A stretch of 32,563 nt of DNA from Bacilli bacterium (lineage in GTDB: Bacteria; Bacillota_I; Bacilli_A; RF39; UBA660). This document shows positions 1-32,563 of this stretch, one piece after another (within the stretch, counting starts at the first letter, position 1; every line of letters starts with the position of its first letter). A program made the translations under genes and the position numbers. The stretch spans positions 1 to 32,563 of the forward strand of contig JAGHHB010000018.1 of NCBI GenBank assembly GCA_017887885.1. The letters are read 5' to 3'. Below the pieces are notes generated by a model. The model worked only from the letters and a program-made list of their open reading frames with translations, made no database searches and was not told the origin of the DNA.

Positions 1-64
1 CATTAAATAAGTAATATAGTTAGACCCCCCCCCTAGTTAACAAATTGTTAATTATCTTAATCAT
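1..64 (-). other. 5' end of unknown gene interrupted by a G9 tract (runs off window)
   Basis: On the minus strand an ATG at 64-62 follows an SD-like AAAGGAAGTGA with 9 nt spacing and a good sigma-A promoter. The reading frame is M-I-K-I-I-N-N-L-L-T-R-G-G-V and then meets TAA at 22-20, directly after a run of nine G (C at 25-33 on the plus strand). With eight G instead of nine the frame reads on through S-N-Y-I-T-Y-L-M to the window edge. With ten G it also stops. The gene product cannot be identified from so few residues. In Firmicutes the gene after rpoE is often pyrG, but these residues do not resemble the CTP synthase N-terminus. It may be a phase-variable gene, a slippage-regulated gene, a homopolymer sequencing error or a non-coding leader. 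Confidence 0.45.
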
Positions 65-98
65 GTGGGGTCACTTCCTTTACTCTTTTTATATTTTT

Positions 99-127
99 AT
101 TATACTAAATATTAACTTATATTGCAA
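99..127 (-). promoter_or_regulatory. sigma-A promoter for the left-edge gene
   Basis: Minus-strand TTGCAA (127-122), 17-nt spacer, then TATAAT (104-99). It lies between the end of rpoE and the left-edge ATG, with an SD at about 81-71. The match to the consensus is strong, so a transcript starting near position 92 and reading to the left is likely. Confidence 0.7.
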
Positions 128-175
128 CTGCTATTTTCAAGATCGCATTCTTAAATTATCCAAAAGAAAAAAGAA

Positions 176-610
176 CTAATTATCAAGTTCTTCGTCATCG
201 ACAATTGTTAATTCAGAGTAATCATCATCTATAATATCTGCTTCTTGGGCATCATCGTAACTATCATCGTCATAATCATCTTCTTCACTTAAATCTTCAT
301 CATCCAAGTTTTCATCTTCATTCTCTTCAGATTCTTCATAAATATCATCTATATCTATTTTGACAGAATGATTAGCACGCAAATCCCAATTACCATCATT
401 AAGTAAAATGAAATCTTTAGATGTTGTTAAAGATTCAAAGAAGTCTCCAATCTTCTCTTGATATTCTTCATCATTAAGTCCCAATAACTTGCATATTTCC
501 TTAAATAAATCAGCAGTATTCATTGTTGTTTTATTTTCTTTTAAATACATTTCAGCAATTTTAGTATAAGAAAGTAATTCTAAATTTTCTCTACTCATTT
601 CATTAAGCAT
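176..610 (-). CDS. rpoE: RNA polymerase delta subunit
   Basis: Delta is the small accessory subunit of Bacilli RNA polymerase that speeds recycling and lowers non-specific DNA binding. The 144-residue protein has the expected two parts: a globular N-terminal HARE-HTH-type domain (about residues 1-80, with the pattern NTADLFKEICKLLGL) and a highly acidic tail of Asp/Glu runs from about residue 85 to the end. The ATG at 610 follows AGGAGGATAAAAT. It starts 11 nt after the argS stop, so the two are probably co-transcribed. An argS neighbour and the acidic tail make the call secure. Presence of delta argues for Bacilli rather than Clostridia. Confidence 0.93.
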   Translation of the reverse strand: MLNEMSRENLELLSYTKIAEMYLKENKTTMNTADLFKEICKLLGLNDEEYQEKIGDFFESLTTSKDFILLNDGNWDLRANHSVKIDIDDIYEESEENEDENLDDEDLSEEDDYDDDSYDDAQEADIIDDDYSELTIVDDEELDN

Positions 611-621
611 ATTTTATCCTC

Positions 622-2229
622 CTACATTTCATCTCTTAATATAATTCCAATTAATCTAGCAGCATTATTCATAACTATCTGAATAGCTTTTATAAAAGCT
701 ATTCTTTGACCAGTATAAACATTATCATCTGTTATTATTTTCTCACTTGCGTAGTAACTATGAAATAATCCTGCCACATCATATAAATAGTTTGTTATCA
801 GATGTGGTAAACCTTTTTGAGCAGCGGCTATTACAACATCTTCAAACTCTATTAATTTATTCATGATAGTATATGCAATTTCATTATCTATAGTACTAAA
901 ATCAGAAAGAATCTTTCCTTGATAATTTCTCATGATTGAAGTTATTCGGGCATTAGCATATTCTATATAATAAACAGGGTTATCATTACTGTTTTTAACA
1001 GCCAAATCTAAATCAAAATCCATTTGCGTATCTAAACTTTTTGAAGCAAAGAAATATCTTGCAGCATTGACCCCTACCTCATCTATTAATTCATTTAGTG
1101 TTATCGTTTTTCCAGTTCTCTTACTTAATTTAATTTCTTCGCCATTTCTTAAAAGTCTTACCATCTGTAAAATTCTAATATCTAGTTTACTAGCATCATA
1201 GCCTAAAAATTCTAACGATGTTTTAATTCTATTTATATAACCGTGATGATCAGCACCTAATACATCTATTAGACCACTAAAACCTCTATCAAATTTATCA
1301 CTATGATAAGCAATATCTGGAAGTAAATAAGTATAATTGCCATCTTTTTTTACTAATACACGATCTTTTTCATCGTACAAATCACTTGTTTTAAGCCATA
1401 GAGCTCCATCTTCTATATAGCATTTTCCAGCATTCTTTAATTTATCTAGAGTTCTATCAACAAGACCTCTATCATATAAAGATTGCTCGCTAGTAAAAAC
1501 GTCGAAATTAACTCTAAACCGATCTAAATCTTTTTTTATTTCATTAATTAAAATATCAAGGCCTTCTTTTTTGAAAAACTCTACTGATTCATTTAATTTA
1601 CTGTCTTTATAAAAGTCATATATCTTGGTCGCGATATCGATAATTTCACTACCATGATAACCATTTTCTGGTATTTCATAAGAAAGACCACATTGCTCCT
1701 TATATCTTCCTTTAATCGAAACACCCAAATTATACATTTGATTGCCCGCATCATTAATATAGTATTCTCTTGTTATATCAAATCCAGCAAAAGCCATAAT
1801 ACTAGATAAATTATCGCCATAAACAGCTCCTCTTCCATGTCCAATATGCAAGATACCTGTTGGATTAGCGCTAACATATTCGATATTAATTTTCCTATTC
1901 CTACCGTAGTCACTACTACCATAACTTTTATTTTTTTCGATGATTTTATTAATGCTCTTCAATAAAAAACTTTTATTTAAAAATATATTGATAAATCCTG
2001 GTGCGGAAGCTTCAACTCGTTCGATCATTTCACTAACTATTTTATCTTTAATGTTATTAGCAATCACAAGTGGGTTAGATTTTAACCTTTTAGTAAGTAA
2101 AAAAGCTATATTAGTTGAGTAGTCACCATTACTTCTATCTTTGGGAATTTCTATCATAATTTCATCAATTTCAACATCTACTGGTAGACTATTCTTTATA
2201 ATATGTTGTAATTGTCTTTTTATACTCAT
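622..2229 (-). CDS. argS: arginyl-tRNA synthetase
   Basis: Class I aminoacyl-tRNA synthetase that charges tRNA-Arg with arginine in the cytoplasm. Visible features in order: an N-terminal additional domain (about 1-80), the ANPTGILHIGHGRGA block with the HIGH signature near residue 128, the KMSKS-equivalent KLSKR near residue 370, and a C-terminal DALR anticodon-binding region ending in AARLIGIILRDEM. The length of 535 aa is near the family norm. Its ATG overlaps the stop of the upstream DUF1934 gene by 4 nt (ATGA), indicating translational coupling. argS beside a DUF1934 (YwiB) gene is also the Bacillus arrangement. Confidence 0.97.
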   Translation of the reverse strand: MSIKRQLQHIIKNSLPVDVEIDEIMIEIPKDRSNGDYSTNIAFLLTKRLKSNPLVIANNIKDKIVSEMIERVEASAPGFINIFLNKSFLLKSINKIIEKNKSYGSSDYGRNRKINIEYVSANPTGILHIGHGRGAVYGDNLSSIMAFAGFDITREYYINDAGNQMYNLGVSIKGRYKEQCGLSYEIPENGYHGSEIIDIATKIYDFYKDSKLNESVEFFKKEGLDILINEIKKDLDRFRVNFDVFTSEQSLYDRGLVDRTLDKLKNAGKCYIEDGALWLKTSDLYDEKDRVLVKKDGNYTYLLPDIAYHSDKFDRGFSGLIDVLGADHHGYINRIKTSLEFLGYDASKLDIRILQMVRLLRNGEEIKLSKRTGKTITLNELIDEVGVNAARYFFASKSLDTQMDFDLDLAVKNSNDNPVYYIEYANARITSIMRNYQGKILSDFSTIDNEIAYTIMNKLIEFEDVVIAAAQKGLPHLITNYLYDVAGLFHSYYASEKIITDDNVYTGQRIAFIKAIQIVMNNAARLIGIILRDEM

Positions 2230-2624
2230 ATAACATCACTCATTTCTATTTGGTATTCATAATCACAATTAGTCTCTACAATTTTATAATTAATATGAAT
2301 ATGATTATCTTTGACGTCGATAAACGACGTCAAAATTTCAAGATCAAAATTATAGTTATTTTCCTTTAATAGATAATTGCTAGTACTTTTTTTATTATTA
2401 AAAAGAAAGCTATTAAAAAAAGACGCTCCTTCTCTTGATAAATAAACTTCATTTTCCTTAATTTTAATTGTATATTTTACATCATTATCAAAGTAAGTAA
2501 TTTTGTTTTTATTCTTAATTCCTATTGCAGAAATTTTTAACAATTCATTTTCTGTATTATTTTTAAGATACCCTGTAACTTTAACTTTAATAATACCACT
2601 TCCAAACTTTTCATTTGCAATCAT
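2226..2624 (-). CDS. DUF1934 family protein (YwiB-like)
   Basis: A 132-residue protein with alternating polar and hydrophobic segments typical of a small lipocalin-like beta barrel, such as GIIKVKVTGYLKN near the N-terminus and KISAIGIKNKNKITYFD. DUF1934/YwiB proteins commonly sit just upstream of argS in Firmicutes, as here, and the 4-nt overlap with argS supports one operon. No catalytic motif is visible and the family's function is unknown to me. The ATG at 2624 has no convincing SD (upstream AAAGATATGAT), so initiation may be weak. The family call rests on position and overall pattern. Confidence 0.7.
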   Translation of the reverse strand: MIANEKFGSGIIKVKVTGYLKNNTENELLKISAIGIKNKNKITYFDNDVKYTIKIKENEVYLSREGASFFNSFLFNNKKSTSNYLLKENNYNFDLEILTSFIDVKDNHIHINYKIVETNCDYEYQIEMSDVI

Positions 2625-2716
2625 ATCATATCTTTAAAAAAAATACAACATATTTTAATTATTTTTTATCATAATAATAAATGATCAAAACAAATTATTT
2701 TAAAGAAGGAGATTTC

Positions 2717-4687
2717 ATGAAAAAAATATTAAAAAAAACTTTAAAAATAATCCTCATTCCTATTATTGTTTTTATTGTAGGAAATATAGGTATGTATATT
2801 TATTGCCTAATAACACCAAAAATGGATATAAATGAATCACAATCATTTTATTTATATGATCAAAATGAGCAACTAGTATTTCAAACAAATGACGATTGGA
2901 TTCCATTAGAAAAAATAAGTCAGCATCTTATTGATGCGACCATATCTACTGAAGATAAATATTTTTATAAACATATTGGTTTTGATTACCTTCGTATTAT
3001 TAAAGCTATGGCCGTAAATATCATAAAACGTGATAAAAGCGAAGGGGCATCAACTATTACTCAACAATATGCCCGAAATCTCTTTTTAAATTTTGATAAA
3101 ACGTGGAAAAGAAAAATAGATGAAGCCATTCTAGCTTTTGAACTAGAAGTTCATTATACTAAAGATGAAATATTAGAAGGTTATTTAAATACCATTAATT
3201 ACGGAGGAGTATACGGAATTGAAAATGCTTCCCAATACTACTTTGGCAAATCCGCCTCAGATCTTTCAATTGCTGAAGCTTCTATGCTCGCAGGTATTCC
3301 ACAATCGCCAAATAATTACTCACCTGTCAAAAACTACACTCTCGCTAAAGAAAGACAAAAGATAGTATTAACAATGATGAAAAATAATAAAGTAATTACC
3401 GAAGAAGAATATAATAATGCCTTAAATACCGAGTTAACAATTATAGGTAAAACAAAAGATAATACTTTAACTAGTATTAATTACTATAAAGATGCCGTCA
3501 TGAATGAATTAGAGGCACTAAAACAAATCCCAACTTCGCTAATCGAAACAGGTGGATTAAAAATATATACTACCCTTGATATTGCAGCCCAAGAAGATTT
3601 AGAGAATGCTGTATATAGTTATATTAATGACGAAACAGAAATAGAAACTGCCGCTATTATGATGAATCCAAATACAGGTGGTATTATGGCCCTAATTGGG
3701 GGCAATTATTATAGCAAAAGCCAATACAACAGGGCTATCAATTCTAAAAGACAAGTCGGTTCAACCATGAAACCATTACTTTATTACACCGCGTTAGAAA
3801 ATGGATTCACTCCATCATCATCATTTACAAGTGAAAAAACAACCTTTACTTTTGCAGGAAATAAAACCTATAGTCCCAAAAATTATAATGATAATTATGC
3901 TAATGGTCCCATTTCAATGGCAGCGGCCATTTCCTATTCCGATAATATTTATGCTGTAAAAACACACTTATTTTTAGGAGAAAATATGCTTGTCGATACT
4001 GCTAAAAGAATAGGTATAACCAGCGACTTAACAGCCATTCCCTCTCTGGCACTAGGAACTGAAGAAATAAGTTTATTAGAAATGGTTACAGGATACTCTT
4101 CCTTCGCTAATCTTGGCTATAAGGTAGAGCCCCATTTCATTAAAAAGATTGAAGATAATAAAGGCAATATTTTATATGAAAATAAAGAAGAAAAAGAATT
4201 AGTATTAAACTCTAGTCTAACGTATATTTTAAATGAAATGTTAACATATACTTATAACAAAAACTTTATTGATTATAACTATCCTACACTTATTTCATTA
4301 TTACCTGACATTACTCATAAATATGCCATCAAATCAGGAACAACCGATACTGATCTTTGGATCATGGGTTATACTAATAATGCTGTCTTGGGAATATGGA
4401 ATGGTTATGATGATAATCGAAAGATAACAAATACCGATTACTCATATCATAAAAACATCTGGATTGATACGATGGAAAGTTACTTCGAAGATCATGAAGC
4501 AACATGGTTTGATATACCTGATAATATAGTTGGTGTACTCGTAAATCCCATTACTGGACTAACTGCTACTGAAGACGATCCTCAGAAAGAAATGTTCTTT
4601 TATCTAAAGGGAACTGAACCCACTCTCCAAACAGTTTCTAAAGATCTAGATGCTGTTTTTAAAGAAGAGCAAAATCAAACAGAATAA
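2717..4687 (+). CDS. class A penicillin-binding protein (PBP1A-like)
   Basis: Bifunctional peptidoglycan synthase anchored in the membrane: a GT51 glycosyltransferase polymerises lipid II and a transpeptidase crosslinks the chains. One N-terminal membrane segment (about residues 10-32) is followed by GT51 motifs EDKYFYKHIGFD (catalytic Glu near residue 79), EGASTITQQYARN and EGYLNTINYGGVYGI. The transpeptidase has GSTMK (catalytic Ser near 349), SYSDN (SxN) and KSGTT (KTG box). The ORF track starts at 2681, but the ATG at 2717 follows GAAGGAG with 5 nt spacing and begins MKKILKKTLK, a better signal anchor. At 656 aa it has no large C-terminal extension. It is divergent from the argS operon. 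Confidence 0.95.
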   Translation: MKKILKKTLKIILIPIIVFIVGNIGMYIYCLITPKMDINESQSFYLYDQNEQLVFQTNDDWIPLEKISQHLIDATISTEDKYFYKHIGFDYLRIIKAMAVNIIKRDKSEGASTITQQYARNLFLNFDKTWKRKIDEAILAFELEVHYTKDEILEGYLNTINYGGVYGIENASQYYFGKSASDLSIAEASMLAGIPQSPNNYSPVKNYTLAKERQKIVLTMMKNNKVITEEEYNNALNTELTIIGKTKDNTLTSINYYKDAVMNELEALKQIPTSLIETGGLKIYTTLDIAAQEDLENAVYSYINDETEIETAAIMMNPNTGGIMALIGGNYYSKSQYNRAINSKRQVGSTMKPLLYYTALENGFTPSSSFTSEKTTFTFAGNKTYSPKNYNDNYANGPISMAAAISYSDNIYAVKTHLFLGENMLVDTAKRIGITSDLTAIPSLALGTEEISLLEMVTGYSSFANLGYKVEPHFIKKIEDNKGNILYENKEEKELVLNSSLTYILNEMLTYTYNKNFIDYNYPTLISLLPDITHKYAIKSGTTDTDLWIMGYTNNAVLGIWNGYDDNRKITNTDYSYHKNIWIDTMESYFEDHEATWFDIPDNIVGVLVNPITGLTATEDDPQKEMFFYLKGTEPTLQTVSKDLDAVFKEEQNQTE

Positions 4688-4752
4688 AAAATAGTAGATA
4701 ATATTTATTTTTTGAAAAATTAATGATATAATTAATTAGAAGGGAGATAACT

Positions 4753-5016
4753 ATGATGTATTGTGAAAATTGCGGTGCAGAAATATCAAAAGAAGCTTAT
4801 GTTTGTCCAAAATGTGGAGTAAAAGTTAAAAAAGATCAAAACGAAAACGACATTCCTAATACAGGATTAAATATTTTATCTTTATTTATTCCTTTGGTTG
4901 GTATCATTCTTTATTTTGTATGGAAAAATAATACGCCTAAAAAAGCTAAAAGTATTTTAACTTTTGCCCTAATTGGTTGGGTTATAAATATCTTTTTAAA
5001 TATCTTCTTATGGTAA
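4753..5016 (+). CDS. zinc-ribbon two-TM membrane protein
   Basis: An 87-residue protein with an N-terminal zinc ribbon (CENCGAEISKEAYVCPKCG: two CxxC pairs) followed by two hydrophobic helices (about 42-60 and 66-86). It belongs to the broad class of short zinc-ribbon membrane proteins common in low-GC Firmicutes; I do not know its function. The ATG follows AGAAGGGAG at good spacing, and a second in-frame ATG comes directly after it. A TATAAT at 4727-4732 may give it its own promoter, though the -35 is weak. Two other proteins in this window (15923-16327 and the HtrA-like protease) carry the same N-terminal module. Confidence 0.8.
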   Translation: MMYCENCGAEISKEAYVCPKCGVKVKKDQNENDIPNTGLNILSLFIPLVGIILYFVWKNNTPKKAKSILTFALIGWVINIFLNIFLW

Positions 5017-5062
5017 AAATAACTGATACTGTAAAATAGCGGACAAATTAACGCAGTTTCTA

Positions 5063-5089
5063 AAAAAATTGGCTATAATCCAATTTTTT
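5063..5089. terminator. bidirectional terminator between zinc-ribbon gene and prmC
   Basis: A perfect 10-bp inverted repeat, AAAAAATTGG / CCAATTTTTT, with a 7-nt loop CTATAAT. Being A-rich on the left and T-rich on the right, it gives a U-tract in both directions. It sits directly against the prmC stop and downstream of the convergent plus-strand gene, so it probably ends both transcripts. Confidence 0.8.
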
Positions 5090-5881
5090 CTATTTATTGA
5101 AATGATCTTTTATATTAGTAATGAAAATAAAACGATCCTTTCCACTATAATCCTGTTCAACAGATATTTGAACATCACTTAAATACTTGTTTATTATCTT
5201 TGTTATTCGATCTGCCTGTTGCCATCCTATTTCAAAAGCAATCAAGAATTGATCCTTCAAATATAATTTACAATTACTAATTATTTGCTCATAGAAATAT
5301 AATCCATCAAATGAGGCATAAAGAGCAATATGTGGCTCATTATTAGAAACAATATCCATAATTTTTTCATCTTCTCCTATATAAGGTGGATTACTAATAA
5401 TAACATCATACTTTTTTTCAACAGAAGAAAAAACATCACTTACAAAAAAGTTAATATCTACATTATTATATTCACTATTTTTCTTTGCCACAAGTAAAGC
5501 CTCTTTTGATATATCAACAGCATCCAGAGAACAATTAATCATCTTTTTTAAAACAATAGCTATAGCGCCACTACCAGTTCCAATATCTAAAATATCTATT
5601 TTACTATTAAAATATTTGTTAATATATTTAATTGTCTTATCAACAAGCAGTTCTGTTTCAAATCTTGGTATTAGCACATCTTTATTAACCATTATTTTAG
5701 TACCATAAAAATTAACATTACCAATAATATACTGTACAGGAATACCATTTAATAATTTTTCAGTATACTCTTCAAGTTTTGTCAAGAGATCATGATCTTT
5801 TAAATATTTATATAAATAATCAAAAGAATTAGAGTCAATACCTTTTTTTTCTAATTCTTTTTTTATCTCACAATCAAGCAT
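5090..5881 (-). CDS. prmC: peptide chain release factor N5-glutamine methyltransferase
   Basis: SAM-dependent methyltransferase that methylates the Gln of the GGQ motif in release factors. Visible are an N-terminal helical substrate-binding domain, the SAM motif DIGTGSGAIAIVL and the catalytic NPPYIG tetrad diagnostic of Gln/adenine N-methyltransferases. At 263 aa it is slightly short but complete. It starts inside the end of prfA (8-nt overlap), and the SD lies in the prfA coding end (AAAGGAATTAG). The enzyme and its substrate are thus co-expressed, as is usual in Firmicutes. Confidence 0.94.
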   Translation of the reverse strand: MLDCEIKKELEKKGIDSNSFDYLYKYLKDHDLLTKLEEYTEKLLNGIPVQYIIGNVNFYGTKIMVNKDVLIPRFETELLVDKTIKYINKYFNSKIDILDIGTGSGAIAIVLKKMINCSLDAVDISKEALLVAKKNSEYNNVDINFFVSDVFSSVEKKYDVIISNPPYIGEDEKIMDIVSNNEPHIALYASFDGLYFYEQIISNCKLYLKDQFLIAFEIGWQQADRITKIINKYLSDVQISVEQDYSGKDRFIFITNIKDHFNK

Positions 5882-6932
5882 TTTTTTCTAATTCCTTTTT
5901 TTGATTTTCATTAATAAGAGCCTCTATAATATCATCCATCTCTCCATTCATAACCCGATCTAAATTCATTGTCGTATAGCCTATTCGATGATCCGTAATT
6001 CTATTTTGAGGATAATTATAAGTTCTTATTTTTTCACTCCTATCGCCAGTACCAATCTTAATTCTTCTTTCTAAAGCAGCTTCTTCTTCTTGCTGTCTAA
6101 GTTTTAAATCATAAAGTCTTGTCTTCAATATTTTAAAAGCCAATTCTTTATTCTTAATTTGACTTCTTTCCGTTTGCGAATAAACAATTATACCAGTTGG
6201 AATATGCGTTAGTCTAACAGCACTATCGGTTGTATTAACTCCTTGTCCTCCGCACCCACTACTTCTCGTAATATCAATTCTAACTTCTGATTCATCAAGT
6301 TCAAAATCAAATTCTTCCGCTTCCGGCATAACAAGAACAGTAGCTGTACTCGTATGTACCCTTCCTTGACTTTCAGTAGCGGGGACTCTCTGGACCCTAT
6401 GTGCTCCACTTTCATATTTTAATTTTGAATAAACATTGCTTCCCTTAATCATAAATTCTATTTGAGAATATCCTCCAGCACTGCCTTCGATAGCATTTAA
6501 TACTTCGATTTTCCATCCTTCTCTAGCAGCATATCTCGAATACATATCAAAAAGATCACCCGCAAAGATATTAGCTTCATCTCCACCTGCTGCTCCTCGA
6601 ATCTCCACGATAACATTCTTTTCATCGTTTGAATCATGAGGAAGAAGTAGTAGTTCTAGTTCCTTATCTAATCTCTTTTTTTCTTCTTCTGCTCGAAGAA
6701 GTTCTTCTTTAGCAAATTCTGCCATATCTTTATCGTGCAATAATTCTTTAGCTTCTTCAATATCTGAAAGAACTTTTTTATAGTCTCTATATACTATTAC
6801 AGTCTTTTCAAGACTAGTCCTTTCTTTAGAAAGCACAGTTAATTTCTTTATATCGGATATAACTTCTGGATTTGCTAATTCTTCACCAATAGCATTATAA
6901 CGTTTTTCGATAGCTTCAAGCCTTTCGATCAT
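5874..6932 (-). CDS. prfA: peptide chain release factor 1
   Basis: RF1 recognises UAA and UAG in the ribosomal A site and triggers peptide release. The 352-residue protein carries the GGQ loop (SSGCGGQGVNTTDSAVRL), the PAT tripeptide (RVPATESQGR) that reads the stop codon and marks it as RF1 rather than RF2, and the N-terminal helical domain. The ATG at 6932 follows GAGGGA. Upstream is a strong promoter (TTTACA-N17-TATAAT), so prfA-prmC is probably a two-gene operon ending at the 5063-5089 hairpin. Confidence 0.97.
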   Translation of the reverse strand: MIERLEAIEKRYNAIGEELANPEVISDIKKLTVLSKERTSLEKTVIVYRDYKKVLSDIEEAKELLHDKDMAEFAKEELLRAEEEKKRLDKELELLLLPHDSNDEKNVIVEIRGAAGGDEANIFAGDLFDMYSRYAAREGWKIEVLNAIEGSAGGYSQIEFMIKGSNVYSKLKYESGAHRVQRVPATESQGRVHTSTATVLVMPEAEEFDFELDESEVRIDITRSSGCGGQGVNTTDSAVRLTHIPTGIIVYSQTERSQIKNKELAFKILKTRLYDLKLRQQEEEAALERRIKIGTGDRSEKIRTYNYPQNRITDHRIGYTTMNLDRVMNGEMDDIIEALINENQKKELEKNA

Positions 6933-6955
6933 AAGATATCCCTCATTTCTCTACC

Positions 6956-6984
6956 ATTATAACATTACAATTAAAAATTGTAAA
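6956..6984 (-). promoter_or_regulatory. sigma-A promoter of prfA-prmC
   Basis: Minus-strand TTTACA (6984-6979), 17-nt spacer, TATAAT (6961-6956), about 25 nt upstream of the prfA ATG. Confidence 0.7.
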
Positions 6985-6997
6985 TATTGTAACCAAA

Positions 6998-7705
6998 CTA
7001 TTTTCTTCGCAAAGTATCTAAATATTTTTTCTTTTCTTTACTTACCCGCTGCGAGTCTTTTATTTTTGAAATAGCTTTGTTATGAGTAAAATCATCTAAT
7101 TTGTTATTTTTTATATAATCTAAAGTAGCATCAGGATACTTAATATAACAAATAGATATAAGCCAAGCAACAGCCATTTTTACATAATAATCATTAGTAT
7201 TATAATTATTACATAAATTAAATATTTTTTCTAAATACTCCTGTTCTATATAATAATCTAATAATAAAACAAAACACATCCTTCTTACCCAAAAATTATT
7301 AGAATTGATATTTTTACTAATATATTTCTCAAAAAAATCTTTATTTTTCTTAACAATTTTATAACTAGAACAAAATGTATCGCAGCTAGACCAATTATTT
7401 ATTCTTTCTTTAAAAAGTTCTAAATAAAAAACACTACTTTCCAAATCTTTAATATTAGAAACAATAAGTCCATATAAAGTAATTTCTTCATAATAATTAT
7501 TTTTAAGCAAAGAAAGAAATTCTCTATAATTACCTTTGACAATATCCCTAGCTATCATTTTTAAAATAGGAACTCTAATACCAATAACATCAGTAACTTT
7601 AAGACTGCTATGAAAATTGCTATATTTTAAATCTCTAATACTAAATAAATAATCAATAAAATCTTTATACATAGCAACATCCCATTTTACTCTAATTAAA
7701 TTCAT
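6998..7705 (-). CDS. AlkD-like DNA alkylation repair protein
   Basis: A 235-residue all-helical protein matching the AlkD/AlkC-type DNA alkylation repair family, HEAT-repeat glycosylases that excise alkylated bases such as 7-methylguanine. Recognisable pieces are VIGIRVPILKMIARDI near the N-terminus, SCDTFCSS, NNFWVRRMCFVLLLDYYI and DYYVKMAVAWLISICYIKYP. The basic C-terminus (KISKIKDSQRVSKEKKKYLDTLRRK) is typical of the family. The ATG at 7705 follows AGGAGGTATTT. It is divergent from tyrS and seems to be a single gene. Substrate preference cannot be read from the sequence. Confidence 0.82.
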   Translation of the reverse strand: MNLIRVKWDVAMYKDFIDYLFSIRDLKYSNFHSSLKVTDVIGIRVPILKMIARDIVKGNYREFLSLLKNNYYEEITLYGLIVSNIKDLESSVFYLELFKERINNWSSCDTFCSSYKIVKKNKDFFEKYISKNINSNNFWVRRMCFVLLLDYYIEQEYLEKIFNLCNNYNTNDYYVKMAVAWLISICYIKYPDATLDYIKNNKLDDFTHNKAISKIKDSQRVSKEKKKYLDTLRRK

Positions 7706-7797
7706 AAATACCTCCTAAATCATTTTCTAGTTACAAACCTAATCATTACCAATATTATATCATTAATCACATCAAAAACCAATTTGGTAATAAACGT

Positions 7798-7826
7798 TTG
7801 ACAACATTTATAAAATATAATATAAT
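7798..7826 (+). promoter_or_regulatory. consensus sigma-A promoter of the T-box/tyrS transcript
   Basis: TTGACA (7798-7803), 17-nt spacer, TATAAT (7821-7826): a perfect match to the sigma-A consensus. The predicted start near 7833 lies just before stem I of the T-box leader. Confidence 0.88.
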
Positions 7827-7834
7827 TAAATAAA

Positions 7835-8036
7835 TTTATTGAACAGCGATTAATAAAAGTAGTTATTTTAAAGTTATTTCCAGAAAGTTAGTGGATGATG
7901 AAAACTAACAATAAAAAAATAATGAATTACATATTATGAGTTCAATCGGAAATTACCGTTATCAAATTGAGACAAGTAACATTGTAAATAAAGGTGGTAC
8001 CACGAATCTTTTCGTCCTTTGGTATTACCTTTTTAA
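7835..8036 (+). ncRNA. T-box riboswitch (tyrosine) upstream of tyrS
   Basis: Uncharged tRNA-Tyr binding to this leader would favour antitermination and raise tyrS expression. Stem I is closed by ATTGAAC (7838-7844) and GTTCAAT (7940-7946). It contains the apical arm GTTAG...CTAAC and a specifier region GAATTACATATT whose TAC (7928-7930) is a Tyr codon. The T-box consensus AAGGTGGTACCACG is at 7991-8004, with TGGT able to pair with the tRNA ACCA end. The terminator form is AAGGTGGTACC pairing with GGTATTACCTT (8021-8031, two G-U pairs), enclosing ACGAA-TCTT-TTCGT and followed by T. The specifier matches the downstream gene. Confidence 0.93.
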
Positions 8037-8056
8037 TATTTAAAAGGAGGATAATT

Positions 8057-9280
8057 ATGAATTTATATGAAGACTTAATCTGGAGAGGATTAATAAAGGA
8101 TGTAGCGGGAGAAGATTTGAAAGATAAATTAGATGGAAAACCCATTACTTTTTATTGGGGAACCGATCCAACCGCTGACAGTTTACATATTGGCCACTAT
8201 TCATCGCTCGTAACCGCCAAAAGATTAGCTAATTATGGCCACCATCCCATATTATTATGCGGGGGAGCAACAGGAAGAATAGGCGATCCAAGACCAACCT
8301 CTGAAAGAGAAATATTAGATTATCAAACAATAGAAAACAATATTAAAGGCATTAGAAAACAAATCGATAAATTATTTGAGAGCAAAGCTGAAATCGTCGA
8401 CAATTACAATTGGACTAAAAATTATACACTTATTGAATTCTTGAGAGATATTGGTAAATACATTAATGTTAATTACATGATAAATAAGGATATTATTGCT
8501 AGAAGATTAGAAACAGGCATAACCTTTGCCGAATTTTCTTATACCCTCCTGCAAGGATATGATTTTTTGCACTTATATCAAGAAAAAAATTGTATTATGC
8601 AAGTAGAAGGTTCCGATCAGTGGGGAAATATAACTACTGGAATTGAGCTTATCAAGAAAAAACTGGGCAAGGAAGCATATGCTTTTACTATGCCATTAAT
8701 TTTAGATGCTAATGGTAATAAATTTGGAAAATCAGAAGGGAATGCTCTTTGGTTAGATAAGCAAAAAACTTCCCCTTATGAGATATATCAATATTTAATT
8801 AATTCTGATGATAGTAAAGTACTAGAATATCTAAAAGTATTTACTTTTCTTCCAAGAGAAGAAATAGAAAAAATAATGTGCGAACATGAGAAACATCCTG
8901 AAAAAAGAATTGCCCAAAAAACGCTTGCCTATGAAGTAGTAAAAGATATTCATAGCAAAGAAGAAGCTGACAGAGCTATTAGAGTTTCCGAAGCATTATT
9001 TACAGATGATATAAAACAATTAACAGAACAGGAAATCGAAGAAGTATTTGCTAATATACCATCTATTATTCTAGATAACGAAGATACCATTCTAAATGTT
9101 TTAGTTTTTAATAAAATTGCCGCATCTAGAAGAGAAGCAAGAGAATTTTTAAATAACAATGCCATATCTTTAGATGGTACACTTATTAATGATGAAAATA
9201 TCACCATCAAAAACAACAGTAAATATCATCTTATAAGAAAAGGAAAGAAAAAATATTACTTAATAAAAATACGTTTTTAA
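8057..9280 (+). CDS. tyrS: tyrosyl-tRNA synthetase
   Basis: Class I synthetase attaching tyrosine to tRNA-Tyr. The 407-residue protein shows the HIGH-type motif PTADSLHIGHYSSLV, the tyrosine-site segment around QGYDFLHLY and QVEGSDQWGN, the KMSKS-equivalent KFGKSEGNALWLD, and a C-terminal S4 RNA-binding domain (IAASRREAREFLNNNAISL). The ORF track begins at 7994, inside the T-box. The true start is the ATG at 8057, preceded by AAAAGGAGG. Expression is controlled by the Tyr T-box directly upstream. Confidence 0.97.
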   Translation: MNLYEDLIWRGLIKDVAGEDLKDKLDGKPITFYWGTDPTADSLHIGHYSSLVTAKRLANYGHHPILLCGGATGRIGDPRPTSEREILDYQTIENNIKGIRKQIDKLFESKAEIVDNYNWTKNYTLIEFLRDIGKYINVNYMINKDIIARRLETGITFAEFSYTLLQGYDFLHLYQEKNCIMQVEGSDQWGNITTGIELIKKKLGKEAYAFTMPLILDANGNKFGKSEGNALWLDKQKTSPYEIYQYLINSDDSKVLEYLKVFTFLPREEIEKIMCEHEKHPEKRIAQKTLAYEVVKDIHSKEEADRAIRVSEALFTDDIKQLTEQEIEEVFANIPSIILDNEDTILNVLVFNKIAASRREAREFLNNNAISLDGTLINDENITIKNNSKYHLIRKGKKKYYLIKIRF

Positions 9281-9354
9281 CCAATTAAATTTATCATTTC
9301 AAAAATACATTACAAATTACTACGTCTAAAAATTGTCCACAACATAAAATATTA

Positions 9355-9383
9355 TTTAAAAATAAATAAATATTTGCTATAAT
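9355..9383 (+). promoter_or_regulatory. extended -10 promoter of tilS-ftsH
   Basis: TTTAAA (9355-9360), 17-nt spacer, TATAAT (9378-9383) with a TGC extension giving TGCTATAAT. An AAAAGGAGG SD and the tilS ATG follow within 25 nt. Confidence 0.7.
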
Positions 9384-9404
9384 ATATATCAAAAGGAGGT
9401 TCTC

Positions 9405-10718
9405 ATGGACAATATTTTAGATGACATCATTTTTGATAACTACATTGTAGTAGGTGTGTCAACTGGTCCAGATTCCATGTGCTTATTAGATCTATTACAA
9501 AAAAAGACCAATAAAATAGTAGTATGCCACATCAATCATAATGTCCGAATAGAAAGTGATAGAGAAGAAATCTTTCTCTCTTCCTACTGCCAAAAACATA
9601 ATTTAATCTTTGAAACAACCAAAATAACTAGTTATCAAGAAAATAATTTTGAAAATGAAGCCCGTAAGAAAAGATACGCTTTCTATGAGAAAATCCTTCA
9701 CAAGTATCATGCTAACAAACTATTTTTAGCCCATCATGGCGATGACCTAATTGAAACTATTCTAATGAAGATCATCCGAGGGTCAAACATTGAAGGATAT
9801 GCTGGTATAAAGAAAAGAAGTCAAAGAAAAGATTACCAAATTATAAGACCGCTTCTTACTCAAAGCAAAGAGGAAATTCTTAAATATAATCGGTCACATC
9901 ACATTCCCTATTTTATTGATAGTTCTAATCAAGATGTTAACTATACTAGAAATAGATATAGAAAAAAGATCTTACCACTATTAAAAAAAGAAGACCAAAA
10001 CATTCATCAAAAGTTTCTCAAGTTTTCGGAAACCTTATTAGAATACAATGATTATATCAAAAAGATCATTCAAAAAGAAATTCCGACATTTTATCACAAT
10101 AGAACTATTGACTTAAACAAATTCCAACATTTAGACGATTTCTTAAAAAAAAATACTTTATATTTTATAATGCATGATATCTATCAAAATAAAAATGACA
10201 TCGTTACGGAAAGACATATCAATAACATTTTAAAAATGTTAGAAAATAAAAAGCCCAACCTCACATTAAATTTACCACAAAATATTATCATCGTCAAAGA
10301 ATACGATAAATTATATATCAAAAATAATACTACTAAAAAAAGTGATTATAAAATTGAACTAGATGACACCTTATTTTTTGAAAACATAGTCATCAAAAAA
10401 GTGAAGGCAACCGAAAAAGATGATAATTCAGTTTGCCGAATAAATAGTTCCCATATAAAAGAACCATTATATTTTCGAAATAGAAAAAATGGCGATTATA
10501 TTATATTAAAAAATAGCAATAAAAAGAAAAAGATTAAAGAAATATTTATTGAGGAGAAGGTTCCTTTAAGTCAAAGACAGAATTATCCACTACTAGTGGA
10601 TGAAAATGATACTATAATTTGGATTCCAAACATAAAAAAAAGTAAATTTTGTATAAAAAAAGAAGGAAAATATGATATAATATTAAAGTGCAATGAAAGA
10701 GAGGATTTATATGAATAA
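9405..10718 (+). CDS. tilS: tRNA(Ile)-lysidine synthase
   Basis: Converts C34 of the CAU-anticodon tRNA-Ile to lysidine so that it reads AUA, a frequent codon in such an AT-rich genome. The PP-loop ATP pyrophosphatase motif is VVGVSTGPDSMCLLDLL (SGGxDS variant STGPDS), followed by CHINHNVR, the middle substrate-binding domain and a C-terminal TilS_C-like domain (LYFRNRKNGDYI, then KIKEIFIEEKVPLSQRQNYPL). 437 aa is a normal length. It follows a clean promoter and SD and overlaps ftsH by 8 nt. The hpt gene that lies between tilS and ftsH in Bacillus is absent. Confidence 0.94.
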   Translation: MDNILDDIIFDNYIVVGVSTGPDSMCLLDLLQKKTNKIVVCHINHNVRIESDREEIFLSSYCQKHNLIFETTKITSYQENNFENEARKKRYAFYEKILHKYHANKLFLAHHGDDLIETILMKIIRGSNIEGYAGIKKRSQRKDYQIIRPLLTQSKEEILKYNRSHHIPYFIDSSNQDVNYTRNRYRKKILPLLKKEDQNIHQKFLKFSETLLEYNDYIKKIIQKEIPTFYHNRTIDLNKFQHLDDFLKKNTLYFIMHDIYQNKNDIVTERHINNILKMLENKKPNLTLNLPQNIIIVKEYDKLYIKNNTTKKSDYKIELDDTLFFENIVIKKVKATEKDDNSVCRINSSHIKEPLYFRNRKNGDYIILKNSNKKKKIKEIFIEEKVPLSQRQNYPLLVDENDTIIWIPNIKKSKFCIKKEGKYDIILKCNEREDLYE

Positions 10719-12618
10719 AAAAGATATCAAAAAAAGTTTAATACCATATGCTTTTTTACTAATATTTGTATTAGTTTGTCTAATATTATTTAAGACATTT
10801 AACTATACCGTAAATGAATTTACTTACGATGAATTTATTAAGAATTTGAATGGAGGAAAAATAACTGAATTAACAATAACTCCAAAAGTTAGAACAAACA
10901 CTTATGAATTATCTGGAAAGTTAGATGATTATGAAGATAATGAAAGTTTTATATTATATCTTCCATACTCCGATGAATTCATATCTAAAATCACTGCAGT
11001 TGAAGAGACGACAAACAATTTCAAATTAACAGTCAAAAACGATCCGGAAGCTTCAACATGGTTAGCTGTATTTACTGAAATTGTTCCAATTCTTGCCCTT
11101 GCCGGAGTAACGATTTGGATATTTACAAGACAACTAGGAAGTGGAAATAAATCGATGGATTTTGGTAAAAGCCGCGCTAAACTAGTCGAAGAAAGCCGTG
11201 CTACTTTTAAAGATGTCGCCGGTCTTACTGAAGAAAAAGAAGAAGTACAAGAATTAATCGATTTCTTAAAAAATCCCAAAAAATTTACCGCTATGGGAGC
11301 TAGAATCCCTAAAGGTGTATTACTAGTTGGTCCTCCAGGTACTGGTAAAACATTACTTGCTCGCGCTGTAGCCGGTGAAGCAAAAGTTCCTTTCTATTAT
11401 ATAAGCGGTTCCGATTTTGTTGAACTATTTGTCGGAATTGGTGCTTCCAGAGTAAGAGATATGTTCAGACAAGCAAAAATGAATGCCCCTTGTCTTATCT
11501 TTATCGATGAAATTGATGCTGTCGGTCGTCAAAGAGGAACCGGATTAGGTGGAGGCCATGATGAAAGAGAGCAAACACTTAACCAATTACTTACTGAAAT
11601 GGATGGTTTTGGCGCCAATGAAGGAATAATTATAATTGCCGCTACTAATAGACCAGATGTTTTAGATCCAGCCTTATTAAGACCTGGAAGATTTGACAGA
11701 CAGGTAACAGTTAGTCTTCCTGATAAAAATGCTCGTATTGAAATATTAAAAGTGCATGCTAAAAATAAAGTATTATCAAAAAACATAACTTTAGAATATC
11801 TTGCTAAAAGAACACCTGGATTTTCAGGAGCAGATCTAGAAAATCTTCTTAATGAAGCAGCCCTTCTAACCGTTAGAAGAAACAAAAAAGAAATCACAAT
11901 GTCAGAAATAGATGAAGCAACTGATCGAGTACTAATGGGACCTGCCAAAGTAACAAAAAAATATACTGATAAAGAAAAGAAATTAGTAGCTTATCACGAA
12001 GCAGGTCATGCTGTTATGGGATTAAAATTAGATGGAGCCAATGAAGTCCAAAAAATAACAATAATTCCAAGAGGTCATGCTGGTGGATACACTATGATGA
12101 CCCCAAAAGAAGAAGCTTTCAATTATACAAAGAAAGAATTATTAGAATCTATCTGTGGACTATTAGGAGGAAGAGTCGCCGAAGAAGTTGTCTTTAACGA
12201 AATAACTACAGGAGCTCATGACGATTTCAAAAAAGCAACCAAAATAGCACGTAGTATGGTAACAGAATACGGTATGAGTTCACTTGGGCCAATGATGCTC
12301 GAAGAACCAGATGGCAACACCTTTTTAGGTAGAGATTATACCAAAAATAGAAACATATCCGATACCGTAGCTCATGAAATTGATGAAGAGATGCGTTCAA
12401 TCATCAATAATTGTTATGAGAAAACTAAAAAGATTCTAAAAGAAAATCAAGATTTGTTGACACTAATAGCTAATACTTTACTAGAAGAAGAAACAATTAC
12501 TAAAGAACAAATTGATTATTTAGTTACAAACGGTCACTTACCAAAAGAAGAAGATAACAAAGAAAAAAGTAAAGATGACAGTAAAGAAGATAAAAAGAAA
12601 AAAGAAGACACTAAATAA
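10711..12618 (+). CDS. ftsH: ATP-dependent zinc metalloprotease FtsH
   Basis: Membrane-bound AAA+ protease that degrades membrane and regulatory proteins. The order is TM1 ([19 protein letters not shown]), an extracytoplasmic segment, TM2 ([15 protein letters not shown]), then the AAA module with Walker A GPPGTGKT, Walker [10 protein letters not shown] and second region of homology [18 protein letters not shown], and a peptidase domain with the zinc site HEAGH. The C-terminus is a strongly charged Lys/Asp/Glu tail. The ORF track starts at 10693; the ATG at 10711 after AGAGAGGATTTAT is better and gives 635 aa. It overlaps the tilS end, so the two are coupled, and transcription stops at the long hairpin just downstream. 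Confidence 0.97.
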
Positions 12619-12620
12619 CT

Positions 12621-12664
12621 AAAAGACTATAAAGTAGATCAAGATTTCTACTTTATAGTCTTTT
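12621..12664 (+). terminator. terminator of tilS-ftsH
   Basis: Perfect 18-bp inverted repeat (12621-12638 with 12647-12664) around an 8-nt loop, starting a few bases after the ftsH stop and ending in T. It is a very strong intrinsic terminator. Confidence 0.9.
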
Positions 12665-12690
12665 TAAGATAAATATTTAATTACATAAAA

Positions 12691-12710
12691 AGAAGCTCAC
12701 CATAGCTTCT
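12691..12710 (-). terminator. terminator of the divIC transcript
   Basis: AGAAGCT / AGCTTCT stem with loop CACCAT. On the minus strand it is followed by TTTTT, placed about 40 nt after the divIC stop. It faces the ftsH terminator. Confidence 0.72.
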
Positions 12711-12749
12711 GAATTTTTAATGAGATAAATTTATAACAATATTAAAGTA

Positions 12750-13055
12750 CTATTCATCATCTTCTGGAATTCTGATAATTAGCTCCCCATCTTTAGAATA
12801 CAAATATTTTTCTCGGGCATAGCGGGCAACATAATCAGGATCTTCAAGTTTTTTAATATCAGAATTCAGAATTTCTTCTTCTTCTTTTAAATTAGATAGT
12901 TTATCTTTTAATGCCTCTTTCTGGTCTTTCATCCGAATTATCTTATTAACATTAGAAAAGAAGCTATAACTTAACGATCCTATAATTGTTCCAAAAAAAA
13001 CAAAGAAAAGAAAGATCCTCTTTTTAGCATTTCGAACTGGTTTTCTCTTTGTCAA
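12750..13055 (-). CDS. divIC: DivIC/FtsB-type septum formation initiator
   Basis: Bitopic division protein of the FtsL/DivIC/DivIB complex at the septum. The 101-residue protein has a basic cytoplasmic start (TKRKPVRNAKKR), one membrane helix (about 14-33), a coiled coil (about 38-70, KDQKEALKDKLSNLKEEEEIL) and the family signature DPDYVARYAREKYLYSKDGE. The start codon is TTG at 13055, positioned after AGGTGATAAC; no ATG is available. It follows yabQ as in Bacillus, but also has its own sigma-A promoter, which would separate vegetative division from sporulation expression. Confidence 0.88.
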   Translation of the reverse strand: MTKRKPVRNAKKRIFLFFVFFGTIIGSLSYSFFSNVNKIIRMKDQKEALKDKLSNLKEEEEILNSDIKKLEDPDYVARYAREKYLYSKDGELIIRIPEDDE

Positions 13056-13076
13056 GTTATCACCTACTTTTAAGAC

Positions 13077-13105
13077 ATTATATCACAACTTATTTTTTTT
13101 TACAA
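13077..13105 (-). promoter_or_regulatory. sigma-A promoter of divIC
   Basis: Minus-strand TTGTAA (13105-13100), 17-nt spacer, TATAAT (13082-13077), ending about 20 nt before the TTG start. Confidence 0.7.
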
Positions 13106-13371
13106 TTAATTCTTCGATATATGACAAAAGATAACAAATAACCTGTAAACAATAAAAGTAAAAAGTAAATATGCACAATACCATTATTAATTTTCATAAG
13201 CCCCCAAAAATATAATAAAGAAATAAAAATAACAAATAAAAAAGAAATTATAATACGATAAACTATTTTACCTTCATATAAAAACCTATAATTAATTTCA
13301 AGCAATATAAAAAATACGATACCAAAACAGAAAGAATATACTAATGATAGAATTTGAATTTTGAGAATCAT
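13090..13371 (-). CDS. yabQ: YabQ-like sporulation membrane protein
   Basis: In Bacillus, YabQ is an integral membrane protein of the mother cell needed for spore cortex formation. This 93-residue ORF is almost wholly hydrophobic, with about three membrane helices (SLVYSFCFGIVFFILLEI, VYRIIISFLFVIFISLLYF, VHIYFLLLLFTGYLLSFVI) and a basic end. Sequence similarity alone would be weak; the call rests on its position, overlapping yabP by 4 nt and followed by divIC, which is the exact Bacillus order yabP-yabQ-divIC. It is shorter than Bacillus YabQ and corresponds to the conserved N-terminal part. Confidence 0.75.
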   Translation of the reverse strand: MILKIQILSLVYSFCFGIVFFILLEINYRFLYEGKIVYRIIISFLFVIFISLLYFWGLMKINNGIVHIYFLLLLFTGYLLSFVIYRRINCKKK

Positions 13372-13661
13372 TTAAACAATTTGGATAATAGTGAATTTTC
13401 CTTATCCTTTTTACTAACGTTATCTAAATACATTAAACTATCAATTCTCCCCTTTATTGAAACATTCCCCTGATAAGTATCTAACTTAATAATTTCTAGT
13501 TCGGCACCTTTTATAACTAAATATCCTAATGTTGTTTCCATTAAGAATTCCTCACTATCAAAACTTTCAATTTTCTTAACACCACTTACGACAATATTCT
13601 TTCTTTCAGCAATCGAAAGACCATGATTAAAACTTCCCTCTAATTCTTTCACCTTGTCCAT
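13368..13661 (-). CDS. yabP: YabP-like sporulation protein
   Basis: YabP is a mother-cell protein required for spore cortex assembly in Bacillus. The 97-residue protein has the family pattern: LSIAERKNIVVSGVKKIESFDSEEFLMET, then LGYLVIKGAELEIIKLD, then GNVSIKGRIDSLMYLD. These beta-strand-rich blocks are those of the YabP/YqfC family. The ATG follows CTAGGAGGAATAATT. It overlaps yabQ by 4 nt. A candidate sigma-E-type promoter lies directly upstream, after the spoVG terminator. Confidence 0.87.
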   Translation of the reverse strand: MDKVKELEGSFNHGLSIAERKNIVVSGVKKIESFDSEEFLMETTLGYLVIKGAELEIIKLDTYQGNVSIKGRIDSLMYLDNVSKKDKENSLLSKLFK

Positions 13662-13679
13662 AATTATTCCTCCTAGAAA

Positions 13680-13707
13680 ATAATATGATTGGTATTTAAA
13701 AATATGA
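13680..13707 (-). promoter_or_regulatory. candidate sigma-E-type promoter of yabPQ
   Basis: Minus-strand TCATATT (13707-13701), 13-nt spacer, CATATTAT (13687-13680). Sigma-E of Bacillus recognises roughly KMATATT and CATACAMT, so the -35 matches fully and the -10 at six of eight positions. The predicted start falls on or just before the SD, giving a very short leader. The same arrangement is seen before yabG. Confidence 0.45.
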
Positions 13708-13709
13708 AA

Positions 13710-13738
13710 AAAACTATTAGTTTAAAACCAATAGTTTT
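13710..13738 (-). terminator. terminator of spoVG
   Basis: On the minus strand AAAACTATTGG / CTAATAGTTTT (11 pairs, one G-U) with loop TTTTAAA, followed by TTT. It starts 2 nt after the spoVG stop codon. Confidence 0.75.
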
Positions 13739-13740
13739 AA

Positions 13741-13998
13741 TTATTCTGTTTTATTATATTCTTCAAAAATAGCATCCTCAAACATTTTTCTTGTTTCTTT
13801 ATTAATTGGATGTGCTGTATCTCTATGACCACCAGTAGCGGTAGGTTTACTAGGCATAGCAATAAACAAGCCATTATCACCATCAATTATTCTTATATCA
13901 TGTACTGCAAAGCAATCATCGATAAGAACTGATGCAATTCCTTTCATTCTTGAATTTTCTTTGTCAATTTTTCGAACAGTTACTGAAGTAATCTTCAT
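13741..13998 (-). CDS. spoVG: SpoVG regulatory protein
   Basis: SpoVG is a small conserved nucleic-acid-binding regulator, linked in Bacillus to septation and sporulation and in other Firmicutes to wider regulation. The 85-residue protein shows the family core: MKITSVTVRKI, MKGIASVLIDDCFAVHDIRII, DGDNGLFIAMPSKP and HPINKETRKMFEDAI. The ORF track starts at a TTG (14007); the ATG at 13998 after AGAAGGAG (about 9 nt) is preferred. It has its own sigma-A promoter and terminator, so it is a single-gene unit inside the sporulation cluster. Confidence 0.95.
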   Translation of the reverse strand: MKITSVTVRKIDKENSRMKGIASVLIDDCFAVHDIRIIDGDNGLFIAMPSKPTATGGHRDTAHPINKETRKMFEDAIFEEYNKTE

Positions 13999-14036
13999 GT
14001 CTATCAACTCCTTCTAGAAATATACTTTCTAACTAC

Positions 14037-14065
14037 ATTTTATATTATTTTGGTAATAATTGCAA
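14037..14065 (-). promoter_or_regulatory. sigma-A promoter of spoVG
   Basis: Minus-strand TTGCAA (14065-14060), 17-nt spacer, TAAAAT (14042-14037), about 40 nt upstream of the ATG. It does not look like the sigma-H promoter of Bacillus spoVG. Confidence 0.65.
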
Positions 14066-14082
14066 GTAATTTTGCTAAAATT

Positions 14083-14304
14083 TTACACTTTATCGAAAAA
14101 AATCTCTATTGTATTAGTAAGTACATCTCGATAACTAAAACTTTTTACCTCGTCACTTTCTAATTTTACTATAAAAATATAATTATATGTTTCTGTTATT
14201 ACACCGGAGTATTCTTCCTTCTTATTTCTACTTCCATTATATACTATTTTAACGTTGTCACCAAGTTTATTATCAATATTATTTTTTATCTTTTCAATCG
14301 TCAT
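14083..14304 (-). CDS. veg: Veg family protein
   Basis: Veg is a short, highly conserved Firmicutes protein with an SH3-like fold; in Bacillus it is reported to affect biofilm gene expression. This 73-residue ORF fits: NIDNKLGDNVKIVYNGSRNKKEEYSGVITETYNYIFIVKL, with the SYRDVLTNTIEIFF end. It follows yabG, as in Bacillus. Its ATG is 2 nt after the yabG stop and lacks a clear SD, so it may depend on translational coupling with yabG, which would be odd for a vegetative gene if yabG is sporulation-specific. Confidence 0.87.
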   Translation of the reverse strand: MTIEKIKNNIDNKLGDNVKIVYNGSRNKKEEYSGVITETYNYIFIVKLESDEVKSFSYRDVLTNTIEIFFDKV

Positions 14305-14306
14305 AA

Positions 14307-15071
14307 TTATCTAGGATATCCAATATACATTGTACCCTTTGTTATAATCCCCCCTATCCCATCTGAACCATATTTAGTCTTATCAAGAATTTTTATTAGA
14401 TCAATATTATTGTTTTTATCTGAAAAAGCTAGACACGATGCCACAATAGCAGGATCTAAAGCATGAATATTTATTCTTTTAGGACTGGAAGCAAAGTTAG
14501 CTCCTGCTTTTATTAATTCTTCATAATTAGACTGACAAGCACCAGCAATAATTAAGAGTTTTTCATGAGAATTTTCATATTTTCTTGCCATTTTTACTGC
14601 TTCAATAAATTTATCAGTATTTTTATAATTAGTATCTACTCTCTTCTTCCGATAATAAGCATCATGCCCCGTAACAACTAAAATATCCGGATTATATTTT
14701 TTCAAGCTATCAATAACTATATTAGACAAATTATTTTCGTCAGAATAAATACCAAAAGCTTTCAATCTATTTCTTTTATAAAATTTCATACACTTATTTA
14801 AATAATCATTATCACCATCTATATGTAAAATTTTACCAGGTAAATAAAAGTATTCATTTCTATCTAAACTCCGATAATTATCTATTTCTGGAGAGAAATC
14901 ATCTTCTTCTTTTTCATTATAAAACTTTAAATCTTCCTTTGGACTGTCAGCAAATAATCTTACAAAAACTCCTTTCAATATATAATTTTCATTATTAATA
15001 TCTACAATTTTAAAAACAATATCGTTATCATATGATTTTCTAGTAACCAAATCACCTTTTTGGAACATCAT
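14307..15071 (-). CDS. yabG: sporulation-specific protease YabG
   Basis: YabG is the mother-cell cysteine-type protease (MEROPS U57) that trims spore coat proteins in Bacillus and clostridia. Conserved blocks are QKGDLVTRKSYDNDIVFK at the N-terminus, ILVVTGHDAYY, KFIEAVKMARKYE, LIIAGACQSNYEELIKAGANFASSPKRINIHALDP and GIGGIITKGTMYIGYPR. The ORF track begins at 15143, but the first 24 residues overlap rsmA and look non-coding. ATG 15071 or 15068 after GGGTGAGA gives about 254 aa. A candidate sigma-E-type promoter lies in the gap after rsmA. Confidence 0.93.
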   Translation of the reverse strand: MMFQKGDLVTRKSYDNDIVFKIVDINNENYILKGVFVRLFADSPKEDLKFYNEKEEDDFSPEIDNYRSLDRNEYFYLPGKILHIDGDNDYLNKCMKFYKRNRLKAFGIYSDENNLSNIVIDSLKKYNPDILVVTGHDAYYRKKRVDTNYKNTDKFIEAVKMARKYENSHEKLLIIAGACQSNYEELIKAGANFASSPKRINIHALDPAIVASCLAFSDKNNNIDLIKILDKTKYGSDGIGGIITKGTMYIGYPR

Positions 15072-15084
15072 TCTCACCCGATAA

Positions 15085-15112
15085 ATAATATGAATTAAAA
15101 AGAAAAATATAA
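15085..15112 (-). promoter_or_regulatory. candidate sigma-E-type promoter of yabG
   Basis: Minus-strand TTATATT (15112-15106), 13-nt spacer, CATATTAT (15092-15085). The -10 and the spacing are identical to those before yabP. As there, the SD follows within a few bases of the predicted start. Confidence 0.42.
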
Positions 15113-15123
15113 CAAAAAAAGAA

Positions 15124-15921
15124 CTACTTTTTACATAGTTCATTAGATAATTCTACAAACACATAATAAGCAATACATTCACTACGTGTATCAAGAGTTA
15201 ATCCATACTTATTTAAAACCTTATTTACAACATCCAAATCATATTCTTTAAGATTATTTCTAATTGTCTTTCGCTTAAATCTGAAGCTATCTTTAATTAA
15301 CTTTTTAAAATACTCAAAACTAATTAATTCTTCTCTATCCTTTTTTGCTATCAACCTTATGACAGATGAATCAACTTTTGGTTTAGGAACAAAAGAATTC
15401 TTATTGACATTAATGACTTTATCTATGTTAAAGAAATAATTTAAAAAAACCGTAATTTGTCCATATTCCTTACTCCCAACCTCTGCGATAAATCGATCCG
15501 CTACTTCTTTCTGGATCATTATGACAACCTTTTCAACATTAATTCCATCATCAATAATCTTCCCCATAATAGGCGTAGTAATATAATAGGGTAAATTAGC
15601 AATTAAATAGAGATGATCATAGTGATATTGCTTCAAGTCACCTTTTAAATCAGCCTTTAAAAAATCTTCAAATATCAATTTATAATTCTTATAAATAATT
15701 AATTCTTTGCTTAAAACTTTTTCCAATCTGGTATCAATTTCGTAGATAAGAGCCTGGTCACATTTCTTCAAAATTTCTTTTGTCAACACTCCACTACCTG
15801 GTCCTATTTCTATGACTAAATTATTATCCTCAAATGAAATAGCATCTACAATTTTGTTAACAATATTTTTATCCTTTAAAAAGTTTTGCCCTAAACTTTT
15901 TTTATATTCAAAATTATACAT
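15124..15921 (-). CDS. rsmA: 16S rRNA adenine dimethyltransferase
   Basis: RsmA (KsgA) dimethylates two adjacent adenines near the 3' end of 16S rRNA during 30S maturation. The 265-residue protein shows SLGQNFLKDKNIVNKIVDAI, SAM motif VIEIGPGSGVLTKEIL, the catalytic NLPYYITTPI and the C-terminal RFKRKTIRNNL. Its ATG comes 1 nt after the TGA of the upstream zinc-ribbon gene (TGATATG) and there is no visible SD, so translation is probably coupled. It precedes yabG, as in Bacillus. Confidence 0.96.
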   Translation of the reverse strand: MYNFEYKKSLGQNFLKDKNIVNKIVDAISFEDNNLVIEIGPGSGVLTKEILKKCDQALIYEIDTRLEKVLSKELIIYKNYKLIFEDFLKADLKGDLKQYHYDHLYLIANLPYYITTPIMGKIIDDGINVEKVVIMIQKEVADRFIAEVGSKEYGQITVFLNYFFNIDKVINVNKNSFVPKPKVDSSVIRLIAKKDREELISFEYFKKLIKDSFRFKRKTIRNNLKEYDLDVVNKVLNKYGLTLDTRSECIAYYVFVELSNELCKK

Positions 15922-15922
15922 A

Positions 15923-16327
15923 TCAATATATTAAAATAACAATAAATTCAGTAATTATTAAAAATAAAGCGGCAAAACTTATTCCCAGACCAATTTTATT
16001 ATAATTTTTTTTAATGTTAATTAACGATAAAATAAAAGCAATTATCATTAAAACCATCGGTATTAAATTATAACCCATCGCAAAGAAAAATCTTTCATAT
16101 AAATTAGTATACATACCAACCGATGTTATATCCCCAAACAAAAAACCATTCAAAGAAAATAATACTGCCATAATCGAAATTACAATACTAATTATTCCCG
16201 ATATATTCTTATTTTTCTTTGAAATATTGAAATTATCATCACTACTTTTCTTTTTTAGTATAACACCACAATTAACACAGATATAAGCCTTATCATCAAC
16301 TTTATTACCACAATTTGAACAATACAT
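15923..16327 (-). CDS. zinc-ribbon multi-TM membrane protein
   Basis: A 134-residue protein with an N-terminal zinc ribbon (CSNCGNKVDDKAYICVNCG), a short polar linker and three membrane helices (about 43-66, 83-106, 114-133). I do not recognise a specific family. It belongs to the same kind as the 4753-5016 product. It is directly upstream of rsmA with a 1-nt gap, which probably couples the two. The ATG follows AGAGGAGGTATTT. A mixed transporter-like or regulatory role cannot be decided. Confidence 0.78.
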   Translation of the reverse strand: MYCSNCGNKVDDKAYICVNCGVILKKKSSDDNFNISKKNKNISGIISIVISIMAVLFSLNGFLFGDITSVGMYTNLYERFFFAMGYNLIPMVLMIIAFILSLINIKKNYNKIGLGISFAALFLIITEFIVILIY

Positions 16328-16362
16328 AAATACCTCCTCTAACTATTAGTCTTATCAAGATG

Positions 16363-16797
16363 TTATTTATGATAAGTTTCATGATTTAAAATTTTAAAAC
16401 TACGATATATTTGCTCTAATAATATTAATCTAAATAAACCATGAGGAAAAGTTAATTTAGAAAAGGATAAACGAAAATGAGCCATTTTTTTAATACTATC
16501 ATGTAACCCATCTGAACCACCAATTATAAAAGTAATATTTGAATTAATAATAAATACTTTTTCCATTTTTGCTGCTAATTCTAAAGAATTTATTTCTCTT
16601 CCTTCTATATCGAGAGTAATAACATAATCTTTCTTTGCTATTTTTTTTAAAATTCTCTCGCCTTCCTCTTTCTTATTTGAATCAGCAACTTCAATAAGTT
16701 CTATCTTATGATATTTACTAATTCTTTGATAATAATCAATAATCCCTTCCTTCAAATATTCTTCCTTAATCTTACCCACACAAATAACTTTTATCAT
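16363..16797 (-). CDS. rlmH: 23S rRNA pseudouridine-1915 N3-methyltransferase
   Basis: SPOUT-class methyltransferase acting on pseudouridine 1915 of helix 69 in assembled ribosomes. Visible are MIKVICVGKIKEEYLKEGI at the start, the SAM-binding knot FIIGGSDGL and the family C-terminus LFRLILLEQIYRSFKILNHETYHK. The 144-residue length is a little below the usual ~159, with a shortened middle. Its ATG overlaps the walJ stop (ATGA), so it is the last gene of a coupled rplI-dnaB-M23-walJ-rlmH run. Confidence 0.95.
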   Translation of the reverse strand: MIKVICVGKIKEEYLKEGIIDYYQRISKYHKIELIEVADSNKKEEGERILKKIAKKDYVITLDIEGREINSLELAAKMEKVFIINSNITFIIGGSDGLHDSIKKMAHFRLSFSKLTFPHGLFRLILLEQIYRSFKILNHETYHK

Positions 16798-17549
16798 ACT
16801 TCGATAAGCTCCGTCTTTTTATCTTGCTCCGCTATTATTATGTTATCGACACGTTTATTTTCACCATTTAATCTACTTATAAGTGTTTCGTAAGCTAGCT
16901 CTTTCGTATTATTTTCTTCAGATAAATGTGCCAATAAAATATATTTAGTATTGTCTCCTATAAAAGAGCTTAAATATTTTGCAGAATCATAGTTTGACAA
17001 ATGTCCTTTATCAGATAATATTCTTTGTCTTAAGTTAAAAGGATAATTTCCATTAGATAACATTTCAACATCATGATTAGACTCCATAATATACATATTT
17101 CGATCACTTAACGCAGCAAAATATTTACTATTTATATAACCCGTATCAGTTATATAAACAACAGATTTACCGCTATTAGAGACAATATAACCCCGCGAAT
17201 CGGCAGTATCATGCGACGTTTTTATAGCTTGAATATGGATATCTTTAATTTCAAATTCATCACTTATAAATCTATAATTATCTAAATAATCCAAACTTGT
17301 TAACATTATTTCTGTTATATAAACCGGAATATTAAACTTTTTCTCAAAGACCTTTAATCCCTTAACATGATCAACATGTGTATGAGTTATAAGGATTGCA
17401 TCTAAACTACTAGGATCAATATTTAAATCCTCTAATTTCTCCTTTACATATTTCGCACTATTTCCAATATCTATTAAAATCCTAGTAGTACTAGTTTCAA
17501 TATAAGTCGTATTGCCCTTACTACCAGATGATAAAACACATACTCTCAT
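16794..17549 (-). CDS. walJ: metallo-beta-lactamase fold hydrolase WalJ/YycJ
   Basis: MBL-fold hydrolase of the YycJ/WalJ family, associated in Bacillus and streptococci with the WalKR cell-wall regulon and with coordinating division and replication. The 251-residue protein begins MRVCVLSSGSKGNTTYIE and has the metal motif HTHVDHVKGL, YITDTGY, ESNHDVEML and the late HLSEENN. The ORF track starts at a TTG (17552); the ATG at 17549 overlaps the preceding stop as TGATG, with no SD, again indicating coupling. Here it is not next to walRK; instead it follows an M23 peptidase. Confidence 0.92.
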   Translation of the reverse strand: MRVCVLSSGSKGNTTYIETSTTRILIDIGNSAKYVKEKLEDLNIDPSSLDAILITHTHVDHVKGLKVFEKKFNIPVYITEIMLTSLDYLDNYRFISDEFEIKDIHIQAIKTSHDTADSRGYIVSNSGKSVVYITDTGYINSKYFAALSDRNMYIMESNHDVEMLSNGNYPFNLRQRILSDKGHLSNYDSAKYLSSFIGDNTKYILLAHLSEENNTKELAYETLISRLNGENKRVDNIIIAEQDKKTELIEV

Positions 17550-19066
17550 CAAAACAAACTAAGAGGATTCATAGTAGAGCCATACGGTGATCCCATTCTC
17601 ACACCAAAATGCAAATGTGTACCCCCATAAGGATTGGAAGCAGAAGGAACCGGATATACCTCTCCAGTATTTCCCATCGTAGCAATTTTTTGACCTCTAG
17701 CAACGGTTTGTCCCTCACTGACAAGAATATCCTTAAGATGCATATATATTGTATAATAACCGCCAGCATTATGATTAATTAATATATAATTTCCTTGTCT
17801 TCCATTACATGATAAATAACCAGGGTTACAACCGGTACCAATCTTATATACAACTCCATTATTAGAAGCATAAATTGGCGAACCATAACCAACATATATA
17901 TCAATAGCATCATGGAAAGATCCCCAACGATAAGAATAATAAGAAGTTATCGTATATGGTCTATCAGTTGGCCATGCCCAATAAGATAAATCAGCTACAC
18001 TAGGAGCATATTTTTCACCCTTTACAATTACCCTATTAACAGGGGGTTTTATTTCTGTCGAATTAGCAACAGTACCAGAAATTAACTGTCCGTTTACATA
18101 TTGCGATTTTCTAGTTACTTTATAAAGACCATTTTCTCCCTCTCTAATTACTGCTTGATAACCAACATATTGCGAAGAATCATATTGAATTTCTGTATCA
18201 TAACTTCTCTCTTCCTCGCCAACACTATGAACATCAACAACTACTGAAATAATAGGCTCGATAAGTCCAACTACTACTTCTTGAGATTCATACAAAAGAT
18301 TATTTTCACTCGTAAATTCAGGATTAGCAATCAAAAACTCCTGAACATTAAGTTTATGGGCTGTAGCAATCGACTCAATTGTGTCATCACCCTTTACAAT
18401 ATATGTTTCCTGTTCATCTAACGTTCCGTAAAGTAAGTATTTACTAAGTTCAGTAGCATCAGTAAAAATTTTCTCATCTGTAGAAATAAGCGTTTCTTTA
18501 TAAGTAATTTCTTCATATAAATCTATATTTTCTATCATACTGCCACTATCTTTAATCTCTTCTTGACTGCCCGCAAGAAACTTTTCATATTGTTCGACAT
18601 CAACAAATGCTTTTATGGTATTTTCGACAGCTTCATCAAATATATCTTTTGATAGTACATATATAACATTTTTCTCATGTCCTTCATCAGGACTAGTTAT
18701 AGTTATTTGATAACCTTGAATTGTAAAAGTCTTATTACTAATAATTTTATTATATATAGCCTCATTTGTACTAACGCCATGATTATAAGTAAGATTCTTT
18801 TTTATTTCAACACCTTTAGGAGTATGAACTTCTTCGACATTATACTTTGCTTTAATCTCCTCTTCTTTCTCGTTAATAAAATTTTCAAAACTAGTTTTGG
18901 AGTCAATCGTTCCAATACTTTTTCCATCTAAATAAACCGTATAGACTGCCATAGGTTCATTACTAAACGCTTTTGAAAAACTTAAAAGAAAGATAAACAA
19001 GGAGATGCCAATAATGGCTATTATTGCCCCCAAACTCCATTTACTATTTTGCAATATGACCATCAT
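17549..19066 (-). CDS. membrane-anchored M23 peptidase with LysM and G5 domains
   Basis: Likely extracytoplasmic peptidoglycan endopeptidase. Order: signal anchor (about 10-34), a long helical/beta region (35-215), LysM (about 221-268, YIVKGDDTIESIATAHKLNVQEFL), a G5-like domain (about 274-350) and a C-terminal M23 domain. M23 zinc and catalytic residues are visible as H385-xxx-D389 (FHDAID), H443 (YMHL) and H484-x-H486 (THLHFG). Start is uncertain: ATG 19066 and ATG 19063 both crowd the SD AGAAGGG, and a TTG at 19054 is also possible. It overlaps dnaB by up to 23 nt. Co-transcription with walJ fits a cell-wall role. Confidence 0.92.
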   Translation of the reverse strand: MMVILQNSKWSLGAIIAIIGISLFIFLLSFSKAFSNEPMAVYTVYLDGKSIGTIDSKTSFENFINEKEEEIKAKYNVEEVHTPKGVEIKKNLTYNHGVSTNEAIYNKIISNKTFTIQGYQITITSPDEGHEKNVIYVLSKDIFDEAVENTIKAFVDVEQYEKFLAGSQEEIKDSGSMIENIDLYEEITYKETLISTDEKIFTDATELSKYLLYGTLDEQETYIVKGDDTIESIATAHKLNVQEFLIANPEFTSENNLLYESQEVVVGLIEPIISVVVDVHSVGEEERSYDTEIQYDSSQYVGYQAVIREGENGLYKVTRKSQYVNGQLISGTVANSTEIKPPVNRVIVKGEKYAPSVADLSYWAWPTDRPYTITSYYSYRWGSFHDAIDIYVGYGSPIYASNNGVVYKIGTGCNPGYLSCNGRQGNYILINHNAGGYYTIYMHLKDILVSEGQTVARGQKIATMGNTGEVYPVPSASNPYGGTHLHFGVRMGSPYGSTMNPLSLF

Positions 19067-20396
19067 CCCTTCTTATTGATAAAAATGTTGATGTTTTCTT
19101 TTTAAACAACAAATCAATCGTTTTCGTAGGACCATTTCTATGTTTTAAAATTATTAACTGTATTGGTGTAGGGACTTCATCTCCAGAAGGAGCTTCAACT
19201 TCTGGAGCATGAAGAGCCGCTACTATATCAGCATCTTGCTCAATAGATCCAGATTCCCTTAAATCGCTAAGAACAGGCTTTTTATCCTCACGCTTCTCGA
19301 CACTTCTTGATAATTGTGACAAAGCCACAACAGGAACTTCAAGTTCTAGGGCCATTGTTTTAAGAGCTCTCGATATTTCTGATACCTCTTGTTGACGCGA
19401 TCCAGAATATTTAGAAGAAGAGTCAATTAATTGTAAATAGTCTATAATGACAAGTCCCAAACCATCGCCTTGTGTCGCCAGCCTTCTACATTTAGCTTTT
19501 ATTTCAGAAGGTGTTATACCACCAGCATCATGAAAATAAATATTTGTATCCGCTAATATACTAATGGCCTCATTAAACCTCTTCCAATCATCATTCTCAA
19601 GTTTGCCAGTTGCTAGCTTTTTATTATCAATTTGTCCAAGATTACTAATCATTCTCATAATCAACTGTTCGGCGGGCATCTCTAGAGAAAAAATAGCAAT
19701 ATTTTTTTTTGTGCTTTTAGCGGCAGCTAAACCTAAATTTAAAGCAAAAGCTGTTTTACCAACTGCTGGTCTTGCCGCCAAAATAATAAGTTGAGTCGCA
19801 TGAAGTCCTTCTGTTAAAGAATCAAGTTCTCCAAATCCAGTAGTAAGTCCTTTTATTTTACCACCATTTTTAGCTAAAATTTCCAAATCATTTTGAGCCT
19901 TACTCAAAACTTCTTGTATTTTTCTAAATTCACTAGTCCTTCTAAATTTAGAAATATTGAGAATCTCTCTTTCAGCTACATCGATAGCTTCTAAAGTATC
20001 TACATCACTATTAGTAGCTCGGCTTACAATATCAGTTGCAACCTCAATCATCTTCCGCAACATAAACTTATTAACCACTAGAGTAATATAATATTCAACA
20101 TTAGCACCAGTTGCAACGGCATTAATAATTTCATTTAAGTATTCCACTCCCCCCACTTCCTTTAATCGATTAATGCCAATTAAATAAGTTGTAAGAGTGG
20201 TAATATCTACTGGTTCATTTTTAACATATAGTTCTTTAATAGCCTCAAATATTTTTCGATGACTATCCAAATAAAAAATTTCACTATTAACTTCTTCACA
20301 AACCCTTTGTAAAGCTATTTTAGACCAAAACATCGAACCAAGTAGACTTTTCTCGGCCTCAATATTTTTAGGTAATTCTCTATTCACAACATTCAC
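19044..20396 (-). CDS. dnaB: replicative DNA helicase DnaB
   Basis: Hexameric helicase that unwinds DNA at the replication fork (named DnaC in Bacillus). The N-terminal domain starts LPKNIEAEKSLLGSMFW. The RecA-like C-terminal domain has Walker A ARPAVGKTAFALNLG, Walker B VIIDYLQLI, SLEMPAEQL and LSDLRESGSIEQDAD. The ORF start is a GTG at 20396 directly after the rplI TAG without SD. The in-frame GTG at 20387 has AGGTGA 5 nt upstream and is the more likely start (447 aa). The rplI-dnaB pairing is conserved in Firmicutes. Confidence 0.96.
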   Translation of the reverse strand: MNVVNRELPKNIEAEKSLLGSMFWSKIALQRVCEEVNSEIFYLDSHRKIFEAIKELYVKNEPVDITTLTTYLIGINRLKEVGGVEYLNEIINAVATGANVEYYITLVVNKFMLRKMIEVATDIVSRATNSDVDTLEAIDVAEREILNISKFRRTSEFRKIQEVLSKAQNDLEILAKNGGKIKGLTTGFGELDSLTEGLHATQLIILAARPAVGKTAFALNLGLAAAKSTKKNIAIFSLEMPAEQLIMRMISNLGQIDNKKLATGKLENDDWKRFNEAISILADTNIYFHDAGGITPSEIKAKCRRLATQGDGLGLVIIDYLQLIDSSSKYSGSRQQEVSEISRALKTMALELEVPVVALSQLSRSVEKREDKKPVLSDLRESGSIEQDADIVAALHAPEVEAPSGDEVPTPIQLIILKHRNGPTKTIDLLFKKKTSTFLSIRRDDGHIAK

Positions 20397-20840
20397 CTAC
20401 TTTTTGACAAGTTGAACCCTCAATTTTCCTACTATTTTCTTATACAATTGAATGTCAACATAAAAAATACCCACATTAACTAGTGACTCTTTTAAAACAA
20501 TTTTTCTTTTATCAATATGATATCCTAATTGCTCCAATCTTTCACTTATTTGTTTGCTAGAAATAGAGCCAAAGACTTTATCATTTTTCCCAGTCTGGAC
20601 TTTGAAAACAATTGTTTCATTTTCAATTTTCTCTTTTAATTTTTCTGCTTCTTTAATATTTTTTTCTTCCATAATCTGATCATTAGCAAGCTGATTATCA
20701 AGAAGTTCACCGCTCAATTTAGTATATTTGACAGCTAGTCCATTTCTGATCAAGTAATTAGTAGCGTATCCATCACTAACCTCTTTTATTTCATTTTTTT
20801 TCCCTTGTTTTTTTACGTCCTTTAAAAATATAACCTTCAT
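20397..20840 (-). CDS. rplI: 50S ribosomal protein L9
   Basis: L9 binds 23S rRNA near the L1 stalk base and helps maintain frame. The 147-residue protein has the canonical N-domain [31 protein letters not shown], the long connecting helix (about 40-75) and the C-domain with [19 protein letters not shown]. The ATG follows AAGGTGGGATCCAA. It is the first gene of the rplI-dnaB-M23-walJ-rlmH unit and has its own promoter. The gdpP (yybT) gene that precedes it in Bacillus is absent. Confidence 0.96.
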
Positions 20841-20865
20841 TTGGATCCCACCTTTTATAGTATAT

Positions 20866-20894
20866 ATTATACAATATTTTTTTCACATTGTCAC
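20866..20894 (-). promoter_or_regulatory. sigma-A promoter of rplI-dnaB
   Basis: Minus-strand GTGACA (20894-20889), 17-nt spacer, TATAAT (20871-20866), about 25 nt upstream of the rplI ATG. Confidence 0.75.
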
Positions 20895-20906
20895 TAGAAA
20901 AGAAAA

Positions 20907-20928
20907 ATATAGCTATTATCAGCTATAT
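20907..20928 (-). terminator. terminator of rpsF-ssb-rpsR
   Basis: ATATAGCT / AGCTATAT stem with 6-nt loop GATAAT, followed on the minus strand by TTTTCTTTTC. It begins 4 nt after the rpsR stop. Confidence 0.75.
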
Positions 20929-20932
20929 ATTA

Positions 20933-21151
20933 TTACTTACAAAATGGAACAAAGCCCATAAATCTTGATCTTTTAACTTGTTCGGCAACATGTCTTTGAT
21001 GTTTAGCACAAGTACCAGTAAATCTTCGTGGTAAAATTTTACCATTGTCACTAATATATTTACTAATAACGTTTACATCTTTATAATTAACGGGCTTCCC
21101 TAAACACATATGACATACTTTTTTTCTTTTCTTACTACGAAATTCCGCCAT
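20933..21151 (-). CDS. rpsR: 30S ribosomal protein S18
   Basis: S18 forms a heterodimer with S6 on the 30S platform. The 72-residue protein has VNYKDVNVISKYISDNGKILPRR and FTGTCAKHQRHVAEQVKRSR, which are the family core. It is a Cys-containing version: CHMC at residues 13-16 plus CAKH near 48-51, which together could bind zinc. The ATG follows AAGGAGGATAAG. It is the last gene of rpsF-ssb-rpsR and is followed directly by a hairpin terminator. Confidence 0.96.
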   Translation of the reverse strand: MAEFRSKKRKKVCHMCLGKPVNYKDVNVISKYISDNGKILPRRFTGTCAKHQRHVAEQVKRSRFMGFVPFCK

Positions 21152-21166
21152 CTCTTATCCTCCTTC

Positions 21167-21631
21167 TTAAAATGGTAAATCATTATCACTAATTTCGATA
21201 GAATCACCAAAAGCTTCAAATGGATCTTTTTCAACAGATACTGTCTGCGAAGAAACTTCATCCTGTGCAGGTGGTTCAGGTAAGTTGTTAAAATAATCAC
21301 TACCACCAGTAGATCCTTTAGCATCAAGAAAACTAATATTATTAGCAATTATTTCAGTTACATAAACTTTTCTTCCCGTCGTATCATCATAATTTCGAGT
21401 CTGAATTCTACCTTCCACTGCAATTTGATTACCTTTTTTTTGATATCTACATAAATTTTCAGCTTGCTTATCCCAAACAACACAATTTATAAAATCCGCT
21501 TCTCTTTCACCATTAGCGTTAGTAAAAGTTCTATTAACCGCAACAGCAAATTGACAAACATTTCTACCTGAAGAAGTAGTTCTAAGTTCGGGATCTTTTG
21601 TTAATCTTCCGATTAAAATTGCTCTATTCAT
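21167..21631 (-). CDS. ssb: single-stranded DNA-binding protein
   Basis: Protects single-stranded DNA in replication and recruits partners through its C-terminus. The OB-fold begins MNRAILIGRLTKDPELRTTSSGRNVCQFAVAV and includes FINCVVWDKQAENLCRYQKKGNQIAVEGRIQTRNY. A flexible linker (about 110-145) leads to the acidic interaction tip ending DNDLPF. 154 aa is normal. Its place between rpsF and rpsR is the standard Firmicutes arrangement, and spacing to both is 10-15 nt. Confidence 0.96.
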   Translation of the reverse strand: MNRAILIGRLTKDPELRTTSSGRNVCQFAVAVNRTFTNANGEREADFINCVVWDKQAENLCRYQKKGNQIAVEGRIQTRNYDDTTGRKVYVTEIIANNISFLDAKGSTGGSDYFNNLPEPPAQDEVSSQTVSVEKDPFEAFGDSIEISDNDLPF

Positions 21632-21640
21632 AATTCACTC

Positions 21641-21931
21641 CTACTTATCTAAGTTAATAACTAAATGTCTAATAATATTTTCGTCTATTCTTGCTACTCT
21701 ATTAAATTCTTTCACAGCAGCATCATCATTAACTTCAATATTATATAAAAAGTAATAACCTGACTTAAATTTTTTAATTTCATAAGCAAATTCTTTTTGT
21801 CCTAATTCTTTAGACAAAGTAATTTTAGCTTTACAATCCGTCAAAACCTTCTCTAGAGATTTAACAGTATTTTTAACAGAAGATTCATCGATGTCTGGTC
21901 TCACAATAAACATAATTTCATAATTTTTCAT
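21641..21931 (-). CDS. rpsF: 30S ribosomal protein S6
   Basis: S6 binds the central domain of 16S rRNA as a dimer with S18. The 96-residue protein starts MKNYEIMFIVRPDIDESSV and has LGQKEFAYEIKKFKSGYYFLYNIEV and the C-terminal EFNRVARIDENIIRHLVI. It is the first gene of the rpsF-ssb-rpsR operon. The SD is AAAAGGAGGTG. The leader between promoter and SD is structured and may carry autoregulation (see separate entry). Confidence 0.96.
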   Translation of the reverse strand: MKNYEIMFIVRPDIDESSVKNTVKSLEKVLTDCKAKITLSKELGQKEFAYEIKKFKSGYYFLYNIEVNDDAAVKEFNRVARIDENIIRHLVINLDK

Positions 21932-21939
21932 TTTTACAC

Positions 21940-21985
21940 CTCCTTTTGGACTAACGGCCTTTTTCAGGCAAGGAGCATCACGCTC
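21940..21985 (-). promoter_or_regulatory. structured rpsF leader, probable S6:S18 autoregulatory site
   Basis: The minus-strand leader from about 21985 to the SD contains GAGC-GTGAT-GCTC, then GCCT-GAAAA-AGGC, then CCGTTAGTCC. The CTCCTT at 21975-21970 is exactly complementary to AAGGAG of the SD (21945-21940), so two mutually exclusive folds are possible. S6:S18-binding leaders before rpsF, with a conserved CCG, are known in many bacteria. Assignment to that family is inferred, not computed. Confidence 0.6.
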
Positions 21986-21991
21986 ACGAGT

Positions 21992-22020
21992 ATTATAACA
22001 ATTCTAAAGCCATAAGTAAA
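21992..22020 (-). promoter_or_regulatory. sigma-A promoter of rpsF-ssb-rpsR
   Basis: Minus-strand TTTACT (22020-22015), 17-nt spacer, TATAAT (21997-21992). The start is expected near 21985, directly before the leader hairpins. Confidence 0.75.
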
Positions 22021-22279
22021 TACTTTTTTCATAAATTCGCTTAAATTTTTCTATCAACATCATCATAATATAATATGAAGAAATACTCATATTATTTAAA
22101 AATTATTAAATATTTTTTATCTATAAATAGCAAAATCTAAAACTAAAATTCTAATCATCAAAGTAAATATTATATTTTAACAAAAAACATTATCGACCTT
22201 TTAAATTAAAGTTGAACACAACTCCTATTTAAATAAAATGGCAAAAAAATTTCCAACTCCAATCTTAATTTATAAATTC
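22021..22279. other. AT-rich intergenic stretch between divergent operons
   Basis: No gene is seen here. Apart from the flanking promoters, the only clear structure is a perfect 9-bp inverted repeat ATAATATGA-agaaatac-TCATATTAT at 22070-22095. It has no U-tract and no gene ends nearby, so it is not an obvious terminator. Confidence 0.5.
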
Positions 22280-22308
22280 TTGCATATTTAAAGATAATAC
22301 GATATAAT
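22280..22308 (+). promoter_or_regulatory. candidate promoter of the permease gene
   Basis: TTGCAT (22280-22285), 17-nt spacer, TATAAT (22303-22308). The -35 matches only in its TTG; the -10 is perfect. It lies about 40 nt upstream of the preferred start. Confidence 0.55.
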
Positions 22309-22349
22309 TCTAATTGTATATTTGTAAAAAGAAAGGACGCAATATTAAA

Positions 22350-23189
22350 ATGAAAGAGATTATTTTAGATACCCTATTAGACGCACTAAAACTGTTACCA
22401 TTCTTATTTCTCGCCTTTTTCATAATTGAATTTATCGAACATCGGTTAACCAAAAAGAGCAAAAACATCATTACCAAGTCCCAAAAATTAGGCCCAGTTA
22501 TTGGTTCTATACTAGGTTCATTTCCTCAATGCGGATTTTCTGTAATGGCTACCAATCTTTATACAACAAGAATAATAACATTAGGGACATTAATTGCCGT
22601 TTACTTATCAACTAGCGATGAAATGTTGCCCATTCTACTATCTGAAAAAGTAGATATTAAAATAATAGTTCATATAATTCTAATAAAAATAGCATTAGGT
22701 ATGTTCTATGGGCTCGCTATTGATTTCTTCTTTCGCCAAAAAGAAAATAAAGAAAAGTACACTATCTGTGAAGAAGAACACTGCCACTGCGAAAACGGAA
22801 TTATTTTATCCTCTATTAAGCACACATTAAATACAGTTTTATTTATCATATTAACATCCTTTATTATAAATGTTCTCTTCGTCTATATTGGTGAAGATTA
22901 TCTTTCCAAGATACTTCTTAAAGATAGTATCATAAGTCCTTTTATAACTTGTCTAATTGGCCTTATCCCCAATTGTGGTTCAAGTATTATTCTAACCGAG
23001 CTATATCTCAATTCAGCTATCAGCTTTTCCTCTTTCATCGCCGGACTTTTAACAGGGAGTGGAACCGCACTTCTCATCCTAATAAAATCTAATAAAAATA
23101 TGAAAGAAAATATCATGATAATAGCACTTATTTATCTTTTAGGAGCTTTTTCTGGTGTAATAATAAATATTATTGGAAAGATACTATAA
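22350..23189 (+). CDS. putative heavy-metal exporter permease (ArsP_2-like)
   Basis: A 279-residue polytopic membrane protein. Its two halves carry a repeated signature, GSFPQCGFS (first half) and GLIPNCGSS (second half), each in a hydrophobic region. This matches the putative 10-TM metal exporter / arsenic or manganese permease family (ArsP_2, formerly DUF2899). Between the halves is a cytosolic-type loop with CEEEHCHCENG, rich in Cys and His and able to bind soft metals. The ORF track starts at a TTG (22314); the ATG at 22350 after GAAAGGA is preferred though spaced by 12 nt. It sits just upstream of a two-component system. The real substrate is unknown. Confidence 0.72.
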   Translation: MKEIILDTLLDALKLLPFLFLAFFIIEFIEHRLTKKSKNIITKSQKLGPVIGSILGSFPQCGFSVMATNLYTTRIITLGTLIAVYLSTSDEMLPILLSEKVDIKIIVHIILIKIALGMFYGLAIDFFFRQKENKEKYTICEEEHCHCENGIILSSIKHTLNTVLFIILTSFIINVLFVYIGEDYLSKILLKDSIISPFITCLIGLIPNCGSSIILTELYLNSAISFSSFIAGLLTGSGTALLILIKSNKNMKENIMIIALIYLLGAFSGVIINIIGKIL

Positions 23190-23194
23190 TCATT

Positions 23195-23227
23195 TTTAAG
23201 AAAAAATTAAGAAATCAGTAATACATT
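23195..23227 (+). promoter_or_regulatory. CiaR-type direct repeat and -10 before the response regulator
   Basis: TTTAAG (23195-23200)-AAAAA-ATTAAG (23206-23211), then 10 nt, then TACATT (23222-23227). The form NTTAAG-N5-WTTAAG placed 10 nt before a -10 is that of streptococcal CiaR target promoters. The site would make the two-component operon autoregulated. The -10 is imperfect. Confidence 0.65.
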
Positions 23228-23252
23228 ATTAATCGTAAAGGAAGTGATAAAC

Positions 23253-23942
23253 TTGCGAATATTAATAATCGAAGACGAATATCCTCTAGCGGATGCTATT
23301 CAAGAAATATTAAAAAGAAACAACTATGCTGCGGACATTGAAACCAATGGTGAAGACGGACTAAATGCTGCCCTAACAAATATCTATGACCTAATAATTT
23401 TGGACCTTATGCTCCCTCAAAGAGATGGTTTAAATATCTTAAAAGAATTAAGAAAAAACCATCAAACCACTCCCGTAATTATCCTCACTGCCAAAGCAAC
23501 AACAGATGATATTATTAAAGGTCTAGACTATGGGGCCGACGATTATCTTACTAAACCTTTTGCCACAAAAGAATTACTAGCTCGAATAAGAGCCATATCA
23601 CGAAGAAAAGATAAAATAATTATTGATAACTTAAAATATGAAGACATTGAATTAAATAAATATAACCGCGAGTTATCTTGCATAACCACTAATAAAAAAA
23701 TTAAATTAAGTGAGAAAGAATTTCTTCTTCTCGAATACCTCATAAATAATCAAAAAATAATTATTACTAAAGAACAAATTTTAGATAAATTATGGGGAAA
23801 GGAAAGTTTAGAATTAGAGTATAATAATGCTGAAGTATATGTATCTTTTTTGAGGAAAAAAATAAATTTCATTGGTTCTAGTGTTAAAATTAAAGCTCTT
23901 AGAAATTATGGATATATTCTTGAGGTAAACTATGATTCATAA
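23253..23942 (+). CDS. OmpR-family response regulator (CiaR-like)
   Basis: Two-component response regulator. The receiver domain (about 1-115) has acidic IIEDE, the phosphorylated Asp in LIILDLMLPQRDG, TAK (Thr switch) and the TKPF lysine. The C-terminal winged helix (about 130-228) contains LSEKEFLLLEYLINN and a recognition-helix region AEVYVSFLRKKI, similar to what I recall of CiaR (EVYVSxxRKK). The ORF starts at GTG 23244, but the SD AAAGGAAGTGA covers that codon, so TTG 23253 (MRILIIEDE) is preferred. It overlaps the kinase gene by 11 nt. Upstream and before htrA lie CiaR-type repeats. CiaR identity is inferred from targets plus this helix. Confidence 0.9.
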   Translation: MRILIIEDEYPLADAIQEILKRNNYAADIETNGEDGLNAALTNIYDLIILDLMLPQRDGLNILKELRKNHQTTPVIILTAKATTDDIIKGLDYGADDYLTKPFATKELLARIRAISRRKDKIIIDNLKYEDIELNKYNRELSCITTNKKIKLSEKEFLLLEYLINNQKIIITKEQILDKLWGKESLELEYNNAEVYVSFLRKKINFIGSSVKIKALRNYGYILEVNYDS

Positions 23943-25107
23943 GCTAAAAAAAAATATAACTATCTTAATAACTACGATACTTTCTATTAGTATAACTATT
24001 TTTTTGCTTATTATCAACATCATAAATATCACTAACAAAGAAAGTGAATTAAAAAATAAAATAGAAACTTTAGATAACTACCTCAACAATAAAAATCCCG
24101 ATACTTATGATGAAGCCTTTATTTTCAACGAATACTATATAGTAAACATAAATACGTTTGGAGAGACAATAATTTTTGGCAATCAAAATAGTTCTTATGA
24201 TCGAAAAGAGTTATTAAGTATTATCAGTCAAATACTAGATACTAATAATAACGAAGGAAAAATAAGAAATTTTATCTATAAAGTAAACACAGCTAATAAC
24301 AGTATCAATATTATTTTAATGGATACTACTTCTGCCGATATCTATATTAAAAATATGATTATATATTCCCTAATTATTTGCCTTTTTAGCATTTTTATAA
24401 TATATATCATTTCCAAAAAAATAGCAGTTAAAGTCACAAGTCCCATTGAAATAGCTTTTAATAAACAACGTGATTTTATTTCCGATGCTTCGCATGAATT
24501 AAAAACTCCTCTAACAATCATAACAACCAATGTCGAATTATTAAAAAATGATCTTAAAGATAATAAATGGTTAAACTATATTGATCAAGAAACAAAGAAA
24601 ATGAGTAATTTGATAAAGAAGCTTTTAAATCTAACTAAAATAGATAGTACTAATATAAAACAGCGAGAAAACCTTTCTGATGTCATTGAATCTTCAGTTC
24701 TTCCTTTTGAAAGTCTAATTTACGAAAAAAATATTAAAATACTAACAAATATTGAAAAAAATATTTATTATATATGTAACAAAGAAGAAATAACTAATCT
24801 AGTTACTATCTTAATCGATAATGCTATTAGACATACCAGCCCTCAAAATAAGATTACCCTAGATTTAGAGAAAGAAAAAAACAAAATTATATTAACAATA
24901 AAAAATCAAGGTCTGCCAATTCCCCCATCCGAAAGAGAAAAAATATTTGAGCGATTTTATCGCATCGATAAAGTTCGAAATAGCAGTGAAGAACGCTATG
25001 GTTTAGGCCTAGCCATTGCCAAAGAGATTGTAAATAGTCACCAGGCTAACATCAAAGTTGATTGTCTTGAAGGATGGACAATTTTTCAGATAATTTTTAA
25101 AATCTAA
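23932..25107 (+). CDS. sensor histidine kinase (CiaH-like)
   Basis: Membrane sensor kinase paired with the regulator just upstream. TM1 (about 8-32), an extracytoplasmic sensing region (about 33-138), TM2 (about 140-162), a short linker and no evident full HAMP. The HisKA box is DFISDASHELKTPLTIITTN with the phospho-acceptor His, followed by the N box LTILIDNAIRHTSPQNK, the F box region IFERFYRIDK and the G box GLGLAIAKEIV. 391 aa. The ATG lies inside the end of the regulator gene with GAGGTAAACT as SD. The sensor domain has no recognisable fold, so the signal is unknown. Confidence 0.92.
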   Translation: MIHKLKKNITILITTILSISITIFLLIINIINITNKESELKNKIETLDNYLNNKNPDTYDEAFIFNEYYIVNINTFGETIIFGNQNSSYDRKELLSIISQILDTNNNEGKIRNFIYKVNTANNSINIILMDTTSADIYIKNMIIYSLIICLFSIFIIYIISKKIAVKVTSPIEIAFNKQRDFISDASHELKTPLTIITTNVELLKNDLKDNKWLNYIDQETKKMSNLIKKLLNLTKIDSTNIKQRENLSDVIESSVLPFESLIYEKNIKILTNIEKNIYYICNKEEITNLVTILIDNAIRHTSPQNKITLDLEKEKNKIILTIKNQGLPIPPSEREKIFERFYRIDKVRNSSEERYGLGLAIAKEIVNSHQANIKVDCLEGWTIFQIIFKI

Positions 25108-25143
25108 TAAAAAGCCTCTCAATCTTTTTCCTCCTTTTAAATT

Positions 25144-25176
25144 TTTAAGAAAAGTTTAAGAAAAAGAAAGTAAAAT
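25144..25176 (+). promoter_or_regulatory. CiaR-type direct repeat and -10 before the htrA-like gene
   Basis: TTTAAG (25144-25149)-AAAAG-TTTAAG (25155-25160), 10 nt, then TAAAAT (25171-25176). This is an exact CiaR-type repeat, with the same spacing to the -10 as in the site before the response regulator. An AAAGGAGG SD follows at 25187-25194. Confidence 0.72.
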
Positions 25177-25199
25177 TTAAACATGCAAAGGAGGAAAAG

Positions 25200-26417
25200 A
25201 TGATGGAAGAAAAGAAAAAAATATGTTCCAAATGCAAAACGGAAAACGAAGAAAAGGCAATTTTTTGTACCAATTGTGGAACTAGTTTAAATAAAAAAAA
25301 GAAGCATAAAAAAGTAGTGCTACCTAAAATTAAAATAAATAAAAATATTTTAATACCAATAATCACTCTTATATTAGGAGCAATCATAATGTTTGGATTA
25401 ATCTCACTATATAATCCCACACTTATCTCTAATGTCACAAAGGTAGAAAAAGATGTAACAGTCACCGATACAGGTATTGCAGATGCAGTTGAAAAAATTT
25501 ATGATGCTGTTGTTGTAGTAGAAAACTATAACAACGATAAACTAATAGCAACAGGAACCGGTTTCGTTTTTCAAAAAGACAATGACTATGGCTACATCAT
25601 AACGAACAATCATGTCATAGAAAATGCCAATTCTATTTACGTAACTTTTACCAATGGAACAAGAGAAAAAGTAACTCTACTTGGATCTGATACCTATTCT
25701 GATATTGCTGTTCTTGCGATAGCTGCAGATAAAATAATATCTGTTGCAGAAATTGGAAACAGTGAAGAAGCAAGAGTAGGCGACACGACATTTGCTATTG
25801 GTACTCCATTAAATTATGAAGTATACTCTTGGAGTGTCACACGTGGTATCCTCTCTGGAAAAGATCGCCTTGTCGAAGTAAAACTTTCTAATAATTATTC
25901 TAACTCGGATTACGTTATGAAAGTATTACAGACAGACACCGCTATTAATTCAGGAAATAGTGGTGGTCCACTATGCAATTCTAACGGTGAAGTAATTGGA
26001 ATAACCAACATGAAATTAGCATCATCGAGTGTCGAAGGTATGGGCTTTGCTATTCCTATTGAAACAGCTATAAAATATGCTAATAAATATATCGAAGGAA
26101 ATACTATTGATAGACCATATCTTGGCATTGCCATGTATAATGTTTCTGATTTACGAATAAACACACTGGGAATAGATACAAAGCTAACAGATGGCGTATA
26201 TATATATTCTGTCGAAGAAAATAGTCCTGCCGCAAAAGCTGGTCTTCAAAAAGGCGATATCATTGTAGGTATCGACGATCAAAAAGTTACTAATTCAGCA
26301 TATCTAAAGTATCTATTATATGAATATAATATTAATGATGAAGTAAAAATTAAATATTATCGCAACAATAAAGAATACGAAACTACCGTCAAATTATTAG
26401 CTGAAAGTAGTTTATAA
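25200..26417 (+). CDS. zinc-ribbon-tethered HtrA/DegP-type serine protease
   Basis: Membrane-anchored quality-control protease facing outward. An N-terminal zinc ribbon (CSKCKTENEEKAIFCTNCG, about 9-28) sits in the cytoplasm, then a basic linker, one TM (about 51-71), a trypsin-like domain and a C-terminal PDZ domain (about 305-395, with GVYIYSVEENSPAAKAGLQKGDII). The catalytic triad is visible as His in ITNNHVI, Asp in YSDIAVLAI and Ser in NSGNSGGPL. 405 aa is normal for HtrA plus the extra ribbon. Two adjacent ATGs follow AAAGGAGG; the second is better spaced. A CiaR-type promoter precedes it, so the upstream two-component system likely controls it. Confidence 0.93.
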   Translation: MMEEKKKICSKCKTENEEKAIFCTNCGTSLNKKKKHKKVVLPKIKINKNILIPIITLILGAIIMFGLISLYNPTLISNVTKVEKDVTVTDTGIADAVEKIYDAVVVVENYNNDKLIATGTGFVFQKDNDYGYIITNNHVIENANSIYVTFTNGTREKVTLLGSDTYSDIAVLAIAADKIISVAEIGNSEEARVGDTTFAIGTPLNYEVYSWSVTRGILSGKDRLVEVKLSNNYSNSDYVMKVLQTDTAINSGNSGGPLCNSNGEVIGITNMKLASSSVEGMGFAIPIETAIKYANKYIEGNTIDRPYLGIAMYNVSDLRINTLGIDTKLTDGVYIYSVEENSPAAKAGLQKGDIIVGIDDQKVTNSAYLKYLLYEYNINDEVKIKYYRNNKEYETTVKLLAESSL

Positions 26418-26436
26418 TTATTGGCTATTAAAAGTT

Positions 26437-26463
26437 AAAAGGCACCTTTTTAAGATGCTTTTT
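26437..26463 (+). terminator. terminator of the htrA-like gene
   Basis: AAAAGGCA pairs with TGCTTTTT (one G-U), with an inner CTT/AAG, followed by more T. It starts about 20 nt after the stop codon. Confidence 0.7.
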
Positions 26464-26507
26464 TTAAACGTACTCTATTTATATTCAATATACTAGTATC
26501 ATTCTAC

Positions 26508-27395
26508 CTAAAAATACTCTACATTCCAATCATCTATAATATTTTTATTTATATTAAGAGTTCCAGATCCAACTCCCAAATCATGTCGCTTTTTATTTAA
26601 TCCATGATAATCTGAACCACCTGAAATTAATAAATTTTTACTTTGAGAAAAATTAAATAAATATTCTGTTTGTTTTTTAGTAAACGTCGTATAAAAGCAT
26701 TCTACCCCATCAAAGTTATGCACATTATATATCTTATCTAAAAACTTTTCTGTATCAGTAAATTTATATTGATAAGGATGAGCCAAAAAAATAATTCCTC
26801 CTGCCTCATGAACTAGCTCTATTATCTCTGTTAATAATGGCTTAAATTCAGCATGATTTATAAATAATTTACTATTGGGATTTGTTAATCCTTTTCTAAA
26901 AAAATCACTAAAAGAATCCCAAATATCCTCTTGTAAAATTTTTTTATTTTCAATATGTCTAACCAATTCTTCATATATATCACGTTCAAAAAATCTATTA
27001 TTAAAGATTATTCGTTGCACATTTTCTAAATTAAATATTAATTGCAATTGTTTGAGCCTATCAAATAATCTATTGCAAAGAATCCGCATCCTTGTCCTTT
27101 CTAGTTCTTTTGAGTAATAATTATCCAAATATTCTTGTACTTTTATATAGTCAAAACCATATCCCAGAACCTCAATTAATCTTCCATCAAAAGAAGTAGT
27201 AAATTCACATCCCACAATAATATTTCCATCATAAAATTCTGATACATCAAACCTTTTCATTTCTCGATAAGCATTACAAGTATTATGATCAGTGATAGAA
27301 ATAATATCCAAATTTGCCTTTTTAGCATTTATCAAAATTTCTTTTACCGAATCAGTACCATCAGAATACTTTGTATGCATATGTAAATCAATCAC
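26508..27395 (-). CDS. PHP-domain phosphoesterase
   Basis: Metal-dependent phosphoesterase of the PHP superfamily. Metal ligands are visible in order: MIDLHMHTKYSDGT (HxH), SITDHNT, VGCEFTT, IIFLAHPYQY, and the late GGSDYHG. A helical insertion lies between about residues 95 and 190. The general pattern fits COG0613 proteins (RNase AM / nucleotide phosphoesterase-like), but the substrate cannot be read. The start is GTG at 27395 after GGAGGAATTATAA. The XRE regulator gene lies 49 nt upstream on the same strand, so the two may form an operon. Confidence 0.85.
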   Translation of the reverse strand: MIDLHMHTKYSDGTDSVKEILINAKKANLDIISITDHNTCNAYREMKRFDVSEFYDGNIIVGCEFTTSFDGRLIEVLGYGFDYIKVQEYLDNYYSKELERTRMRILCNRLFDRLKQLQLIFNLENVQRIIFNNRFFERDIYEELVRHIENKKILQEDIWDSFSDFFRKGLTNPNSKLFINHAEFKPLLTEIIELVHEAGGIIFLAHPYQYKFTDTEKFLDKIYNVHNFDGVECFYTTFTKKQTEYLFNFSQSKNLLISGGSDYHGLNKKRHDLGVGSGTLNINKNIIDDWNVEYF

Positions 27396-27444
27396 TTATA
27401 ATTCCTCCATATTATATCTAATTAACTTTATATTTAATAAAGCA

Positions 27445-27723
27445 TTAATTTTTTTCCCTCTCATCAATTCTCTTAAATGTCGTAATATGTGACTTTTTAT
27501 ATATTACCAAATCTTCAGATTTTATTTTAGCATTTTTATCATAAACATTTATATTTTTAGCAAACTTATCGATTGTAGATACTCGAACATCTACTTTATT
27601 ATTTTCAATTTGATTTAAATAAGATAACGTCGTTCCTAATATTTCAGCAAATTTTTCTTGAGATAAGTTATACTTTTTACGATAGTATTTTAAATTAATT
27701 GCCAAAACTTCAGATAAATTCAT
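27445..27723 (-). CDS. XRE-family helix-turn-helix regulator
   Basis: A 92-residue DNA-binding protein. The HTH_3 domain occupies about residues 8-62: LKYYRKKYNLSQEKFAEILGTTLSYLNQIENNK, with VRVSTIDKFAKNINV after it. The C-terminal 30 residues are short and basic with no partner domain, so it may act as a simple repressor. The ATG follows GAGGAGGCAATT. Targets are unknown; divergent promoters lie in the 290-nt gap upstream, which also serves the Asn-rich membrane protein. Confidence 0.88.
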   Translation of the reverse strand: MNLSEVLAINLKYYRKKYNLSQEKFAEILGTTLSYLNQIENNKVDVRVSTIDKFAKNINVYDKNAKIKSEDLVIYKKSHITTFKRIDEREKN

Positions 27724-27827
27724 AATTGCCTCCTCTATCTTTTATATACAAATCATTTTATATTTTGGCGAAAAGAATGTCTTTACTATAAAAACGAAAG
27801 AAAAATGTAAAAAATACTACTATTTTA

Positions 27828-27856
27828 ATGACAAGAATTATTAATTATGTTAAAAT
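27828..27856 (+). promoter_or_regulatory. sigma-A promoter upstream of the leader mini-ORF
   Basis: ATGACA (27828-27833), 17-nt spacer, TAAAAT (27851-27856). The transcript would start near 27863, before the mini-ORF and the 444-aa gene. Confidence 0.6.
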
Positions 27857-27885
27857 TATATTAATGATATATGATAGGAGGACTT

Positions 27886-27903
27886 ATGAATAATATAGTT
27901 TAA
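27886..27903 (+). CDS. five-codon leader mini-ORF (MNNIV)
   Basis: ATG-AAT-AAT-ATA-GTT-TAA, preceded by a strong SD (ATAGGAGGACTT) and a promoter. It lies 108 nt before the next gene. The frame after the TAA stays open for another 20 codons (YFKKYNKEYSKLKITIYVLQ) before a second TAA, so this could be a broken small gene rather than a true leader peptide. No attenuator hairpin is seen in the gap. Confidence 0.4.
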   Translation: MNNIV

Positions 27904-28011
27904 TATTTCAAAAAATATAATAAAGAATATTCTAAATTAAAAATAACTATATATGTACTACAATAAAATAATACTAATTATTAAAAAAAGAAGGAAAGAA
28001 GGAAAAAAGTA

Positions 28012-29346
28012 ATGAATTTAAATAGTAAAAACGATTCCCATACTGAAAATAATTCAGAATTTTCAAGTTCAAACTCCAATAATCTACATAACCAATTCGA
28101 TAATAACAATCAAAACTATCAATCTAACACCACAGCTAATAATATTATGAACAATAATAATCAAAATAATAATAATAATAATATTGAAACAAATGTTGAC
28201 ATTTTTAACATGCAACCTATTCCAAGCCCTATTCAGTCTGATACAGCGGATAACAGTAACTTATCAGGGACTATTCCTGAAAGTGATTCAAAAATCCCAA
28301 ACTCAAATCCTAATCTAAATAGTCAGCCTAATAACATTAACGAAACATCTAGTTTGAATAATACCACCAAAACAGACGAGGCCGCTTTTAACATATTCCC
28401 TACTCAAAATAACTCTAGTCAATTGATTGATGATGAATTATTGAAAGCTTTCATCGGAAATAATTATGAAAAAATTACCACCAAACCATTTAATTTTGCA
28501 GGATTCTTCTTTACAACATTTTATATGTTCTATAGAAAAATGTTTTTATACGCACTGATAGTCTTTTTAATAAATCTAGTTATATTAAATGTTATAAATG
28601 ATTCTTTCATTACAGCGGTCTTTAATTTTCTTGTCGGATTATTTGTAAATAAAATTTATTTACATCATGCAAATAACAAAATAAATAAAATTAAAATTAA
28701 TAATCCTCAAAAAAGTATCGACGAAATAAAAGGAATCTGCGCCTCTACCGGAGGAACCAGTATAGGAAAACTATTCTTGGGATTATTTGTAGAAATAATT
28801 ATTGGCATTGTGGTTTTAATAATCATGGCTATCATAGGAATTACGTCGGCCTTTGGTAATTTATTTTTTGGCGAGGAAGGAATAATAAAATTTGGTGCCC
28901 AAGATGGAACTTACGACGGTGTATTAATTTATGATAATTCCGTTACAATGTTAAATGAATTTAGTATTGCTATACCTGACAAATTTAAAGAAAGTAGATC
29001 TAACGGCAATGATAGCATAGTTTATGAATATAGTAGTGGTAATAATATTTTCAATAGCTGTTCATTTTCTTTTCGAGGTATAAGTGATTATTCATCAGCA
29101 GAAGAATTAATTAATCAAATGCAAAAATATTATATAAGTAATAATTCTTCTAGTGTAAAAAAGGAAAATATTAACGGAATATCTTGGTATTATTTCAACT
29201 ATAATAGTGCCTTTGGTCAAAATTATTATTATGGAACAACAAAGGATAATAAAGTCTATCTATTTGAATATGAAGTTCAAAAAGACACCGATTCATCTTG
29301 TTTATCGTATAAAGATCAAATTATAAACTCAATTAAATCAAAATAA
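28012..29346 (+). CDS. Asn-rich membrane protein with DUF2628-like region
   Basis: A 444-residue protein of unknown function. Residues 1-135 are low-complexity, dominated by Asn and Ser (with runs such as NNNNQNNNNNN). About 140-285 is a membrane region: LLKAFIGNNYEKITTKPFNFAGFFFTTFYMFYRKMFLYAL resembles DUF2628-type proteins, followed by further helices (FITAVFNFLVGLFV, LFVEIIIGIVVLIIMAIIGI). About 290-444 is a soluble, probably extracytoplasmic domain with two Cys that could form a disulfide. Related proteins often carry an N-terminal zinc ribbon; here an Asn-rich segment replaces it. The SD is AGAAGGAAAGAAGG before ATG 28012. Confidence 0.75.
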   Translation: MNLNSKNDSHTENNSEFSSSNSNNLHNQFDNNNQNYQSNTTANNIMNNNNQNNNNNNIETNVDIFNMQPIPSPIQSDTADNSNLSGTIPESDSKIPNSNPNLNSQPNNINETSSLNNTTKTDEAAFNIFPTQNNSSQLIDDELLKAFIGNNYEKITTKPFNFAGFFFTTFYMFYRKMFLYALIVFLINLVILNVINDSFITAVFNFLVGLFVNKIYLHHANNKINKIKINNPQKSIDEIKGICASTGGTSIGKLFLGLFVEIIIGIVVLIIMAIIGITSAFGNLFFGEEGIIKFGAQDGTYDGVLIYDNSVTMLNEFSIAIPDKFKESRSNGNDSIVYEYSSGNNIFNSCSFSFRGISDYSSAEELINQMQKYYISNNSSSVKKENINGISWYYFNYNSAFGQNYYYGTTKDNKVYLFEYEVQKDTDSSCLSYKDQIINSIKSK

Positions 29347-29513
29347 TTCTATAATTTTTGTCACATTACTTTTTTAAATAAAAGCAAATGATCTTCTACT
29401 TTATCAAATATTAAATTTAATAAAGAGAAATATTTATTAGTATAAAAAGACAAAGAAAGTGTACCAAAGTTAAGTCTAATAACATTTGAAAGCAATCCCT
29501 TTTTTCCACAAAG

Positions 29514-29545
29514 AAATCTTTCTATGACAATATCAGGAAAGATTT
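29514..29545 (+). terminator. possible terminator downstream of the Asn-rich protein gene
   Basis: AAATCTTTC / GAAAGATTT with a 14-nt loop, followed by TTTCTTAATTTTT on the plus strand. It lies about 170 nt past the stop codon and just before the end of the SDR pseudogene on the other strand. The rest of the 29347-29556 gap holds no gene I can see. Confidence 0.45.
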
Positions 29546-29556
29546 TTTCTTAATTT

Positions 29557-30303
29557 TTACATTGCAGTATAGCCACCATCAATTGGTAAAACCATTCCCG
29601 TAACATAACTTACCTCATCACTAGCTAAAAAAATCGCTCCGGCATTCGGTTCGCTCTCGCAACCATATCTCCGAGTGGAACAGTTAATTTCATATATCTT
29701 TTAAAAGCTTCTGTATTTAAAGTTTCATGAGTCAAATCTGTATCAAAATAACCAGGACAAATAGCATTACAAGTAATATTATATAGAGCCAATTCAGTCG
29801 CTACTGCTCTTGTAAAATTTATTACCCCACCTTTCAGCTACAGTATTCATTTCTATATTACCAACCAGCCCGTACATAGAAGCAATGTTAATAATTCTTC
29901 CATAATTATTTTTTATCACTATATTAGCAATTTCTCGTGTTACATAAAAAACACTATTTAGATCAGCACCAATAGTAAATTTTCACTCATCATCACTCAT
30001 ATTCAAAACACCATTATTTTTAGCATCTCCGGCACAATTTATTAAAATATCTACTTTTCCAAATTTTTTTCTTGTTAATTCAGCTGCCGCTTTAACTTCC
30101 AATATACTTGTAACATTACATTTAATTTGCAAACATTATATATCCAATTTTTCAACCTCTTCTTGCAATAATCTTAATCGTTCTAGTCTTCTTGCCATAA
30201 CAACTAGATTGGACCCTTCTTTATCAAAACACCTAGCCGTCTGGTCACCCAAACCACTAGAAGGCCTTGTAATCACTACTATTTTTCCTTTTAAATTAAA
30301 CAT
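29557..30303 (-). pseudogene. decayed short-chain dehydrogenase/reductase
   Basis: On the minus strand a good SD (AAAGGAAGGG) and ATG at 30303 open an SDR-like protein: MFNLKGKIVVITRPSSGLG (cofactor site, TGxxxGxG altered), VDILINCAG, NNYGRIINIASMYG, then FTRAVATELALYNITCNAICPGY and SYVTGMVLPIDGGYTAM. It is broken by an in-frame TAA (30138-30136), an in-frame TGA at an expected Trp (29985-29983), a frameshift at the catalytic YxxxK region, and another frameshift near 29650 before the PNAGAIFLASDE segment. 3-oxoacyl-ACP reductase-like proteins have this pattern. At least four lesions mean that it is not functional, unless assembly errors contribute. Confidence 0.88.
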
Positions 30304-30463
30304 TTATTTTCCCTTCCTTTACTATTTTTTTAGTATAATATTTTAAAATAATATCAGTAATGAAAATTACTCGCTTGTCAGTTTAATTGACACCTAATAA
30401 AAATTACATAAAAATACATATTTATCTCATAATTCAACCATAATTATTAGATATAATATTTTC

Positions 30464-30482
30464 ATAGTTTAAGAAAAACTAT
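30464..30482 (+). promoter_or_regulatory. inverted repeat after the -10 of the thioredoxin-like gene
   Basis: ATAGTTT-AAGAA-AAACTAT, a perfect 7-bp inverted repeat located 6 nt after TATAAT (30452-30457). It could be an operator or a 5' stabilising hairpin. No U-tract follows. The -35 of this promoter is poor, which would fit an activator- or operator-controlled gene. Confidence 0.4.
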
Positions 30483-30539
30483 AGAAAGGTGATGATATTA
30501 TAAGGAAAAATTATTTTAATAATAAAGGAGGAAATTAAA

Positions 30540-30779
30540 ATGCAATTAAAAATAATTGGATCTGATTGTAGCAATGGAATGAAAATTATGAAAAACTTGA
30601 AAAAGGTCGAGAAAGACCTAAATATAAAACTTGATATTGAACAAATACCAATATCAAGTAAGGAAAAATATAATATAAAAATCATTCCAACAATCATGAT
30701 TAATGATAAAAAAATATCAGAAGGTTTTGTTCCTAGCGAAAGAGAATTGACTAAAATTTTAAAAGAAGAAACTATTTAA
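30540..30779 (+). CDS. thioredoxin-like protein with CSNG active-site variant
   Basis: A 79-residue protein of the small thioredoxin_3 / redox-active disulfide protein 2 type. It has the beta-alpha-beta start MQLKIIGSDCSNGMKIMKNL, the cis-Pro loop IIPTIMIND and the ending EGFVPSERELTKIL. The usual CxxC is reduced to CSNG, leaving only the first Cys, so it would be a monothiol or non-redox version. The SD AAAGGAGG before ATG 30540 is strong. It is followed by a 15-bp terminator, so it is a single-gene unit. Members of this family often accompany metal or arsenic permeases, but none is adjacent here. Confidence 0.78.
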   Translation: MQLKIIGSDCSNGMKIMKNLKKVEKDLNIKLDIEQIPISSKEKYNIKIIPTIMINDKKISEGFVPSERELTKILKEETI

Positions 30780-30826
30780 TAATAAAAAGATGGATATCAT
30801 ATATTAAAATGCCATCTTTTTATTAT
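30779..30826 (+). terminator. terminator of the thioredoxin-like gene
   Basis: Perfect 15-bp inverted repeat around AATAAAAAGATGG / CCATCTTTTTATT with an 18-nt loop. The right arm is T-rich. It starts at the stop codon. Confidence 0.8.
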
Positions 30827-30868
30827 AAATTTTCCTTAATCATATAATAATATTAATGGTGATTAATT

Positions 30869-31792
30869 ATGATAGTTAGACTTGGTTATGTAGCCATCAG
30901 TTTAGCAGTTAACGCTACAACATCTAGCCCATATACTTATAGCGAATATTTAAAAAATAATGATTTAAATAAATTAGACACAGTAATTAAATCAAATCTA
31001 ATTAATTTGGAAAAAATAATTGATTACAATATCAGAAATAATATTCATTTCTATCGACTTTCATCAAAGCTTATTCCATTAGCAACAAAGGACGAAATAG
31101 AATTTGATTATATCACACCATATAGATTATTTTATAATAAAATAGGTAATAAAATAAAAGATAATCACATACGAGTAGATTTTCATCCTGATCAATTTAC
31201 CGTTCTCAATAGTACAAATAGTCAGATTGTTAATAATACTATTAAAACCTTAAAGTATCATTATAATTTATTAGATGCACTTAAAATAAAAAATAAGCTT
31301 ATGATTATCCACGTTGGCAGTAGTGTATTAGGCAAAAAAAATTCCATAACAAGGTTTATTAATAACTTCAAAAAATTACCATCATATTTACAAAAATCTA
31401 TTGCAATTGAAAATGATGACAAAATATTTAATATCGAAGATTGTATACAAATATCTAAAGAATTAAATATACCTATTGTTTTAGATTATCATCATTATAA
31501 CTGCAATAAAAGTATCTTAGATATTCCAACTATCTTTGATAGTTGGAAAAATATAATTCCAAAAATTCACTTTTCTTCACCCAAAAATATCCGTGAATTT
31601 CGAAATCATAATGATTACATTAATTGTGACGATTTTATTGCCTTCATCAATATAATCAAAGATTTTGGAAAAGACGTAGATATCATGTTAGAAGCAAAAG
31701 CAAAAGATGATGCTATGTTTCGCTTAATACGAGAACTTAAATACAAAACAAATTATAAATTTATTGATGATACAACATTTGAAGTAAAATAG
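30869..31792 (+). CDS. uvsE: UV DNA damage endonuclease
   Basis: UvsE/UVDE nicks DNA 5' to UV photoproducts and starts an alternative excision repair path. It is a TIM-barrel metalloenzyme. The 307-residue protein shows MIVRLGYVAISLAVNATTSS, HFYRLSSKLIPLATKDEIEFDY, VDFHPDQFTVLNS, MIIHVGSSVLGKK, IAIENDDK, VLDYHHYNCN, KIHFSSPK and the late DIMLEAKAKDDA. These supply the His, Glu and Asp metal ligands expected in the family. The SD is weak (GGTGATTAATT). It seems to be a single gene. With the AlkD-like protein it gives this window two DNA-lesion repair enzymes. Confidence 0.94.
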   Translation: MIVRLGYVAISLAVNATTSSPYTYSEYLKNNDLNKLDTVIKSNLINLEKIIDYNIRNNIHFYRLSSKLIPLATKDEIEFDYITPYRLFYNKIGNKIKDNHIRVDFHPDQFTVLNSTNSQIVNNTIKTLKYHYNLLDALKIKNKLMIIHVGSSVLGKKNSITRFINNFKKLPSYLQKSIAIENDDKIFNIEDCIQISKELNIPIVLDYHHYNCNKSILDIPTIFDSWKNIIPKIHFSSPKNIREFRNHNDYINCDDFIAFINIIKDFGKDVDIMLEAKAKDDAMFRLIRELKYKTNYKFIDDTTFEVK

Positions 31793-31994
31793 AAAAAATT
31801 ATTACACCTAGTAATAGTAATACATATAATATAAAAAGGAAATAAATTAATTTTCCCAAACTTTTTGAATTGTTCTTCATTCAGTAAGATAAAAGTTTAG
31901 TAACCATAAGTTTACTTTTTTATTATTTTTAATCTATAATTTTTTCGTCTCGACCATGAAAATAATAAAAAAATCGTAAAAATTAAAATTTTAA
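31793..31994. other. AT-rich intergenic stretch between uvsE and tRNA-Gly
   Basis: I see no gene here. A weak hairpin AGTAA-(8 nt)-TTACT at 31899-31916 followed by TTTTTATTATTTTT may end the uvsE transcript. Confidence 0.4.
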
Positions 31995-32023
31995 TTGACT
32001 TATTTACAAAATATTGGTATAAT
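31995..32023 (+). promoter_or_regulatory. sigma-A promoter of tRNA-Gly
   Basis: TTGACT (31995-32000), 17-nt spacer, TATAAT (32018-32023), with transcription expected about 10 nt before the tRNA. Confidence 0.85.
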
Positions 32024-32040
32024 TATTTATGCCTACTGAT

Positions 32041-32114
32041 GCAGGTGTAGTTTAATGGTAGAACCTCAGCCTTCCAAGCTGACTGCGTGAGTTCGATTCT
32101 CATCACCTGCTCCA
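32041..32114 (+). tRNA. tRNA-Gly (anticodon UCC)
   Basis: A complete 74-nt cloverleaf. The acceptor stem is GCAGGTG/CACCTGC, discriminator T and encoded CCA. The D-arm is TAGTTTAATGGTAGAA, the anticodon arm AGC-CTTCCAA-GCT with anticodon TCC, and the T-arm has GTTCGATTC. It reads GGA/GGN glycine codons. It lies alone, not in a tRNA cluster, and a protein gene follows about 100 nt later with a terminator hairpin between. Confidence 0.96.
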
Positions 32115-32154
32115 TTTATGAGAGTAAACAAACTTTTAGGTTTGTATAACATAT

Positions 32155-32191
32155 AAAAGCCTAGTAAACCATTGTATTTACTGGGTTTTTT
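32155..32191 (+). terminator. terminator after tRNA-Gly
   Basis: AAAAGCCTAGTAAA (32155-32168) pairs with TTTACTGGGTTTTT (32177-32190), 14 bp with two G-U pairs, 8-nt loop and trailing T. It lies between the tRNA and the last ORF. Upstream CTTTTAGG (32133-32140) could instead pair with CCTAAAAG (32197-32204) next to the SD. Confidence 0.8.
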
Positions 32192-32216
32192 GTTTGCCTA
32201 AAAGGAGCGTGATAAA

Positions 32217-32531
32217 ATGAATATTACTAGAAAAAACTTCCCTTTAGCACTAAAAGACAAGGTATTAGAAAATGTCAACAAACGTAAACTAAATATAACC
32301 TTTCTTAATGGTGCTATTATAGAGCCTAAAAATGCTAATATTAGATTTATAGAACCTTATAAGATAATATTTAAAAGCAAATCTTCTACCCCCACTAAAT
32401 ATTTAATTGCTTTAGTATTTGATGAAGAATTAGGAAGTAGTCTAACAATATTTATAAATGAAATTGGAGATACAAATAAATGTAGTATTACTAAATTAAT
32501 AAAAATTGTAAATGAAAATATATGTTTATAA
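32217..32531 (+). CDS. hypothetical protein, 104 aa
   Basis: I do not recognise this protein. It is small, soluble and mixed alpha/beta, with basic stretches (NVNKRKLN, IIFKSKSS) and a hydrophobic core segment KYLIALVFDEELGSSLTIFINEI. It has no signal peptide or membrane helix. The SD AAAAGGAGCGTG and ATG 32217 are good, so it is probably real. No separate promoter is obvious; it may be read from the tRNA-Gly promoter past the terminator at 32155-32191. The last 30 bases of the window hold nothing clear. Confidence 0.65.
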   Translation: MNITRKNFPLALKDKVLENVNKRKLNITFLNGAIIEPKNANIRFIEPYKIIFKSKSSTPTKYLIALVFDEELGSSLTIFINEIGDTNKCSITKLIKIVNENICL

Positions 32532-32563
32532 ACAACTAACCCACTAAATACTAATTTATACAA

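Follow-up and report, generated by a model that had tools for sequence, protein, structure and literature searches.

Leader Anatomy and the Contig End

The window, a stretch of 32,563 nucleotides with a GC content of 28%, is the entire contig C48 of a 1.25 Mb genome (G000) assembled in 96 contigs. At its left edge lies a short leader, directly downstream of a gene that we take to be the RNA polymerase delta subunit, named by its acidic tail. The features read from the sequence were:

1-127, minus strand: leader repeat, cut by the contig end and shared with contig C45 as an exact 127-mer
122-127, minus strand: -35 box TTGCAA, kept in most copies of the genus
99-104, minus strand: -10 box TATAAT, separated from the -35 box by a 17-nt spacer
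74-81, minus strand: Shine-Dalgarno sequence (SD) AAAGGAAG, similar to AAGGAAG/AGGAAGG in genomes G002 and G009
67-72, minus strand: GACCCC between SD and ATG, which can pair with GGGGTC at 28-23
20-64, minus strand: leader ORF at G9, peptide MIKIINNLLTRGGV and stop, the early-stop frame (predicted OFF)
36-51, minus strand: TTAACAATTTGTTAAC, an imperfect palindrome TTAAC-N5-GTTAAC adjoining the tract
25-33, minus strand: G9 tract at codons 11-14, the proposed slippage site, 6-12 long among copies
3-5, minus strand: stop (TAA) of the G10 frame; the G8 frame has no stop up to the window edge
128-167, no strand assigned: 40 bp beyond the leader common to contig C76; in C76 they lead on to a fragment of a broken transposase (Y2_Tnp, IS91-type)
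176-610, minus strand: the upstream gene

An earlier note on this DNA had described a sigma-A promoter with 17-nt spacing, an SD, an ATG, and a G9 run at codons 11-14 followed by an immediate stop, and all of these are present on the minus strand. The start codon lies at 64-62 and the TAA at 22-20, giving 14 codons; as the note also stated, the G8 frame stays open to the window edge and the G10 frame stops, at the TAA at 5-3. Its view that such a run is very unlikely by chance in AT-rich DNA was borne out, the tract being the sole 9-base G or C run in the window against 0.01 expected from dinucleotide shuffles. The run is in translated sequence, more than 60 nt past the -10 box, and a comparison with Rfam leader and riboswitch families gave no match to the leader at gathering score. 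GACCCC (72-67) and GGGGTC (28-23), which had been proposed to pair, both occur in the leader; the z-score of the pairing was -0.05 for the window leader and -1.9 and -2.7 for two congeners. In three genera the tract could pair with the C-rich sequence that separates SD and ATG, a pairing that is not significant for the window; a C/U-rich stretch at that position recurs in three genera and is absent in the others.

The TTAAC-N5-GTTAAC element stands at a fixed distance before the G-run in attenuator leaders and occurs in two reading frames (ATT AAC and TTA ACN), although its conservation is in part a product of selection, as the loci were found using this motif. Because it is kept in two different reading frames, its pattern suggests a role as DNA or RNA.

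Positions 1-127 of the window are identical to C45:1-127, a copy near the end of C76 (C76:34117-34284) has 97% identity to the same bases, and a copy near the start of C75 has 98% identity over window bases 1-92. Contig ends that overlap by exactly 127 bases are characteristic of a k=127 assembly graph; contig C48 is therefore broken at a repeat, and the biology goes on leftwards. Leader repeats of this kind explain assembly breaks at surface-protein loci in such genomes. The C76 counterpart of window bases 128-167, with the broken Y2_Tnp fragment, was recorded at L002, 1345-1540.

Paralogues and Intact Copies

Past the break, both the C75 and the C76 copy have some 40 nt of spacer, then a hairpin (CTATAG ... 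CTATAG) and a T-run, and in C76 the terminator is followed by a ribosome binding site (RBS) and the start of an ORF, GTGAATAAAT, at the contig end. The G8 frame runs for about 15 further codons in these paralogues before it meets a TAG inside the 5' arm of the intrinsic terminator, so that the long ORF that the earlier note had expected in this frame is absent. For the window copy itself, a terminator and a following gene are predicted from copies that are 97-100% identical.

Complete leaders were found in related genomes. In a congener (G002; GenBank CALVHX01, 'uncultured Bacilli bacterium' BRZ_PI bin89) there were nine pattern matches to the leader, and the copy on its contig C14 is complete, with promoter, SD, ATG, tract, hairpin (dG -22 to -23), T7, RBS and a surface-protein gene, whose 665-aa product has an N-terminal hydrophobic signal and DUF285/PARCEL repeats (E 3e-134). 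A third species (G009) has four intact leaders, quite different in sequence and identical in plan, before similar proteins, the single one tested being DUF285/PARCEL (E 8e-33), and an intact copy in G231 leads into a BspA-type LRR protein (E 8e-35). Hairpin z-scores were -2.7 (C76), -5.5 (G002), -4.7 (G217) and -4.6 (G009). A GxTYAxFT-like signal is common to the N-termini of many of the downstream proteins, of which the DUF285 and BspA-LRR types could be matched to families and the others are without a clear match. The leader peptides differ among genera while the architecture is kept, and therefore it should be the act of translation, rather than the peptide sequence, that matters.

At one further locus in the congener (L218, G002:C25:10400-11300), an attenuator leader of the same kind and with another hairpin stands before the gene for an FHA-domain protein (PF00498) similar to the N-terminal part of the type VII secretion protein EssC. 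A phase-variable secretion system is possible at this locus.

Reading Frames and the Terminator

The position of the stop codons relative to the hairpin follows one plan. In the C76 leader the three frames stop 5, 22 and 51 nt past the tract, and the hairpin spans 42 to 90. Stops in the G002 leaders fall 7-8, 18-19 and 56-57 nt past the tract, with the stem at 39-91, and in the G009 leaders 5-14, 19 and 120-126 nt past it, with the stem at 34-90; in one of the latter (L185) the long frame reaches as far as the surface gene's start codon and ends on it. The same plan of one frame entering the stem, with other spacers and hairpins, is found in genera g53, g55, g82, g104 and g105. The stops of closed frames precede the stem by 11-46 nt (median 30). 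In C75, C76 and all examined intact copies of the genus, the open frame comprises 29-58 codons and extends to the terminator or as far as the next gene's start, with a separate RBS and ATG behind it.

The frame pattern was assessed across diverged copies by asking whether any frame is open from tract to stem. Of 46 loci that had both a tract and a terminator at or below -8 kcal/mol, 23 leaders with spacers less than 75% alike were kept, representing seven genera of the family. A frame was open into the terminator in 23/23, against 12.6 expected from dinucleotide shuffles (joint P ~2e-7), and exactly one frame was open in 20/23 against 10.3 expected from the same shuffles, statistics in which leaders of one genus are not independent. 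Of 91 natural control stretches (reverse-complement, reversed, upstream and downstream), 61 had an open frame, and against this 67% the chance of 23 open leaders is about 1e-4, which is weaker than the shuffle P.

Tract Length Among Copies

Tract length varies both between paralogues and between species. Nine of the 44 leaders scored had the open frame (predicted ON), and 35 were closed (predicted OFF). Among near-identical leaders of G002, the copies on C27, C37 and C53 are open (G9), and those on C11 (G8), C14 (G6) and C51 (G10) are closed; G287 and G354 each have one open G9 copy and one closed G10 copy, and G009 has one open G8 copy and three closed G9 copies. The earlier note had proposed a slippage switch, and this idea survives in altered form: near-identical paralogous leaders in one genome do differ in G count and hence in frame, which supports a length-dependent switch well, but the gene itself is not read on in the G8 frame, and the switch would instead act through attenuation of a separate downstream gene.

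All four copies in G000 are closed, the C75 copy lacks its ATG, and the C76 tract is interrupted by a T, and for these reasons the leader family may be decaying in this species. All 11 genomes of the genus encode MutS, and slippage is therefore not boosted by the lack of this repair protein; deficient mismatch repair was ruled out as a booster on these grounds.

Proposed Mechanism and Alternatives

The leader looks functional and is most likely a phase-variable attenuator. From its anatomy we infer both switching and attenuation, and consider it quite probable that slipped-strand phase variation of a leader peptide controls transcription attenuation. A sigma-A promoter would drive a leader RNA carrying the small ORF with the G-run, followed after roughly 30-50 nt of spacer by an intrinsic terminator and then by the RBS of a surface-protein gene, and replication slippage in the living population would alter the number of Gs. 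In one frame of three, the ribosome would translate up to or through the hairpin and block it, allowing transcription to continue (ON). In the other two it would stop 11-46 nt before the stem, and the hairpin would form and end transcription (OFF). The G9 tract of the window copy would correspond to an OFF frame, with G8 or G11 as ON. Such leaders could switch surface proteins on and off at random.

The form of switching that the earlier note had envisaged, in which a long surface gene carries the tract in its N-terminal coding part and is in frame at G8, does exist in the same family, where G244 (L092), G243 (L109), G321 and G083 have such tracts with long ORFs in one frame. For the window leader this reading is very unlikely, as in C75, C76 and the examined intact congeneric copies the open frame ends at the terminator or next gene and a separate start site (RBS and ATG) comes after it; the C75 and C76 paralogues themselves contradict a long gene in the G8 frame. 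Runs of G9 are also slippery for polymerases, and transcriptional slippage by RNA polymerase, giving mixed leader frames and a constant partial read-through, would be expected to show an identical anatomy. DNA tract lengths that differ between near-identical paralogues, and the interrupted tract of C76, argue against it, and we regard it as very unlikely.

An ordinary amino-acid attenuator that senses glycine supply through GGG codons would likewise have two or three Gly codons in a short leader ORF and a terminator behind it. However, the run is always pure or nearly pure G, never mixed GGN codons (no copies with the run replaced by synonymous GGN codons were seen), tract lengths are not multiples of three, one frame of three enters the stem, and the genes downstream encode surface proteins, not glycine metabolism, all of which makes this explanation very unlikely. 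The copies are dispersed and homogenised, with 97-100% identity within G000 and about 73% to G002, and a transposase fragment adjoins the C76 copy, as might be seen with a mobile MITE-like repeat in which the G-run has no regulatory role. Against such a repeat stand the orthologous sites in two species (rimM, rseP), the presence after every examined intact copy of a gene with its own RBS, and the frame pattern, which a passive repeat would not give; signs of a mobile element at the leader were limited to the repeat itself and the neighboring transposase fragment. We consider this reading very unlikely.

Comparison with Known Systems

The attenuation logic is known already from the pil1 locus of Streptococcus gallolyticus, where ribosomes get to a premature terminator and open it, or fall short of it, according to the number of repeats in a leader ORF; this was demonstrated with variants, by deleting the terminator and by removing the leader's ATG (Danne et al. 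2014, PMC3894217). The repeats there are GCAGA pentanucleotides, 22 in pil1 and 13 in pil3, the two pilus loci (PMC3894217), and a literature search for phase-variable attenuation found it only for these pentanucleotide-repeat pili. As in pil1 and pil3, the leader described here has a promoter, an SD and the ATG of a short ORF that contains a slippage-prone repeat, in this case G9. Its paralogues, outside the window, have an intrinsic terminator between leader and structural gene as pil1 does, and on the evidence of sequence anatomy the repeat number would set whether the leader stops before, or within or after, a terminator upstream of surface structures. Unlike the streptococcal loci, the repeat is a run of 6-12 Gs rather than GCAGA units, and the leaders form a multicopy family before PARCEL, LRR and other signal-peptide proteins, not sortase pilus genes. 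The leader would thus work like pil1 yet is not a pil1 member, and the G-run and the multicopy family are what is new here. G-run replication slippage is also reported to switch a surface structure in a gut commensal, at a Bifidobacterium breve pilus locus, where the tract is intragenic and the abstract describes no attenuator (Penno et al. 2022, PMC9187656). The window leader differs from the intragenic homopolymer type in that no long ORF is restored in any frame for leaders of its kind.

Distribution and Related G-Runs

In a tract census by pattern searches, 42 of 386 genomes from the family had the tract together with the motif upstream of it, and the reversed pattern gave about a dozen matches in all; 42/386 overstates the attenuator type, as the matches in G090 and G368 read as promoter-spacer tracts (preceded by a GTTGACA-like and followed by a TATAAT-like box) and some of the rest lie in coding sequence or arise by chance. 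Reading of the loci confirmed the attenuator type in 17 genomes of six genera (g1, g53, g55, g82, g104 and g105), and a seventh genus is possible (G328, with two frames open). Plain G-run attenuation, in many copies per genome, would extend to at least six genera of this small-genome, uncultured lineage from the gut and, if true, would be one of the chief ways in which these bacteria diversify their surface.

Leaders of one genome resemble each other much more closely than they do their orthologues, a pattern of concerted evolution, probably by gene conversion. Orthologous leader sites were seen at rimM (L003 on C45 and L050 on G002:C42) and at rseP (L008 on C75 and L043 on G002:C14).

In promoter-spacer phase variation, as at Neisseria porA and opc, the length of a homopolymeric G-run sets expression; in the window leader, by contrast, the tract lies at 33-25 and not between the -35 box and the -10 box (104-99). 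An unbiased search for G9 runs found them in 76/145 genomes, many directly after TTGACA or TTGCAA, in promoter spacers, and promoter-spacer G-runs occur in sister genera. A wider picture can be offered tentatively, as a speculation that we think somewhat less likely to hold than to fail: in uncultured gut Bacilli, G-runs may be genome-wide random switches, placed in leader attenuators, promoter spacers or N-terminal coding sequence, with the attenuator as a portable cassette homogenised between loci that would give each cell its own combination of surface proteins, and with TTAAC-N5-GTTAAC as a nucleic-acid element acting in the switch, for instance by promoting slippage.

In many genomes of the family, G9-G10 runs in the spacer that separates a TTGACA or TTGCAA box from a -10-like box were observed before genes for secreted or membrane proteins, with up to about 40 runs per genome, as candidates for promoter-spacer phase variation; examples are L206, L209, L210, L211 and L221 (in G105, G068, G022, G143 and G099, respectively).
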